From positions 1 through 64,000 of the forward strand of contig NZ_JAVRIC010000023.1 in assembly GCF_031846245.1 (NCBI RefSeq): 64,000 nt of DNA, written 5' to 3'. Position numbers and translations under genes: made by a program. The DNA comes from Banduia mediterranea (lineage in GTDB: Bacteria; Pseudomonadota; Gammaproteobacteria; Nevskiales; Nevskiaceae). The notes below the pieces were generated by a model. The model did not search any database and was not told where the DNA came from. It saw only the letters and a list, made by a program, of their open reading frames with translations. The stretch's first letter is position 1; each line of letters opens with the position of its first letter. This document shows positions 1-64,000 of this stretch, one piece after another.

Positions 1-234
1 GGCGTCGTATTCGGCACCCGCATGGCCGAGGGCGAGCAGCTCTTCGAGCATGATCGTGACTTTCTGCCCGTTCGGTGTTGCCATCGAGTAGAGCTGCAGC
101 GGGTGCTTTCCGACCGGCAATGGCTTGTCGTGGGTCGGGCCGGCGACCGGCCGGTTGATGCTGGCGAAGCGGCCACCGCTGGGCTTGTTCCAGGTCCAGA
201 CCTTCGGTGGCGTGTATTCGGGGGAATCGCTCAT
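1..234 (-). CDS. yghU: YghU-type glutathione transferase (N-terminal part; runs off the window)
   Basis: The minus strand from ATG at 234 reads MSDSPEYTPPKVWTWNKPSG and later THDKPLPVGKHPLQLYS and GQKVTIMLEELLALG. This is the opening of the YghU family of glutathione/disulfide-bond oxidoreductases. The family carries a long N-terminal extension before the thioredoxin fold, and the extension is visible here. Only about 78 codons are present, because the rest lies before base 1. GGAG sits about 10 bases upstream of the ATG. The family reduces disulfides or peroxides with two glutathione molecules in the cytosol. The family is clear; the substrate is not known from sequence. Confidence 0.85.
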   Translation of the reverse strand, partial: MSDSPEYTPPKVWTWNKPSGGRFASINRPVAGPTHDKPLPVGKHPLQLYSMATPNGQKVTIMLEELLALGHAGAEYDA

Positions 235-258
235 GCTCGGGTCTCCGCTGTGGATGTG

Positions 259-495
259 TTAACGCGTTGTGGGGATAGTTCGACGGGAACAGAGCGCGAC
301 GCGTCTGTTCGTCGAAATCGTTGTTGAATTCATGGTCCTCGCCGACCCGCCGGCCGCGCTCGCCCGAAAGGCGGGTGTATGTTGCTCGCCCTTGCGAGTG
401 TCGACGGGCACGGCTTCGTAAGCCAGCCCGGTTCCCTCCAGCGGCAGCGCGAGCTTGGCGGGATTGGGCGTCGGGTGGAAATAGAAACGAATCAT
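259..495 (-). pseudogene. Glutathione S-transferase remnant with internal deletion
   Basis: From ATG at 495 the frame reads MIRFYFHPTPNPAKLALPLE, the start of a GST thioredoxin fold, and keeps GST character for about 45 residues. It then runs into low-complexity, non-GST sequence and stops at 259. The next frame in the same segment reads EFNNDFDEQTRRALFPSNY, which resembles the C-terminal tail of GSTs. About 140 middle residues and the frame are therefore missing, consistent with an internal deletion. It lies directly upstream of yghU on the same strand. The N-terminal homology is clear; the C-terminal match is short and less certain. Confidence 0.55.
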
Positions 496-775
496 GCAAG
501 TCTTCCTTCGGCTTTGCATTCACGACAGGCCGGTGCGATGAGGTAGGTGCCACCGACGGACGGGGGAGCCGACGCAGCGGGCACTGCTTCGCTACCCGGT
601 TTATCTTATAGAACGGTCGATCTGGCGCTGCTCGACGCGGTGGAAACCTGATGGGAGGGTGCCCATTCGGTCAATGAGTTCCGTCAGCCGCGACGGGCCA
701 TGAGCCGGATTCCCGAGACGGGCTTCTGACATTCTTTCGGCGACGTGCTGAATTGTGTGCCGCAACTGCGACGAA

Positions 776-805
776 TTCGGCACGCAAGCGAGAGAGAACT
801 ATAAT
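776..805 (+). promoter_or_regulatory. Possible promoter of the cytochrome-FTR1 gene
   Basis: A perfect TATAAT lies at 800-805, 34 bases before the ATG at 840, with a weak -35 (TTCGGC, 776-781). The surrounding bases are AT-rich with partial dyad character (ATAAT...ATTA), loosely like a Fur site but too degenerate to call one. The rest of 496-839 shows no gene I can support. Confidence 0.35.
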
Positions 806-839
806 CGTTCGCATTACTGTCTAACGCCGGAATCCGACC

Positions 840-2765
840 ATGTTCAAAAAGATGGGCCTCGTGTGCTGGGCCTTGGCCCTGATTTCCCTGTCTGCGCCTG
901 CATTTGCGGCGCTGAGCGACGAAATTCGCACCACCTGGCGTTTGATCGACTATATGGCCGTGGACTACGCCGGGGCGGTTGAAAACGGTGAAGTGGTCAG
1001 CGAATTCGAATACGAGGAGATGCTGGAATTCGCGGGCACCATCCGGCAGCGCATTGCCTCGCTGCCGGCGGAGCCCGATCCGACCGAACTGCTGCGGGGC
1101 GCCGATGAACTGCTGCGGTTGGTCAATGCCAAGGCCTCCGCGGCGGATGTCCGTGCGGCCGCCCATGGTCTGGGCTCGGCATTGCTCGCCTTGCACCCGG
1201 TGCCGACGGCGCCGCAACAGGTTCCGGACATCGCACACGGCGCAGTGCTCTATCAGCAGCAGTGCGCGAGCTGTCATGGCGCTCAGGGACAGGGTGACGG
1301 CCCGGCCGGTGCCAACATGGAACCTGCTCCGATCGATTTCACCGACATGGAGCGGGCCCGCCAGCGTTCGGTGTTCGCGCTGTACCAGGTGATCCATCAA
1401 GGGCTCGAAGGCACGCCGATGATCAGTTTCGGCCATCTGCCGGAAGCCGATCAGTGGGCGCTCGCGTTCTACGTGTCCGGTCTGGCGTTTCCGGCGGATC
1501 GGGCTGCGCAAGGGCGTGCGGCCTGGGAACAGACGGTCGGCCTGCGCGCGCAGATTCCTGATCTGGATGCGCTGGTGCAGACCTCGCCGGCGGCGATCGC
1601 CGAGCATAGCGACACCGAGACAGCGGACGCGGTCATGGCGTATCTGCGGCACGAACCAGCCGCGGTACAGGCGGCGGACGCCGGACGACTGGAACTTGCG
1701 CGCAGCCAGCTGGCGGCGAGCGTGGAAGCCTATCGCGCCGGCGAGCAGGACGCGGCGAAGCGCCTTGCGCTGTCCGCCTACCTCGACGGCTTCGAACCGA
1801 TCGAACCGATGCTGGCCAGCAAGGGCGATATTCTCGGACGTGTGGAAGGAGCGATGAATGCTTATCGCGCATCGATCGCCCGCGCCGCGCCGCCGGAAGT
1901 CGTGGCCAGCGCGGCGTCCGATATCGAATCCCTGTTCGACGAGGTCGATTCAGTGCTCGATGCTCCCGGCGGGAGCTTCTGGTCGGTGATGATCGGCGCG
2001 TTGACCATATTGCTGCGCGAAGGTCTGGAAGCCCTGCTGGTGGTGGTGGCGATGGTGGCGTTCCTGCGCAAGGCGAATCGCCAGGATGTGATGCCGTACA
2101 TTCACATGGGCTGGATCGGCGCCTTGCTGGCCGGCTTTGCCACCTGGCTCGTGGCGACCCGGCTGATCTCCATCAGCGGAGCCAGTCGCGAACTGACTGA
2201 AGGCTTCGGCAGTCTGTTCGCTGCAGTGGTGCTGTTGACGGTCGGACTGTGGATGCACCACAAGAGCCTGGCCGGCCGCTGGCAACAATACATCCGGGAG
2301 AAGCTGTCGCACGCGCTGACCAAGCGGTCTGCCTGGGCGCTGGCGGCGCTTGCGTTCGTGGTGGTCTACCGCGAGGTGTTCGAAACCATTCTGTTCTACG
2401 CAGCGCTGTGGAGCGAAGGCGGCGGCAGACCGGTGCTGGCGGGGCTGCTGGTCGGCAGCGTGCTGCTGGCGGTACTCGCCTGGGTGATGTTGCGCGCCAG
2501 CACGCAGCTGCCGATCGGACGTTTCTTCAGCGCCAGCTCCGCGCTGATCGCGATTCTGGCCTTCGTGCTGGCAGGCAAGGGCGTTGCGGGTCTGCAGGAG
2601 GCCGGGCTGATGTCGGTGACGCCGGTGGCCGGCCCGCGGATGGTTTGGCTGGGGCTGTTTCCGACGCTGGAAAGCTATGTTGCCCAGCTGATCGTCGTGA
2701 TCGTGATCTTCGGGGGCATCGCCTACAACCGGATCGGGGCTCGCGGGATCGAGAGCCCGGCCTGA
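840..2765 (+). CDS. Cytochrome c-FTR1 fusion iron permease
   Basis: This 641-residue protein starts with a signal peptide (about residues 1-23, ending SAPAFA). The periplasmic half carries one class I haem c motif, CASCH (142-146), with a likely axial methionine in GTPMISFG (about 194). An alpha-helical linker follows to about 375. The C-terminal third has the FTR1 membrane domain with both diagnostic motifs, REGLE (393-397) and REVFE (511-515), which bind iron in the transport path. FTR1 permeases import ferric iron after oxidation of ferrous iron. Joining the haem domain to the permease suggests that electron removal and uptake occur in one polypeptide. No EfeO or EfeB partner is adjacent. 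The next gene (pstB) converges on it. The call is firm; iron as substrate is a family inference. Confidence 0.9.
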   Translation: MFKKMGLVCWALALISLSAPAFAALSDEIRTTWRLIDYMAVDYAGAVENGEVVSEFEYEEMLEFAGTIRQRIASLPAEPDPTELLRGADELLRLVNAKASAADVRAAAHGLGSALLALHPVPTAPQQVPDIAHGAVLYQQQCASCHGAQGQGDGPAGANMEPAPIDFTDMERARQRSVFALYQVIHQGLEGTPMISFGHLPEADQWALAFYVSGLAFPADRAAQGRAAWEQTVGLRAQIPDLDALVQTSPAAIAEHSDTETADAVMAYLRHEPAAVQAADAGRLELARSQLAASVEAYRAGEQDAAKRLALSAYLDGFEPIEPMLASKGDILGRVEGAMNAYRASIARAAPPEVVASAASDIESLFDEVDSVLDAPGGSFWSVMIGALTILLREGLEALLVVVAMVAFLRKANRQDVMPYIHMGWIGALLAGFATWLVATRLISISGASRELTEGFGSLFAAVVLLTVGLWMHHKSLAGRWQQYIREKLSHALTKRSAWALAALAFVVVYREVFETILFYAALWSEGGGRPVLAGLLVGSVLLAVLAWVMLRASTQLPIGRFFSASSALIAILAFVLAGKGVAGLQEAGLMSVTPVAGPRMVWLGLFPTLESYVAQLIVVIVIFGGIAYNRIGARGIESPA

Positions 2766-2816
2766 TGGAGGGGCTTGAAGATTTTCGCGGGAGGCTGGCG
2801 TAATAACCGCGCGCTG

Positions 2817-2846
2817 TTCCGGATCAAGCCTTGGACTTGTCCGGAA
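2817..2846. terminator. Hairpin between convergent FTR1 and pst genes
   Basis: The arms TTCCGGA-T-CAAG and CTTGTCCGGAA pair over 11 bases with one bulged T and a short loop. The hairpin lies between two converging genes, as a bidirectional terminator would. There is no strong T-run on either side. Confidence 0.5.
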
Positions 2847-2867
2847 TGAGGTTCGCTCGACAAGCGG

Positions 2868-3713
2868 CTAGCCGAAGCGTCCCGTAATGTAATCCTCGGT
2901 ACGCGTCTGGCGCGGTGCCCGGAACATCTGGTCGGTGGTGCCGAACTCGACCAGTTCGCCGAGATACATGAAGGCGGAGTAGTCGGAGGTGCGCGCCGCC
3001 TGCTGCATGTTGTGGGTGACGATGGCGATGGTGTAATCGGCCTTGAGCTGGTAGATCAGCTCTTCGATCTTGGCGGTGGAAATGGGGTCCAGCGCCGAGG
3101 TGGGTTCGTCGAGCAGCAGTACCTGCGGACGCACCGCGATCGAGCGCGCGATGCACAGGCGCTGCTGCTGGCCGCCGGACAGGCCCAGGCCGGAGTTGTG
3201 CAGCTTGTCCTTGACTTCGTCCCACAGCGCGGTGCGGCGCAGCGCGTCTTCGACGCGTTCGTTCATCTGCGCGCGGCCGAGCTTTTCGTAGAGCCGGATG
3301 CCGAAGGCGATGTTGTCGTAGATCGACATCGGGAACGGTGTGGGCTTCTGGAACACCATGCCGATGCGCGCGCGCAGCAGGTTGAGATCCTGTCCCGGGC
3401 CGATGATGTTGTCGCCGTCGAGCAGCACCTCGCCCTCCGCGCGCTGGCCGCCGTAGAGGTCGTACATGCGGTTGAGCACACGTAGCAGCGTGGACTTGCC
3501 GCAGCCCGACGGACCGATGAAGGCGGTGACGCAGCGCTCGTAGAGCGGAAGCGAAATATCCTTCAGCGCATGATGTGTACCGTAGTAGAAATTGAGGTTG
3601 CGAACGCTGACCTTTTCCTTCAGCGGCTCCGCGGTCTCGGTATTCGGCGCTTCGGGCATATAAGTCTCGCGGAGGTCTGCGGCGTTGCGGGTCGGAGATT
3701 CCATGGTCTTCAT
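2868..3713 (-). CDS. pstB: Phosphate ABC transporter ATP-binding protein PstB
   Basis: PstB is the cytoplasmic ATPase that powers high-affinity phosphate import through PstA and PstC. The sequence shows the full ABC set: Walker A GPSGCGKS, signature LSGGQQQR, Walker [14 protein letters not shown], and the switch histidine in IVTHNMQQA. It also has the PstB-typical Y/F-rich start of the fold ([15 protein letters not shown]). The 281 residues exceed the usual length of about 260 because of an N-terminal extension, so a start at [12 protein letters not shown] (residue 19) is possible. The ATG used overlaps the pstA stop by 4 bases, which indicates translational coupling. Unlike the classic pstSCAB-phoU operon, phoU is not next in line; it lies at 8350 on the other strand. 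Confidence 0.95.
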
Positions 3714-4591
3714 GAGCCCTGACTCTTGGACGATGACAGCACGCGCGCCACGATGTTGAGCGCGAGTACCGTGAGTGTAATCAGAAGCGCGCCGGCCCAG
3801 GCCAGACGCTGCCAGTCTTCATACGGCGACAGCGCGAACTGGAAAATCACGACGGGCAGGTTGGCCATCGGTTCGTTCATGTTCGTGCTCCAGAACTGAT
3901 TGTTCAAGGAGGTGAACAGCAGCGGGGCGGTTTCGCCGCTGATGCGGCCGATGGCCAGCAGCACGCCGGTGAGCAGGCCGGCTCGTGCTGCGCGGTAGCA
4001 GATCTGGCGAATGACGACGTTGCGTGGCGCGCCCAGCGCAGAGGCGGCCTCGCGCAGGCTGTCCGGCACCAGTCGCAGCATGTCTTCGGTGGTGCGCACC
4101 ACGATCGGCAAGACCAGGATCGATAACGCGGCGCAGCCGGCCCAGGCCGAGAAGTGGCCCATCGGTTCGACCATGACCACGTACACGAACAGGCCGACAA
4201 CGATCGAGGGAGCCGACAACAGCACGTCGTTGATGAAGCGCACCACCGCGGCAAGACGGGTTCCGCGACCATATTCGGCCAGGTAGGTGCCGGCGAGAAT
4301 ACCGATCGGCGTGCCGACCACGGTAGCCACGATGGTCTGTACCAGGCTGCCGAAGATGGCGTTGATCAGGCCGCCGGCACTGCCGGGCGGCGGGGTGTTT
4401 TCGGTGAAGACCTGCAGCGACAGTCCGCCGGCGCCTTTCATCACCAGCACCACCAGAATCCAGCCAAGCGCAATCAGGCCGAGGCCGGCGGCGCCGCATG
4501 AAAAGCTCATCGCGATCAGGTGGCTGCGACGACGCCGACGGAACAGCGCCATCGACGGTCCAGCGGTTTGGGCATCCATCTCAGGCTCCAC
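3710..4591 (-). CDS. pstA: Phosphate ABC transporter permease PstA
   Basis: This 293-residue inner-membrane permease has about six hydrophobic segments. It carries the binding-protein-dependent transport loop [17 protein letters not shown], which docks with PstB. The motifs [10 protein letters not shown] and [22 protein letters not shown] are typical of PstA. The N-terminus is a short charged cytoplasmic stretch rich in arginine. It overlaps pstC by 11 bases upstream and pstB by 4 downstream, so it belongs to one transcript with both. With PstC it forms the phosphate channel. Confidence 0.95.
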
Positions 4592-5555
4592 TGCGGCGTT
4601 CCATGCGCAGCAGCATCAGGCGCGCGGCGGCAAGGACGATGAAAGTGATCAGGAACAGAATCAGGCCGAGCGCGATCAGCGACGAGGTGTAGAGATCGCC
4701 CACCGCTTCGGTGAACTCATTGGCGATCGTCGCCGAGATCGTGGTGCCCGGTGCCAGCAGCGAACTGCTGATGCGATGCGCATTGCCGATGACGAAGGTC
4801 ACCGCCATGGTTTCGCCGAGTGCGCGCCCCAGGCCGAGCATGATGCCGCCGACGACCCCGACGCGCGTGTAGGGCAGCACGATGTGGCGCACCACCTCCC
4901 AGGTGGTGCAGCCCAGTCCGTAGGCGGACTCCTTGAGCATCGGGGGCACGGTTTCGAACACGTCGCGCGTGATCGAGGTGATGAACGGCAGCACCATGAT
5001 CGACAGGATCAGGCCGGCCGTCAGCATGCCGATCCCGTACGGGGGACCGGAAAACAGGGACGACATCAGCGGCACGTGCTCGAAGGTGCTGATCAGCGCC
5101 GGTTGTACGTAATGCTGCAGCAGCGGGGCCAGCACGAACAGACCCCAGATGCCGTAGATGATGCTGGGAATGCCCGCGAGCAGTTCGATGGCGATGCCGA
5201 TCGGACGCTTCATGGATTTCGGGCACAGCTCGGTGATGAAAATGGCGATGCCGATACTGATAGGGACGCCGATCACCATCGCGATCAGGGACGAAATCAC
5301 GGTGCCGTAAATCGGGGCAGCGGCGCCGAAATCTTCCTTGACCGGATTCCAGGATTCGGTGTGCAGGAATGAAAAGCCGAATTGGTCGAGTGCTGGGAGG
5401 GAACCGTGGATCAGCGTGATGATGACGCCGCTGAGCATGATCAGTACGCCGATGGCCGCCGTACGGGTAATCGCGTGCAGTACGGTATCTCGCATCCGGT
5501 TGCGCGAGAGCGCACTGTCGCTGATCGGATTGTCGATGGTGGCTTCGGCGTTCAT
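4581..5555 (-). CDS. pstC: Phosphate ABC transporter permease PstC
   Basis: This 324-residue permease has a soluble loop after the first membrane segment ([21 protein letters not shown]), which is diagnostic for PstC. It also has the coupling-loop motif [21 protein letters not shown] and the run [19 protein letters not shown]. It pairs with PstA as the transmembrane channel for phosphate. A 76-base gap holding a strong hairpin separates it from pstS, which would let pstS be expressed above the membrane genes. Confidence 0.95.
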
Positions 5556-5582
5556 TCGATCAGTTGCTTTGAAAAGGAAATT

Positions 5583-5606
5583 CGTCGGGGCCGTATGGCC
5601 CCGACG
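5583..5606 (-). terminator. Intercistronic hairpin between pstS and pstC
   Basis: A perfect 10-base stem (CGTCGGGGCC / GGCCCCGACG) with loop GTAT lies just after the pstS stop. On the transcribed strand it is followed by a T-rich stretch (AATTTCCTTTTC). It probably acts as a partial terminator or 3' stabiliser that raises pstS mRNA over pstCAB. Confidence 0.7.
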
Positions 5607-5631
5607 CAGTTCACAAGCTTGCGAGGCCGTA

Positions 5632-6729
5632 TCAGTTCGTCCAGAGCGCCTTGCCGCTGCTGTCCTTGATGCTCTCGGCCCAGGTTTTCTTGACCATGTT
5701 TACGACAGCATCCGGCATCGGCACGTAATGGAGCTCATCGGCCATCTCGTCGCCCGAAGCATAGGCCCAATCGAAGAAGTCCAGAGCGGTCTTGAGCGCG
5801 GCCGGATCCTTCGGCTCCTTATACACCAGGATGAAGGTGGCCGCGGTCATCGGCCAGCTGTCGGCGCCCGGTTGATTGGCAAGGATCAGATAGTAGCCCG
5901 GAGCCCGGGCCCAGTCCGCATTGGCGGCGGCGGCCTGGAAGTTCTCGGCGTTCGGTTCGACGACCACGCCATCGGCGTTCTTCATCTTGGTGTACGCCAT
6001 GTCGTTCTGCAGCGCGTAGGCGTATTCCACATAGCCGATCGCGCCATTGGTCTGGGTGACCATGTTGGCGACGCCTTCGTTGCCCTTGGCACCGATGCCG
6101 ACCGGCCACTGAACGGCCGAATCCGCGCCGATCTCTTCTTCCCAGGCGGGATTGACCGCGGACAGGTAGTACGTGAAGTTGAAGGTGGTGCCCGAACCGT
6201 CGGAGCGGTGCACGATGGCGATCGCCGTGTCGGGCAGTTCCACGTCGGGATTCAGTGCCACGATCTCAGGGGCGTTCCACTTCCCCACTTTGCCGCTGAA
6301 AATATCGGCCAGTGTGGGGCCGTCCAGCGTCAGATCGCCTCCTTCGATACCGTCGATATGAACCACCGGCACCACACCGCCCATCACCATCGGAAACTGG
6401 ATCAGTCCGGCTTCGTCGAGTTCTTCGGGTTTGAGCGGCTTGTCGGACGCGCCGAAGGTGACGGTATTGGCCTTGATCTGCTTGATGCCGCCCCCGGAAC
6501 CGATTGACTGATAGTTCAGGCCGATGTCGGTCTTGGTCTTGTAGGCGTCGGCCCACTTGGCGTAGATCGGGTAGGGGAAGGTTGCGCCCGCACCGGAAAT
6601 CGCGGATCTGCTGGACGGCGCGCTCGCCATCTCGCCCGGCGAGACGTCGGGGTTCGAATCGGAGCAGGCGACCATGCCGCCTGCGATGACCAGGCTGAGC
6701 CAGACCACGGATTTTCGCATGAAAGTCAC
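5632..6729 (-). CDS. pstS: Phosphate-binding lipoprotein PstS
   Basis: The N-terminus has a lipobox-like signal (VIAGGMVACS), so the protein is probably a lipid-anchored periplasmic binding protein. The mature part has the PstS phosphate-contact signatures: SGAGATFPYPIYAKWA, YQSIGSGGGIKQI, TFGASDKPL and HRSDGSGTTFNFTYYL. It captures inorganic phosphate for PstCAB. AGGAG lies 6 bases before a GTG at 6729, while the first ATG at 6720 is 15 bases away, so GTG is the better start. It heads the minus-strand operon. A Pho-box-like segment upstream (6780-6818) agrees with control by PhoB. Confidence 0.93.
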   Translation of the reverse strand: MTFMRKSVVWLSLVIAGGMVACSDSNPDVSPGEMASAPSSRSAISGAGATFPYPIYAKWADAYKTKTDIGLNYQSIGSGGGIKQIKANTVTFGASDKPLKPEELDEAGLIQFPMVMGGVVPVVHIDGIEGGDLTLDGPTLADIFSGKVGKWNAPEIVALNPDVELPDTAIAIVHRSDGSGTTFNFTYYLSAVNPAWEEEIGADSAVQWPVGIGAKGNEGVANMVTQTNGAIGYVEYAYALQNDMAYTKMKNADGVVVEPNAENFQAAAANADWARAPGYYLILANQPGADSWPMTAATFILVYKEPKDPAALKTALDFFDWAYASGDEMADELHYVPMPDAVVNMVKKTWAESIKDSSGKALWTN

Positions 6730-6779
6730 CACATTCTCCTGAGGATGACGGGAAAGTCGGCGCAGCCTAGCCTCCGCAC

Positions 6780-6818
6780 ATGACAATTTCGTTGCGGTCG
6801 TGTTGCGGACTATGACAG
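6780..6818 (-). promoter_or_regulatory. Pho-box-like half sites upstream of pstS
   Basis: On the minus strand CTGTCAT (6812-6818) and TTGTCAT (6780-6786) lie 32 bases apart, about three helical turns. CGCAACA and CGCAACG lie between them at 11-base steps. PhoB binds heptamers of the CTGTCAT type at 11-base spacing, so the outer copies fit well and the inner ones poorly. Confidence 0.5.
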
Positions 6819-6921
6819 TACGGCCTGTCAAGCGCTTCAACGCTACATTCATACATTTCCTTGTCCGTGGTGGGCCTGTGCCTGATCAACCGTTCGTCGG
6901 CATGGGGATGAATTGACGTGA

Positions 6922-6950
6922 TTGTCATCAAATTGAAATCTAATTGTCAC
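6922..6950 (+). promoter_or_regulatory. Pho box upstream of the phosphate porin
   Basis: Three heptamers TTGTCAT, TTGAAAT and TTGTCAC start at 6922, 6933 and 6944, exactly 11 bases apart, with AT-rich 4-base spacers. This is the PhoB recognition pattern. The site is about 115 bases before the porin start, so the porin, and possibly phoU, should be induced by phosphate starvation. Confidence 0.8.
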
Positions 6951-7065
6951 AGAAGTGCCACTTGCGCTTCTCACACTGCGCGCCATCGCTGACCGGTTTC
7001 CTTACCCCGACACGAGAACCATGGCCGTGACGCGCCGCTTCCCACTAAAAAAATTGGAGGTTTCG

Positions 7066-8235
7066 GTGAAGAAGCACTTCGGATATGCAGCCACGATGGC
7101 GGTGGTCATGGCTGTTGCGGCGCCGGTCGCCCGTGCCGACACCGCGAGCAGCGGCGGCGGCTTGAAGATCAGTTCCTCCGACGGTGAGTTCGAGGGTACC
7201 CTCGGCGGCCGCCTGCACTATGACTACGCGTCGTTCAGCGACGATCAGATCGAAGACGCCTCGACCGATGGCTTCTATCTGCGGCGTGCCTATCTGTCGC
7301 TGGCCGGCAAGCTCTACGGCTTCGAATACAAGCTCGAAACCGATCTTTCGTCGGACGACCCGGCCGGTAAGGACATGTGGATTGGCCATGAGCTGTTCGG
7401 CGGTTTCGTCAAGCTGGGTCACATGCAGCCGGCCTACGGTATGGAGGAGCGCACCAGCTCCAATGATGTGCTGTTCGCCGAGCGTCCGTTCATTTCCAAC
7501 AACACCCTGTTCAGCGGCCGCGAATACCAGAACGGAATTTCCTACGAATACGCCGGCGCCGGCTTCACCGCGATGGTGGTGTACTACAACGTCAATACCG
7601 ACGCCGCCAAGAACGCCTCCAGCGCGGCCGACGGCAACGGGGAATCGGTGCGTCTGAGCTATGCGCCGATCTCGGGCGATCGCAGCACGCTGCACGTCGG
7701 GCTGTCGTACGACATCGCCGACTACGACGACATCGAGGTCAATCCCTCGCCGACCGCTTCGGCACGCTATGTCGGCCGTAACGGGCCGCGGCTCGCGCTG
7801 GTCGGCGAAGGCTATGACAAGCAGCAGACCAGCACGTTGGAACTCGCCGGCAGCTACGGTTCGTTCTTTGTGCAGGGCGAGTACAGTCTCGCCAGCTATG
7901 AGACCGACGGCGCCGCGGATCAGGACCTGACCGCCTACTACGTGCAGGCCAGCTGGTTCGCAACCGGGGAAACCAAGCCGTACAAGCGTGACAAGGGCGT
8001 GTTCTCGAATCCGAAGGCGTTCGGCGCGCTGGAATTCAAGCTGCGCTACGACTTCATCAAGAACGATGACGCGGTCGGAGAACCCGAGGCGACCACGGTC
8101 TCGGCGGGTGTGAACTACTACTTCAATCCGAAGGTCCGCTTCATGCTCGACTACAACATCGGCAGCGCGGAGGCGGGCGCAGATGTCGACGACGACCCCA
8201 GTTCTGTCGTTGCGCGTGCGCAGCTCGTTTTCTGA
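7066..8235 (+). CDS. OprP/OprO-family phosphate-selective porin
   Basis: GTG at 7066 follows GGAGG by five bases and opens a signal peptide (KKHFGYAATMAVVMAVAAPVARADT). The mature 365 or so residues alternate in beta-strand style: EGTLGGRLHYDYASF, YLRRAYLSLAGKLYGFEYKLETDLS, VSAGVNYYFNPKVRFMLDYNIGSA. The protein ends in aromatic F, the usual signal for outer-membrane barrel assembly. These are features of the phosphate-selective porin O/P family (Pfam Porin_O_P). The upstream Pho box supports phosphate or polyphosphate as substrate. It sits divergently from pstS and is followed by phoU. Confidence 0.88.
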   Translation: MKKHFGYAATMAVVMAVAAPVARADTASSGGGLKISSSDGEFEGTLGGRLHYDYASFSDDQIEDASTDGFYLRRAYLSLAGKLYGFEYKLETDLSSDDPAGKDMWIGHELFGGFVKLGHMQPAYGMEERTSSNDVLFAERPFISNNTLFSGREYQNGISYEYAGAGFTAMVVYYNVNTDAAKNASSAADGNGESVRLSYAPISGDRSTLHVGLSYDIADYDDIEVNPSPTASARYVGRNGPRLALVGEGYDKQQTSTLELAGSYGSFFVQGEYSLASYETDGAADQDLTAYYVQASWFATGETKPYKRDKGVFSNPKAFGALEFKLRYDFIKNDDAVGEPEATTVSAGVNYYFNPKVRFMLDYNIGSAEAGADVDDDPSSVVARAQLVF

Positions 8236-8349
8236 GTTCTCGCCTTACGGTTTTGCGCGGTCCGGTTGCCACGCCGGGCCGCGCCTTTTCGCGTTTCCGG
8301 ACCGTGTTGTCGCGGTTCGACACCCCGCAGGTTGAACAGAGGGCAGGCA

Positions 8350-9084
8350 ATGGACAAGTCCGACTACAGGCAGCATATCTCCAGCCAGTTCAACGCCGAA
8401 CTGGAAGACGTCCGCTCGCGCGTGCTGGAAATGGGCGGGCGTGTCGAAACGCAGATTCTCGACGCCACACGGGCGCTGGTGTCGCTGGACGGCATACTCG
8501 CATCGCAGGTGGAGGCCGCCGATCAGGAGATCAACCGTATCGAGCTGCGGATCGACGAGGATTGCAGCCAGATTCTGGTGCGTCGTCAGCCGACCGCCGG
8601 AGACCTGCGTCTGGTCTACGCCGTGATCAAGACCATCACCGATCTGGAGCGGATCGGCGACGAGGCCGCCAAGATCGCGCGCATGGCGATCAGCCTGGCG
8701 GCCAAGGAGCGGACCCGCGAGCACATGCTGCAGGTCCAGCACCTGTCCAATCAGGTTCGCACCATGGTTCACGATGCGCTCGACGCCTTCGCGCGCATGG
8801 ACGCCGAGGCGGCGGTGGCGGTCGCGCGGCAGGACATCGTGGTGGATCGCGAGTACGAGTCGCTGATGCGTCAGCTGATGACCTACATGATGGAAGACGT
8901 GCGGACCGTCGGCCCGGTCATCGACATCATCTTCTGCATTCGCGCGATGGAGCGCATCGGCGACCACGCCAAGAACATCGCCGAATACGTGGTTTATCTG
9001 GTCAAGGGCAAGGACGTGCGCCACATTGGCATCGACGCCATGGAACGTCAGGTGTTGGCTCGCCCGCCGGACCCGGCGGAGTAG
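8350..9084 (+). CDS. phoU: Phosphate signalling protein PhoU
   Basis: The 244-residue helical protein has two PhoU repeats, each with the metal-binding E/D-x3-D style motif: LVYAVIKTITDLERIGDEAAKIA in the first and DIIFCIRAMERIGDHAKNIAEYV in the second. PhoU represses the PhoR/PhoB response and restrains Pst activity when phosphate is plentiful. ATG at 8350 gives the typical opening MDKSDYRQHISSQFNAELED. It is separated from pstB and placed after the porin, so it may be co-transcribed with a Pho-regulated outer-membrane gene. It ends three bases from the converging tetR gene. Confidence 0.95.
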   Translation: MDKSDYRQHISSQFNAELEDVRSRVLEMGGRVETQILDATRALVSLDGILASQVEAADQEINRIELRIDEDCSQILVRRQPTAGDLRLVYAVIKTITDLERIGDEAAKIARMAISLAAKERTREHMLQVQHLSNQVRTMVHDALDAFARMDAEAAVAVARQDIVVDREYESLMRQLMTYMMEDVRTVGPVIDIIFCIRAMERIGDHAKNIAEYVVYLVKGKDVRHIGIDAMERQVLARPPDPAE

Positions 9085-9087
9085 GGC

Positions 9088-9747
9088 TCAGGCGTCGCGC
9101 CAGTGCGCGGCGCCGAGGAAGATCAAGCGAATCTGCTGAACGAAATTGTCGATCAGCTCGGATTCGCGCCGTGCCTGCTCGGGCGGCAGGTCCAGAAAAT
9201 CCACGGCCGCCGTGAGCATCGTCGTCACCACCAGGCTGCAGATCAAGCGCAGGCTGTCGCTGGACAGATCGGCGAACAGCCCGAGCCCGCGCAGGTCCTG
9301 CGCGATTTCGTGCGTGAAATGGTCGATCTCGCTGCGAATCGCGGCGCGAATCGCGAGCGAGCCGCCGCTGCGTTCCCCGGCGATGAACAGGAATTGCAGG
9401 CGGTGCCCGTCCACATAGTCGCGATAGGTCTCCACCGAGCGGCGAATCATGTCCTTGGCCGGCAGGTCCGCGCGGCGCGCTTCGCGCAACAGCCGCCGCA
9501 GGGTCAGACCGCCCTCTTCGACCAGCGCCAGCCCGAGTTCGTCCAGGTCCGTGAAGTGCCGGTAGAACGAAGTCGGCACCACGCCGGCCTCGCGCGTGAT
9601 CTCGCGCAGCCCGAGGCTGGTAAAGCTGCGTCCCTGCGCCATCAGTCTCAAGGCTGCGTCCAGCAGGGCGGCACGCGTGCGCTGTTTGCGCTCGACACGG
9701 CTTCCGCTATCTCCGTGCCGTGTTCTGCGCATGAATGTACTCGCCAT
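9088..9747 (-). CDS. desT: TetR-family regulator of fatty-acid desaturation (DesT/FabR-like)
   Basis: This 219-residue repressor has an N-terminal helix-turn-helix (about 20-65). Its stretch SFTSLGLREITREAGVVPTSFYRHFTDLDELGLALVEEGG closely follows FabR and DesT in known proteins. Those regulators sense the ratio of unsaturated to saturated acyl thioesters through their C-terminal domain. In Pseudomonas DesT represses the divergently encoded desCB genes. The same arrangement occurs here, with a ferredoxin reductase and a desaturase starting on the opposite strand and a palindromic operator between them. The symbol follows that synteny and the helix-turn-helix match. Confidence 0.85.
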   Translation of the reverse strand: MASTFMRRTRHGDSGSRVERKQRTRAALLDAALRLMAQGRSFTSLGLREITREAGVVPTSFYRHFTDLDELGLALVEEGGLTLRRLLREARRADLPAKDMIRRSVETYRDYVDGHRLQFLFIAGERSGGSLAIRAAIRSEIDHFTHEIAQDLRGLGLFADLSSDSLRLICSLVVTTMLTAAVDFLDLPPEQARRESELIDNFVQQIRLIFLGAAHWRDA

Positions 9748-9844
9748 GAATTTGAAAGAGATGGAATTATAAGTTCATGAATATATTGAAGTCCATAAGT
9801 TAATCCAGGAGAATTTCGCTATGGCGTCTTGACGACCTGAAAAA

Positions 9845-9870
9845 TTTCAGTGAACGTATGTGCACTGAAA
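9845..9870. promoter_or_regulatory. Palindromic DesT/FabR-type operator
   Basis: The arms TTTCAGTG and CACTGAAA are perfect inverted repeats around AACGTATGTG. The core AGTGAACGTATGTGCACT resembles the AGTGAAC...GTTCACT operator described for DesT. It lies between the repressor gene and the reductase gene and overlaps the first possible ATG of the latter (9858). That position argues that translation starts further down, at 9885. Confidence 0.75.
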
Positions 9871-9884
9871 TGACGGGACCACCC

Positions 9885-10976
9885 ATGCGTCCGCTGCTTC
9901 CGGAGATGCTTCCGGCCGAAATCAAGAGAACCCTGCGCAGCCCCTGGCTGCACCCGCTGAACGATCTGCAGGCGGTCGACGAATTGCTCGAACGCGTCAA
10001 TCCGATGTGGGCGCTGGGACGGATTCGCGCACGGGTGATCGAGGTGCGCAGCGAAACGCCGGATACCAAGACCTTCGTCCTCAAGCCGAATGCCCGCTGG
10101 GCCGGGCATGTCGCCGGCCAGCATTGCCTGATCGAGATGGAGACCGAGGGGGTCCGTCAGCGCCGCGCCTTCAGCCTGTCCAGCGCCGACTCCAGGCATT
10201 GCAGCTTCACGGTGCGTCGTCAGCCCGGCGACGGCGTCACCGCCCGCATGCATGCGCGGATTCGTGTCGGCAGCGTGCTGACGCTGTCCAGTGCCCGGGG
10301 CGGCTTCGTGCTACCGGCGCAACGACCCGAACGCCTGCTGATGCTCGGCATCGGCAGCGGCGTGACGCCGCTGATGGCGATGCTGGAACAACTGCACGCC
10401 GAAGGCTATTCCGGAGATATCGTCTTCGTGCACGGCTCGCGGACGGCCGGCGATGCGATCTTCGCGGCGCGCCTGAGCGCACTGGCGGCGCACTGGCCGG
10501 CGCTGAAGTGCCTGAGCCACTTCAGCGCGACGCACGGCCATGCCACGTTTGAGTCGATTGCGGCACGGGTGCCCGACTACGCGCAGCGCCACACCCTGAT
10601 GTGCGGGCCGGGCGGTTTCATGCAGTGCCTGATCGAGGGCTACGCCGAACGGGGTCTGAGCGCGCAATTGCAGTACGAGCGTTTTGGCTTGCCGCCGCGG
10701 CGCGCGACAGCGCCGGGAGAGGCGCTGCAAGTTCGTTGCGGCCCGTCCGAGCGGCTGTTCGAGGCCGGGCCTCAGCAGAGTCTGCTCGAAGCCGCCGAGG
10801 CCGGCGGGCTGTCGCCCAAGCATGGCTGTCGCATCGGAATCTGCCGCAGCTGCCAGTGCCGCAAGAAGAGCGGCAGCGTCGAAAACCTGCTCAGCGGCGC
10901 ACGATCCGACGCGCCGGACGAATTGATCCAACTTTGCATCAGCGCGGCCCGCTCCGATCTGGAACTGGACCTCTGA
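9885..10976 (+). CDS. desC: Flavodoxin/ferredoxin reductase supplying the desaturase (DesC-like)
   Basis: The order of domains is: an FAD-binding barrel with RAFSLSS (flavin contact), an NAD(P)-binding domain with MLGIGSGVTPLMAML and TLMCGPGGFMQCLIEGY, and a C-terminal plant-type 2Fe-2S ferredoxin with cysteines in HGCRIGICRSCQC plus a fourth in IQLCISA. Such proteins pass electrons from NAD(P)H to a membrane di-iron desaturase. The next gene, 19 bases on, is that desaturase. An ATG at 9858 lies inside the operator palindrome, so 9885 (MRPLLPEM) is preferred; the upstream start would add nine residues. Confidence 0.87.
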   Translation: MRPLLPEMLPAEIKRTLRSPWLHPLNDLQAVDELLERVNPMWALGRIRARVIEVRSETPDTKTFVLKPNARWAGHVAGQHCLIEMETEGVRQRRAFSLSSADSRHCSFTVRRQPGDGVTARMHARIRVGSVLTLSSARGGFVLPAQRPERLLMLGIGSGVTPLMAMLEQLHAEGYSGDIVFVHGSRTAGDAIFAARLSALAAHWPALKCLSHFSATHGHATFESIAARVPDYAQRHTLMCGPGGFMQCLIEGYAERGLSAQLQYERFGLPPRRATAPGEALQVRCGPSERLFEAGPQQSLLEAAEAGGLSPKHGCRIGICRSCQCRKKSGSVENLLSGARSDAPDELIQLCISAARSDLELDL

Positions 10977-10995
10977 GGCCGCGCAGGAGAAACCG

Positions 10996-12102
10996 ATGAC
11001 CCCGAAAAGCCGCCCGAAATATCCTGTACTCACACAACGGCAGACCGCCGAACTGCAAGCCGAACTCGACGCGATCCGCGATGAAGTCATGACCGGTCTC
11101 GGCGAGGCCGATGCCGAGCACATCCGCCGCATGGTGCGCATTGCACGCCTCAGCGCGATCACCGGCCGCGGCCTGCTGATGTTCGGCTTCACCCCGATCT
11201 CCTGGACCCTGGGCGTGGCTGCGCTGTCCACCGCCAAGATCCTGGAAAACATGGAGATCGGCCACAACGTCATGCACGGCCAGTACGACTGGATGAACGA
11301 CCCGGCCTTCGATTCCCAGACCTATGATTGGGACAACGTCTGCGCTGGCGAGGACTGGCGCCATTCGCACAATGTGATGCACCACAATTACACCAACATC
11401 GTCGGCAAGGACGTGGACGTGGGCTACGGCATCCTGCGTGTCACCGATGCGCAGCGCTGGCACCCGAAGTATCTGCTCAACCCGGTCAACAACCTGGCCC
11501 TGGCGCTGCTGTTCCAGTGGGGCGTGGGCATTCACGAGATGCAGATGGGCACCAATCTCCGCACGCGGAAAGGTCGCCATTCCATACGCGCAAACAGCGG
11601 CCCGTTCCTGAAGAAGATGCGCAAGCAACTGGTCAAGGACTACGTGCTGTTCCCGGCGCTGGCGCTGTGGAACGCGCCACGCGTGCTGCTGGGCAACCTC
11701 GCCGCCAACGGCATCCGCAACGTCTGGTCCTACGCGATCATTTTTTGCGGCCACTTTCCGGACGGTACACGGATGTACACCGAAGCCGAGACCGAGAATG
11801 AAACGCGCGGCGATTGGTACCTGCGCCAGATGCAGGGTTCGGCCAACATCGAGGGCGGGCGCCTGATGCACATCATGAGCGGCCACCTCAGCCACCAGAT
11901 CGAGCACCACCTGTTTCCGGACATGCCGGCGCCGCGTTACGCCCAGATTTCGCCGAAGGTGCGGGCGGTCTGCGAGAAGTACGGCCTGCCGTACAACAGC
12001 GGCTCCTTCGCGCGGCAGTACGGCAGCGTGTTGCGCACGATCTTCAAGCGCGCCCTGCCGGAGTCCGGACGTACGTCGAAGGCGGTTGCGGCCCGAGTTT
12101 AG
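10996..12102 (+). CDS. desB: Membrane fatty-acid desaturase (DesB-like)
   Basis: This 368-residue integral membrane enzyme carries the three histidine boxes of acyl desaturases: HNVMH within GHNVMHGQYDW, HSHNVMHH within WRHSHNVMHHNYTN, and HQIEHH within HLSHQIEHHLFPDMP. They bind the di-iron site. Hydrophobic segments lie between the boxes. It introduces a double bond into acyl chains, using electrons from the reductase encoded just upstream. A ribosome site (AGGAG) precedes ATG at 10996. In Pseudomonas the homologous DesB is an acyl-CoA delta-9 desaturase; position specificity here is inferred. Confidence 0.9.
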   Translation: MTPKSRPKYPVLTQRQTAELQAELDAIRDEVMTGLGEADAEHIRRMVRIARLSAITGRGLLMFGFTPISWTLGVAALSTAKILENMEIGHNVMHGQYDWMNDPAFDSQTYDWDNVCAGEDWRHSHNVMHHNYTNIVGKDVDVGYGILRVTDAQRWHPKYLLNPVNNLALALLFQWGVGIHEMQMGTNLRTRKGRHSIRANSGPFLKKMRKQLVKDYVLFPALALWNAPRVLLGNLAANGIRNVWSYAIIFCGHFPDGTRMYTEAETENETRGDWYLRQMQGSANIEGGRLMHIMSGHLSHQIEHHLFPDMPAPRYAQISPKVRAVCEKYGLPYNSGSFARQYGSVLRTIFKRALPESGRTSKAVAARV

Positions 12103-12127
12103 GTGCGTCTAGGGTAGTAAAGGCGTT

Positions 12128-12242
12128 TCTCCCTCTCCCTCTGGAAGAGGACCGGGGTGAGGGCGAACGCCGCATGTCGCCTCGGCACACAGATGGGCGC
12201 GCGCCCTCATCCCCAAGCCTTCTCCCAAGGGGAGAAGGGAGC
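12128..12242. repeat. REP/MITE-like inverted repeat
   Basis: A left arm TTCTCCCTCTCCCTCTGG with GAGGACCGGGGTGAGGG and a right arm CCCTCATCCCCAAGCC with TTCTCCC...GGGAGAAGGGA form a roughly 115-base imperfect inverted repeat between two genes. The motif pair (CCTCTCCC...GGGGTGAGGG and CCCTCATCCCC...GGGAGAAGGG) is a common dispersed repeat in GC-rich proteobacteria. On the transcript it would fold into a long stem after the desaturase message. Confidence 0.65.
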
Positions 12243-12295
12243 CAATACGTTCGCAATACCTTCTTCCGGGCCGTCAACAGCCCCTGGGAAATCCG

Positions 12296-12613
12296 ATGAA
12301 AAGACTCGAACGCCTGGAATGGCTCAAGGACACGATCCAGGATGCCATCGACCGTGGTGCGACTTCGGTTGAGCAAGTCCACCAGTACATCGCCGAGCTG
12401 CCGTTCGAGGCCCTGGAGAAATCCGGCCTGATGGAGCATGACCGATTTGCGCTGCGTGACCGTCAGCGCCGTACCATCGGCATGGTCTACAACGCGATCC
12501 GCACGATCAATGCCCAGGTCGGCGCGCTGATCTCGGATCAGTTCGAGAACCTCGACGAAGCGAAAACGGCCGCGCAACGCATGTCGCGCGACCGTTCCGA
12601 TACTGCCGAGTAA
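12296..12613 (+). CDS. Conserved hypothetical small protein
   Basis: The frame encodes 105 residues starting MKRLERLEWLKDTIQDAIDRG. It is predicted all-helical, highly charged, with no signal peptide or cysteine. Codon use fits the neighbours, and the start lies right after the repeat. The stop is seven bases from the converging clpB stop. I do not recognise a named family. The amphipathic helices suggest a small cytosolic or membrane-peripheral protein, but no function can be assigned. Confidence 0.6.
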   Translation: MKRLERLEWLKDTIQDAIDRGATSVEQVHQYIAELPFEALEKSGLMEHDRFALRDRQRRTIGMVYNAIRTINAQVGALISDQFENLDEAKTAAQRMSRDRSDTAE

Positions 12614-12619
12614 GCCGTC

Positions 12620-15199
<2,580 letters not shown>

Positions 15200-15237
15200 G
15201 GCGCGCACACTCCTGAAAGTTGACTCTGGTGTCAGAT

Positions 15238-15265
15238 ATGTGTGGGCGCCGCGCTCGCATTCAAG
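15238..15265 (-). promoter_or_regulatory. Sigma-32 (RpoH)-like heat-shock promoter of clpB
   Basis: On the minus strand CTTGAA (15260-15265) is followed after 13 bases by CCCACACAT (15238-15246), close to the RpoH consensus CTTGAA-N13/14-CCCCATNT. It lies about 40 bases before the clpB start. Part of the spacer forms a 9-base inverted repeat (CGCCGCGCT / AGCGCGGCG). Confidence 0.75.
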
Positions 15266-15304
15266 CGCGGCGAACCGACATCACAGATTCAGGGGCGCCC
15301 GGTC

Positions 15305-15328
15305 GGTCCAACGGTCCAACGGTCCAAA
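15305..15328. repeat. Three tandem 8-base units
   Basis: GGTCCAAC, GGTCCAAC and GGTCCAAA follow each other without gaps upstream of clpB and downstream of the PA3496-family gene. No function is evident. Slippage is the likely origin. Confidence 0.6.
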
Positions 15329-15353
15329 GGAGTGTACCGCGCAGCTCAGGGCC

Positions 15354-15608
15354 TCAGCGGCGCTTGCGCGGCTTGTCGTCAAGATCGCCGAAGTCCTCGA
15401 ACTCATCCTCGATCAGCTTGCGCAGTGCGCGTTCCTCGCGGTAGCGCTCAACGTCGCGCCAGTCCCGCGACGCGCCGCTGGCCGCGGGCGTTTCGTCTTC
15501 GGGTTCGACTTCCGCGGCATCGTCCTCCCAGCCTTCGGCGGCGGTGTCGTCGTCTTCGAACTCGGTGTAGTTTGATTGGGTGGATGGCGACTGCTTCTTA
15601 CCCGCCAT
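15354..15608 (-). CDS. PA3496-family small acidic protein
   Basis: This 84-residue protein begins MAGKKQSPSTQSNYTEFEDD, continues through a long acidic stretch, and ends with RDWRDVERYREERALRKLIEDE and a basic tail PRKRR. The RDWRxVExYxEExxLRKLI block is the signature of the PA3496 family, named as putative envelope-integrity proteins in Pseudomonas. No signal peptide or membrane segment is seen. It lies upstream of clpB on the same strand and is divergent from yjbQ. The role is uncertain. Confidence 0.75.
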   Translation of the reverse strand: MAGKKQSPSTQSNYTEFEDDDTAAEGWEDDAAEVEPEDETPAASGASRDWRDVERYREERALRKLIEDEFEDFGDLDDKPRKRR

Positions 15609-15767
15609 GTACGTGACCTCGCTGCAGTAACTCGTGACAAGGAAGACTGCCTTTTGCCTTTGGACTGCTTTTGCGCGCCTATTTAGCAGGCTTTTCGTCG
15701 CTGTGGAAGAGGCTGGGCGAGGGTTTTCATCGATGTCGATGATGAATCCGCGAAGGATGACATTTTC

Positions 15768-16181
15768 ATGTACCAACGAAGCCTGAATTTCGAAACTTCC
15801 GCACGCGGCTGGCGCGACATCGGTGGTGCCGTGAACGAACTGATCGGCGACAGCGGAATGAGGTACGGGCTGTGCCATGTTTTTCTTCGGCACACCAGCG
15901 CCACGCTGCTGATGACCGAGAATGCCGACCCGGATGTGCGGCGTGACCTTGAACGCTGGATGGTTCGCGCGGTACCGGACGGCGATCCGCTGTTTGCCCA
16001 CGATGCCGAAGGTGACGACGACATGCCGGCGCATGTGCGCAATGCACTGGTGGGCTGCGAGCGTACGATTCCGTTCGCCGATGGCCGCCTGCTGCTCGGA
16101 ACCTGGCAGGGGCTCTATCTCTGGGAGGCGCGCAGCACGGCGCATCATCGCCGCGTGGTGGTGACGCTCAGCGGCGAATAG
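15768..16181 (+). CDS. yjbQ: YjbQ/UPF0047 family protein
   Basis: The 137-residue protein has the conserved UPF0047 blocks: FLRHTSATLLMTENADPDVRRDL, DDDMPAHVRNALVG, and LGTWQGLYLWEAR followed by RRVVVTL. The histidines and acidic residues in the first two blocks form the family's metal/phosphate site. YjbQ proteins have thiamine-phosphate synthase side activity in E. coli; their main role is not settled. It stands alone, divergent from the PA3496-family gene, and is followed by nfeD. Confidence 0.9.
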   Translation: MYQRSLNFETSARGWRDIGGAVNELIGDSGMRYGLCHVFLRHTSATLLMTENADPDVRRDLERWMVRAVPDGDPLFAHDAEGDDDMPAHVRNALVGCERTIPFADGRLLLGTWQGLYLWEARSTAHHRRVVVTLSGE

Positions 16182-16202
16182 CGCCCGCGCTATACTCGGA
16201 CC

Positions 16203-17609
16203 ATGACCGGACTCGTTCGAGCCATCGCGTTGATCGCCTGTGTACTGGCGCCGGGCGTCCATGCTCAGGCGCAGCCGCCCGCGCATGCCGCGCTGATCGA
16301 GATCGACGGTCCGGTCGGCCCGGCCACCAGCGGCTATTTCGACAAAGCCAGTGCACAGGCCATCGAAGACGGTGCCAGCCTGATCCTGCTGCGCATCGAC
16401 ACACCGGGCGGGCTCGACGGTGCGATGCGCGACATCATCAAGAACATTCTGGCCTCGCCGGTGCCGGTGGTCAGCTATGTCGCCCCCGGCGGTGCACGTG
16501 CCGCCAGCGCCGGCACCTATATCCTCTACGCCAGCCACGTCGCCGCGATGGCGCCGGCGACCAACCTCGGCGCGGCCACGCCGGTGCCGGCGATGGGCGG
16601 CGGTTTTGGAGACGAGGGCGAGCAACCGGCCGGCGCGCCCGCAAAACCGGGTGAGGAATCGCCGCAAACCGACGAACCTGCCGATGCGGACGCGGCGCCG
16701 GCCAAACCGAAGTCGGCGATGGAAAAGAAAGTCGTCAACGACGCCGTGGCCTATATCCGCAGCCTGGCCGAGCAGCGCGGGCGCAATGCGGATTGGGCGG
16801 AAGAAGCGGTACGCGAAGGCGTGAGCCTGTCGTCCAGCGCGGCGCTGGAGCGCGGCGTGGTCGACCTGATCGCCGACAACATCGACGATCTGCTGGCGAA
16901 GATCGACGGCCGCGAAATCGAAACCGCGAGCGGACCGGTTCAGATTCACAGTCGCGAGCTGATCGTGCGCACGTATGCGCCGGACTGGCGTTTCGAATTT
17001 CTGGGCGTGCTGACCAATCCCACCGTGGCCTACATCCTGATGATGATCGGCATCTACGGGCTGCTGCTGGAGGGCTACCATCCAGGCGCCATCGTGCCCG
17101 GTGTGCTCGGCGCGATCAGCCTGTTGCTGGCCTTGTTCGCCTTTCAGATCCTGCCGGTAAGCTATGCCGGCCTCGGGCTGTTGCTGCTCGGCGTGGTGCT
17201 GATGGTGGCCGAGGCGCTGGCGCCGAGTTTCGGCGTGCTCGGTTTCGGCGGTATCGCTGCCTTCGTGATCGGATCGGTGTTTCTCATGGATACGGACGTG
17301 CCCGGCTACCAGGTCAATCTCGGCGTGATCATCGCGCTGGCGCTGGCCGCCGCTGGCGTTCTGGTCCTGACCCTGTACCTGCTGTGGCGCGCTCGACGAT
17401 CCCCAGTGCAGACCGGTGATCCGCTGTTGATCGGTCATACCGTCGAAGTGTTGCAGTTCGACAATGGGCGCGGTTGGGGCCGGGTCAACGGCGAGCGTTG
17501 GCAACTGAATTCGGATCGCGGGCTCGTCTGCGGCGCGCAGGCGCGTATTGTGTCCGTGCATGGCCTGACGCTGACGGTCGAACCGCTCGAAACGTCCAGC
17601 CCCGGCTGA
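16203..17609 (+). CDS. NfeD-family membrane serine protease (ClpP-class)
   Basis: A signal peptide (to about residue 24) leads into a ClpP-like protease domain with [18 protein letters not shown] and the nucleophile region [12 protein letters not shown]. An alanine/proline-rich insert (about 140-180) interrupts the domain before [21 protein letters not shown], which holds the expected catalytic lysine region. Four to five membrane segments then follow (about 275-400), and a C-terminal OB-fold NfeD domain ends the protein. The 468 residues fit the long NfeD1b class. The long form cleaves slipin-type partners, and the slipin gene follows 25 bases downstream, so both probably work as a membrane quality-control pair. 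Confidence 0.9.
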
Positions 17610-17634
17610 CACCGTCGATCAACGAGGAGCAAGC

Positions 17635-18414
17635 ATGTTTCCAAGCGTCATAACCCTAGTCATCCTGATCGTCGCGATCCTGTTCTCCGCGTTCAAGATC
17701 CTCAACGAATACGAACGCGGTGTGGTGCTCACGCTGGGCCGCTACACCGGCACCAAGGGACCGGGCCTGATCATCATCATTCCGCTGGTGCAGAAGATGG
17801 TGAAGGTGGATCTGCGCACCATCGTCATGGACGTGCCCAGCCAGGACGTGATTTCGCGCGACAACGTCTCGGTCAAGGTCAATGCGGTGGTCTATTTCCG
17901 CGTGGTCGACTCCGCCAACGCCGTACTGCAGGTCGAGCAATTCTACGACGCCACCAGCCAGGTCGCTCAGACCACGCTGCGTTCGGTGCTGGGCCAGCAC
18001 GATCTCGACGACATGCTGACCGAGCGCGACAAGCTCAACCAGGACATTCAGGCGATTCTCGATCAGGCGACCGATGCCTGGGGCGTCAAGGTCACCAACG
18101 TCGAGATCAAGCACGTGGACATTGATGAATCGATGATCCGCGCGATCGCGCGCCAGGCCGAAGCCGAGCGTTCGCGCCGTGCCAAGGTGATTCATGCCGA
18201 GGGTGAAATGCAGGCGGCCGAGAAGCTGCGCGAAGCCGCCGCGTTGCTGTCGCAGGAACCCCAGGCGCTGCAGCTGCGCTACATGCAGACCCTGATCGAC
18301 ATCGCTGGCGAGAAGAACAGCACCATCGTATTCCCCTTGCCGATGGACTTGATCACGCCGTTCCTCGATACCGTCAAGCGCGTGGCCGACAAGGGCAACG
18401 ATCAGCCGAAATAG
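17635..18414 (+). CDS. Slipin (SPFH/stomatin-like membrane protein)
   Basis: One N-terminal membrane segment ([19 protein letters not shown]) is followed by the SPFH domain: [39 protein letters not shown] and then [22 protein letters not shown] coiled-coil comes next ([22 protein letters not shown]). The 259 residues match bacterial slipins. Such proteins form ring or cage assemblies at the membrane. An NfeD protease is encoded just upstream, the usual partnership. The 3' end overlaps the converging glycosyltransferase gene by 13 bases. Confidence 0.92.
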
Positions 18415-19061
18415 CCACTGAGCAAGGCTTGCTGGCGAGCGCGCACCCAGTCCGCGCGCGTGTCCACGTCCCAACTGATTCGGGTCTGCACGAGGCTCAG
18501 CCCGCCCTGGCGCAGGCGCTGCGCGGTCTGGCGGCCCTCGCGTCCGGAACTCCAGGCGATGCCGTGCAGGCTGGGCAGAGTCCGGCGCGCGCCCAGCAGC
18601 ACATAGCCGCCGTCCTCGGCTGGCTGCATCACGGTGTCGGTGTGCTCCAGGGCTTCGAACGCGGTGGTGAGATCGCCGCAGCGCAGGTCCGCGCAATCGG
18701 TGCCGATCACGACGGCGCGCCGGTACCCCTGAACCAGCGCCTGGTTCAGCGCCGCGCACAGACGGCGCCCCAGATCGCCCTGGGCCTGTCGGCCGAGCCT
18801 GATCGGAAACTGTCGGCGGCAGCGCAAAAAGAACCCGTGTGCGGGCGAAGGCGTGCAAGCGAGCACGACCTGGGTTTGAGATACCGCAGTGGCGCAGCGC
18901 AGGCTGTGCAATACCAACTGACGATGAACGGACGTGGCTCGCAGGTCGCCGATGTGGCGCGCGAGCCGCGTCTTGCAACGGCCCGGCTGCGGTGCCTTGC
19001 TGAGTACGACGATGCAGTTGCGCGCTTGCGGTGCCGCTGTCATCGGCGGCGTCGGCGCCAT
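18402..19061 (-). CDS. TIGR04282-like glycosyltransferase (DUF2064)
   Basis: The 219-residue protein shows the nucleotide-binding start [19 protein letters not shown] and the Asp motif [14 protein letters not shown], followed by [16 protein letters not shown]. These are hallmarks of the DUF2064/TIGR04282 family, related to CofC-like nucleotidyltransferases and often named arsenosugar-type glycosyltransferases. No ArsM or other sugar-arsenic gene is adjacent, so the substrate is open. The start overlaps the subtilase 3' end by 22 bases; an inner ATG (MTAAPQ) would remove most of the overlap. Confidence 0.82.
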
Positions 19062-21235
19062 GCCGTAGCAGCCAGCAGCGGCAGCAGGCTTGCCAAACCG
19101 AGGCTGCCGCCATCGTCGCTGTCGGGTTCGATGGCTTCATCCACGCCCGATGTCGCGATCAGATCGGTCGAGATTCGATAGTCCAGCGGCACATCGGTCT
19201 GCGCGAAGTTGACCACCACGATGTGGTACGTGCCGACCTGCGGGTTGTCGATCACCACTTTTTCGTTGCCGTCGGCCTCACCGCTGATATAGGTGTCCGG
19301 ATCGTCGCAATCAGCGGTGCTGCTGCTGGTGCAGAAGAAGCCGGGGTCCTCTTCGGGATTGATGCCCAGGGAAATCAGGTACTGCGGCGGAGCCTCGTAC
19401 TTCACCAGCAGATCGATGTCCTGCTCTGTGGCGGTACTGATCACCAGCGAGACGGTGCCGCTGGGCACGTCGGTGACATCCACATGCCAAGCATGAAAGT
19501 CATCGTAGAGATCGGCGTCTCGTCCGGCGAACGCGGTCTGTATCGTTTCGGATAGGGGCAGTGCGCTGATTTCATTGATAAAGCCGCGTTGAACCGAATA
19601 AAGGCCCGCATTCGCCTGTAGCGAGAACTGTCCGCTGACATAACGGTGGCCGGAGACGCCGCTGGGCACGATGACATCGAAACTCACGGTTGCGGTTTCG
19701 TTCTGCGCCAGTGTGCCGATGGACTGTGTGCGGCCGAGCACCGTCAGATCGTCGGTGTCGAAGCGCGCCGTGACCGCGACTGCGGTCTGCCAGAGGTTTT
19801 CCAGCGTGACATCGATGCGCGCGGTCTCTCCGGGATCAAGCGCGCCGTTGCCCGCACTGTCGATGACCACGGAACGGACCACCAACACCGGTTGCGCGTT
19901 GACGTCCAGCGCGGCGGCCGCGTCGATGCGGCCGGCCGAGGTCCGCAGACCGGCGCCGTCACCGGCTTCGCCACTGGCGATCAGGCGCGCCTTGATTTCC
20001 GGGTAGCTCGCGGCCGGATATTCGGACTTGATCAGCGTCGCGATGCCGGCCGCATACGGCGAGGAAAACGAAGTGCCGGAAACGCCGCAGTTCCCGCCTG
20101 CGTTGCCGCAATTGGCGCCGTCGGCGTAGTCTCCGCCGGGCTGCGTGGTCACGATTTGCAGGCCTGGTGCGGCCACGTCGACGGTGGTGGGGCCGTACTC
20201 GCTGAAGCTGGCGATCCCGTCCTGACGGTTGGTCGCCGCCACGGTCAGGATATTGGGCTCGTCGTAGTTCGCCGGAAAATTGATCACGGATCGATCAATG
20301 TTAGCGTCGGTATTGCCGGCGGACGTGACAAACAACACCCCGGCGTCGCCGAGTTGCTTCAACAGATTGCGTTCGGCACTGGTCGCGGTCGGGCCGCCAT
20401 AGCTGGCATTGACGATCTGCGCACCGTGATCCAGGGCGTACTGCATCGCCGTCAGGATCGCCGCGCTGTCGAGTTGCGTTGCCGTTACACCGTCTTCGGT
20501 GACCCGCTTTCCCACCTTCAACGGCATCAGGCTCACCGACCAGACCGCACCCGCGACGCCGATGCCATTGTTGCCGATCGCGCCGAGACTGCCGCTGACG
20601 TAAGTGCCGTGAAACTGGTCGTCGGCGTCATCGTCCGGGCGCGGATTGCTGTCGTTATTGGCGGCATCGCGGCCGGCGATGAAATTGGCCGCGAGGTCGG
20701 GGTGATCGAGGTCGAAGGCGTCGTCGATGATCGCCACGATCACCGAAGGGTCTCCGGTACGGCGGAAACTGCCGTCGCCATCCAGGTCCCAGGCCGCCAG
20801 CATGTTGAGGTCGCCATCGACCGTTCCGGGTGGTCCGCCAGAGACGAAATTACCCTGGCCGGTATTGAGGAAGCCCCATTGGCGATCGAACAGCGGATCG
20901 TTCGGATTGATGCGGATATAGCGCAGGGCATTGGGTTCCGCAGACACGATGGCGGGATCGTCACGCAGCGTGCGGATCGCCTGGTCGGCGGTCATGAATG
21001 TCGGCACGGTGACGACGGCTGCCCGACCGTTCATCAGGCTGCGCGTGGCGCTGAGTCCGAGCCGCTTCAAGGGCGCGGTGGACTGCGCTGGGTCGCGGAA
21101 CTGAAGGATCAGCTCGCCGGTGCGGCTGCTGGCCAGCGGATGTGCCGGCCTCGCGGCAGATGCGGTGCCGCAGATCGCCAACAGCACAACGCTAAGGCAG
21201 CAGAAAGATGTGCGCATCGGAAGGTCCTGTTTCAA
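19040..21235 (-). CDS. Secreted S8 subtilisin-like protease with GlyGly-CTERM-like tail
   Basis: The 731 residues contain a signal peptide (FCCLSVVLLAICGTASA), an I9-like propeptide with a Fervidolysin-like start (GELILQFRDPAQ), and the S8 catalytic domain. The triad lies in VIVAIIDDAFDLDHPD (Asp), DQFHGTYVSGSLGA (His) and GVSGTSFSSPYAAG (Ser), with the oxyanion Asn in VTSAGNTDAN. The second half has a beta-sandwich and a pre-peptidase C-terminal-like region. The end, [20 protein letters not shown] then RRRRR, is a GlyGly-CTERM pattern of glycines, a hydrophobic helix and a basic cluster. Rhombosortase processes such tails after type II secretion. Confidence 0.9.
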   Translation of the reverse strand: MKQDLPMRTSFCCLSVVLLAICGTASAARPAHPLASSRTGELILQFRDPAQSTAPLKRLGLSATRSLMNGRAAVVTVPTFMTADQAIRTLRDDPAIVSAEPNALRYIRINPNDPLFDRQWGFLNTGQGNFVSGGPPGTVDGDLNMLAAWDLDGDGSFRRTGDPSVIVAIIDDAFDLDHPDLAANFIAGRDAANNDSNPRPDDDADDQFHGTYVSGSLGAIGNNGIGVAGAVWSVSLMPLKVGKRVTEDGVTATQLDSAAILTAMQYALDHGAQIVNASYGGPTATSAERNLLKQLGDAGVLFVTSAGNTDANIDRSVINFPANYDEPNILTVAATNRQDGIASFSEYGPTTVDVAAPGLQIVTTQPGGDYADGANCGNAGGNCGVSGTSFSSPYAAGIATLIKSEYPAASYPEIKARLIASGEAGDGAGLRTSAGRIDAAAALDVNAQPVLVVRSVVIDSAGNGALDPGETARIDVTLENLWQTAVAVTARFDTDDLTVLGRTQSIGTLAQNETATVSFDVIVPSGVSGHRYVSGQFSLQANAGLYSVQRGFINEISALPLSETIQTAFAGRDADLYDDFHAWHVDVTDVPSGTVSLVISTATEQDIDLLVKYEAPPQYLISLGINPEEDPGFFCTSSSTADCDDPDTYISGEADGNEKVVIDNPQVGTYHIVVVNFAQTDVPLDYRISTDLIATSGVDEAIEPDSDDGGSLGLASLLPLLAATAWRRRRR

Positions 21236-21326
21236 AGCCTGATCGTATGCCAGGAACAGCTTGCGTGCGTATGACGCTACAGCTGGAGTTTGACAACGGA
21301 CGTCGCTACACTACGCGCCCTCGTGT

Positions 21327-21402
<76 letters not shown>

Positions 21403-21409
21403 AGAAATC

Positions 21410-21440
21410 AAGGGCTTGCAGAGATGCAGGCCCTTTTGTT
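21410..21440 (+). terminator. Rho-independent terminator after tRNA-Ala
   Basis: The arms AAGGGCTTGCA and TGCAGGCCCTT pair with one G-T pair around loop GAGA, and the stem runs into TTTTGTTT. It lies eight bases after the tRNA. If the element inserted at the tRNA 3' end, this terminator may be element-borne and may replace the original. Confidence 0.8.
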
Positions 21441-21565
21441 TGGGTCGGGATAACATCGGGCTAACATTTGGCGGTAGACGCCCGAGACCCGAGGCGGCGC
21501 GAGTCAGACGTCGCAGCGGGGGGGGCATTCGAGCGCTTCCGCGCTCAGGCGATATCGGCGGCGTG

Positions 21566-22296
21566 TCAGCCCGGACGCCGTCCCGGTGCCCGGTTAGGAT
21601 TAAGATCCTTGATCCACTCCCGGAGCGTCTTCTCGGTGGGCGGCTTGCTTTCGCAGGCGATCCGCTGCATCCAGTCGCTTCGGTACAGATCGGGAACGGT
21701 CGCGGTCGGGTCTCTCTCTCCCACAGGATCTGGGCGACCACCCGGCAGCGCTGCTTGCGGCTGTCTCTGGCCTGGCGGGCGCGCGATTGCTGCTCTTCAG
21801 GCTGAGGGATCAGTCCCTGCGACTGCTCGAAGACCGCCAGGGCGTCGGTCGACACGAAGGCCGAGTTGCAGAATGCCGCGCTTGCGATCTCCATCAGGTC
21901 CTGGCCGACCGTCCTCGTGCTCGCGGCCTCGAACTCGATCAGCCAGTTCGCGGGAGACGCGCGCTCCCGCTCGCACAGTTCGCGGAGCGAATCGGGCATG
22001 TCATGTCCGCCGACGACGAATTCGTAAACGCGCTCGACGTGCGTCAGGGGCCAGGTCAACAACCCATTGAGACGCAGGGTGCCGCCGGCCAGGAGGCTGG
22101 TGTGCGCGGGTCCGACCGCCGTGAGGGGATGGTGGGCGTGCGCCGGGGCGCCCTGGACGAGGCGGGCCGGCCCCATCAGCAGGAAGGACTGGGGCAGGCG
22201 CCGGGTGAGTACGAGCTGCTGGACATCCTGATGGTCCATTCCCCATCGGTCGGCCAGCTGCTCAAATGTCCAGAAGTCCCTGGTCAGGTTCGGCAT
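21566..22296 (-). pseudogene. Element-end DNA-binding-like protein, frameshifted in a TC tract
   Basis: ATG at 22296 follows GGGAGG by six bases. The frame reads MPNLTRDFWTFEQLADRWGM, a winged-helix or HTH-like opening, and stays coherent to VVAQILWERE. At a (TC)5 tract (21711-21720) the frame is lost. With one dinucleotide fewer it would continue as ERDPTATVPDLYRSDWMQ... to TEKTLREWIKDLNPNRAPG, a second helix-turn-helix-like segment, and stop at 21566, giving about 242 residues. The current frame instead runs through the tRNA region. It is either a pseudogene or a slip-strand switch. It is the first gene inside the tRNA end. Confidence 0.65.
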
Positions 22297-22410
22297 TCGA
22301 TGCCTCCCTGCGCCGGTCAAGCGCCACGTGCCACTGGACTGCGCCACGCAAAACCATTGCCAGTGGCGCCGCCGCCGGTCCGGTCGTCCGGATGGACTTT
22401 TCGGTCAGGC

Positions 22411-22857
22411 CTACGCCAGATTCGAGAGCAGAATCGCGATGGCGCCGACGAGCATCTCGTCCTGGACCCCGACGATGGCGAAGCGAATCACCCGCCATCG
22501 GCTGGTGGCACCATCGGCCGACACGAAGGTCTCGATCGATTCCACCGGTTCGGTACCTTTCATCGCCGCGGCTTCCGCCTTGTGCGCCTGCAGGGCAGTA
22601 TGGGTCGGCAGGACCTCGAAGTCCGTCCGCCAAAGCAACTCGTCCGCCGGACGGCCCAGCAGTCCGCAGAGCCGTTCGCTGACGTAGCAGTACTCGCCGG
22701 CGGCGTTCTTGATCCAGGCGATGAGCGGGGAGCGGTCGACCAGACCGTTGAGCCGTCGCCAAAGGTTCTCGAAATGATCCGCCGCCGCGCGGAGCTTCTG
22801 GTTTTCCGCGCGCAGGCGCTCCAAATCATCCGTCGGAATGACTGGGGAATGCGTCAT
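22411..22857 (-). CDS. Single PAS-domain protein
   Basis: The 148 residues start with a short coiled coil (DDLERLRAENQKLRAAADHF). One PAS domain follows: LNGLVDRSPLIAWIKNAAGEYCYVSE, then GRPADELLWRTD and, near the end, WRVIRFAIVGVQDEMLVGAIAIL. There is no kinase, GGDEF or HTH output domain, so it probably signals by binding another protein. It lies on the minus strand between the frameshifted gene and the divergent XRE regulator, 114 bases from the former. Its role in the element is unknown. Confidence 0.75.
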   Translation of the reverse strand: MTHSPVIPTDDLERLRAENQKLRAAADHFENLWRRLNGLVDRSPLIAWIKNAAGEYCYVSERLCGLLGRPADELLWRTDFEVLPTHTALQAHKAEAAAMKGTEPVESIETFVSADGATSRWRVIRFAIVGVQDEMLVGAIAILLSNLA

Positions 22858-22986
22858 GGCTCGCCCGCCTGTTCTGCTGACCGTCCATTTCGATCCGCAA
22901 TCTAAATGCCCGTTTCCTTATGGGCAACTCCGCCCGTCGCTAATCCGCCCGTGGTTGCATGGGTCTGTGCGCCCTAACGTCCGGGG

Positions 22987-23325
22987 ATGCCTCAGAAAAT
23001 CACCAGGTCCAGGGCGGAGAAGTCCGCGACGAAGCGACGCAAGGACAAGCCGCCGGAACTCAGGCTGATCGGCCAGCGTTTGCGGGAGGTACGGTTTGCC
23101 CAGGGCTTCTCGTCACAGGATGCATTCGCCTACAGCTGTGGCATCGACCGCGCCTATTACAGCGCATTGGAGCGTGGCGAGCGCGACGTCGGGATTCTGA
23201 AGCTCATCCAGATCGCAAGGGGGCTGGGTGTTGAAGTCGGTGCGCTGATTCCCTCCATCGAGGCACTTTCTGCCCCAGATGCGGGCGCTGATAAACCCGA
23301 GGCTGGCAAGTCAGCGATTCGCTGA
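22987..23325 (+). CDS. XRE-family transcriptional regulator
   Basis: The 112 residues have a basic N-terminus (SRAEKSATKRRKDKPPELR) and a Cro/C1 helix-turn-helix. The HTH reads LIGQRLREVRFAQGFSSQDAFAYSCGIDRAYYSALERGERDVGILKLIQIARGLGV. The tail is short, with no dimerisation or peptidase domain. It is the only plus-strand gene of the element core besides the CBASS and 58667 cargo genes. It faces away from the PAS gene across a 129-base gap and converges on the conjugation genes. A role in controlling excision or transfer is likely from position only. Confidence 0.85.
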   Translation: MPQKITRSRAEKSATKRRKDKPPELRLIGQRLREVRFAQGFSSQDAFAYSCGIDRAYYSALERGERDVGILKLIQIARGLGVEVGALIPSIEALSAPDAGADKPEAGKSAIR

Positions 23326-23350
23326 GCGGCGGGCTTGGTTTGGTCGAGCG

Positions 23351-24028
23351 TCAGATGTATTTCTTGAAGTGCCCCACGGCCAGCCGAAGGGCGATGGCCG
23401 CCACCACGGCGAAGCCGGCAATCGCGATGCGGCCATCCATCGCTACGGGCGGAACCAGATAGGCGAAACACAGGGCCAGCGCTGCCACAGCAATCGCGCG
23501 CTTCGCCCGATGGAAGACGAAACCGGACTCCCGTCCGGCGCCGGTCCGGCGCCAGTACCAAGTCACGAGACCATCAGCGGCGGCGCCGATCACGACCAAC
23601 CCGATGAACGGCGCGCTCAAGGCCAGCACACCGAGCCGCAGGCTGAACAGTTGCAGGCCGGCAGCAGAAGTCCTCAGCAGTGTATCGGCTGCGAGAACGA
23701 GTCGCGCCATCAGCGCGCGTGGTCTCCGCGATGTACTGGCGTCGCTGGCGCCTTCGACCAAGTAATCCAATCCGGTCCATTCGAAGAACGCGGCATAGAG
23801 CCCGTCATGGATGGCGTAGGCGAGGGGAGGCAGCCGCTCGCCGGCGAAGCCGACGGAAGACTGCCACTCATCGTCGATCATTGCTTCGAATGCTGGGACG
23901 CCGCGCGCTTCACCCGGGTACGGCCACATGACGTAGAGACAGTCCGCCACAAGCGTAGCGACCAGCACGATCACAGCCCACTTGACCAGCCAAAGCAGGC
24001 CGCCGACGCGATGCCTACGGGCGAACAC
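23351..24028 (-). CDS. DUF4400/TIGR03747-type conjugative-element membrane protein
   Basis: About 225 residues with four hydrophobic segments (near WLVKWAVIVLVATLVADCLYVMW, LRLGVLALSAPFIGLVVIGAA, AIAVAALALCFAYLVPP and IAIAGFAVVAAIALRLAVG). The intervening YPGEARGVPAFEAMIDDEWQ is typical of the membrane protein encoded after traD in many integrative elements (PFL_4697/DUF4400). A GTG at 24028 overlaps the traD stop by 14 bases and is the better start. An ATG at 24103 would reach 89 bases into traD. It probably assists the coupling protein at the inner membrane, judged from position alone. Confidence 0.75.
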   Translation of the reverse strand: MFARRHRVGGLLWLVKWAVIVLVATLVADCLYVMWPYPGEARGVPAFEAMIDDEWQSSVGFAGERLPPLAYAIHDGLYAAFFEWTGLDYLVEGASDASTSRRPRALMARLVLAADTLLRTSAAGLQLFSLRLGVLALSAPFIGLVVIGAAADGLVTWYWRRTGAGRESGFVFHRAKRAIAVAALALCFAYLVPPVAMDGRIAIAGFAVVAAIALRLAVGHFKKYI

Positions 24029-26051
24029 CGGTGCCGTACCGCTGATGCGCCCAGCGAGCGATCTCGTCCATCGATTGCGGCAGCAAGGGATCGGCCCCTG
24101 CAAGCGGCAGCCTCAGCTTGTACAACTTGCCGCCATCGAGCAGTGCGAAGGCCTGGCCTTTTGGCAGCTGCACCAGATCGGCAGGCCGTAGCATCTCCGC
24201 CTCCTGTTCGGCCAGCCGGTCCTCGTTCTGGCTGATGAAGTCGGTGGGCGATTCCGGATCGTTGTCGTCGGTCACGCGCGTCGCTGCGATCTTGGTGAAC
24301 ACGCGTACCGGCGGCAGTTGTGAGGTCAGGAATTCCGCCGTTTCCTCGTTCTTGACCCGGAGCATGATCAGGGTGTTGAGGTTGCCGGAGACCTGTCCCG
24401 CCTTGGCGCGGTCGCCGATGCCCGCCTCGATGTCGGACGCCGTCTGCGTATACGCCGTCACCTGCACGCCCGCACCGCCGGCCTTGTTCAGCAGGGGGAT
24501 GAACTCGTCGCCGACCAGTTCGTTGAACTCGTCGGCATGGACTGAGATTCTCGGCCGCACATGGCCCGGCACGGCCGGCAGGCCACGCGTATCCCCGAAC
24601 TTGTAGAGCGAGCCGGCCACCGAGGTGAAGTCCGCGAACATGCTGTTGCCGACCGCCGAAGCGACTTCGTGATCGGACAGCGCATCCAGCCCCACGTAGA
24701 CGACGGCGTTCTCGCGCACCACGCGCATCCAGTCGAGGGTCGGGCGCCGGTCAGCCGCATCCCCGTAGTCGGGCGTCAGCAGGCTGCCGCTTGCGCCGCT
24801 CGTGAGCTTCTCCAGCAGCGGCAGCAGCGAGGCGGTCAGTTTGTCGAAGTAGGTCTTGTCGTACTCGAAGGCTGAACGCAGCGCGTCCGCCACCGGGTCG
24901 AACATCCCGTCCTCCTTGGCATAGCGGATCAGCGCGATCGCGCGCGGATCGCGGCCGCGCAGCGCAGTCGGCAGGTTCTTGTCATTGACGTTCTCCGCGA
25001 TCGTCCTGACCGACTGTGCCCAGTCCCGTGGCGCCTCGCGCGCCAGCCACTGCTGGTGATACTCGACCAGTAGCGGCTCGATATGCGTCACGTAGCGCGC
25101 AATGCTGGTGTAGTCCGGCTTGCGGCCCAGCCCGACCATCGCCCGCGCCACGGCATTGGTGAAACGCCAGGCGAATTCCCGAAAGGCCGCCGAATTGCCT
25201 TCGGACGGCAATTGCGAGGCGATCCGTGACGCCACTTCCGTGATGCGTCCGAACTCGCCGACCGGGTTGTAGCGCGCCGAGATTTCCGGAAAGCCGAGGT
25301 GAAACAGGTAGAAGTGGTCCAGTCGCCCCGCGCGCCGGCACTCCGCGAACATCCGCCGCAGCAGATCGAGATCGCCCTTGGGATCGAACACGATCACCGT
25401 CTCGCCGCGGCGGATGTCCTGTGCGACCAGCAACTCGGCCAGCCGCGTCTTGCCGACGCGCGTTGTGCCGAGCACCAGCGTATGCGCGACCCGGTCGCCG
25501 AGGTCGATCCACACGTCGGTTTCGTCTTCGGCGCCGACCCCATGCAGGCAGGGATTGCCGCCGACCGGCGGGTCCGGCCGCAGCGGATTCCACCATCGGT
25601 CCGCGGCGGTGAGCCGGGTCAGTGCTTGGGTCAGACGTACATGCTCCCAGCGCGCCTCGAACTGTCGTGCGAGTCGGTACGCGGGTTCCGGCCGTAGCCA
25701 GCGCTTGGCGGCGGGCACCTGCGTTTCGATCAGCCGCTGCGAATGACGCGGGTCCCAGGCGAATCCGCGCCCAAGGAACAGTCGCCGGTGCGAGACCGGG
25801 ATGCGCTCCCCGTCCAGCACATAGCGCGGCAGCCGCCGCAGGCGGGCCCGGTAGCGAACGATCTGCCAGCCCTGCCAGGCCCGAACCAGCCCCAGCGCCG
25901 CGAACACGGTTCCGAACGCCTGCGCGGCTCCCGGTTGAATCGGGTAGACCTGCCCTGGCGCCATCCACAAGATGAGCGAAACGCCCCCGAGAATTCCTGC
26001 AGGTACCAACTCGAAGGCCCTGCGCAGCCGGTTGTCGAAATACTGGCTCAT
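24015..26051 (-). CDS. traD: Conjugative coupling ATPase TraD
   Basis: The 678-residue protein begins MSQYFDNRLRRAFELVPAGI and has two N-terminal membrane segments. An ATPase domain follows with Walker A LVLGTTRVGKTRLAELLVAQ, the coupling-protein motif TVIVFDPKGDLDLLRR, and Walker B PRISVHADEFNELVGDEFIPLL. The motif VTAYTQTASDIEAGIG also fits. It is the type IV coupling protein that links the relaxosome to the transfer channel. ATG overlaps the traI stop in ATGA, so both are translated together. The SXT/TIGR03743-like TraD class fits the MOBH relaxase next door. Confidence 0.93.
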   Translation of the reverse strand: MSQYFDNRLRRAFELVPAGILGGVSLILWMAPGQVYPIQPGAAQAFGTVFAALGLVRAWQGWQIVRYRARLRRLPRYVLDGERIPVSHRRLFLGRGFAWDPRHSQRLIETQVPAAKRWLRPEPAYRLARQFEARWEHVRLTQALTRLTAADRWWNPLRPDPPVGGNPCLHGVGAEDETDVWIDLGDRVAHTLVLGTTRVGKTRLAELLVAQDIRRGETVIVFDPKGDLDLLRRMFAECRRAGRLDHFYLFHLGFPEISARYNPVGEFGRITEVASRIASQLPSEGNSAAFREFAWRFTNAVARAMVGLGRKPDYTSIARYVTHIEPLLVEYHQQWLAREAPRDWAQSVRTIAENVNDKNLPTALRGRDPRAIALIRYAKEDGMFDPVADALRSAFEYDKTYFDKLTASLLPLLEKLTSGASGSLLTPDYGDAADRRPTLDWMRVVRENAVVYVGLDALSDHEVASAVGNSMFADFTSVAGSLYKFGDTRGLPAVPGHVRPRISVHADEFNELVGDEFIPLLNKAGGAGVQVTAYTQTASDIEAGIGDRAKAGQVSGNLNTLIMLRVKNEETAEFLTSQLPPVRVFTKIAATRVTDDNDPESPTDFISQNEDRLAEQEAEMLRPADLVQLPKGQAFALLDGGKLYKLRLPLAGADPLLPQSMDEIARWAHQRYGTGVRP

Positions 26052-27769
26052 GACCCGTCCGCCGCCGCTTCCGTGTGGTTGAGCGGTTTCGCAAGGGCCA
26101 GATGCGGATTCGGCTCGGGCAGCCTCAGGCCAAAGAGGGCGGAGGCGTTCGGGAACAGCAGACCCTTGAGTTGCGCACTTGACTTGCGCTCGCCGGACAC
26201 CCGGTAGGTCCAGATGTTGGTGCCCTCCGGGGTCTTCAGATGCCGCTTCAGCTTCTGCAGCTTCTTCTGCGCTGCCGCCCAGCCATCGACGCCGGCGTAG
26301 TCGCGGAAGATTCCGGGGCTGACCAGCAGCAGCCCTTCCTCTGTGACGTGTACGCGCGCGTCGACGGTATTGACCTTCAGGCGGCCGCTGCGAACGCCGT
26401 CGCTGATCCAGTGGAGGAAGTCGTCCTCCAACGGAGCGGGGCCGCTTGCAATCTCTTGGTCCGGACCGGTGCACACGGATTCGGTCGCTTGGTCGCCGAG
26501 TTCGACCTCGGTGGTTTCAGTGAAAGCCGGTGACCGCTTGTCCGTAGCCGACGCCACTTGCACGGGCATGGCTACCGACACGCCGGGTTCGCCTTCCACG
26601 GCGATGCCCGTCTCCGGGATTGCCCGTCCTTCGGCGGCCGGTGGACGTGATGCCGGATCGGTCCACAGTCGCGCCAATGGAACGCGCAGCATCGTCAGGC
26701 GTTGCCGCCACTCGCCGAGTTCGATCGTTGCAGTCCAGATCGCGCGGTCGCCGTTCGGCGCCACGATGCCGGACTGCTGAAGCTCATCCATCAGCCGTTC
26801 ATTGCGGGGCAGACCGCCGCCGCCGGACTCGCGCGCCAACTCCTCCCGCAAGGCATCGAGTACGCGCTTGCTGACCAGCCAGAGATCCTCGTCGAACACC
26901 CAGCCCGCCGCACCGGGACGATTGAGGGGAAGCGACTGCGCATCGATCAGATGACGCAGCGCAATCCCCAGGCGCTCGCCCAGTGGCCGCGGACCCTGCC
27001 GAGTTGCCGGTGCGGCGGATACGCTCGAAGCGAGGTCACCGGAAACGCTCGCGCCGTCCGCCTGCCGCACAATCCGGCCCAATTCGCCGGCCAGCTCGGA
27101 GTCGCCCCCGGAGATGGTCGCCAGCCAGGCCTCGAACACGTCCAGGTCGCTGCTGATCCATTCGAGCCCGACGGATGGCACGATGAACTGCACCAGCATC
27201 GGTGGCAGGCGAGGGTGCAGGCGATAGCGTCGTCCCCGGATGAACTCGACCGCATAGGTCGCCGGCGCCGGCATCGGCCCAGCCAGCGGATTCCAGCGTC
27301 CGAGAGGCCGTCCATCCGCTCCGAACAGGGTGACGGCCTGATCGACGACCGGTTTCCCCAGGTCGTGCAGCAGTGCTGCGGTCGCTGTGGCATAAGTCCA
27401 GACGTCCTGCTTCTCGGCGAGTTGCTCGGTTCCGGCGCCAGCGGGCAGCAGCACGCCGCGCCGGATCGTCAGTGCGCGCAGCGTCGTATCCAAGCAGTGT
27501 CGGAGCAGGCCACCGGCCTCTCGGTGATGATGAGCCTCGGAGGCTGGCAGCATCTGCACGAACGCGGCGAAGTCGAGCAGCAGCCGCTCGTAGAGCGTCG
27601 TCCAGTGGGCGGTCGGTACGCCGACCTGCTGGCGAATCTGGATGAGATGATGGGTGTGCGGCGCCAGCAACGCCTCAGGATCGAGAACCGCGAATGTGGA
27701 CGGCGACCGTGGCGAAGCGGCCAAGGTCGATTCTCGGCGGCTGAATCCAACCAACTGGAGAACGCCCAT
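26048..27769 (-). CDS. traI: MOBH relaxase TraI (TraI_2 domain)
   Basis: About 573 residues. The N-terminal TraI_2 domain has the HD-type metal motifs HHHREAGGLLRHCLDT and ALLHDLGKPVVD, which define MOBH relaxases; these nick the transfer origin without the usual tyrosine chemistry of other relaxases. The middle is disordered and variable. A C-terminal winged-helix-like TraI_2_C domain (DDFLHWISDGVRSGRLKVNT, then VHVTEEGLLLVSPGIFRDYA) ends the protein. The start is uncertain: ATG at 27769 (MGVLQLVGFSRRES) or TTG at 27796. It overlaps traD by four bases. It lies beside the first cargo island. Confidence 0.9.
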   Translation of the reverse strand: MGVLQLVGFSRRESTLAASPRSPSTFAVLDPEALLAPHTHHLIQIRQQVGVPTAHWTTLYERLLLDFAAFVQMLPASEAHHHREAGGLLRHCLDTTLRALTIRRGVLLPAGAGTEQLAEKQDVWTYATATAALLHDLGKPVVDQAVTLFGADGRPLGRWNPLAGPMPAPATYAVEFIRGRRYRLHPRLPPMLVQFIVPSVGLEWISSDLDVFEAWLATISGGDSELAGELGRIVRQADGASVSGDLASSVSAAPATRQGPRPLGERLGIALRHLIDAQSLPLNRPGAAGWVFDEDLWLVSKRVLDALREELARESGGGGLPRNERLMDELQQSGIVAPNGDRAIWTATIELGEWRQRLTMLRVPLARLWTDPASRPPAAEGRAIPETGIAVEGEPGVSVAMPVQVASATDKRSPAFTETTEVELGDQATESVCTGPDQEIASGPAPLEDDFLHWISDGVRSGRLKVNTVDARVHVTEEGLLLVSPGIFRDYAGVDGWAAAQKKLQKLKRHLKTPEGTNIWTYRVSGERKSSAQLKGLLFPNASALFGLRLPEPNPHLALAKPLNHTEAAADGS

Positions 27770-27872
27770 CGCAGCTTGCCCATTGCCCTTTCCCAAGAGG
27801 CGAGCGTAGGCAGGCGATCCGTGCGATCAGTAGCGAAAATGTCGTCAATCCAGGAAGCCATTTGTCTCTTTG

Positions 27873-27894
27873 GAACCGCGACCATCAGCGGTTC
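27873..27894. repeat. Inverted repeat between traI and the defence operon
   Basis: GAACCGC and GCGGTTC pair around an 8-base loop in the 261-base gap between the defence ATPase stop and traI. No T-run follows. Function is unknown; it could stabilise the 3' end of the defence transcript. Confidence 0.4.
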
Positions 27895-28057
27895 GGGCCC
27901 TTTGGGGTTAGGGCTCCTCCTGTTACGTCGATGCCATTCGCCCCATTTGCGTCACAGCTCTTTACCTATTACCCCTTCCGAAGCGGCTTGCCGCGGCTTC
28001 AGATGGAAAATCTGCCCCGATTTCTCGCACAGTCCTGGTGCCGTTCAGACCTGGAAT

Positions 28058-30223
28058 CTAGACCAGCGCCGCCACCTCTCTGTACAGCCTTCGGAGATGC
28101 CCGTCAGACATGTCCAGGATCGGTTCATACATGAAAGAGTTCAGGTGAATATTCTCTGGCGTCATGAGGGCCACACGCTGCAGGACCTTGATCGTCTTCA
28201 GCTCGGTGCCGAACAGTTCCCGGAACTTCTTCAACAGCTTTGGTGTCTGGTTCGCGTCGATGCCCGCGACGAAGGCCGGATCGTTGATGCGCTCGACCAT
28301 GAAGCGCTCGGCGGTGAGCCGGATCGACATGGCAAGCACGATCTTGTTCTCGAAGTTGATCCCCTCGGCAGCCTTCAGGCATTCGCCGGCCTCATGGTCA
28401 ATGAGAGTCGCAACAGGTTTTGTGCCGTCGGTTGAAGCAACGTTTTGGCCGAACAGCCTGTTGAAGATCACATCCAGGTCAGAAATCGTGATCTGATCGG
28501 AGTCAGCCTTCCAGTGTAGCAGCGACGTCAGTTTGACGAAATCAGGGTCGGCTGCATCCTTTGTATATTCAATGAGATTGCGCATGAAGGGGATGCAGGA
28601 AATCTTTTTCTTCGACTCAGCAGCGAAGTTTGGCTTCCAGTCTTTGACGAAGACGTTCTGAATGCCAGCGGCTCGCTCAAGCACTAAGCCCGCTGCAGTC
28701 TTCGACGCCATGAAGCAATCCGGGTACCGGACAAACCGGCTCTGAATAGTCCGATAGAAGTCAAAGTTGTGGGTGAGTATGATCTGCTTGAAATGGGGAT
28801 CTTCAGCAATGTCCATCAGGTACTGAATGATGGCGTACTTGTTCTTGTAGTCGAACGAATCCGCAATGTCATCGACGATGATGAGCGTCTCCTGCTTCGC
28901 CTCCTTCCGTACTTCGATTTCGAAGAGGATGTTCAGCACGTAGAAGGCCCTCTTTTCACCCGTGCTAAGGGCCTGCATAAGTGCGTTGCGGTCAACGGAC
29001 GCCGTATCACCGCCGTCTTCGAATGTAAAGCCGAGGTTTAGCATCGGGTCCTGACCGAGGATTACGGACAGCCGGTTAGTTGCCTCCAGCTTGAACGGTA
29101 CGAAGAAGCGGTCGTTGAAGATGTCGATAACCTCTTCCCACTGCGTGCGCTCCTTCGCTGCCTGCTCTTCGATCTCTTTGCGTCTGGCCTGCGCTGCCTG
29201 GTACTTGTTCAGCAAGTCCTGAAACGGCTCGAAGCGCGCCTTCAGGTAGGATTTCCAGATGTCCTCTTTGAAGGCCGGTATGTTGCCAAGTCGTACCAGC
29301 AGTTCTTCATGGTTCTGCAGGTAGGCTTCGAAATCGCGGACCGTGACGTTCTTCTGGATAAGCTTGTCGAGTTTCGCGAACTTCTTCTTCAGGTCCCTAT
29401 CATTGGAGATCGCATCCTTCTCTTTTGCGATCAGTTCTTCGAGTTCCTTCTGGCTAGTGACCTCCAGTTTAGTGTCGGCGTTCAGGATGACGGAGTGCTT
29501 CGCATCAAAGAAGCCATTGTCTGCCAGCTGTTTTGCGACCGTCGTGGCGTTGTAGTAGTTGAATGTGCCCTTCTTGAAGTAGGTCGATGCGGCCAACAGT
29601 TCGTTGTACTTCTTGATGTAGTCCTGGATGGCAGTCTTCGCCTCGTCCGTGGCGAGCAGGGCAAGCACCTTGTCGTCGAAGATCACGTCGTAGGTGACTG
29701 TTGCGAGCGAGGAGTCGGACATCGCGGCAACTTCCTCCTTGATGCGGTTCAGCGCAACATAGAATTGGTCGTCACGTGCTGTGAAGATGGACGACAGCTC
29801 CTTTTCGAGGTCCTTTTTGGAGCCTGACTGCTCCTTGAGCGCATTCAGTAAGGTATCTTTTGCCGCGTCGATATCGGCATGGAGAGCTTCGTACTCTTTT
29901 CGTAGTGCGGGGTTGACCAGCAGGGTTGATGTCTTTGCGGAGTGCCCCAGGACCTCGTCATACGGGCGGACAACAAGTACGCTTTCCTTGGGCAGATCAG
30001 CGCCGGCCTCGTCCTTGATTTCTCGTTTGCACGCCCGCGCCGGGAAGATGCGATCCTTGGAAGCGGCGCCGTCTGCAACATCCTGGAAGGTCTGCGCTAG
30101 CGAAGACTTCATAGAGCCGTTAGGCGCATAGATGGCACAGGCCTTGGCTTTGGAGAAGTCAAACTGGACCTGCAGCTTCTTGATGCCGTAGCAGCTTTCC
30201 AGATCGATGTTCACTGTTTTCAC
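28058..30223 (-). CDS. SMC/RloC-like defence ATPase
   Basis: A 721-residue P-loop protein. GTG at 30223 is preceded by AAGGA. The divergent Walker A is YAPNGSMKSS (residues 32-41). Long lysine/glutamate-rich coiled coils follow (about 90-380), then an ABC-type signature STGEKRAFYVLNILFEI and Walker B TLIIVDDIADSFDYKNK with ILTHNFDFYRTI. The C-terminal 200 residues (to MYEPILDMSDGHLRRLYREV) are unlike DNA-repair SMC proteins. The layout recalls the ATPases of RloC/PrrC-type and AAA_13 families. The gene is clearly AT-richer than its neighbours. It starts 10 bases after vsr, so it looks like the last gene of the methylase-McrBC operon. No nuclease motif is recognised. Confidence 0.72.
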   Translation of the reverse strand: MKTVNIDLESCYGIKKLQVQFDFSKAKACAIYAPNGSMKSSLAQTFQDVADGAASKDRIFPARACKREIKDEAGADLPKESVLVVRPYDEVLGHSAKTSTLLVNPALRKEYEALHADIDAAKDTLLNALKEQSGSKKDLEKELSSIFTARDDQFYVALNRIKEEVAAMSDSSLATVTYDVIFDDKVLALLATDEAKTAIQDYIKKYNELLAASTYFKKGTFNYYNATTVAKQLADNGFFDAKHSVILNADTKLEVTSQKELEELIAKEKDAISNDRDLKKKFAKLDKLIQKNVTVRDFEAYLQNHEELLVRLGNIPAFKEDIWKSYLKARFEPFQDLLNKYQAAQARRKEIEEQAAKERTQWEEVIDIFNDRFFVPFKLEATNRLSVILGQDPMLNLGFTFEDGGDTASVDRNALMQALSTGEKRAFYVLNILFEIEVRKEAKQETLIIVDDIADSFDYKNKYAIIQYLMDIAEDPHFKQIILTHNFDFYRTIQSRFVRYPDCFMASKTAAGLVLERAAGIQNVFVKDWKPNFAAESKKKISCIPFMRNLIEYTKDAADPDFVKLTSLLHWKADSDQITISDLDVIFNRLFGQNVASTDGTKPVATLIDHEAGECLKAAEGINFENKIVLAMSIRLTAERFMVERINDPAFVAGIDANQTPKLLKKFRELFGTELKTIKVLQRVALMTPENIHLNSFMYEPILDMSDGHLRRLYREVAALV

Positions 30224-30233
30224 ATCCGATTCC

Positions 30234-30725
30234 TTATATGCAATGTTTTGTCGTGCATTGTTGCATCGGGCTGCGGCGCGCAATTTCTAGCCACGGCAAG
30301 CCTGGAACTTGAATGAAGGTGGCAGCGCGACCAAGCACCGCATTTTCCGCGCGACGCTGAGGCCCGCGGAGCGCGCATTCCCAGATCACGAGTACACGCC
30401 AGCCGTCGGTCTGCAGCGCTTCGACCGCCTTGCGGTCGCGCGCAGCGTTCGCAGCCAGCTTAGCCCGCCAGAAATCCGGTCGCGTCGCGGGCAGCTTCGA
30501 CAGCGCACAGCCATGAGCGTGCCAAAAGCAGCCGTGGATGAATACGACGGTGTTGTACTTCGGGAAGACCAGATCAGGCCTGCCGGGAAGCGACCGGTTA
30601 TGCAGCCGGTAGCGCAGTCCCCGCGCATGCAAGCCGCGACGGATCAGCATCTCGGGCTTCGTGTCTTTGCCCTTGATGCGGCTCATATTGAGCTGCCGCT
30701 GTTCGGGCGTGAGCACGTCGGCCAT
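30234..30725 (-). CDS. vsr: Very short patch repair (Vsr) endonuclease
   Basis: The 163 residues start MADVLTPEQRQLNMSRIKGK and follow Vsr closely: KDTKPEMLIRRGLHARGLRYRLH, LPGRPDLVF with the metal-binding aspartate, and VVFIHGCFWHAHGC with the two catalytic histidines. Vsr nicks 5' of the T in T:G mismatches created when 5-methylcytosine deaminates, so it normally accompanies C5-cytosine methylases. That partner is encoded in this operon. It abuts the stop of the McrC-like gene and precedes the ATPase by 10 bases. Confidence 0.93.
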   Translation of the reverse strand: MADVLTPEQRQLNMSRIKGKDTKPEMLIRRGLHARGLRYRLHNRSLPGRPDLVFPKYNTVVFIHGCFWHAHGCALSKLPATRPDFWRAKLAANAARDRKAVEALQTDGWRVLVIWECALRGPQRRAENAVLGRAATFIQVPGLPWLEIARRSPMQQCTTKHCI

Positions 30726-32387
30726 TCACGCACCCGCCCCAGCGTCTGCCACGATGGTGCGCAGGCAGGATCTCAGCTCTTCGCTCAGCATGCCGGGCCG
30801 CAGTGTCACCGCGCCGAAGCGGAACTTCTCGCGGTACTCCGGATGAAAGAGCCGGCCCGGTATCGGCGTAGCCTTGAAGTCGGACTGCAGTCCTGCCGGA
30901 ACATGCGGCGTCAGCAGATAAGCGGCGGTCACGATGCCTTCGGTCCGGCCGCTTGCCACCTCTTGCACCAGCGCATCCCGGTAGGTGTGGATCGAATTCA
31001 GGGCGTCATTGAGACCATCGTTGATGCGGTACTTCGCATCGAGCACGATCACGCGCCGCTCCGGTCCGCCCAGGTCCATGCCCGCCAGCACGACATCGGG
31101 AACCATCGTCCGGCTGTAGCTCCCCTCGCGGCTGTCCTCGACCCAGTATTCGCGGTACTGTCGCTGGAAGCACAAGACTCGGTTGCTGTCGATTGGGACG
31201 GTGATGGCGCCAGTCGCGATTGTCACGCTGCCACCTGCTTCGCCAAGGAACAGGTTGCTCAGGTCCACGCCCCTGGCGTCATATTCCTCGACGGCGGCGC
31301 GCAGCAGGCGCAGGAAACACCACAGCTCGTACAACTCATAGGTCCGGGCGAGCGGCATCTGCAGAAAGTCGCCGAATAGCGCGGCGAGCCCCAGATTCAT
31401 GTCCTGCCAGAGCCGGTAGAAGCGCTGATAGACCGGGTCATTGCGGAACAGCGACGACATGCGCAGTAGTGCCGGTCCTTCGCCGACGTCTGTCATGAAG
31501 CTGGCCGCTGAAGCATCATTGAGCCGGCGGGCGATACGACGGGTTCGTCCAGCCCAGCTTCCGGCCGTGGTGATGATCTCGGAGTCCTCGGGGGCGCCCG
31601 CTTTGGCCAGCAGCTCGGCGACGCCGCCGAGCCACGCTGCCCACGACCGCAGGCATGCCTTAATCTGACGGTGCTCCGGGATGTCCACGCTGTTCCGGCG
31701 TTGTCGCAGCTTGATGTGCGCCGGCAGGTGGCCCTTCAGGGGCGCTGGCAGGCGCGACGGTGTGACGGTCTCGGTTCGGATTACACCTGAGCGAAAGGAC
31801 TTGATGATCTCCGGGCCGGTAGCGCGTTTGGCGCGGTGCACCGGCACGGTGATGTCCTCGGCACGCAGATAGTGCCGCGGCGCGTGGGCGATCGCTTCGA
31901 CCGCGGCAACGATGGCGTCTGCCCGCGACCGCAAGAATTCGAGGCGAGCCAGTGGCGGCGGGCGGTTGCCTGGCTGGCGCGCGATCCCCTTGCGAAACGC
32001 GCTCAGCGAGAAGAGGGCAAAGGTGTCTTCGAGGATTTCGCGCACCATCGCGTCGAAGTCGTCGCGCGTGAGCTTACACAGGTCGGGATCGGTCGTGACC
32101 TCGAAGCGGCGCGTCCCGACGCCCGGCACGCGCAGCTCGGCTTCGACCATGCCGGCATGAAAACCTGGCTGCCAGCGCCAGCGGGCATTGCTGGGCTCAC
32201 GTGACCGCAGCGCCTCGACCGGCGCATCGTCGATCAGCAGATCGGCGGCAAGCGCGTCGTCGCTGTCGCGCAGCTCAAAGAGATAGGACGCCCCTTCCCG
32301 CACGGCGCCGGGCGGCACCGGATCCGGCGTGGGCCAGACCTGCCATGCCGGTCCGCCGCATTCCGCCTGGATGTAGAGCGCCGTCAC
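30726..32387 (-). CDS. DUF2357/McrC-like restriction nuclease subunit
   Basis: The 553 residues include a DUF2357-like N-terminal region and a C-terminal PD-(D/E)xK nuclease core with VPDVVLAGMDLGGPERRVIVLDAKYRIN: the Asp of PDVVL and the DAK triad of VLDAKYR. Such proteins pair with McrB-type motor ATPases to form two-subunit restriction complexes, as in McrBC and LlaJI-like systems. The McrB-like gene ends only three bases upstream, which supports this. Both are made from one message with the methylase. Target site and modification preference are unknown. Confidence 0.83.
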   Translation of the reverse strand: MTALYIQAECGGPAWQVWPTPDPVPPGAVREGASYLFELRDSDDALAADLLIDDAPVEALRSREPSNARWRWQPGFHAGMVEAELRVPGVGTRRFEVTTDPDLCKLTRDDFDAMVREILEDTFALFSLSAFRKGIARQPGNRPPPLARLEFLRSRADAIVAAVEAIAHAPRHYLRAEDITVPVHRAKRATGPEIIKSFRSGVIRTETVTPSRLPAPLKGHLPAHIKLRQRRNSVDIPEHRQIKACLRSWAAWLGGVAELLAKAGAPEDSEIITTAGSWAGRTRRIARRLNDASAASFMTDVGEGPALLRMSSLFRNDPVYQRFYRLWQDMNLGLAALFGDFLQMPLARTYELYELWCFLRLLRAAVEEYDARGVDLSNLFLGEAGGSVTIATGAITVPIDSNRVLCFQRQYREYWVEDSREGSYSRTMVPDVVLAGMDLGGPERRVIVLDAKYRINDGLNDALNSIHTYRDALVQEVASGRTEGIVTAAYLLTPHVPAGLQSDFKATPIPGRLFHPEYREKFRFGAVTLRPGMLSEELRSCLRTIVADAGAGA

Positions 32388-32390
32388 GGG

Positions 32391-34055
32391 TCACCGCATC
32401 GCCTGGAAGGAGCCGAAGTCGTCGAGATCGCCCAGCAACCTGCGGACGAAGGCCTGCGCGCGGGGCAGGCCCTCGCAGGCCTTGTCGAGGCTCGTCAGCA
32501 GCGTGCGCTGTCGCTCGGCGCCGCGCAGTTTCACCAGCACCTTCTGTACGAGCAGCTGGTCGGTGACATCGGCCGCTGCGCTCTTGAGATGCGCCGCATC
32601 AAAGGCGTGATAGCGGACGAACTCTTCGATGAGCCGGTAGCCGAAGCCTAGCTCGTACTGCTGCATCAGGCTGTGAATTTCGATCAGCTTTGTTTCGGAC
32701 GCGGCGCGCGCATCCCTCAGCTCAGGGAATCGGGCTTCGAGCGAGGCCAGGAAGCCCGGCACATCGATCGTGGACATATCGATCACCGATGCGCGGTCGA
32801 GGACCTTGTCGCTGACCGGGTTCGTGGTTTCATCGACGTTAATCGTGCCGATGATGAACAGGTTCGCGGGCAACGGCAGCTCGGCCCGGATGCTGGCACC
32901 GGTCGTACCTTCGAGTGGTACGCTGTTGGAGTGCAGCTGCAGCGGGCCCGCGGTCTCCATGCGGGACAGCACGTCCGACAGGTAATACTCGACGCGCGCC
33001 AGATTCATTTCATCGAGGATCACAAAGACCGGTGACTCGCGGTGCGCGGTCGCGACCAGCACCGCTTCGAGGAAGGTTGGCACGACGTAGCGGTTCGTCA
33101 GTACGTCAAAATAGCCGGTCAGCCCGGTCGGGTCGGTCCACTCCGGTCGCACAGGACACTCGAAGATCAGAGGATCGTCTGCCGTGTTCGAGGTCTGGCC
33201 GTGCACGGCCCTGGCGTACTTGAGGGCGAGCTGTGTTTTGCCGGTGCCGGACAGGCCGGACAGGATCACGAAGTGCTTGTGCGGCAGGAAATTCAGCGCC
33301 GCATGGAAGCGCTTCACCTCTCCATTCGGATAGTGGCCACCCAGGGCTTTCACCGCAGTTTCGATATCCGCAACTGGGATGCTGGCCGGCATGCGGCGCA
33401 TCTCAGGGCTGAGCGTCGCCGTGTCGGTCCAGACTGACAGCTCGTGAATCTTCTCGCGACCGGCCAGGGTACCAAGCCATCCGATGAACTCGCGCGCCAG
33501 CAGACTGCGCCGCGCAGACGCGGTTGGTGGATGAAGGGCGACAACGATCTCATCAGGTTCAACAGCGGGTCCGAAAGGCGCTCGTTCGAAATCCAGACTG
33601 TTCCAGAAGCCAGAGTTGCGCATCCACAGCAGCCCGCCTTCAGCCAAGTAGACTGGAACAAGGTTGTTACGGTTACTGTACTTGAAGGGGTTGGTGGCCT
33701 CGTTGCCTTCGTCCTCGCCGTCTTCGCCTTCTTCACTGCCGGCCCCCGCCTTTGCGGCAGCGCCGAGCCTCTTCATTTCTGCGAGACGCGCCAAGAACTT
33801 GTCCTTGTCCTTACGAACCAGCACGGCGAAGTACACCTCGTCCTCCGGCGGGAACTTCATCACCGTCGCGATGATGAAAGCCTCCGCGTCGTCGTTTGCA
33901 CTGTTCAGGTTGGCTACGCCGATCTGAACACCACCTTCGACGACCTTGGCGCTGTTGGAGACCCCGAACAGCTTGTTGGTGCGGGTGGCCTTAGTTGCCC
34001 GGAAGTGCTTTTGAGCTTCCTTAAGAAACTGCTGCTGTCGCTCGACGAGGTTCAT
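32391..34055 (-). CDS. McrB-like AAA+ restriction motor subunit
   Basis: The 554-residue protein has a variable N-terminal half, likely the DNA-recognition part, with an acidic insert SEEGEDGEDEGNEA near residue 105. The AAA+ core follows: Walker A LSGLSGTGKTQLALKYARAV, Walker B VFVILDEMNLARVEYYLSDVLSR, and IIGTINVDETTNPVSDKVLDRA as the McrB-type sensor segment. McrB proteins are GTP- or ATP-driven motors that bring their nuclease partner to the site. The ATG lies 35 bases inside the methylase gene, so the two are translationally coupled, and the nuclease subunit follows directly. Confidence 0.88.
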   Translation of the reverse strand: MNLVERQQQFLKEAQKHFRATKATRTNKLFGVSNSAKVVEGGVQIGVANLNSANDDAEAFIIATVMKFPPEDEVYFAVLVRKDKDKFLARLAEMKRLGAAAKAGAGSEEGEDGEDEGNEATNPFKYSNRNNLVPVYLAEGGLLWMRNSGFWNSLDFERAPFGPAVEPDEIVVALHPPTASARRSLLAREFIGWLGTLAGREKIHELSVWTDTATLSPEMRRMPASIPVADIETAVKALGGHYPNGEVKRFHAALNFLPHKHFVILSGLSGTGKTQLALKYARAVHGQTSNTADDPLIFECPVRPEWTDPTGLTGYFDVLTNRYVVPTFLEAVLVATAHRESPVFVILDEMNLARVEYYLSDVLSRMETAGPLQLHSNSVPLEGTTGASIRAELPLPANLFIIGTINVDETTNPVSDKVLDRASVIDMSTIDVPGFLASLEARFPELRDARAASETKLIEIHSLMQQYELGFGYRLIEEFVRYHAFDAAHLKSAAADVTDQLLVQKVLVKLRGAERQRTLLTSLDKACEGLPRAQAFVRRLLGDLDDFGSFQAMR

Positions 34056-35526
34056 ACGCCGTCTCCCTCTCTGCTTGTTTAAGCGTCTTCATCATGTGCG
34101 TGGCGATGGCCTTCGCGAGCAGCGGCGGGACGGCATTGCCAATCTGTCGGAAAGCGGGATTCATCGTGCCGCAGAAGACGAAACCATCCGGGAACGAGTG
34201 AAGACGCGCGGCCTCACGCACTGAGATCGTGCGAGCCTGCTTGCTGTCGTAGTGAATGTGGCTGTAGCTGTCCTTGCCGAGGTGCGCCATCAGCGTGCGC
34301 GCCGGCTGGTCGTGCCACATCTTGCGCCACTTATTCGGGAACTTGCCTACGTCGTAGGGCGGCACGATCGATGCTTTTATCTCTTCGTACTGTTGCGAGC
34401 CGGGCATGACCTTCATGCCCTGTTTTGCGAGCAGCGCCAAGTGTTCCTCGAACATTTTCATCGCGTGCTCGTAGGCCTGCGGGTACTGATCACCGGGGTT
34501 CATTCGTGCGAATAGCGGATAGTCGCGTGGCAGATAGCGAATGACATGATCGGTCAGCGCCACCGGCGCTTCAAAGCCCTGCCACGTCCGCATCAGCTTG
34601 GCGTAGGCCGTGTGCGGTTCCCTCCTATAGGGTATGGGATCGTCGAAGCGCCGCGCGCCGCGACGCAGCGCGCCACTCTTTAGCAGTTGGCGTGCGTCGA
34701 TGGCCGGCAGATCGCCGAGCGCGTCTCCTGCCGTGATGGCGGGCGGCAGCGAATGGCTTGCTTTAGGCGCATGCTTGTAATGGTGCGCGTTGTTGGCGAT
34801 TTCGCTGTCGAGGAGCTTGAGCGCCACCGAACGCGTGCCTTGGTAGCCAAGCGGCAGGTCGATGAAATGCGTCGGCTCGGGAAACGTGACCACTTCGGCG
34901 ATCTCGCGCCGGTACGCAATCAGGATCATCCGTTCGCGCATCTGCGGTACGCCATAGAACGCGGCGTTCATCAGCGTGTAGCCGCAGACGTATCCTTTGC
35001 TCTCCAGGGTCTCAGCGATTTCTTCGGCAATGTTCTGGCCGCCATGGTTCAACACGTCGGGCACGTTCTCGACCAGCACAGCGAGCGGCGCGAAGGCTTC
35101 GACATAGCGCAGATAGTCGATGTAGAGCTGAGCACGTCGGTCGTGTCTGAACGCCTCGGCGTGTTTGTCCACTTCGCGCAACTTGGGACGGCCGACGCGG
35201 GCGAAGGCTTGGCAGGGCGGCCCTCCGACGAGCACGTCGAAGGCTTCTGCAGTAGGTCCAACCTGCAGCTCGGCTGCCAGCTGATCCGGACTGGTTTTCG
35301 TTATGTCACGGGCCGAGGAATGAACTGGATCACCGAAATGGAAGTTGCGGCCATGCGACGCCGCGGCTTCCGGGTCGAACTCAACGGAGCCTCTGATAGC
35401 GAAGCCCGCGGCTAAGAACCCGAGCGAGATTCCGCCACAGCCGGCGAAGAGATCAAGCACCCGAGGCGTGCCTCCCGCCTGCAGGCGGCTAATCTTCTGC
35501 AAGACGGCTTGGAGTTTTGCGCTCAC
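34021..35526 (-). CDS. C5-cytosine DNA methyltransferase
   Basis: The 501 residues show the ordered motifs of the Dcm family: I (RVLDLFAGCGGISLGFLAAG), IV with catalytic Cys (VLVGGPPCQAFARVG), VI (VLVENVPDVL), VIII (QMRERMILIAY), IX (ISVREAARLHSFPDGF) and X (FRQIGNAVPPLLAKAIA). The region between VIII and IX is long (about 190 residues) and should hold the target-recognition domain. The enzyme would protect host DNA from the McrBC-like nuclease encoded with it, and Vsr would repair resulting T:G mismatches. It is the first large gene of the operon. Confidence 0.93.
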   Translation of the reverse strand: MSAKLQAVLQKISRLQAGGTPRVLDLFAGCGGISLGFLAAGFAIRGSVEFDPEAAASHGRNFHFGDPVHSSARDITKTSPDQLAAELQVGPTAEAFDVLVGGPPCQAFARVGRPKLREVDKHAEAFRHDRRAQLYIDYLRYVEAFAPLAVLVENVPDVLNHGGQNIAEEIAETLESKGYVCGYTLMNAAFYGVPQMRERMILIAYRREIAEVVTFPEPTHFIDLPLGYQGTRSVALKLLDSEIANNAHHYKHAPKASHSLPPAITAGDALGDLPAIDARQLLKSGALRRGARRFDDPIPYRREPHTAYAKLMRTWQGFEAPVALTDHVIRYLPRDYPLFARMNPGDQYPQAYEHAMKMFEEHLALLAKQGMKVMPGSQQYEEIKASIVPPYDVGKFPNKWRKMWHDQPARTLMAHLGKDSYSHIHYDSKQARTISVREAARLHSFPDGFVFCGTMNPAFRQIGNAVPPLLAKAIATHMMKTLKQAERETAYEPRRATAAVS

Positions 35527-35593
35527 TGAGTCACTTTCCTGTGTGTCGACTGGAGGTAGGTTGTTATCCTCTTTGCGTGCTGCGCGGCCGTAT

Positions 35594-35785
35594 TCACGGC
35601 TGGCGGCGGAACAATGGGTACTGCGCCTCTATATATTTCTCCACGGCATCCCGGACGACCCAGGCGACGGACACCTTTTTCCCCTCAGCGATGCGCTCCA
35701 GCTCAGCGTAAAGATCGGCCGGAAAAGTCACGGAGGCGCGGGTACCTTCCTTTGTTGGAGAGTGATGTCTCGTTGTGACTGCCAT
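35594..35785 (-). CDS. Ribbon-helix-helix small protein
   Basis: The 63 residues read MAVTTRHHSPTKEGTRASVT, then FPADLYAELERIAEGKKVSVAWVVRDAVEKYIE: a CopG/Arc-like ribbon-helix-helix. The strand TRASVTFP would contact DNA and the two helices dimerise. It sits 68 bases upstream of the methylase gene on the same strand, where a regulator of the restriction operon would be expected. No toxin partner is adjacent. Confidence 0.72.
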   Translation of the reverse strand: MAVTTRHHSPTKEGTRASVTFPADLYAELERIAEGKKVSVAWVVRDAVEKYIEAQYPLFRRQP

Positions 35786-36345
35786 GGTGCGGGTGCCTGA
35801 CGAGTGATGTGACTTGCATCACTATACACCAGTGTGGTGCAGATTTGGTGGTGGCAATCTGCGGAATGTAGGCTGATGAACTTCGTTGCATCCGATGGGG
35901 TAGAGAACCGCTGTGTTCGCCTCCGTCAGGTGGAAGTCCCGCCCCCGGCGGAGATGGCACTGTCGGTGGCGGCTTGTCCGCTTCCGGGGTGGAAGCTGAC
36001 TGTCGGACGATTTCACTTGAAGGGCAGGTCCGACGGAGCTAGCTTATCTAAGAGCTGGCACACGGGTGCTCAACATGGCGCTTCCAAGACTGACCAGAGT
36101 TTGCGATCTGCTCGCCCTCATACTTCTTGTCGTGACAGTGGCTAGCTTCTCTCCGGTGGCCGGGCTTGGCGTTGGTGGTGTGGTGGGGCTGGGCTATGTT
36201 TTAAGAACGCACCGGCGTACGCGGCGCGAACCACAAAGGAACGGGTTGGCGCGTTGTCGAAGGACGGAACGCGAAATGATGGCGAATGCGGCCGATCCCT
36301 TGAGTCCAGCGCACTGGGGCGATTAGGCATAACAAACCCTCTAAT
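35786..36345. other. 560-base gap between traG and the defence operon
   Basis: This stretch holds the upstream region of the RHH/methylase operon and the 3' flank of traG. It contains an imperfect palindrome at 35976-36000. A plus-strand frame at 36066-36326 would encode 86 residues with one hydrophobic stretch (LLALILLVVTVASFSPVAG). Its start lacks a convincing ribosome site and nothing recognisable supports it. No other gene is evident. Confidence 0.5.
35976..36000. repeat. GTCCGCTT palindrome at the edge of the defence island
   Basis: GTCCGCTTCC and GGAAGCTGAC pair over 10 bases with one mismatch and loop GGGGT. It belongs to a group of related palindromes at cargo edges (49240, 54191, 58538, 59799). 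Confidence 0.5.
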
Positions 36346-39147
36346 TCAGGGCCTGCGGTCTTTCGGTTTGGAATCAGGAAGCAAGTTGCTGAACCGATCC
36401 GTCTTCGGCAGGACTCTGCCCGCGCCATCGAGTGCCTGGCCGAGGAGCGCTGGCGAGTCGGTTTCCCGATCGACCTGTTCGCGACGTTCGTCGCCGTCCT
36501 GCCGGACGAGGGTGCCGCCCTGTTCGACACCGGCATTCGCCAGCGCGCGGTCGCTTTCGATTCGTTCCTCCAGGTGGCGCCGTTGGTCTTCGATGGCTTG
36601 CTCCGAGACGCCTGCTCCGGCGGCAGTTTCTCCCAGTGCTTCCTGACCCGCTCTGGCGGCACGGGCTGAATTTTCCGTTCGCATGCGCCCGATGGTGGTA
36701 TCACCGTTGGCTATAGCCACGCTGGCGGATGGTGCCGCTAGCACCTCGGCCAGCCTGGCGGCATGAGTCTCGGCGTAGTCCTGCAGATACAGGCGCAGCG
36801 ACGCCTGGGCGGCCGGGTCGCCAAGGTTCGCCGAGGTGAGCAAGCCTTCGACGGCATAGCGAGGCATCTGGTATTCGTTCTCGACGTAGTGCAGGAAGTC
36901 GTCGTTGAGCCGCATCGAGACTTCGGCGTCGCGGCTTTCGACGCGCTCGATCGCGTTCTGATAGCGCTCGGCCTGTTGGAGTGAGGCGCTGGCTGAGTGT
37001 TGGGCCAGGCTCGTGTCGCCGATGGCGGCTCGCAGGCCGGATTGTTCCGCATTGGAGAGTTGGTCGTTGTCGGTTGCGGTGAGGCGCGTACCGGCCTCGA
37101 CCGCCTGCTGATAGCGCTCGCCGTAGCGCATGTCGCGGGCGTAGTCGACGGCGGCCTTGAAGGTTTCGGCGAATTTGGCACTGCTGTGGCCGTCGATTCG
37201 AAGCTGTGCCTGCAGGTCCACGGGGCTGACCAGATCGACGATGCCCGGAGTCGAGGCGCTGAGCCAGGCCGCGCCCAGCACCTTCGACGCCTGCTCCCGG
37301 CTCAGTCCGTGGTCCTGTGCGAACCGGTCCGTGATGGCGTTGACCGAATCCAGGCTCTTCTGCAGGCTGGCGGTGTCCGCGTGCTCCTGGTTCTCGCTGT
37401 AGCCGCGGGTAGTCTGCATCTGATGGTTGATCGCGTTCATGCGCTCCAGTGTCGCGGAGCTGTTCTCGGCGAAGCTCGCCATCTCAACCTGAGCGCTCTG
37501 GATTTCCTTGGCAACCTGCGTGCGCAGCGCGGAGCCGATGCTGGACTGGATGTCGACGCCGATGGCGAGGTTCGAGAGCGGCTGCGTCGAGTAGGTGCCG
37601 CCCGGAGTAATCGTCCGCGTCCAGCCGTCAGGCCCGGTTTCCCTGATCGAGCCAAAGGCTTCGGAGGGCGCGCGGTTGTTCTGCCACATCGAGGTGTTGT
37701 CGAACGAGACGTTGCCCAGTGCCATATTGCCGCTGGTGGCTTCCGCAGCACCCTTGCCGATGGGCGCTTCGTAGCTGGACATGACGCGCTGTGCGAGCGT
37801 GGCCATGACGGCGCCGCTCAGCGACACGAACAGCCAGGCGATCATCGGGATCGACAGCGAGAGGTAACCGGCGAGCGCGGCGTGATCGGCCATCAGCGCG
37901 CCGAGCGCGGAAACGTTGCCGAGCGAGTAGGCGATGGTGCCGTCCGGTAGCTGGCCGAGGCTTTCGCCGTAGTAGCGGGAGTAGTACGTCATCGCGCCGT
38001 GCAGGATCGAGTACAGCGGCGACCACAGCACGATCCAGATCAGCGCCTTGGCATAGGCGGCGGCCACCTTGGCAGCGACCGGCAGCATCATGGCCAGCAT
38101 CACGATCGGGAACACCGCGTAGATGAAGGCCTCGAACAGGTTGCGGATGATCGGCAGCACGCGCGCGGCCAGGTCGCCCATGGTCTGGAACGTCGTTCGC
38201 CGTTCCGCCTCGGCCTTGGCCAGCGCGTAGTCCTGCATCGCGGCGGAGGCGTCGACCGAGGCGGCCCAGTTGGCCATGCCGCGCCGCAGCGAGTTGGTGA
38301 GCGCAGCCTGCCGCACGAGGTTCTGTGCGGTGTCCGAAACGGTCGTCAGCCACTGCACCGAGGTCTCGAACGCCGACGAGAACAGCGCGATTGCACTGGT
38401 ATCATCGCTGTAGGGGGAGAACGTGCGGCCGTAGAACTGCCGGGCCTGCGTGACCGCTGCGTCCAGGTCCGCATCGAGCGCGCCGCCGCTTTGCGCGGCG
38501 GCCTGGCAGACCAGCACGTCCGTGTGGCCGTCCGCGTATCGGTACGAGAACGCCCGCACCGGCGAGGTGTTGGCCTGGATGTAGCCCCACAGGTCCTGCT
38601 GCGCGGCCAGGATCCCCATGTCGTACTTGCCGTAGAGGATGTCGTAGAACACGCACTGCCGCCAGAACTCGGACATGTTCATGTTCGTTCGCTCGTCGGT
38701 GATTTCGAAGCGGCGAGCGGCTTCCAGCAGACGGTTGCCGAACAGCATGCCGGTGCGCGTGTAGGTCAGGTCGTCGGGCAGCGAATAGAGGCTGTCGAAA
38801 GCGCGGGTCAGCCAGTCGCCGACATGGTTCGTCAGGCTTGCGGGAAACGCGATGCCGATCGGCACGTTCTCCACAACCGCCGTCTGCGTTTCGTCGATGC
38901 GGTCGACGACGATGACATCGGCCCTGGGCACCAGCATCACAAAGTAGGCCATCAGCGAGATGAAGAACGACGGCCAGTTCAGCAGCGTGCCCTTGAATGC
39001 GCTCTGCGTGAGCAGCGCCAGCAGGCCGATCAGCAGTGCGGTCTTGATCGCGCCGATGAAGTCGTCGCTGGCCAGCAATGCCGCGACGCCGTTGAACACC
39101 AGCCGCAGGAACTCGCCGCCGCCGTAGGTGTAGATCTCGAAGTCCAC
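36346..39147 (-). CDS. traG: Conjugative transfer protein TraG (F-type)
   Basis: The 933 residues start MDFEIYTYGGGEFLRLVFNG, the usual TraG N-terminus of F-type systems. Membrane segments lie at about 30-70 and 340-460 (including AYAKALIWIVLWSPLYSILHG and LAGYLSLSIPMIAWLFVSLSGAV). The C-terminal half is soluble and helical. TraG works in mating-pair stabilisation and, in F, entry exclusion with TraS. It closes the traN-F-H-G block; the upstream traH stop is 19 bases away. Beyond it the defence cargo begins. Confidence 0.92.
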   Translation of the reverse strand: MDFEIYTYGGGEFLRLVFNGVAALLASDDFIGAIKTALLIGLLALLTQSAFKGTLLNWPSFFISLMAYFVMLVPRADVIVVDRIDETQTAVVENVPIGIAFPASLTNHVGDWLTRAFDSLYSLPDDLTYTRTGMLFGNRLLEAARRFEITDERTNMNMSEFWRQCVFYDILYGKYDMGILAAQQDLWGYIQANTSPVRAFSYRYADGHTDVLVCQAAAQSGGALDADLDAAVTQARQFYGRTFSPYSDDTSAIALFSSAFETSVQWLTTVSDTAQNLVRQAALTNSLRRGMANWAASVDASAAMQDYALAKAEAERRTTFQTMGDLAARVLPIIRNLFEAFIYAVFPIVMLAMMLPVAAKVAAAYAKALIWIVLWSPLYSILHGAMTYYSRYYGESLGQLPDGTIAYSLGNVSALGALMADHAALAGYLSLSIPMIAWLFVSLSGAVMATLAQRVMSSYEAPIGKGAAEATSGNMALGNVSFDNTSMWQNNRAPSEAFGSIRETGPDGWTRTITPGGTYSTQPLSNLAIGVDIQSSIGSALRTQVAKEIQSAQVEMASFAENSSATLERMNAINHQMQTTRGYSENQEHADTASLQKSLDSVNAITDRFAQDHGLSREQASKVLGAAWLSASTPGIVDLVSPVDLQAQLRIDGHSSAKFAETFKAAVDYARDMRYGERYQQAVEAGTRLTATDNDQLSNAEQSGLRAAIGDTSLAQHSASASLQQAERYQNAIERVESRDAEVSMRLNDDFLHYVENEYQMPRYAVEGLLTSANLGDPAAQASLRLYLQDYAETHAARLAEVLAAPSASVAIANGDTTIGRMRTENSARAARAGQEALGETAAGAGVSEQAIEDQRRHLEERIESDRALANAGVEQGGTLVRQDGDERREQVDRETDSPALLGQALDGAGRVLPKTDRFSNLLPDSKPKDRRP

Positions 39148-39166
39148 GGCGCGCTGCGCCCCTGTG

Positions 39167-40591
39167 TCAGCGCTGCGGGTTGTACAGCGCGGCCTGCACC
39201 ACGGTGGGGGACAGGCGCGACACCAGCGCGTGCTCGTAGTTGCGCGTGCGGTTGGTCATGTCCAGCGCGAACTGGAAGTCTTCGCGCACCTTGCCCTGCG
39301 CCTGCGAAATCGCGCGTCGCGCCTCGCGGATGTCGGTGAGAAAGCCCGCGACCGTGGACTGGCCGGCGCTGTCCTGCATGCGGGCGGCGCCGGCCTCGAC
39401 CGCGCGCAGCAGGTCGGTCAGGTAGACGTACAGCAGGTCCTTCGCGATGAGAAACGAATACTGCTTGGCCTCGCTTTCGGCGTTGGTGGGAAAGTACGCG
39501 GTGCTGACGGTCAGGTACTTGTAGACCGGCAGCGAGGTGGAGCGGATCAGGCCCAGTTCGTCGTCCGTGGGCGAGCCGCTGTCGTCGCGCAGCTTTTCGA
39601 CCAGGCCCATCAGCAGCGATTCGACCTTGGGCTGCAGCGCCTGCGACGACGAGATCGTCACGGCTTCCGGGCTCGCGGAGGTCTGCTCGCAGGCGTTCTC
39701 GCTGGCGCTCGCGTCGAGGCAGGTATAGATGTCGGCCGAGCCGCCTTCGATCATCGCCGTCAGCAGCGCGGCGTTCTCGGCGGAGCTGCCGCTCGCAACC
39801 AGCAGCGAAGGAATGCGGCGGAACTGTGGCGCGGGATCGGCGCTGTCGGTGTCGGCCTCCACGATCAGCGTGCCGGTCAGGTTCATGACGGCCTCGGCGA
39901 GATCGAGGTCCGATTGGAAAAACGGAATCTTCATCATCGCGCGCCAGGCGAGGTTGCCGCGCGTGAACAGCAGCCGCGGCGCATCTGCGGCCGCGCCGTC
40001 GTCGTTCGGGTTGTTGCGGCACGCGACCTTGGCGGTGGCGTAGTCCTCGCCCAGGTTCTGCGTGCGGTTGAGGATGCAGGCCTGCTCGGTGGCACCCGCC
40101 ATCTCCAGGGCGCCGCCCAGCATCGACGTGGCGGCCTCGCAGGAATTGATGTCGTTCATCAGGTATTCCTGCGCCCAGGAGTTCAGCTTGGCGATCGACT
40201 CGGTGATCTGCGGCGAGACCACCTGCATCGCCAGCATGAAGGCCAGGCCCGTGGCGTTCTCGCCGATGCTGCGCAGCAATTCCACGAACATGTCCGAATC
40301 GATGTAGCTGAAGCCACCCAGGTACATGTCGATGCCGCCGCAGCCGGCGCGGAAGCGAGGCATCTGCACGTTGACCAGATCGAACTCGCGCACCGGATTG
40401 CGTACGTACAGGCCGCCGCCGGTGAAGTAGCCGGCGCTCTGGCCTTCGTAGACGCCGGGCTGGGTGACGTTGGCATAGTTCATGTCGCCGAAGAACGATT
40501 CCAGGTCTTCGCCCAGATCGGCGCGGGCCGGCGCGCAGAGCGCGATCGCCGCGGTGGTGCAGGCTGCGAGCAGCACGATCGTCGTTTTCAT
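39167..40591 (-). CDS. traH: Pilus assembly protein TraH (F-type)
   Basis: ATG at 40591 opens a signal peptide (MKTTIVLLAACTTAAIALCA). The mature 450 residues contain family signatures GYFTGGGLYVRNPVREFDLVNVQMPRFRAGCGGIDMYLGGFSYI and CEAATSML. TraH is a periplasmic or outer-membrane component needed for F-pilus assembly. Several paired cysteines (CGG, NSCEAA, QACIL, VACRN) suggest disulfides made by the TraF/TrbB thioredoxins. The start overlaps traF by four bases (ATGA). Confidence 0.92.
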   Translation of the reverse strand: MKTTIVLLAACTTAAIALCAPARADLGEDLESFFGDMNYANVTQPGVYEGQSAGYFTGGGLYVRNPVREFDLVNVQMPRFRAGCGGIDMYLGGFSYIDSDMFVELLRSIGENATGLAFMLAMQVVSPQITESIAKLNSWAQEYLMNDINSCEAATSMLGGALEMAGATEQACILNRTQNLGEDYATAKVACRNNPNDDGAAADAPRLLFTRGNLAWRAMMKIPFFQSDLDLAEAVMNLTGTLIVEADTDSADPAPQFRRIPSLLVASGSSAENAALLTAMIEGGSADIYTCLDASASENACEQTSASPEAVTISSSQALQPKVESLLMGLVEKLRDDSGSPTDDELGLIRSTSLPVYKYLTVSTAYFPTNAESEAKQYSFLIAKDLLYVYLTDLLRAVEAGAARMQDSAGQSTVAGFLTDIREARRAISQAQGKVREDFQFALDMTNRTRNYEHALVSRLSPTVVQAALYNPQR

Positions 40592-41400
40592 GGCATCAGT
40601 CTCCCGGCGACATCGAGGCCGCCTTGCGCTTGGTCTTCGAGGGCGGCGATCGCCGCCGACAGCCGCTGCGCCAGCTCGCTGTAGCCGACGGCGCCGAACA
40701 CCGCCGGTGCCACCTTGCGGGTGGCGGGGTCCAGCAGGTACACGGCCGGGTAGGCGCTGACCTCCAGCCGTGCCGCCGCGTCGAAATTGCTGCGCGGTTG
40801 CGGGTATTCCGGCAGCACGCCGCCGTCGAGCGATACGGGAATCACGGTGAACCCGTGGTCGGTCGCGAATCGGCTCAGCACCGGCGCGAACTGGTGGCAG
40901 AACGGACAGTCGCCGCGGAAGAAGAACAGCAGGCCGTAGCGGTCCGCGGCGGTCGAAAGCTGCGTCCGCTGTCCGGCGGCCTTCAGGTCTGCCTGCGTCC
41001 GCGCTGCGGCACCGGTCGGGCTGACCAGACCATAGTCGAGGCTCGGCGTGGTCCAGACGACCTGTTTCCAGGTTTCGGCGAAGGCCTGGGACTGCGCCAT
41101 CAGCGCCTGATTGAGCTGCAGGTAGGCGCGCAGGTGTTCGGGCGTCGGCTCGAGCACGGCCAGCGCCATCGCGCGTTCGAGCGCTTTGCGCTGCTGCTGC
41201 ACCCGCGCCATCGGGTCGAGGTCGATCGGTGGCGCCGCGTCCACGGGCGTGTCCGGTGGCGGCGTTTCTTCGGCGGGCGGGGGCTCGACGTACCAGAACC
41301 AGCCTTCGGCGTGCAGGCGAAACCACTGGGGTTTGGCGTCGTCGCCAAGCACTATGGCGGGAAGCACGGCGACTGTGGCTGCCAGCAGCAGACGTCTCAT
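40588..41400 (-). CDS. traF: Conjugal assembly thioredoxin-like protein TraF
   Basis: The 270 residues have a signal peptide (MRRLLLAATVAVLPAIVLGD), a proline-rich linker, and a C-terminal thioredoxin fold with active site CPFC in LLFFFRGDCPFCHQFAPVLS. F-type TraF usually lacks the full CxxC. Here the pair is intact, so it may also supply the disulfide exchange done elsewhere by TrbB or DsbC. No dsbC gene is seen between traV and traC, where SXT has it. It overlaps traN and traH by four bases. Confidence 0.9.
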   Translation of the reverse strand: MRRLLLAATVAVLPAIVLGDDAKPQWFRLHAEGWFWYVEPPPAEETPPPDTPVDAAPPIDLDPMARVQQQRKALERAMALAVLEPTPEHLRAYLQLNQALMAQSQAFAETWKQVVWTTPSLDYGLVSPTGAAARTQADLKAAGQRTQLSTAADRYGLLFFFRGDCPFCHQFAPVLSRFATDHGFTVIPVSLDGGVLPEYPQPRSNFDAAARLEVSAYPAVYLLDPATRKVAPAVFGAVGYSELAQRLSAAIAALEDQAQGGLDVAGRLMP

Positions 41401-43343
41401 CCGCCACCTCCGTCGCCGTTCGGCGAGCCGGATTCGATCATCTGCTGCAACTCGCTTTCCAGCCGCTGCTCGATTTCTTCGCTGGTCTCCATATCCTGCA
41501 TCGCCGCGTCGGCATTGGCGCTCGCCGTCGCGTAGAACTCGGAGAAGTCGATGATCGACCAGTCCAGCGCCTCGACTTCCTCCGTGGTCAGCGCACGGCA
41601 ATTCGGTTCCTTGGCGGAGCCCCAGTCGATGCCGAGCTGTTCGTGTCCGGCCTCGTTGATGATCCGGGACAGCAGGCTGCTGTAGACGCAATAGCTCTTC
41701 TTCGTCGTGGTGTTGAACAGGCCGGTGCTGTAGCTGCCCACGTAGTGCGTCATGCCGGCCTGCTTCGCCAGACCCAGCGTCTGTTCGTCGGCGCTGCACT
41801 GGGCAAGCCCGATGTCCTGACCCCAGCCGTCGTCGGCGCAGCAGTCGGCATAGCCGAAGTCGTCCTTGCTGCACTTCATGCCTTCGCCCTTGAACAGGCT
41901 CAGCGTGTCTGCGTCGAAGTCGTCCGCGGTGGTCTGCGCGGCGGCGAGCATCGTCGCGGCATAGGGCAGGTCTTCGGCGGCCGACTCGACCGCCGGTACG
42001 TCGGACACGCAGGCGCCACCGGGGCAATACAGATCGGAGCCGCAGACGGTGACCGCGGTCGTCGCCGGCTCGCCGAGCGGGCAGCGGAAGTCGTAGCGCC
42101 ACTGCGTGCACAGACCCGTGTCGTCGGTGGCGGTGCAGCTCGCGTCCATCTGTTCGCAGCCATCGGCGCGCAGCGCATCGCAGGCTGCGTCTTCCGGCTC
42201 CATCGGGTCGTCGCAGGCGTAGCGTTCCTGCGTGACCCAGCAGTCGCGCGTGACGGGAACCCCATCGACGATGCGGGTTTCGTTCGCGCCCTCGATGCAG
42301 ACCGTGTTGATGAGCTGGCAGGATTCACGCGACTCGACGTCGTCGCCGCAACTGCGGGTCCAGGTGTCCGCACAGTCGCACCAGCCGGTCAGGCGGAAAC
42401 GCGCCCAACTCTCCCCCTTGTCGACGACCACCGTGCGCAGGTGGATCGTATTGACGCCGCTGTGCAGCAGCGACCGCAGATCCAGCTTGGGCGTCGCCGA
42501 TTGCGTACGGCGTTCCGAGCAACCGGCGGAGCCGGTTTCGCTGTACCAGACCCGTCCATCGACGACCTCGAGCCGGTCGCCGCCCATCGGCAGGTTGGAC
42601 ACGACGGTGCCGTTGACCTCGATGAGCTGCCAGTCGTCCCAGTGGGTTTCGGTCAGCACGAATTCCTTGACCTGAGTGGCGCTGTCCAGCGTGAACACAA
42701 AGCTGCGATCGAACACCGTGCAGCCGCCGCTCCAGTAATTTCCGCCGACCTGGCCCAGGGTCAGGTCCGGCATCGTGTAGTCGAACGGCATGTCGGACTG
42801 GACGCCGTAGAGCGCAACCGCAGCGTCGCACTGCGGATCGCAGGCGCAGCTCAGGGTATCGGTGCAGGTGGGCGCGGGGTCGAGGGTGCCGGCGGCACAG
42901 GAAGCCTCGGTGTAGGTGCCCGGTTCGTCGACGCTCAGGACCCGGCAATCCGCATAGGTCTCGGTCAGCGCGTTGGCGGAGGCGTTGGCCTGGTCCTCGT
43001 GCTGGAACATCGGCTCGTCGTCGCCGAACGCAAAGCTGGGCCGTTGCACGGCGGATTCCTGCACGTACTGACCCACGGGATCGGTCGCGGCCGCCGCCTG
43101 TGCTTCCTGCTCGATCGCGGCGCCGTCGTCGTAGTAGCCGGTCTCCGGCACGTCCGTGCCCTGGTACCAGGGGTACTGGCTGGTGTCCGGTTCCGTCGCC
43201 GCGTCGGCGGCGGCGGCGTTGCCTTGTGCGCCGAGTTCGCGGGCCTGCTGCTCCGAGGGCGTCAGGGGCTGGTCGCCGCGCGCGGCGAAGCATGCGCACA
43301 GTGCCAGCGCGATGACGACGTGCAACCCGAAGCGCCTGTTCAT
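41397..43343 (-). CDS. traN: Mating-pair stabilisation protein TraN
   Basis: The 648-residue secreted protein begins MNRRFGLHVVIALALCACFA. It is very rich in cysteine, with clusters such as CTDTLSCACDPQCDA, WCDCADTWTRSCGDD and CADDGWGQDIGLAQC. These match TraN, an outer-membrane protein that contacts the recipient surface and stabilises the mating pair. The middle (about 170-330) is a beta-rich, lectin-like domain. Four-base overlaps with trbC and traF place it inside one transcript. Receptor specificity cannot be read from sequence. Confidence 0.92.
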   Translation of the reverse strand: MNRRFGLHVVIALALCACFAARGDQPLTPSEQQARELGAQGNAAAADAATEPDTSQYPWYQGTDVPETGYYDDGAAIEQEAQAAAATDPVGQYVQESAVQRPSFAFGDDEPMFQHEDQANASANALTETYADCRVLSVDEPGTYTEASCAAGTLDPAPTCTDTLSCACDPQCDAAVALYGVQSDMPFDYTMPDLTLGQVGGNYWSGGCTVFDRSFVFTLDSATQVKEFVLTETHWDDWQLIEVNGTVVSNLPMGGDRLEVVDGRVWYSETGSAGCSERRTQSATPKLDLRSLLHSGVNTIHLRTVVVDKGESWARFRLTGWCDCADTWTRSCGDDVESRESCQLINTVCIEGANETRIVDGVPVTRDCWVTQERYACDDPMEPEDAACDALRADGCEQMDASCTATDDTGLCTQWRYDFRCPLGEPATTAVTVCGSDLYCPGGACVSDVPAVESAAEDLPYAATMLAAAQTTADDFDADTLSLFKGEGMKCSKDDFGYADCCADDGWGQDIGLAQCSADEQTLGLAKQAGMTHYVGSYSTGLFNTTTKKSYCVYSSLLSRIINEAGHEQLGIDWGSAKEPNCRALTTEEVEALDWSIIDFSEFYATASANADAAMQDMETSEEIEQRLESELQQMIESGSPNGDGGGG

Positions 43344-44035
43344 GGCGCCGCGTCCAGTCGGACGGTGAGCGGATCGACGATCGCGCGCACCTCGGGGCCG
43401 GCGCCACGCCCCATGGTTTCGAGCACATGCCGGAGCCCGGATTCGCCGGACAGTCGCAGATGTTTCGGCACCGCACATTCGCTGCTCGTGCAGGTCCGCA
43501 GCGGCTCCAGCAGCAGCACGTAGGTCGGCACGGACTGCACGGCGAAGCGCGTGAACAGCGTCGGATCGATCGAGACGCCGGACATGTCCGATGCCTCGCC
43601 CGCGAGCGACCGGATTGCGGCCAGCGTCTCCGGGAACGAGTCCTTGACCAGACCGCGCAACACCAGCGGCGCGCCGATGCGCCGGGCCTCGTGCGCGAGC
43701 GAACGCAGAGCGGTATCCGGCATCGAGAACGACACCATGACCAATAGTCGGGGTTCGCGCTCTGCGTTCCAAGGGCGCGGTTCGGATTGAAGTGACAACG
43801 ATCCCGTCAGGTCTTCGATGGAACTCGGCAGGCGCAGCGAGGGCTTCGCATTGGGTGGTGATGCTCGTGTGACGCGCTGAATCTCGTCGGCATCCGGCTG
43901 GTTGCCCAGCGCCTGCCGCACGGCCTCTCGCGCCCGTTGCGCGGCTTGGTCCAGTTCGGCCGAATCCGGCGCCGGCGCGGACTGGCTCCACGCCGTCGAC
44001 GCGAAGGCGCCGAAGCCCAGAGTCATCGACAGCAT
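43340..44035 (-). CDS. trbC: F-type pilin assembly protein TrbC
   Basis: ATG at 44035 overlaps the traU stop in TGATG and opens a signal peptide (MLSMTLGFGAFASTAWSQ). The 231 residues include LLVMVSFSMPDTALRSLAHEARRIGAPLVLRGLVKDSF and FAVQSVPTYVLL, typical of the periplasmic thioredoxin-like TrbC of F systems. Cysteines CTSSEC lie near the end. It assists pilin assembly and works with TraW. In some plasmids TraW and TrbC are fused; here they are separated by traU. Confidence 0.88.
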   Translation of the reverse strand: MLSMTLGFGAFASTAWSQSAPAPDSAELDQAAQRAREAVRQALGNQPDADEIQRVTRASPPNAKPSLRLPSSIEDLTGSLSLQSEPRPWNAEREPRLLVMVSFSMPDTALRSLAHEARRIGAPLVLRGLVKDSFPETLAAIRSLAGEASDMSGVSIDPTLFTRFAVQSVPTYVLLLEPLRTCTSSECAVPKHLRLSGESGLRHVLETMGRGAGPEVRAIVDPLTVRLDAAP

Positions 44036-45039
44036 CAGAACGCGCAGCACAGCCGCTTCCTCCAGACCAGGTGCGTCTGGTCCTCGCCCTCGTAGGGGAA
44101 CTCGTGCCCGGCCGCCCAGATCGCGCTGGGTCGCCCGAACGGAATGCCGTGCTGCGTCTGCGCGATCGGGTAGAGCTGCTGGGTCTTGTACTGCCCCTTG
44201 CGCAGGATCGGCTGGGCGATCGGTCCGCACATGGCGCCCGTCGTCGACGTATCCAGCGCAACGAGCTGGCGGTGCAGTTTGGCCGCCATGCGGTGCGTCA
44301 GCAGCAGGCTGGTATCGGTGGCGCCGACGTGATGCGCGTTGGTGCCTGCCAGCGGGTAGACCGAACCCTGCGAGCCGGAGCACCAGAACAGCTCGTCGAT
44401 GCCGAATCCAACCGTCGCCGCGGCGGTATCGGCGATGCAGGCCGCCTGCGCAGCAGCGTTGCCGAACAGGATCGCCTCCGGGTTGATCAGAAAGGCCAGC
44501 TCATCGTCGTCCCACAGCGGGTCCAGTTCGGTGACGTAGACGAGGTCGAAGCTGTCCTCGCTCGCGCACATTGCCGAGGTCATCGCGGCGCCGATCCAGG
44601 ACAGCACCGGAAACGTGTACCAGTGCACGTGGTAGAACGCGGCTTGATGCTGGCCGTGGCCGCCGTCGCCGTGGGTGCCGCGCGTCGCGGGCATGTCGGA
44701 CAGGGTTTCACCGCCGAGCGTCGGCGAGCAGTACGGTGTGCGCACGACTTCGGCGACCCGCGCCGGCTCCCAGAAGCCGACGCCGATGCCGAAGCGCGCG
44801 AACACCGGCGGCGGTTCCGGGCATGAGCAGACCAGTGGTGCCGTGTCGCCGCTTTCGGGCTCACCGAGGCTGACGGACGCCGGACCGATCGAGATCGGGA
44901 AGACGCAGGTCCAGCAGATGTCGTTGATCAGATCCGGAAACTCGCCGCCGCAGGGACCGGTAGCGCCGACCGTCGCGCGCGTGCAGATCGCACCGCACAG
45001 CAGGCACAGGGCGACGGCCAGCCGAACGCGCACGCTCAT
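44035..45039 (-). CDS. traU: Conjugal transfer protein TraU
   Basis: The 334 residues carry a signal peptide (MSVRVRLAVALCLLCGAICT). TraU signatures follow: DICWTCVFPISIG, FARFGIGVGFWEPARVAEVVRTPYCSP, AAFYHVHWYTFPVLSWIG, LDPLWDDDELAFLINPEA and LWCSGSQGSVYPL-like text. About ten conserved cysteines are present. TraU is periplasmic and required for DNA transfer more than pilus assembly. Four-base overlap with traW and TGATG with trbC show tight operon coupling. Confidence 0.94.
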   Translation of the reverse strand: MSVRVRLAVALCLLCGAICTRATVGATGPCGGEFPDLINDICWTCVFPISIGPASVSLGEPESGDTAPLVCSCPEPPPVFARFGIGVGFWEPARVAEVVRTPYCSPTLGGETLSDMPATRGTHGDGGHGQHQAAFYHVHWYTFPVLSWIGAAMTSAMCASEDSFDLVYVTELDPLWDDDELAFLINPEAILFGNAAAQAACIADTAAATVGFGIDELFWCSGSQGSVYPLAGTNAHHVGATDTSLLLTHRMAAKLHRQLVALDTSTTGAMCGPIAQPILRKGQYKTQQLYPIAQTQHGIPFGRPSAIWAAGHEFPYEGEDQTHLVWRKRLCCAF

Positions 45040-45689
45040 GGCGCTTCCTCCGGATCGAAGCTGCGCAGGCGTAGATGGCGGTCTTCCTGCTCCACGGTGG
45101 TCGGCACCTCGTGGATGCCGAGTGCGCGCACCAGCTCGCCGTTCTGGTCGAAATACACCGTCCGGCCCTGGAGGTGCTTCGCGGTGTCGCCCGGCGAGCC
45201 GCCGGTCAGGATCAGCTTGGCCGGCTGTGCCGAAGACAGCGTGCGTTCCAGCCAGTGCAACTGCGCAGGATCACCGGCGTCGATGAATATCAGCGCACGC
45301 GACAGCGGCCGCACATCGAGCGGATTGACCCGCGTGCCGGCGCGGACCAGCAGCTTGCCGTCCGCATCGAGCAGGTCGTCGGGCAGGGTGACGGAGGGGT
45401 CGAGCGTCCAGCTTTTGTCGTCCGTCGCACGAGGCAGGCCGAGCGCGGGCGGGGCGCTGACGTAGCGCTCGGAACGTTCACGCAGTTCGGTTTCGAGCTG
45501 GGCGCTGCCACCGTCGGCGAGCCTGGCCGCGGCCTTGCGCTGCATCGAAACGAGCAGGTCGGGTTCGGCGATCGGCCAGACGGGGCCGATGCGGCCGAGA
45601 TCGGCAGCCTTGGCCGAAGCCGTGCGTTCAGAACAGACGCACAGCACGGCCCAGCACACGATCGCGCGGGATATAGCCGATGTCCGCAT
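45036..45689 (-). CDS. traW: Type-F transfer protein TraW
   Basis: The 217 residues from ATG at 45689 have a signal peptide (ISRAIVCWAVLCVCSERTASA). The TraW core follows: DLGRIGPVWPIAEPDLL, VSMQRKAAARL, LPDDLLDADGKLLVRAGTRVNPLDVRPLSRALIFIDAGDPAQ, and GRTVYFDQNGELVRALGIHEVPTTVEQE. The last blocks match the TraW/TrbC thioredoxin-like fold. It acts in the periplasm in F-pilus assembly. Its start lies 62 bases inside the upstream peptidase gene. Confidence 0.93.
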   Translation of the reverse strand: MRTSAISRAIVCWAVLCVCSERTASAKAADLGRIGPVWPIAEPDLLVSMQRKAAARLADGGSAQLETELRERSERYVSAPPALGLPRATDDKSWTLDPSVTLPDDLLDADGKLLVRAGTRVNPLDVRPLSRALIFIDAGDPAQLHWLERTLSSAQPAKLILTGGSPGDTAKHLQGRTVYFDQNGELVRALGIHEVPTTVEQEDRHLRLRSFDPEEAP

Positions 45690-46173
45690 AGCGGGAGTCC
45701 AGCGAAAGCGGGTGCGGGGTCCACACCCAGTAGTGATCCGGCGGCACGACGCCGACCGGGCCGGGCAGCAGGTCGCCGCGTGAGCTGGTGGTTTGCAACT
45801 CGCCGACGTATTGGCCGTTGACGAAGACCCGGCGGTCGTCCGCATCGCGGGAAATCGCGTCGCCGGGCAGGCCGCGCGCAATCTTCGTGAACTTCAGTTC
45901 CCTCGGATAGAAGCGGTTCGGCGGCGGGATGAAGGCGATGGTGTCGTTGCGGCGCGCCGGCAGCGTGCCGAGTTCCACCCAATAGACGAGGCCCGGCAGG
46001 CTGTCGCTGACGAGGTTGAACCACGGCCGGTAGGGCGTCAGTGCGTAGACCAGCTGCTGCACCGCCAGGCCGGTCAGCATCGAGGCCGCCAGAACGAGCA
46101 TCTTCCACCGCGCTCGGCGGAGGCGCGGCGACGTGCGTGCATGGTGCCACCATGCGGCAACGTGGGCGGTCAC
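45628..46173 (-). CDS. S26 signal peptidase of the transfer system (TrhF/TraF type)
   Basis: The 181 residues have one N-terminal membrane segment (MLVLAASMLTGLAVQQLVYAL) and an S26 fold: FNLVSDSLPGLVYWVELG with the nucleophile Ser, KIARGLPGDAISRD with the expected general base region, and HYWVWTPHPLSLDSRYADIGYIPRDRVLGRA. Such peptidases in R391/SXT and R27 systems mature the pilin or other transfer proteins. TrbI lies upstream with a four-base overlap and traW downstream. Confidence 0.87.
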   Translation of the reverse strand: MTAHVAAWWHHARTSPRLRRARWKMLVLAASMLTGLAVQQLVYALTPYRPWFNLVSDSLPGLVYWVELGTLPARRNDTIAFIPPPNRFYPRELKFTKIARGLPGDAISRDADDRRVFVNGQYVGELQTTSSRGDLLPGPVGVVPPDHYWVWTPHPLSLDSRYADIGYIPRDRVLGRAVRLF

Positions 46174-46556
46174 GGCGCCGCCTCGCGAGAGGATTCGGCC
46201 GAAAGCCGCTGCTGCAAGGCGATGCGCAGTTCCGGCGTGCGGTCCGGCGCACCGCTGAGCACGGCCGGCGCGTTGAGCAGCACGATGCGTCCCTCGTCCG
46301 AAAGCTCGGTGAGGGAGGCTTCCAGTGCGCTGGCGAAGCGCTGCACTTCCGCCTGCTGCCGCGCTTGGTTCCAGTCGCGCTGCGACACGGTCGCGACGTG
46401 CTCGGCCAGCACGCGGTCGATCTGCACGACCGCCATGGCAGGCGGCGGCGAGAGCCAGCGCAAGGTCAGAACCGTCAGCAGCGCGCTGCTCAGGCCGATC
46501 GCGCAGGCCAGTGCCAGCGTCGACGCCATCGGCGCAGGGGAGGGCGCTTCGCTCAT
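46170..46556 (-). CDS. trbI: Type-F conjugation protein TrbI
   Basis: This 128-residue protein has one membrane anchor (TLALACAIGLSSALLTVLTLRWL) and a soluble domain with VVQIDRVLAEHVATV, FASALEASLTELSDEGRIVLLNAPAVLSGAPD. The segment fits the TrbI family, which affects pilus retraction in F. The start overlaps the traC stop (ATGA). It is short and less conserved than its neighbours, so the call leans on gene order. Confidence 0.72.
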   Translation of the reverse strand: MSEAPSPAPMASTLALACAIGLSSALLTVLTLRWLSPPPAMAVVQIDRVLAEHVATVSQRDWNQARQQAEVQRFASALEASLTELSDEGRIVLLNAPAVLSGAPDRTPELRIALQQRLSAESSREAAP

Positions 46557-49123
46557 GTCTGCGCCTTGCGCTGCGACGAACGACGCACCAACTCGTCCAC
46601 CGCCTCGACCAGCGACAGACCGCGGGCCTGCGCGTCCTGCACGAACTGGAACTCGGCGCTCTGCGTCGAGTACAGCTTTTCCGAGAACGGATCGACGATC
46701 AGCCGCCCGACCGACACGCCTTCCGGCCCCTTGATCGCGAGTTCCGAATACATGCCGTCCTGCTTGTCCAGCGACAGCAGCAGTTCCTGCAGGCCGTCGT
46801 CCATCGCGATCTGCTGCTCGGCGCGCGCCTTGTGCACCGTCTCGGCCTTCTGCCGCAGCAGACAAAGAAAGTCGCTGTTCTCCAGCGCCGCGCGCGACAG
46901 CGCGGACTTGTAGTAGTCGTTGATGCTCTGCGTGATGGTCATGAATGCGCCGCCATACTTGCGGGCGGTGCGGTAGCCGCGCTCGATGAACTTGCCGGCC
47001 TGGCCCTGGCCCATCAGCTGCCAGGCCTCGTCGATGATCGCTAGCTTGCGCACGGAGCGTTCGTGCCGGTACATCTCTTCGGTGATCGACAGCATCAGCG
47101 ACAGCAGCACCACGGACTGCAGGTCCGTCATGTTGACGAGGTCGTCCAGCTCCAACACCACCAGCGGGTTGTGCAGGGCGATCGTCGAGGCGCCGTTGAA
47201 ATAGCGACCGTAGCTGCCGTCGCGCGTGTACGGGAACAGCATCGTCGCCAGATCGCGCGCGGCCTCGTCATGAGCGCCCATCACCGTAAGCTCGGCGGCG
47301 ACCGCAGTCGGTTCGGCATCCGCGCCGTACTTCTTCCAGCTCGCGACGATGGCCTGCTCCAGCACTGCGAGCTGCAGCGGCGACAGCGGGGCGTCCGGCG
47401 AGGCCATCTGCGCATGCAACTGCTTGAGCAGCGGCAGCTCTTCCTCCTGGAATTCGTCTGCATTGACCGTCGAAAACGGATTCAGGCACGGCCGTTCGGC
47501 GCGGGAGAAGCTCACGTACTGACCGTCGAGCAGGCGGCAGATGTTCAGATAGCTCTTGCCGGCATCGATGATGCTGACGCGCCCGCCGGTGGAGCGCGTG
47601 GCCACCACCATCTCGTTGGTGAAGAACGACTTGCCGGCGCCGCTGGTCGCCGCGACCGCGACGTTGTAGTTGCCCTTGCGGTTGTCGAAGAAATCGACGA
47701 ACTGCACCTGGCCGCGCCGGCCGAAGGTCATCAGCAGCGGGGTTCCCGTGCCTTTCCATTCGGCCGTCAGCGGCGCTGTATTGACCGCATTCCAGGTCAG
47801 GCGCGAGCGCAGCAGCCCGAGCCGCTTCAATTCGTCGGCGAGCATGGGGCCTGCGGTCATCGGCAACGCACAGCGCAGCGCCGTCAGCGCCGTGAAGCGA
47901 TCCTGCGACAGCTGCCAGCCCTGCGATTCGAACACCGAACGCAGCCGCTGCAGGCAGAACTCCTCCTCGCCGGCCCGCGCGAAGGCGACGATCTGCCAGT
48001 GCGAGCGCAGCAGCCTGTGGCCGTCCTCCATGTTGCCGACCACGTAGTCCCAGTCGGCCTTGCGCTCCTTCCAGGCCGGCACGAAGCGCCCGACCGGCGA
48101 ATCCATCATCTGCGTCGCCCGCGCCGCCTTGAGCCGCGCGCTGCCCAGCGCCGCAACCTGATCGGTCACATGGATGGTCTGCGTGTACAGCACCGGGCAG
48201 GGCAGGCGCTGCACATTGGAAAACAGCGCGCCGATCAATTCGCCCGACTGCCAGCCCGCCCAGTTCAGCGGGAACTGCCGCACGGACAGGGGCAACACGG
48301 ACACATTGAATCCCCGATGGATCAGGGACAGGCAGTCGCGCCCGACCAGCAGCAGCGTGTCGCGGTCGATCACCTGTTCCGCCAGCGGCACCTCCGGGTC
48401 CCAGCGCCACCTCGTCCGCGGCTCGGGCGAGGGATTCAGCATGCCGTCCAGCGTGCCGATGAAGCGCTCCGCGTCCACGCGCAGATGGCCCATGTCGGCG
48501 CTCGCGAGAATGCCCTCGATCGCCGCGCGCACGCGCATCAGGTAGTCGAGCTCGGAAGCGTCCGGCTGCCGCGGATCGATCGGCCGCGTCACGCTGAACA
48601 GCACCCGCCAGTCGCGCAGCAGGAACACCTGCGAATCGAACAGAGACGCCCAGCAGCCGCCCCGAAGGTACGACGCCCGACGGTCGGCCAGCACCGAGAA
48701 CAGGCTGCCGTCCCGAGGCCGCGCCTCGCGCCACCGGTCCAGCAGGCCATGGACGTCCGGATCGGCCCACAGCGTGATCTGGACGCAGGTGCCTGCCTTC
48801 AGCCCCTGCGAGAACAACCCGGCCAGCACCTTGATCCGTTTCAGGTCCATGCCCACGGCTGGCGTGGCCTCGAGGACGAAGCCGGCGGCGTCCCCGTTGA
48901 AGAACAGTTGTTTGTCGGGGTCGTAGCTCTCGTACGGCAACAGCCCGGACACGCGCCGTGCCGATGCGATCCGTTGCATCTCCGCAACCGTCGGCGGCGG
49001 CAGCCCCCGGTCGAACAACGCGCCGGGCGGCTCCTCCGCGAACCACCGCTTCAGTTCGGCGCCGACGCGGCCGCGCAGGCGGTCAAGGCTCGATGGGGCG
49101 AGGGATTGTTCGCGGATGTCCAT
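46553..49123 (-). CDS. traC: Type IV secretion ATPase TraC
   Basis: The 856-residue VirB4/TraC-family ATPase carries Walker A AVAATSGAGKSFFTNEMVVA near residue 500, Walker B LAIIDEAWQLMGQGQAGKFI near 690, and ITQSINDYYKSALSRAALENSDFLCLLRQK. It drives pilus assembly at the inner membrane. In related elements traV, traA and dsbC lie upstream of traC. Here a CBASS locus on the opposite strand separates it from traV, so it needs a promoter of its own or read-through across about 5 kb of antisense genes. Confidence 0.95.
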   Translation of the reverse strand: MDIREQSLAPSSLDRLRGRVGAELKRWFAEEPPGALFDRGLPPPTVAEMQRIASARRVSGLLPYESYDPDKQLFFNGDAAGFVLEATPAVGMDLKRIKVLAGLFSQGLKAGTCVQITLWADPDVHGLLDRWREARPRDGSLFSVLADRRASYLRGGCWASLFDSQVFLLRDWRVLFSVTRPIDPRQPDASELDYLMRVRAAIEGILASADMGHLRVDAERFIGTLDGMLNPSPEPRTRWRWDPEVPLAEQVIDRDTLLLVGRDCLSLIHRGFNVSVLPLSVRQFPLNWAGWQSGELIGALFSNVQRLPCPVLYTQTIHVTDQVAALGSARLKAARATQMMDSPVGRFVPAWKERKADWDYVVGNMEDGHRLLRSHWQIVAFARAGEEEFCLQRLRSVFESQGWQLSQDRFTALTALRCALPMTAGPMLADELKRLGLLRSRLTWNAVNTAPLTAEWKGTGTPLLMTFGRRGQVQFVDFFDNRKGNYNVAVAATSGAGKSFFTNEMVVATRSTGGRVSIIDAGKSYLNICRLLDGQYVSFSRAERPCLNPFSTVNADEFQEEELPLLKQLHAQMASPDAPLSPLQLAVLEQAIVASWKKYGADAEPTAVAAELTVMGAHDEAARDLATMLFPYTRDGSYGRYFNGASTIALHNPLVVLELDDLVNMTDLQSVVLLSLMLSITEEMYRHERSVRKLAIIDEAWQLMGQGQAGKFIERGYRTARKYGGAFMTITQSINDYYKSALSRAALENSDFLCLLRQKAETVHKARAEQQIAMDDGLQELLLSLDKQDGMYSELAIKGPEGVSVGRLIVDPFSEKLYSTQSAEFQFVQDAQARGLSLVEAVDELVRRSSQRKAQT

Positions 49124-49523
49124 TCCAGGGTTCGGCAGGCAAGCGATGAAGGTGCTTGCTCGAAGCCTGGGGGAAGGCGTTCACGGCGCGGAACCGGAAA
49201 CTTCGCTGGTCGGTGAGGCGATTTCTTTCGCGATTCGAGGTCCGCTCTGTGCCATAAGCGGACGCTTATTTGATCGCTCTCGCCTCCACGACAGCTCGTT
49301 TCAGAGATGTGACGGCGTCTTGAAATCCTCGAAGGCCGTCCACCGTCGCGAAAAGTCAGATTTATGACGCAATCTGCGTTTTTTGGGGAAATCTTGGGCG
49401 GATCGGGGCCCGATATCAGGATTTTCGTGGCAAGCTAGATCCGTCTCATTGACGTAACCCACCGCTAGGTTGCACTTGGCCTCCTGATGTCCGACCCGAA
49501 CCCAATCCGCACGTCCAGCTCCA
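49124..49523. other. 400-base gap between traC and CBASS (divergent promoters)
   Basis: Both flanking genes start here and point away from each other, so the stretch must hold the traC-block promoter and the CBASS promoter. It contains a palindrome at 49240-49263 and AT-richer DNA at 49330-49400. A TTGACG at 49449-49454 on the plus strand could be a -35 for CBASS, but its -10 is poor. No gene is seen. Confidence 0.5.
49240..49263. repeat. GTCCGCT...AGCGGAC palindrome, left edge of the CBASS insert
   Basis: GTCCGCT and AGCGGAC are perfect 7-base arms around CTGTGCCATA. A degenerate relative with the same core (TGTGCCA, AAGCGG) lies at 58538-58567. Confidence 0.6.
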
Positions 49524-51053
49524 ATGAGCCCTCCATCAGCCCGATCACCGAAATACTTCATGCTGGCCGGCAGCGTCTCGCTGTCGGCCAGGTCCGAAAA
49601 CGTGAAACGCGCACATGAGTTTGTGCGAGCGTTCGTAGCGGCAGTGCTAGAGGCGGGCGACGGGTTCGTCGTCTACGTGGCCGCCGAAGCGTTCAACGAG
49701 GCGGGTGAACCGGTGCTTTTCGACTGGTCCGTTTTGCGGCAGATCGATGCTCTGCTGCCCGGCGAGGCGGAAGTGCCACGTGCCGTAGTGGTCTTGTCGG
49801 AAAAAGGCCGTATCGAAAAGATGAGCCCTGAGCAGCGTGGCCTTATTGGGTCCATGGCTGGCCGACGCCTCATCGAGATTTCGACCATTCCGGACGATGT
49901 CGTCACGGGTGGCAATATCGTTGAAGCCCAGATCGATCGCGCTGCGGGGATGATTGCATTGGGCGGTGGCAAGGGCGTATCGGACCGCGCCTACAAGATG
50001 ATGAAGCTGGGCCGTCCGGTTTATCCTCTCGACCTCAAGATCGGCGCCCTCGGCGAGGATGGTCACGGTGCGGCAGCCCTGCATCGGGCGTTCATGAACG
50101 GTCCTTTGTCGTACTTCAGCCACACTGGCGAGGCGGCGCGCACCAGCAGCTTGGCGCTCTCCCTGGAGGAGCCGGGCCAGCCGATTCCCGACATCGCAGC
50201 AAAGATCGCGAAGTTGATTAGGGCCGAGATCCAGGCACAAGAACTCGCGGCACCCACCGATGTGCTGATCTTGACTGCGCTACCAATCGAACTGAGTGCA
50301 AGCTTGGATGCGTTCGAGATCGACGACGAGACACCTGCGGCCAAGACGGAGATCGGCCAGAACTACTTCCGAGCCCGGGTCGTCAGCGCCACGGGAAAGT
50401 CCGTGATCTGCACGATCGCCAGCTTTGGAACCGCCGGCAACGTCGATGCTGCCGCGGCAACGGCAAGCTTGCTCGCGGAGTTCAAGCCGAAAAGCGTGGT
50501 AATGCTCGGCATTGCAGCCGGAATGCGCGACAAGTGTGCTTTGGGGGACGTCGTGATCTCAGACCGGATCGTTGCCTATGAAGGCGCTGCCTTGCTCGCC
50601 GGCGGCGACGTTGCCTCGCGGCCTGAGACGTTCCGGCTTGGGCTGCCGATCCAGCAGGACGTGACCCTGTACCTAGCGCGTGGTGATGCCCTAAAGCGGC
50701 GCCTCGATCAAGCGTGGGCCCGGCAAGGGCTGGCGCTTCCAGCGTCGTCGCAAGCCGGCGTGGTGTCCAACGACATTCGACCCAAGCCGGCCACGATTGC
50801 CAGCGGCGAGAAACTCTTGCGGGACCCAGACAAGTTCCGTCAGCTCCGCGAGATTCAGGGCAAGATCGAAGTCGCGGAGATGGAGGCTGTGGGGGTGTTT
50901 ACCGCCTGTCAGCAGCACGGGACACCCGCGTTGATCATCCGCGGGATCAGCGACTACGGCGACGAAACGAAAGACAACACCTTTCACGAGCTCGCGGCGA
51001 AGGCGGCGGCCGTGGCAACGGCCGATTTCGTCGCGAACGGTCTGACGACGTAA
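49524..51053 (+). CDS. CBASS effector: SLOG/STALD-like sensor fused to a purine-nucleosidase domain
   Basis: The 509-residue protein has two parts. Residues 1 to about 230 look Rossmann-like with GMIALGGGKGVSDRAY (GGGKG at 147-151) and RPVYPLDL, as in SLOG/LOG and STALD sensor domains. From about 245 a phosphorylase/nucleosidase domain follows: VLILTALPIELSASL, VVMLGIAAGMRDKCALGDVVISDRIVAYEGAAL, AEMEAVGVF (453-457) and RGISDYGD with the catalytic-type Asp 477. Related PNP-type effectors in antiphage systems cleave ATP to adenine and stop growth. It is the first gene of a CBASS operon, so a cyclic nucleotide probably binds the N-terminal part and unlocks the enzyme. ATP as substrate is inference. 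Confidence 0.8.
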   Translation: MSPPSARSPKYFMLAGSVSLSARSENVKRAHEFVRAFVAAVLEAGDGFVVYVAAEAFNEAGEPVLFDWSVLRQIDALLPGEAEVPRAVVVLSEKGRIEKMSPEQRGLIGSMAGRRLIEISTIPDDVVTGGNIVEAQIDRAAGMIALGGGKGVSDRAYKMMKLGRPVYPLDLKIGALGEDGHGAAALHRAFMNGPLSYFSHTGEAARTSSLALSLEEPGQPIPDIAAKIAKLIRAEIQAQELAAPTDVLILTALPIELSASLDAFEIDDETPAAKTEIGQNYFRARVVSATGKSVICTIASFGTAGNVDAAAATASLLAEFKPKSVVMLGIAAGMRDKCALGDVVISDRIVAYEGAALLAGGDVASRPETFRLGLPIQQDVTLYLARGDALKRRLDQAWARQGLALPASSQAGVVSNDIRPKPATIASGEKLLRDPDKFRQLREIQGKIEVAEMEAVGVFTACQQHGTPALIIRGISDYGDETKDNTFHELAAKAAAVATADFVANGLTT

Positions 51054-51104
51054 CCCGATAATATTAAACAGTAACAAGTGCCTTTGAGCATCAAAGGAGA
51101 ACCA

Positions 51105-52058
51105 ATGGCTTTATCCAATGCACAACTGCTTTGGTACGACAGCAACGTCCTGCGCCTGCCCCAGGACAAGCGCACCGAATACCACGCCCAGGTCGACCGG
51201 CTCATCTCCGAGCTCCGCAAACACATGGCTGATTTCGATGAGCTGACCATCAAGAAGGTCATGAAGGCAGGGTCTTTCGCGAAATTCACGATTCTCCGGA
51301 AGACCAACGAAGACCCGGTCGATGTCGACGTGATGTTCTATCTCACCGGCGATAACGTCAGCCACAAAACCTTCAAAGACCTGAGCGATGTGATCTACGC
51401 GAAGCTGGCGAAGATCTACCCTACCAAGAAGGTAGAGGATTTCGAGCTGCAGCGTCGGGCTGCCACGGTGCAGTTCGTCGGCTCGGGCCTCGCGGTCGAT
51501 ATCGTCCCGGTCCTTCAAGACCCCAAGCGGCCCGACTATGGCTGGCAGTTCGATATCCAGGACGGTTCGAAGAACGAAACCTGCGCCCCGTGCCAGATCC
51601 AGTTCGTCGTCGACCGCAAGAAGCAGGATGCGCACTTCCGGACCCTGGTCCGCCTGGCCAAGCGGTGGAAAAACTACACGACGCCCTCGGGCCTCAAGTC
51701 CTTCCACATCGAGCTGATCATGGCGCATCTGCTCGAAGTCGATGGATCAGGCGGAAGCATCGAAAAGCGATTTCGCGACTTCCTGCTTTACGTCGCGCAA
51801 TCCGAACTCAAGGAGCGGGTCGACTTCGTTGAGAACCGCAAGTCACCGGCGTTTTCGTTTGCTGATCCGGTAGTGGTGATCGATCCCGTGAATAACAGCA
51901 ACAACGTGACGTCGCGAATCTCCGAGACGGAACGCAAGGAGATTTGCCAAACCGCCCAAAACTCGTGGGAGGTCGCCTGCCGCGCCTCGGAAGACGATGA
52001 TCTCGACGCCTGGAAGGAGGTCTTTGGGCCCCGGTTCAAGGTAAAGGAGGAGGAATGA
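51105..52058 (+). CDS. cdnC: CBASS CD-NTase (cyclic oligonucleotide synthase)
   Basis: ATG at 51105 follows AAAGGAGA, so the GTG at 51078 is not used. The 317 residues have the polymerase-beta-like core: GS at 56-57 (KAGSFAKFTIL), metal-binding DVD at 73-75 (VDVDVMFYL) and the third Asp at 132 (AVDIVPVL). A helical substrate-binding domain follows. These enzymes make cyclic di- or trinucleotides when phage infection is sensed. Association with HORMA and TRIP13-like genes is typical of clades C and D, so the symbol is provisional. It overlaps the HORMA gene by four bases. Confidence 0.9.
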   Translation: MALSNAQLLWYDSNVLRLPQDKRTEYHAQVDRLISELRKHMADFDELTIKKVMKAGSFAKFTILRKTNEDPVDVDVMFYLTGDNVSHKTFKDLSDVIYAKLAKIYPTKKVEDFELQRRAATVQFVGSGLAVDIVPVLQDPKRPDYGWQFDIQDGSKNETCAPCQIQFVVDRKKQDAHFRTLVRLAKRWKNYTTPSGLKSFHIELIMAHLLEVDGSGGSIEKRFRDFLLYVAQSELKERVDFVENRKSPAFSFADPVVVIDPVNNSNNVTSRISETERKEICQTAQNSWEVACRASEDDDLDAWKEVFGPRFKVKEEE

Positions 52059-52546
52059 GCACTACCCAGACCAAGACGACGACCTTCACCAGCGAAGATA
52101 TATCGAAGGTAATCCGCAGCTTCACCACCGAGCTCAAAATGATCGCGTCGAGCACGCGGGGCATGACGGAAGCCGAAGCCGCGAAATATGGCCATGACAT
52201 CGAGTATCTCGCGCAGCATAGCTACCTGAGTCTGGTCGATGTCACCTTGTACAGCAATGGCAAGGAGGAGAATGCCGTCCAGTACACGGTTCGCGATGGG
52301 ACCAAGGACCTGACGCCATCTAAGCCCGGCGGCGTTATGTGGCGCAGGCTGGAGAACCCGAAACTTCACGTCACTGTGCGTTTGACGATCGCCTACACCC
52401 CCCAGGTCGAGCAGGCGGTCAAGGCGAAGCTTTATATCAACTGGCAGACCACCAACTTCGATCTCAGCCATCCGAACCTCAAGAAGAAGGATGGCCGCGA
52501 CTTCACCAGCAACGGCTATGGCATTAGCAGGACGGATTTCGAATGA
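52055..52546 (+). CDS. cap7: CBASS HORMA-domain activator Cap7
   Basis: The 163-residue single-domain protein starts TQTKTTTFTSEDISKVIRSF, has SLVDVTLYSN and LHVTVRLTIAYTPQVEQAVKAKL, and ends DFTSNGYGISRTDFE, the pattern of bacterial HORMA proteins. In type III CBASS the HORMA protein closes around a peptide and then activates the CD-NTase. It is translated by ATGA overlaps with the genes on both sides. One HORMA gene is present, where some loci carry two. Confidence 0.88.
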   Translation: MSTTQTKTTTFTSEDISKVIRSFTTELKMIASSTRGMTEAEAAKYGHDIEYLAQHSYLSLVDVTLYSNGKEENAVQYTVRDGTKDLTPSKPGGVMWRRLENPKLHVTVRLTIAYTPQVEQAVKAKLYINWQTTNFDLSHPNLKKKDGRDFTSNGYGISRTDFE

Positions 52547-53433
52547 GCAGCACGGTTTTCGAGAGCCGGACGGTTCTCCCGAATGAACTCATCACTGATC
52601 GGGCCAAGACCCTACTGGGCTTCGGGTCGCTCTACGACCGGGTGAGCAAGCAGCTGCAACTGATCCTGCATGCGGACAGGGTAGAGGCCTGGAGCCGCCA
52701 GAAGCACCACAAGTCACTTGCGATCGTCGGACTGCTTCGCGGCCAGTATCCCTTTGCCATCTTCTACGGTGACGTGGGTACTGGCAAAACGGCCATGGCC
52801 GAAGCCGTTGGCAACAAGATCGCGATCGACTCCGGAACCGAGGACTCGGAGCTTTTTAAGCTCAGCAACCGCGTCCGTGGTAGCGGGAACGTGGGCGAGA
52901 TGGGGACGCTGATCACCGAGGCTTTTGCGGAGATCAAGAAGGCGATCGGCAAGAATCGGCGTGCCATCCTGGTCATCGATGAGGGCGACTCTCTGGCCGC
53001 GTCACGTAGCCAGCAGCAGAGCCACCACGAGGACAAGGTCGCCGTGAACACGGTGATCCAGGCGATCGATGAATTGCGATCGGCCCGCGGCCGGATCTTT
53101 ACGATCCTATGTACCAACCGGATGTCTGCACTTGATCCGGCTATTATCCGTCGCGCCTCGATCATCGAGCACTTCCAGCGGCCCACCGACGACCAGCGCG
53201 CCGACCTGTTCGAGATGGACTTGGGCGATCTTGAGCTGACGCCCAAGCAGGTGAAGGCGTTGGTCGCCGCAACGGGAGCCAGGGACAAGCAGCCAGCTTG
53301 GACCTACTCCGATATCCGCACCCGCCTATATCCGGCCGCAATCGCACTGGCATATCCGGACGCTGCGCTGACTTTCTCGCATTTCGAGTCCGCGCTTGCA
53401 ACACTGGAACCGTCCCCGGCGCTCGCCGACTAG
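52543..53433 (+). CDS. cap6: CBASS TRIP13/Pch2-like AAA+ ATPase Cap6
   Basis: The 296 residues include Walker A GDVGTGKT (76-83), Walker B AILVIDEGD with D146 and E147, sensor-1 ILCTNRMSALDPAIIRRA, and a helical lid to the end. In type III CBASS this ATPase opens the HORMA protein and so keeps the CD-NTase off until infection. It lacks a long N-terminal domain, as expected for bacterial Trip13. It overlaps the HORMA gene by four bases and is followed after 37 bases by the exonuclease gene. Confidence 0.9.
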   Translation: MSSTVFESRTVLPNELITDRAKTLLGFGSLYDRVSKQLQLILHADRVEAWSRQKHHKSLAIVGLLRGQYPFAIFYGDVGTGKTAMAEAVGNKIAIDSGTEDSELFKLSNRVRGSGNVGEMGTLITEAFAEIKKAIGKNRRAILVIDEGDSLAASRSQQQSHHEDKVAVNTVIQAIDELRSARGRIFTILCTNRMSALDPAIIRRASIIEHFQRPTDDQRADLFEMDLGDLELTPKQVKALVAATGARDKQPAWTYSDIRTRLYPAAIALAYPDAALTFSHFESALATLEPSPALAD

Positions 53434-53470
53434 CTACTGAAAGCAACCTTGTTTCCATCAAGATCCAATA

Positions 53471-54019
53471 ATGAGTAAAAAGTACGAGGTCTTCATCTCG
53501 GTGGACATCGAGGCTGCAGGACCGATCCCAGGCGAGTACAGCATGCTCACCGTGGGCGCCTGCCTCGTGGAAGATCCAGCCAGGATGTTTTCCTGTGCCA
53601 TCAAACCGGTCAATGACCGCTTCGTGCCGCAGGCTCTGGAAGTCACCGGCTTGTCGATGGCCAAGTTGGCAGAAGAGGGCCTCGATCCGGAGATGGCAAT
53701 GCGGCAGTTCGAGGCTTGGATCGCTTCGACCCTTGATGGTCAGGGCTCGCCCGTATTCGTGGGTCTCAATGCCCCTTTCGACTGGTCTTTCGTCAACTAC
53801 TACTTTCACCGGTTCCTAGGGAGGAATCCGTTCGGTTTCACAGCACTCGACATCAAGGCTGTTTACATGGGCGCAACCGGATGCTCATGGCATGACACGC
53901 GATCGAGCGAAATCGCACGGCGTGTTCATCCGAACTCCAAAGGTGACCACAACGCCCTTCGTGACGCGCTTTACCAGGCTGAGCTTTTTCGTCTGGTGCG
54001 CAGCATGAAGCTTTCCTGA
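53471..54019 (+). CDS. cap18: CBASS-associated DEDDh 3'-5' exonuclease Cap18
   Basis: The 182 residues form a DEDDh exonuclease: DIE with D12 and E14 (FISVDIEAAGP), D104 in NAPFDWSF, and H160 with D165 in GDHNALRDAL. It is the size of the accessory Cap18 seen in many type III CBASS loci. Its role in defence is not settled; it may trim nucleic acid or shape the signal. It has its own start 37 bases after cap6 and is the last gene of the locus. Confidence 0.85.
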   Translation: MSKKYEVFISVDIEAAGPIPGEYSMLTVGACLVEDPARMFSCAIKPVNDRFVPQALEVTGLSMAKLAEEGLDPEMAMRQFEAWIASTLDGQGSPVFVGLNAPFDWSFVNYYFHRFLGRNPFGFTALDIKAVYMGATGCSWHDTRSSEIARRVHPNSKGDHNALRDALYQAELFRLVRSMKLS

Positions 54020-54190
54020 TTTGAGTTGAAGGTGCGCGAAATCACGTTGGTATTATCCGATTTCCTGAATGTGCATTGTCTTCCTGCCGTGCGATTAGCG
54101 GGCGAAGACTAAGGCGAGACCAAGGCGGCAATTGGGTCGTCGCAGCCCCCTTAAAGCTAGGTTTGCACGTCCAATTGTCAGGCAACGACT

Positions 54191-54215
54191 GTCCGCTTTG
54201 GGCTGATTTCAGCCC
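54191..54215. repeat. GTCCGCTTTGGGCTG motif with hairpin, right edge of the CBASS insert
   Basis: GTCCGCTTTGGGCTG (54191-54205) is identical over 15 bases to the motif at 59799-59813. Its right half differs: GGGCTGA and TCAGCCC form a hairpin at 54200-54215 that could also end the converging transcripts of cap18 and traV. Confidence 0.6.
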
Positions 54216-54216
54216 A

Positions 54217-54558
54217 TCAGCGCAAATTCTCAACCATCCACTCGCTGTTCCCGATTCGGACGTAGACAGACGCTGCGTCGTGAAAGTCGCCTTCTCCGTC
54301 CACGTACGGAAGGACGTTGATGCGCAGAACCCGCGGTGCCGAAAGCGAGGGTTCGCCGTGTCCCGACGTGGTCGGTTGTGTCGTGCCGGCGATGTCAGGC
54401 GCCTGCAGTGGCTCCGCTTGGCCGGTCGCTGCCGCATGTATCCGGCTCACGGATCGGCAGCCTCCCGAACTGATGGGGGCGCCGCACGAATACTTCGGCG
54501 TCGTCGAGCATCCGAGCAGGGTGGCGCTGGCGACGAGTATGGCAAAGAGGATCTTCAT
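54217..54558 (-). CDS. traV: Transfer lipoprotein TraV
   Basis: The 113 residues start MKILFAILVASATLLGCSTT with a clear lipobox (LLGC). Further cysteines (YSCGAP, GGCRSV) and a C-terminal beta segment VLRINVLPYVDGEGDFHDAASVYVRIGNSEWMVE follow, as in TraV of F-type systems. It is the outer-membrane lipoprotein (VirB7-like) that anchors the TraK-TraB channel. It lies 11 bases after traB, and the CBASS insert follows it. It is somewhat shorter than F TraV (171 residues). Confidence 0.83.
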   Translation of the reverse strand: MKILFAILVASATLLGCSTTPKYSCGAPISSGGCRSVSRIHAAATGQAEPLQAPDIAGTTQPTTSGHGEPSLSAPRVLRINVLPYVDGEGDFHDAASVYVRIGNSEWMVENLR

Positions 54559-54569
54559 GGTGATGCTCC

Positions 54570-55871
54570 TCAGCGGTGATTCGGCGCGATGACGCTACCT
54601 GGGGTTGACTCGGCGGCAGAGGCATCCTGCGTTCCGCGGCGCATCACACGTTCGAACGCCTCCGGCAGGCGTACGCCTTCGTTGAACACCACGTCGGTGT
54701 GCCGCCCGCCTTCGATCTCGATGATCGGATACAGCTCGTTGGCGCGGTCGATGTAGTAGTCGGCGATGCGTTCCAGGGCGTTCGCCGTGCCCTGGGCGAT
54801 GCCGTGTTCGGCGATGTCGGATGGCGGGATGGTCGAGACGGTGCCCAGAGCACTGGTTGCGGTCTGCGTGTAGGACTGTGCGATGGCGGAACCGACGCCA
54901 CCGGCGATGCCCGCGAACAGCGCCCGCGCGATCATGGCGCCTTGCTTGCTGACGAGCCGGCCGCGCAGGCCGACCTTGCCGTCTTCGCCGGACACGTAGC
55001 CTTTGACCGGCAGTTCCATGACCTCGCGCGATTGCAGCACGCAGGACAGCAGCTCCAGCCGGATGTAGGCGCGCTCCGAGCTGAGGTCGCCGTAGCCGGC
55101 GCCGGTGACGAAGCATTCGCGGACCTGCTGGCGGTCGCGGTTCGGCAACCAGGCGTTGTCGGCCAGGCGCAGCAGCACCGGGTGCGGATTGGTCTGCGCG
55201 AGGCCGCCGGTCGGTGCGTCCAGGCCGGAAAGCAGGGTGGCGGAGACGAAGCTCACGGGCAGGAAGTTGTCCAGCGTGGGTTCGCCGCCGGAGGCGGCCT
55301 GTCCGCCGGATCGGCTGCTGACGGAAATGCTCATGATGCTGCCCGGTGAACTCGGTGCGACCGGCGCTGTTCCCGACGTTGGAATCGGGGGTGGCCGGGG
55401 TGGCGCTGAGGATGCCCTCGTGGCCGTGCTGGCGCCGGGCAATGGCGGTAGCGGCGGGCGCTGGGCGTCGGTCCCGTTCCTGCGGTCAGTGCCCGCATCG
55501 TCTCGCTGATCGTCCACTCGCTTACGGTCGATGCTGCGCGGAACTTTCGATTCGTCCTTGCGATCGAGTTGGTCGCGCAGCGCCCCGAGGTCCTTGCGCA
55601 GTTGATCGTTGTCCCGCCGCAGGGCCTTCAGTTCGGCTTCCGATCGGCTGATCCAGATGTCCATCGGGTCGATCGAGCCGGAGGGTTTGCCGAAGTCGGC
55701 GGAGTAGTCGGTCGACGGATCGACGCGATGCGCTCCGCCCGCCTTGCGCCGCGGATCGGACAGCCACAGCCCGAAGACGACGATGGCGATGACGGCCGCG
55801 AACGCGCCGATCGTGATCGCCGTCTGGCGCTTGCGGATCGTCTCGCTCGTCGGCAGCTTCGGCAGCGGCAT
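54570..55871 (-). CDS. traB: Transfer channel protein TraB (VirB10-like)
   Basis: The 433 residues have a cytoplasmic start, one membrane segment (TAITIGAFAAVIAIVVFGLWL), a coiled coil (RSEAELKALRRDNDQLRKDLGALRDQLDRK), a proline-rich linker and a C-terminal VirB10-type beta-barrel domain with PHPVLLRLADNAWLPNRDR, RAYIRLELLSCVLQ and GKVGLRGRLVSKQGAM. It spans the envelope and joins the inner membrane to the TraK/TraV ring. The start overlaps the traK stop (TGATG). Confidence 0.93.
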   Translation of the reverse strand: MPLPKLPTSETIRKRQTAITIGAFAAVIAIVVFGLWLSDPRRKAGGAHRVDPSTDYSADFGKPSGSIDPMDIWISRSEAELKALRRDNDQLRKDLGALRDQLDRKDESKVPRSIDRKRVDDQRDDAGTDRRNGTDAQRPPLPPLPGASTATRASSAPPRPPPIPTSGTAPVAPSSPGSIMSISVSSRSGGQAASGGEPTLDNFLPVSFVSATLLSGLDAPTGGLAQTNPHPVLLRLADNAWLPNRDRQQVRECFVTGAGYGDLSSERAYIRLELLSCVLQSREVMELPVKGYVSGEDGKVGLRGRLVSKQGAMIARALFAGIAGGVGSAIAQSYTQTATSALGTVSTIPPSDIAEHGIAQGTANALERIADYYIDRANELYPIIEIEGGRHTDVVFNEGVRLPEAFERVMRRGTQDASAAESTPGSVIAPNHR

Positions 55872-56617
55872 CAGCGCCCCCTTGCGAGATAGACCTCGGT
55901 GCTGCCGCCGGGTGGCACGGTCGGGGTGCCGATCGCCACGGCGCAGAGGTCGTCGTAAATGTGAGAGAAGCGGGACTCATCCAGGTGCAGTTCGGCCTTG
56001 GAGGTGTTGCGGAGGGTCCAGACCTCGCCGCGGAGTGAGGCTCCGTTCCAGCGCTCCACCAGCCGCAGCTGCGTGCCATCCCAGCCGCGCAGCTTCTGGT
56101 CCAGGTGCTCGGCGGCGTATTCCGGTGGAATAGCACGCGGCGAGCTGGCCATGCCGCGGATCAGCGTCTTGATGCGCTGCAGGTGGTCATCGGCCAGGGT
56201 GCCGCTCGGCGTGGCGACCGGCGCCGGTCGCGGCGTGGGCTTCAGGTGGATCGTCTGCGACGGCACGTCGGCGACGCGCGCCGCCAGCGTGTAGGTGGCG
56301 CCGAATTCGTCGCGCACGAAGAAGCTGAACACCTGTCCCGGCGCCTTGCCCAGCGGGCGGATGTAGATTTCGCCGGCTTCTGCATCCGGCTGTGCCTGCA
56401 TGGCGCCTTCGACGGCCCAGACCTTGGCGATGTGGCGGCCGTCGCTCATCGTCAGGCGCGTCAGCTCCTGCGCCGAGACGGTCACCTCGACCGCACCGCC
56501 GTCGCCGACCGCGACGTCAGCCGCCCGGCCGCAGGGCGTCGCCAGCATTAACGCCAACGTCAGCATGAGCGTCAGGGCCGGGCGGGCGAGGCCGGTCCGC
56601 GAAAGGATCGCGTTCAT
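55871..56617 (-). CDS. traK: Transfer channel protein TraK (VirB9-like)
   Basis: GGAG precedes ATG at 56617 by six bases (MNAILSRTGLARPAL). The signal peptide ends near CGRAADV. The 248 residues contain the TraK/VirB9 secretin-like blocks VEVTVSAQELTRLTMSDGRHIAKVWAVEG, IYIRPLGKAPGQVFSFFVRDEFGATYTL and ERWNGASLRGEVWTLRNTSKAELHLDE. TraK forms the periplasmic/outer-membrane ring with TraV. Its start lies 101 bases inside the traE frame, an unusually long overlap. Confidence 0.9.
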   Translation of the reverse strand: MNAILSRTGLARPALTLMLTLALMLATPCGRAADVAVGDGGAVEVTVSAQELTRLTMSDGRHIAKVWAVEGAMQAQPDAEAGEIYIRPLGKAPGQVFSFFVRDEFGATYTLAARVADVPSQTIHLKPTPRPAPVATPSGTLADDHLQRIKTLIRGMASSPRAIPPEYAAEHLDQKLRGWDGTQLRLVERWNGASLRGEVWTLRNTSKAELHLDESRFSHIYDDLCAVAIGTPTVPPGGSTEVYLARGR

Positions 56618-57167
56618 CGGTTTCTCCAAATTCCGAGACGAACAGCCGCGCGTCCCGGTAGGTGAATTGCAGGCGGTAGGTCACGCGCTGCGAGGGCAGC
56701 AGTTGCTCGCCGACCATCGGCGCCCGGTTGCCGGTAATGGCGACCTGCCGATCGGCCTCGCGCACGCGCACGGACAGCGGGTGGAAGACCTGGGCCAGAC
56801 TGTTGCGTTCGATGCGCTCGGCTTCCAGGCGCAGCGTCGCGGCGAGCCGTGCATGTGCTCGCGGGTCGACGTGCTCCAGGAACAGCGCGGACCGGCCGGG
56901 GAAGTTGTCCTTCTGATAGGTCAGCACCAGATCGCTGAAGAACAGGCCCATCTGCTCCAGGTACTCGCGCGAGACCTGCTCGCCGTGCACCCAGAACGCC
57001 TGACCGATGGTTGCCGGCGTCACGATGATCCGCTCGCTGGTGCTGGCCGTGAGCAGCCTGCCGGTCAGCAGCAGATTGGACACGCCGAGCATCAGCGCGA
57101 GCGTCATCCACAGGTTTCGGCGCCGAATCGCCTCGGCGAGCGCGCTGGCATAGCGCCGGTACTCCAC
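56517..57167 (-). CDS. traE: Transfer protein TraE (VirB5/8-like)
   Basis: GTG at 57167 lies three bases before the traL stop region and gives VEYRRYASALAEAIRRRNLW. A membrane segment follows (MTLALMLGVSNLLLTGRLL), then the TraE periplasmic domain IIVTPATIGQAFWVHGEQVSREYLEQMGLFFSDLVLTYQKDN and LLPSQRVTYRLQFTYRDARLFVSEFGE. The family would normally end near that point, after about 190 residues. The frame continues 27 residues into traK, either a real tail or a late stop. Its job is inner-membrane pilus assembly. Confidence 0.88.
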   Translation of the reverse strand: MEYRRYASALAEAIRRRNLWMTLALMLGVSNLLLTGRLLTASTSERIIVTPATIGQAFWVHGEQVSREYLEQMGLFFSDLVLTYQKDNFPGRSALFLEHVDPRAHARLAATLRLEAERIERNSLAQVFHPLSVRVREADRQVAITGNRAPMVGEQLLPSQRVTYRLQFTYRDARLFVSEFGETDERDPFADRPRPPGPDAHADVGVNAGDALRPGG

Positions 57168-57169
57168 CG

Positions 57170-57466
57170 TCAGCCCCCGATGTACTCGCGCACATGGCTC
57201 GGCGCCGGAGAGCGGAACCACCAGTCCGACGGGCTGTACCAGTACAGCGCGCGAATCACGAAGCCCTTGCCGCCCGCCTGCTTGAGCCGGGCATAGGCGC
57301 GGGCCGCCGCCAGCCCGGATGCGCAGCCCACCAGGAACATCAGCGCACTGCCCATCAGGCTGAACAGGATGACGCCGCAGAGGAACACCGCGGCGTCATC
57401 CAGCGCCCACATGAAGAACAGCGGCGGATCGTCCAGCGTGCGCGGAATGTAGAAGCGCTCTTCCAT
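57170..57466 (-). CDS. traL: Transfer protein TraL
   Basis: The 98 residues begin MEERFYIPRTLDDPPLFFMW, a classic TraL start. Two membrane segments follow (AAVFLCGVILFSLMGSALMFLVGCASGLAAAR). The end, KGFVIRALYWYSPSDWWFRS, matches TraL of F-type systems. It is a VirB3-like inner-membrane factor for pilus assembly. It lies 10 bases after traA. Confidence 0.92.
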   Translation of the reverse strand: MEERFYIPRTLDDPPLFFMWALDDAAVFLCGVILFSLMGSALMFLVGCASGLAAARAYARLKQAGGKGFVIRALYWYSPSDWWFRSPAPSHVREYIGG

Positions 57467-57476
57467 CGCCGATCGA

Positions 57477-57821
57477 TCAGTAGATCAGGGCCGAACCGAA
57501 GATCTGATCGATGATGGTGGGCCCGAGCGCTCCGAAGATCGCCAGCACCATGCCGGCCGCAGCGATCACGACCTTTCCGGTGCCGGCGGCCACGCCCATC
57601 ATCACCAGCCCACCCGTGATCGCGATGCCCCGGCCCAGATAGCCGGTCGCCGCGTCGTAGATGAACTGGTAGAAGGCGAGGAACTCCTCGCCGGTGGTCG
57701 AGGCAAGCGCTGCCAGAGGCAGCAGCAACAGCAGGCCCGGCAACAGCAGGGAATGGTGCGGCGGCTCGTGAGTTTCGGGGGCCGGCGAGAGATACTTCAA
57801 AACAGCGTTACGGTATTTCAT
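57477..57821 (-). CDS. traA: Conjugative pilin TraA
   Basis: GGAG precedes ATG at 57821. The 114 residues have a long leader with a charged start and a hydrophobic stretch (SLLLPGLLLLLPLAALAS), then a mature pilin of about 70 residues. The mature part has two hydrophobic helices, GYLGRGIAITGGLVMMGVAAGTG and VIAAAGMVLAIFGALGPTIIDQIFGS. F-type pilins have the same size and two-helix layout. Cleavage is likely after ALAS by a signal peptidase, perhaps the S26 enzyme at 45628-46173. In SXT traA follows traV; here it precedes traL. Confidence 0.88.
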   Translation of the reverse strand: MKYRNAVLKYLSPAPETHEPPHHSLLLPGLLLLLPLAALASTTGEEFLAFYQFIYDAATGYLGRGIAITGGLVMMGVAAGTGKVVIAAAGMVLAIFGALGPTIIDQIFGSALIY

Positions 57822-57915
57822 GGGGATTACTCCAGTGAATGGCGCGAAACATCGATTGCCCCGCTGGTTGCGCGAGACCGGCGGAGCGCCGATGGCTGAG
57901 TCCCCGGACCGGGGC

Positions 57916-58407
57916 TCACTCGGATCGGGTCGGCGCGGCGGGCGGACCGAGCTGCCGTGCGACGCGCCGGGCATATGCCTCCTGGCGCTCGCGAGCAGAG
58001 GGCGAGCGCGCCGTCCCCGCGTTGTAGGCGCCGACGGCCTGCCAGGTGTAGCCCAGCCGGTGGATGTTCCCCGCCAGCACCCAGGCGCCGACCCAGATCG
58101 AAGTGCAGGGCTCGTAGAGCGACTCCGCTGCGATACCCATCTCGCGCAGGGCAGGGAGCCAGCGCGAATTGATCTGCATCAGGCCGATATCCCAACTCCC
58201 ATCCGGGTTGAGGTGAACGGCAAGTGGATCGAGACTGCTCTCGGTTCGGGCGATGGCGATCAGCAGTTCTGGGGCGATGCCGTAGTGCTGCGCCGCGGCG
58301 CCCAAGCAGTGGCACCACATCGACGAAGACTCGCCCGCGTGCACACCCGCGGAGTACGCGGCGATTGTTGCTGCCCGGAGCAGTTCTCGAAGTATGCGCT
58401 GCCACAA
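57916..58407 (-). CDS. Lytic transglycosylase (VirB1-like)
   Basis: The 163 residues include a signal-like start (LRAATIAAYSAGVHAGE) and an SLT domain with catalytic Glu in LLIAIARTESSLDPLAV, then WDIGLMQINSRWLP and WQAVGAYNAGTA. Such enzymes cut peptidoglycan so the transfer channel can cross the wall. It is the upstream-most gene of the tra block, 94 bases before traA, on the same strand. A short tail rich in proline and arginine ends it. Confidence 0.9.
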   Translation of the reverse strand: MWQRILRELLRAATIAAYSAGVHAGESSSMWCHCLGAAAQHYGIAPELLIAIARTESSLDPLAVHLNPDGSWDIGLMQINSRWLPALREMGIAAESLYEPCTSIWVGAWVLAGNIHRLGYTWQAVGAYNAGTARSPSARERQEAYARRVARQLGPPAAPTRSE

Positions 58408-58537
58408 CTCGTGGCTCCCGACTCATTGCCGACTGACGCGGCGGTGCAGGTCAGGGTGCGTGGGGGCGGGCGGTCGTGGTACCGGAAACTCCGCTGAGTT
58501 TGGGGGTAATTCTGAGGGAGCATTGGCGGAGCCGGCT

Positions 58538-58567
58538 GGCGGCTTTGTGCCAGAAGCGGTCGCTCAT
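58538..58567. repeat. Degenerate cargo-edge palindrome
   Basis: GGCGGCTTTGTGCCAGAAGC followed by GGTCGCTCAT aligns with the palindrome at 49240 (TCCGCT-TGTGCCA-AAGCGGACGCTTAT) apart from several substitutions. It lies about 100 bases before the 58667 cargo gene. Confidence 0.5.
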
Positions 58568-58666
58568 CCAGCATGATTTTGTTTCGGCGTCATAGACTAG
58601 CTACTCGCGAGTCGCTAGCCTTTCGGAGCGAGCTGCTCCCAATAATGTTGTAACGGAGGGGTTTGC

Positions 58667-59746
58667 ATGGCTTCCGAAATCGATGAGTTGAAAAGCAAAC
58701 TGGAACTGAGCTTCCGATTGGTGGACACCGCCTATTTATTTCGAAATGAACAGGTAAATGATTCCGCCAAGCGCACAGTAATGCGAGTTCAGCTGATACA
58801 GGTAGACAACCTGCTGGTGATGGTGCCCAGGCTGAAGAATCTGATCTTTGGCAGCAGACAGAGCAGTGATCGCACTGCGCTCGAAGAGGCGATTGACGAG
58901 CTGAAAAAGAGTTACGTCAACTCCTACGACCTCATCAGAGACAAGGTCGCAGCTCACGGCCAACAATTGGACGCAATGTCCTGCTTTTACGCCTGGGGCG
59001 ACCTGGATTATTCGACGACGGAAGTGCTGTACGGCGACATCAAACATCTTCAGTCTTTGGTCGAGGCGGCGCTAGACCATCGCTTCCCCACGATCCCGGA
59101 CTACGCGCCTTTGGATATTGCCGGCAACGCGTACCTTTCTGTGCCGACCGGGGCAGAGATCCGGCTCGACCGCTTTGCGGCCACTCGGCCCAACACGGGC
59201 TACATGCTCCCGCTGTGCTCTTCGCAGGACAAGGCCCAGATCGTCCTTTCAATTCTGGATTTTCTGAACGTGGATTTTGCAATCACCGCGATCGTGGATG
59301 ATCCGAAGACGCTTTACAGACGGTTTCTATTTGAGATTGGTTGGTTGATGGCCGTGATCGACTTGTGTTCACTCATCGATAACCTGTTCGTCGATGACAC
59401 TTACGGTAAGTCCCTATTAAGCGAGTGGAAAGACGCCGGTGTGGTAGGGCACAGCGACTTGCTTCGCTTAGAGGGAGCGCGCGACGTGGCGCTTGAGAAC
59501 GCCCTCCGCTTGTCTCGAAACAAATTGGGGGCGCACATCGATCGGACAGAGGATATCCAGGTGCTTCTGGATAGATATTTCTCTCTGGACCTAGGAAAAA
59601 TAGATCGCTACTTCGGCATGCTGATTGATGGCTTCTACGCTGCGTGCAGGAAGGATTTCCGCACCAGGATGTTTCTTATCCACACCAGCCCCATCACTCG
59701 CATGGTGAACATCTCAGGCGAAGGTCGGCCGTTCGACGACAGATGA
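58667..59746 (+). CDS. Unknown cargo protein with two HEPN-like R-x5-H motifs
   Basis: The 359-residue protein starts MASEIDELKSKLELSFRLVD. It is mostly helical, with no signal peptide or membrane segment. Two similar motifs are present: RDKVAAH (R91-H97) and RNKLGAH (R284-H290). R-x4-6-H is the active-site signature of HEPN ribonuclease domains, and RDKxxAH or RNKxxAH forms occur in abortive-infection proteins such as AbiU2-like ones. The gene is on the strand opposite to the tra block and is visibly AT-richer. Related palindromes flank it. I do not recognise its family; a role in phage defence is inference. Confidence 0.75.
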   Translation: MASEIDELKSKLELSFRLVDTAYLFRNEQVNDSAKRTVMRVQLIQVDNLLVMVPRLKNLIFGSRQSSDRTALEEAIDELKKSYVNSYDLIRDKVAAHGQQLDAMSCFYAWGDLDYSTTEVLYGDIKHLQSLVEAALDHRFPTIPDYAPLDIAGNAYLSVPTGAEIRLDRFAATRPNTGYMLPLCSSQDKAQIVLSILDFLNVDFAITAIVDDPKTLYRRFLFEIGWLMAVIDLCSLIDNLFVDDTYGKSLLSEWKDAGVVGHSDLLRLEGARDVALENALRLSRNKLGAHIDRTEDIQVLLDRYFSLDLGKIDRYFGMLIDGFYAACRKDFRTRMFLIHTSPITRMVNISGEGRPFDDR

Positions 59747-59798
59747 CCGATGCATCTCTCGCTAGCAAAAACATAGCTTGCTGCCACACAACTCCACC

Positions 59799-59822
59799 GT
59801 CCGCTTTGGGCTGAAAGCGGAC
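59799..59822. repeat. GTCCGCTTT...AAAGCGGAC palindrome, right edge of the 58667 cargo
   Basis: Perfect 9-base arms GTCCGCTTT and AAAGCGGAC surround the loop GGGCTG. It is the clearest member of the cargo-edge group. On the plus strand GAAAAAG follows, and it may also terminate the cargo gene. Confidence 0.65.
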
Positions 59823-59864
59823 GCGAAAAAGAAGAGGGTCGCGTGGCGACCCTCGTATTATCGA

Positions 59865-62162
59865 CTACAACAGCAACTGTTTCGCCAAGGCGACCTCGAT
59901 CGAGTCGTCGTCCTGGTTCAGCACATCGAGCCCGGTGTCGGGCATGTCGCCGGACGTGGACTGGCTGACGGCGATCTTCCTGGCCATCAGCTGCAGGCAG
60001 GTGATCTGCGTCGTACCGCCGTAGCCGAAGAAGTGCACGTCGACTGGCTGCTTCTGGCCGATGCGCCAGGACCGGCGTGCGGCCTGCTGCAGGGTGTAGA
60101 CGTTGTAGCCGGTCTGCAGGAAGGCGATCGTCGGAAAGTCGAGCAGGTCCAGACCGGTCTTGACCAGTTCCGGGTTCGTGATGAGGACATCCACGCCACG
60201 ATCCACCTGTTCGAAGATCCAGTCCTCGCGCCGGCTGGTGTCGATGCTGGCGCGGAGCACGGCGGCCCGCAGGCCCTCGGCTTCGCACATCGCCTTGAGT
60301 CGCGACGTGGTGTCGCGCGTTCCGGAGTAGACGCTGTAGACCAGCACCCGCCGCCCCTGGGCCTTCTCGGCCTTCTCGGCCTTGCACAGGGCGATCACTT
60401 CGGTCTCCTTCGGCATCGCGTCTGCGCCGTCGAAGATCGCCGGCACGTGCGCGAGCACGGACCGCGTGCGGGGATGCCGCACGACTTCCTCGCGAAACGC
60501 GCAGTCGGGCCATTCCAGCAGCACGTTGAGGACGACGCCGAGCAGGCTCTTGTCGCCGTGACGCAGCGCCTCCTTCATCGCGCCGGTCAGGGTGAGGCGG
60601 AGACCGTGGTAGGCCTCCGATTGATCGGTGCGCATCGGGACGTCGTGAAAGTGCTCCAGGTACGGCGGCAGCACGCCTTCGCCGATATCCCGGAGCTTGA
60701 GGAACGCCGTGAACGGCAGCACGTAGCGCGCGATGCCCTGCGGCCCAAAGCCCGGTGCCTTGACCGTGGTGACGCTGACCTTGCGGCCTCGTGCGGTCTT
60801 GTGCGCGCTGCCTTCGGTTTCCTTGTAGATGTCCTTCAGCACGCCGTGATGGCGCATGAAGCTCATGGCCGCCGCGCCGAGCGAACCGCGCACGTAGCGG
60901 TAGCCATCCTCGATCATCCGTTCCGGCATGATCCGCCACAGCAGGTGGAAGAGGTCATCAGCGTAGCCGCCCATCAGGGTGCCGGTGAGCAGCACGACCT
61001 TGCGGACCTTGGCGGCCAGCACGGCCATCGCCTGACCCTGGGCCGAGCCGTCGTTCTTGTACTCGTGGCCTTCGTCCACGATCAGCAGGTCGAAGAAGCC
61101 ATCCGGCAGGTAGCGCTTGATGAACTCCGTCGCCTGGTAGCCGCCCTGGCCGAACGAGAATTCCATCGTCGCCATGGCCTTTTCCATGCGCCGGGCCTGG
61201 CGGTCCGAGAACACCAGTTCGCCGTCCTCGTCCATCAGGTTGACGAACTCGTAGACGTTGTCCTCGATCATGCCCGCCAGGGGGCCTTCGCCGAAGCGGC
61301 CGATCAGCCTCTCGGCGGTCGCCGGCCCGATCGTCGGGATCTGGCACAGCGAGGACTTGAGCAGTTCGCGCCGCGGCTGCGGCGCCCCGTTGGGACGCAT
61401 CAGCGTCCAGAGCGGCGAAGCGCAGCCATCACACTTGAGGCGCTTGTCGACCGGGAAGGTTTCCACGGTGTAGGGCATCTGATCGGGATCGAGGGTCGCG
61501 ATGCCGCAGTGTGGACAGACGACGATGGCTTGCAGCTGCGGCTCGCCGACGGGTTCGCCCTGGTCATCGGTGCGCTGGATGTGGCGGCGTCGTACGGCGT
61601 AGGCCGGCTTCCAGTGGAAGCCGAGGCGCATGCGCACGCGGCCGAGCACGAAGAATTCGGGTCCGTCGTGACCCGGATGCGCCGGATCGCGCAACTGCAA
61701 CAGCTTGCGCAGCGTGTCCGGGCCGTTGAGCACGGTGACCCGGGCGCCGGTCACGGTTTCGAGGATTTCCCGCCGCCATTTGTAGACCAGGTGCGGCGGC
61801 GAGATGACGAGGAAGCGGCGGTAGCCTTCGCAGCGATGCAGCACCGCGGCGATGGCGATCGCCATCATGGTCTTGCCGGTGCCCATTTCCGCATTGACGA
61901 CGGCGGCGGGTTGGCCGGCGTCGACGAGCAGGCGGGTGACGGCCTGGACAACGCCGCGCTGTGCGGCGAACGGCTTGCGCTTCAGGCCTTCCATCACCGC
62001 GTCGCGGCGAGCGTCGGGGGTTCCGTCGTAGACCGGTGGATTCTGAGCTGTGACGGCAGCCAGCAGGCTGTCGCCGAAGTCCGAGACGAACTCGGGTAGG
62101 GGAATGACGGCGGCAGACGGATCGTCGGCCAGCGTGTCGGGAACAGGTGTTTCGAGTGACAT
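59865..62162 (-). CDS. SNF2/DEAD-like helicase of the element
   Basis: The 765 residues follow GGAG by seven bases. The helicase core has motif I AEMGTGKTMMAIAIAAVLHR, motif II as DEGH in LLIVDEGHEYKND, motif III VVLLTGTLMGGYADDLFHLLW and the second lobe with VYSVYSGTRDTTSRL, DVLITNPELVKTGLDLLDFPTIAFLQTGYNVYTLQQAARRSWRIGQ. The last block is a Q-x-x-R-R-x-x-R-I-G-Q motif VI typical of Swi2/Snf2 proteins. A zinc-like CPHCG...CDGC insert lies near residue 230. Such helicases occur in many conjugative elements upstream of tra genes; their role in maintenance or transfer is not known. Confidence 0.85.
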   Translation of the reverse strand: MSLETPVPDTLADDPSAAVIPLPEFVSDFGDSLLAAVTAQNPPVYDGTPDARRDAVMEGLKRKPFAAQRGVVQAVTRLLVDAGQPAAVVNAEMGTGKTMMAIAIAAVLHRCEGYRRFLVISPPHLVYKWRREILETVTGARVTVLNGPDTLRKLLQLRDPAHPGHDGPEFFVLGRVRMRLGFHWKPAYAVRRRHIQRTDDQGEPVGEPQLQAIVVCPHCGIATLDPDQMPYTVETFPVDKRLKCDGCASPLWTLMRPNGAPQPRRELLKSSLCQIPTIGPATAERLIGRFGEGPLAGMIEDNVYEFVNLMDEDGELVFSDRQARRMEKAMATMEFSFGQGGYQATEFIKRYLPDGFFDLLIVDEGHEYKNDGSAQGQAMAVLAAKVRKVVLLTGTLMGGYADDLFHLLWRIMPERMIEDGYRYVRGSLGAAAMSFMRHHGVLKDIYKETEGSAHKTARGRKVSVTTVKAPGFGPQGIARYVLPFTAFLKLRDIGEGVLPPYLEHFHDVPMRTDQSEAYHGLRLTLTGAMKEALRHGDKSLLGVVLNVLLEWPDCAFREEVVRHPRTRSVLAHVPAIFDGADAMPKETEVIALCKAEKAEKAQGRRVLVYSVYSGTRDTTSRLKAMCEAEGLRAAVLRASIDTSRREDWIFEQVDRGVDVLITNPELVKTGLDLLDFPTIAFLQTGYNVYTLQQAARRSWRIGQKQPVDVHFFGYGGTTQITCLQLMARKIAVSQSTSGDMPDTGLDVLNQDDDSIEVALAKQLLL

Positions 62163-62250
62163 GGTGCATCTCCTGTGAATGGGCGGTCCACGCAGACGCG
62201 AGTGCCCGTTCGGGCACTGGCGTCCCGCGGGATATGGGTGAGAAGGGCGT

Positions 62251-62886
62251 CTACGCCGCCTGGCGCAGAGACGCGGGTTGGTCGGTGTCGAGCGTCAAAC
62301 GGCCTTCGCGAACGAGCCGTGAGATTTCGACCTCGACCGCGTCGCTGCCGAGGTCGACGAACACGGCATCGACCTGAATGCCGCGCAGCGGACGAATCCA
62401 GTCGTTCTGCCGGAAGACGTCGAGCACGACTTCGTTCCAGTGGTCGAGCAGCGGCAGGTGGGTGACGCTGCGGACCAGGTGCCAGAGCGCAGCCTCGCCG
62501 TGCGTGGCATTGCGTTGCAGCAGCAGCGCACGCCGGTTGGCGCGGTCCGGCTCCACCGCGAGCCGGTCATACAGCCAGAGCTGGACGAGGTTGCCGAACA
62601 GGTTCTTCGGCGGCAGCCGGCCGCTGAGCTTGTCGGTCGTCGGCATGCGATCGAAGTGGACGGTTTCCGTGCCCTGCGGTCCTTCGACGTGCAGGGAACG
62701 CAGGCCGCCTTCCTCGACGGGTACGGACAGCCGGGCGAGCAGTTCCTGGATCGCGGTGTCGCGGCCCCAGAGCGAGCAGAACAGCAGGCCGCCGCGCTCG
62801 TCGCGCAGCAGCGCATCGGCGAAGACGCCGGGCAGTTCAACGATGGGGAGCAGCTCCGGCGCGGCCGGAGGCAGTTCAGTGTTCAT
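62251..62886 (-). CDS. Conserved element protein of unknown function
   Basis: The 211 residues from ATG at 62886 (GGAG seven bases before) read MNTELPPAAPELLPIVELPG and later HFDRMPTTDKLSGRLPPKNLFGNLVQLWLYDRLAVE. No membrane, signal or catalytic motif is evident. It lies 88 bases upstream of the helicase on the same strand and probably shares its transcript. I do not recognise the family. Confidence 0.72.
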   Translation of the reverse strand: MNTELPPAAPELLPIVELPGVFADALLRDERGGLLFCSLWGRDTAIQELLARLSVPVEEGGLRSLHVEGPQGTETVHFDRMPTTDKLSGRLPPKNLFGNLVQLWLYDRLAVEPDRANRRALLLQRNATHGEAALWHLVRSVTHLPLLDHWNEVVLDVFRQNDWIRPLRGIQVDAVFVDLGSDAVEVEISRLVREGRLTLDTDQPASLRQAA

Positions 62887-63068
62887 GTGGAAATCTCCAT
62901 GAGCAGGGATAGGCGAAGGCGGCCGTGCCGGTGGGGCATCGGTCCGCCAATCGAGGGGTGGAAGCAGGATCGAGAAAGCGCCGGAAAGCGTTTCTGCCGC
63001 TGAGCCGATCCGAAGCGGCGAGATGCGACGTGACCCACGTCGCCAGGGAGCAAGCGTCTTTCGGCAAC

Positions 63069-63088
63069 GGTCCGGCGCAGGCCGGACC
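63069..63088. repeat. Hairpin in the 245-base gap upstream of the unknown gene
   Basis: GGTCCGGC and GCCGGACC are perfect 8-base arms around GCAG. The gap 62887-63131 otherwise shows nothing I can support as a gene. The hairpin could end the transcript of the upstream small gene. Confidence 0.5.
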
Positions 63089-63131
63089 GCAGCGGAAAAG
63101 CGCCTCGACAGGCGTCAGGAAGTGAGGTCGT

Positions 63132-63356
63132 CTACCCGACGGGATAGCCGTGGCTTTCGAGTACCTGGATCATGTGTGCGCCTTCCCAGGAACCGGGTCG
63201 GCGCACGGCCAGGGCAACGTCTTCGAGCAGCATCGCGGCGAGCCGCGGCAGGTCGAGTCGACCGTGCGTATTGGCCTCGCTCTGGTTCATGCGCTCCAGC
63301 GCTTCCTCGATGAGCGTGTTGTCGTCGTCCGAAATCTCGACGTGGATTCTGATCAC
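63132..63356 (-). CDS. Small acidic protein of the element
   Basis: GTG at 63356 lies seven bases after AGAGGA and opens VIRIHVEISDDDNTLIEEAL. The 74 residues have a beta strand followed by helices and end ESHGYPVG. There is no recognisable catalytic motif. It follows the RadC-like gene by 35 bases on the same strand, so the two probably share a promoter. Function is unknown. Confidence 0.62.
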   Translation of the reverse strand: MIRIHVEISDDDNTLIEEALERMNQSEANTHGRLDLPRLAAMLLEDVALAVRRPGSWEGAHMIQVLESHGYPVG

Positions 63357-63391
63357 GGTGTGGTCCTCTTGTGGTGATGCCTGGAAGGGCG

Positions 63392-63913
63392 CTACAGCCA
63401 GCCCCGCTCGGAGAAGGACACGCCGCCCTCGGCCGAGACGACGAGGTGGTCGAGCACGCGGATGTCGATGACGGCGAGTGCGGCCCTGAGGCGCTCGGTG
63501 AGGGCGCGGTCGGCTGCGCTGGGTTCGGGGCGGCCCGAGGGGTGGTTGTGCGCGAACAGGACCGCGGCGGCGTTGTGCCTCAGCGCGGCCTTGACCGCTT
63601 CGCGCGGATAGACGGCGGCGCCGTCGATCGTGCCGGTGGCCAGTGTCTCCACCGCGATCAGGCGATGCTGGCTGTCGAGCCACAGGCAGTCGAAGCGCTC
63701 ATGGTCGAGCGCGCCGAGGCGGCTGCGCAGGAAGTCCATGACCGCGGACGGACTGGACATGACGCCGAGGCGCCGGCACCGCTTCAGCAGGATGGCCTCG
63801 GCGGCGGACAGGATGGTGTCGTAGGTCAGCGGACCCTGGACGATGTAGCGTCCCTGGGTATCGCGCACGAGCGAAGGTCGAACCGCATCGGGGCGGCGGT
63901 TGGATGCAGGCAT
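63392..63913 (-). CDS. radC: RadC-family JAB-domain protein
   Basis: The 173 residues contain the JAB/MPN metalloprotease-like motif LFAHNHPSGRPEPSAAD, preceded by LGALDHERFDCLWLDSQHRLIAVETLATGTIDGAAVYPREAVKAAL and followed by RVLDHLVVSAEGGVSFSERG. These are the conserved RadC blocks. The N-terminal HhH part of chromosomal RadC is absent or reduced, as usual in RadC copies carried by mobile elements (YeeS-like). Its role there is not established; an anti-restriction or recombination role is often proposed. Confidence 0.9.
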   Translation of the reverse strand: MPASNRRPDAVRPSLVRDTQGRYIVQGPLTYDTILSAAEAILLKRCRRLGVMSSPSAVMDFLRSRLGALDHERFDCLWLDSQHRLIAVETLATGTIDGAAVYPREAVKAALRHNAAAVLFAHNHPSGRPEPSAADRALTERLRAALAVIDIRVLDHLVVSAEGGVSFSERGWL

Positions 63914-64000
63914 GGAGGCTCTCCGGTGAAGCGCGGACAGCGCTCTGCGGGAGCGTGTCCCGCGCGAGAGGGGAGGGTCGAGGTGACCCGGATGTTCAGG

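Follow-up and report, generated by a model that had tools for sequence, protein, structure and literature searches.

HEPN ribonucleases usually operate as dimers or as components of larger systems. Three hallmarks characterize the HEPN domain: an R-x4-6-H motif ending helix 3, a polar residue (N, D or H) after the motif arginine, and an acidic residue in helix 2 (PMC3710099). In Csm6, the paired R-x4-6-H motifs are supplied by two chains (PMC4748810), and in Cas13 a single chain supplies both HEPN motifs, with an in-cis site (PMC8776769). Here we analyse a gene for a 359-aa protein with two R-x5-H motifs, located in a window of 64,000 nucleotides that constitutes the whole stretch of Banduia mediterranea DNA under study, and compare it with these systems and with AbiU2 (PF18734), a Lactococcus abortive-infection protein.

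A cargo gene in a conjugative element

The gene is an intact open reading frame with a good ribosome-binding site, and the region around it includes the following features.

58594..58621, no strand assigned: imperfect palindrome of 28 bp, 45 nt upstream of the ATG, a possible operator; unique in the genome
58655..58659, plus strand: ribosome-binding site GGAGG, 7 nt before the ATG, read from the sequence
58667..59746 (stop codon included), plus strand: open reading frame for the predicted tandem HEPN protein, 359 aa, ATG start, from the ORF list
59798..59823, no strand assigned: hairpin CGTCCGCTTT..AAAGCGGACG at the junction of cargo and backbone; 16 nt of it are found again at 54191, past the CBASS cargo
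59834..59854, minus strand: terminator-like hairpin, placed to end the backbone helicase gene and not at a cargo boundary; L012 has a similar hairpin

Both flanking genes lie on the minus strand. To the left is a transglycosylase-like gene (57916-58407), which adjoins TraA, TraL, TraE, TraK and TraB-like genes of an F-type conjugation system, and to the right a large helicase gene (59865-62162). The sequence-only reading had described a solitary, AT-rich cargo gene reversed relative to the backbone, and this description holds on every count: conjugation and helicase genes flank the gene on both sides, its GC content is 53.2% vs ~65% for the backbone, and it is transcribed from the plus strand against the minus strand of the transglycosylase-like and helicase genes. 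The solitary gene constitutes cargo in a variable slot of an F-type conjugative element.

A genome of the same genus carries an element that matches the window over 59808-63661 at 95% identity. This match ends at 59808, inside the 59798-59823 hairpin, and past this point the same-genus genome instead carries genes interpreted as insertion-sequence and copper-resistance genes. A further family member has ~7 kb of other cargo between its helicase and transglycosylase genes, among it the candidate defence genes PDC-M30/M41. Because these two genomes hold different contents in the same slot, the slot can be regarded as a cargo hot spot. In a related element (L030, 380-2560), part of the helicase gene's end is present in duplicate, flanking a cargo gene, which suggests that cargo was inserted at the helicase 3' end.

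The element that carries the gene also encodes a type III CBASS system (51078-54019), likewise on the plus strand vs the minus strand of the backbone, consisting of a cyclase, a HORMA protein, a TRIP13-like ATPase and a DEDDh exonuclease effector. The gene had also been read as lying between the palindromes that delimit other cargo too, a claim that stands only for the right side, where the 16-nt GTCCGCTTTGGGCTGA is common to the 3' side of CBASS. This 16-nt stretch has exactly two copies in the genome: the one at 54191 follows the CBASS cargo and the one at 59799 follows the candidate HEPN gene, and the pair may be a mark of how cargo was inserted; the full hairpin CCGCTTTGGGCTGAAAGCGG (59801-59820) is present as a single copy within the window. 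The rest of the claim falls, since the left palindrome occurs nowhere else in the genome, the regions upstream of the other homologues contain nothing clearly equivalent to it, and the 59834-59854 hairpin reads as the helicase terminator. A second defence cluster (28058-34055), with AT-rich first 2 kb (53% GC), contains an AAA ATPase matching the candidate system PDC-S46 (E=4.5e-284), a Vsr endonuclease and genes read as McrC and McrB.

Two R-x5-H motifs in two helical halves

The homologue set comprises four proteins in all, at 22-43% identity. The L002/L003 homologue is 43% identical to the window protein, and the L005/L006 and L039/L040 homologues, at about 26-27% identity, belong to a different class of the phylum. 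Since the latter two are 86% identical to each other, the set represents three independent lineages. Alignment of the four homologues identifies 56 invariant positions, and the resulting protein features are given below with their coordinates in the window.

58667..59089, plus strand: candidate N-terminal HEPN half, residues 1-141, helices 2-25, 32-61, 67-96, 103-110 and 115-136 (AlphaFold2; Pfam AbiU2)
58805..58807, plus strand: D47, acidic, in N-half helix 2 and 44 residues ahead of R91; no variation among the four homologues
58937..58957, plus strand: motif 1, R91-D-K-V-A-A-H97, at the end of helix 67-96 (R91, D92, A96 and H97 invariant; helix position)
59093..59221, plus strand: poorly conserved linker, residues 143-185, pLDDT 26-42, a candidate hinge or sensor segment (with the alignment)
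59222..59665, plus strand: candidate C-terminal HEPN half, residues 186-333 (low-confidence full-length model; Pfam AbiU2 matches in the C halves of L002 and L005), helices 186-207 and 213-241, short helices 250-256 and 262-270, then 274-290, 297-306 and 309-333 in the full-length model
59378..59380, plus strand: D238, in helix 213-241, 46 residues before R284; D or E in all homologues (alignment)
59516..59536, plus strand: motif 2, R284-N-K-L-G-A-H290, at the end of helix 274-290 (R284, N285, K286, A289 and H290 invariant; helix position)

The sequence-only reading had singled out RDKVAAH (91-97) and RNKLGAH (284-290) as HEPN-like motifs, similar to each other and set at corresponding places in two helical halves, and this proposal is supported. 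Both motifs are found at these positions, and both follow an R-x5-H pattern with a polar residue (D or N) after the arginine. The top similarity between the two halves pairs residues 83-97 with 276-290, that is, the helix running into each motif, and exceeds all 600 column shuffles; HHalign of the N half against the C half revealed no significant similarity. Motif 1 ends helix 67-96 and is followed by the closing helix 115-136 in the AlphaFold model, and motif 2 likewise ends helix 274-290 ahead of the closing helix 309-333, as placed by the full-length model with low C-half confidence. The HEPN-like character of the motifs is supported by their conservation in divergent homologues and by HEPN_AbiU2 (PF18734) being the top Pfam match in 4/4 members (best E=1.2e-4).

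In the sensitive profile search that had been proposed as a check, AbiU2 is the best Pfam family throughout the set. The window protein scores 22 bits vs a curated gathering cut-off of 26.8, with residues 68-127 aligning to HEPN_AbiU2 profile positions 104-163, and the cut-off is reached by none of the three members scored individually; since the Pfam score lies below this curated cut-off, we use the label AbiU2-like and not AbiU2. Residues 61-139 searched alone match Pfam AbiU2 with E=0.0041. In L002 and L005, segments of the C half that take in the second motif match the same family (E=0.01, profile positions 110-140, and E=0.11, positions 118-168), and the stretches of the profile matched in the three proteins overlap. 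HHalign comparison with the AbiU2 alignment scored the N half at 22.6, above all 200 shuffles (maximum 19.0), and the C half at 16.8, inside the shuffled range (maximum 21.0). Matches to aldo-keto reductase/DkgA were also obtained (NCBIfam E=0.002, 17 bits vs a cut-off of 425; PDB E=0.024) and dropped, as they cover a short helical stretch, lie far under the cut-off and are absent with the alignment profile.

AlphaFold2 modelled the N half alone as a helical bundle (pLDDT 82.3, pTM 0.78), with lower confidence around the motif, and the full-length model was poor (pLDDT 54, pTM 0.46). Foldseek searches with the full-length and N-half models returned no match at E<=0.001. Among the N-half matches, the HEPN toxin chains 8yuf, 8xdj and 8xeh appear at ranks 35-49 with non-significant E values of 0.45-0.67, below generic four-helix bundles. 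All three HEPN hallmarks are present in both halves, with helix placement in the C half taken from the low-confidence model, and a HEPN fold is supported as a prediction.

The low Pfam score, the generic four-helix bundles among the Foldseek matches and the weak, spurious aldo-keto reductase matches could also be accommodated by a helical protein unrelated to HEPN that carries the motifs by chance. We consider this very improbable: only 5 per 100,000 shuffled versions of the protein contain R[NDH]xxx[AG]H twice (a rate based on 200,000 shuffles), conservation among the six histidines of the window protein is confined to H97 and H290, and AbiU2 is the best Pfam family for every homologue. The duplicated motifs of the 359-aa protein are more than a chance coincidence.

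The motif arginine is followed by aspartate in the N half and by asparagine in the C half in all four homologues. Because this R-D and R-N assignment never varies, the halves can be regarded as non-equivalent, and their sequences suggest a fixed asymmetric active site. The same inequality, together with a stronger profile match for the N half than for the C half, could instead indicate that only one half is catalytic, that the other serves as a HEPN copy with a structural or regulatory role, and that the whole protein is active as a dimer. Such an arrangement appears quite unlikely, as both arginines and both histidines are invariant in divergent homologues, whereas a non-catalytic copy would usually lose its motif.

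Neighbourhoods of the homologues

The relatives of the 359-aa protein form a rare and so far unnamed family that is also found in mobile or defence DNA. The L006 homologue lies directly after the DISARM genes DrmMI, DrmA and DrmB and before an ABC-three-component pair. In this DISARM-type locus (L006, 130-14124), DrmMI and DrmA are separated by two small genes, and a serine recombinase lies further on. The L040 homologue is located between recombinase genes and PD-Lambda-4_A, and the L003 homologue near TnsA-like (Tn7-type) genes. A search for relatives in plasmids, phages and viral contigs found none. Since both PADLOC and NCBIfam are without any model for the 359-aa protein, annotation pipelines miss the family even beside DISARM, PD-Lambda-4 and CBASS. 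ORF inspection of the four loci identified no recurrent partner gene, and the protein therefore appears to act alone.

HEPN domains are common as toxins (PMC3710099), and the presence of the gene and its relatives on mobile DNA, with an Xre/MbcA/ParS-type antitoxin gene ~1 kb downstream of the L003 homologue, would fit a tandem HEPN RNase that serves mainly in addiction and element maintenance, as a toxin, or in inter-element competition, and not mainly in phage defence. This role seems unlikely given that the window has no antitoxin-sized or MNT-like gene next to this one, that the four loci share no recurrent partner, that the repeats of a type III RNA antitoxin were not found near the gene, and that relatives lie beside defence systems. 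Searches near the gene for tandem repeats and for relevant Rfam matches (type III antitoxin RNA, known RNA families) were negative, and a candidate structured leader scored no better than shuffles. The variable cargo slot and the relatives beside DISARM and PD-Lambda-4 support an anti-phage role and the earlier proposal of a one-gene candidate, with abortive infection as the presumed mode; from its genomic context, the family is very likely defence-related, and the 359-aa protein is probably an anti-phage defence protein of the suicide type.

Proposed mechanism and known systems

Taken together, we favour with reasonable confidence the interpretation of the 359-aa protein as a single-chain, tandem AbiU2-like HEPN RNase with a single active site built from its two halves, used in abortive-infection defence. 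Its two AbiU2-like HEPN domains in tandem would make up a one-chain, metal-independent endoribonuclease, with catalytic R91/H97 and D92 contributed by the N half (~1-141) and R284/H290 and N285 by the C half (~186-333). The halves would pack as an intramolecular pseudo-dimer that brings the two R-x5-H motifs into one active site in cis; HEPN enzymes use paired R-x4-6-H motifs, and an in-cis pair forming one site is the most economical reading. The enzyme would be held off until phage infection, upon which it would cleave cell or phage RNA and stop the infected cell. It would require no dedicated partner gene and would travel as a cargo module in conjugative elements and defence islands. A more specific proposal, which we put forward only tentatively, is that the family is defined by its fixed asymmetric site (R-D...H plus R-N...H), a guide-free, minimal version of Cas13-style pairing that is activated through a hinge and not by dimerisation, and that it constitutes a one-gene anti-phage system. 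With two fixed, non-identical HEPN halves and no partner, the 359-aa protein would be a simple case in which to study how a HEPN enzyme is kept off and then turned on by phage.

Comparison with known systems places the 359-aa protein near several HEPN groups. With HEPN-MNT pairs it shares the predicted HEPN ribonuclease fold, HEPN toxin chains being among the non-significant N-half Foldseek matches, but no nucleotidyltransferase partner gene is found by ORF inspection beside any of the four loci. As in Csm6/Csx1, the site would be built from two R-x4-6-H motifs, which are joined there by dimerisation (PMC4748810), whereas here the halves share one chain, in which no CARF sensor domain was found. 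The likeness to AbiU2 extends to the R-x5-H motif, the N, H or D after the arginine and the alanine before the histidine, and the AbiU2 proteins fetched show R-x5-H spacing equal to that of the 359-aa protein (e.g. IRNNVFAH, IRHKVFAH); AbiU2 is, in contrast, a single-domain protein of about 200-270 aa, with open frames of 208-270 aa among those recovered here, against two motif-bearing halves in 359 aa for the window protein. Unlike Cas13, the window protein is without a guide RNA part, is far smaller at 359 aa and has no Cas13 family match in Pfam, but the two are alike in carrying two HEPN domains per polypeptide, with one in-cis site expected (PMC8776769).
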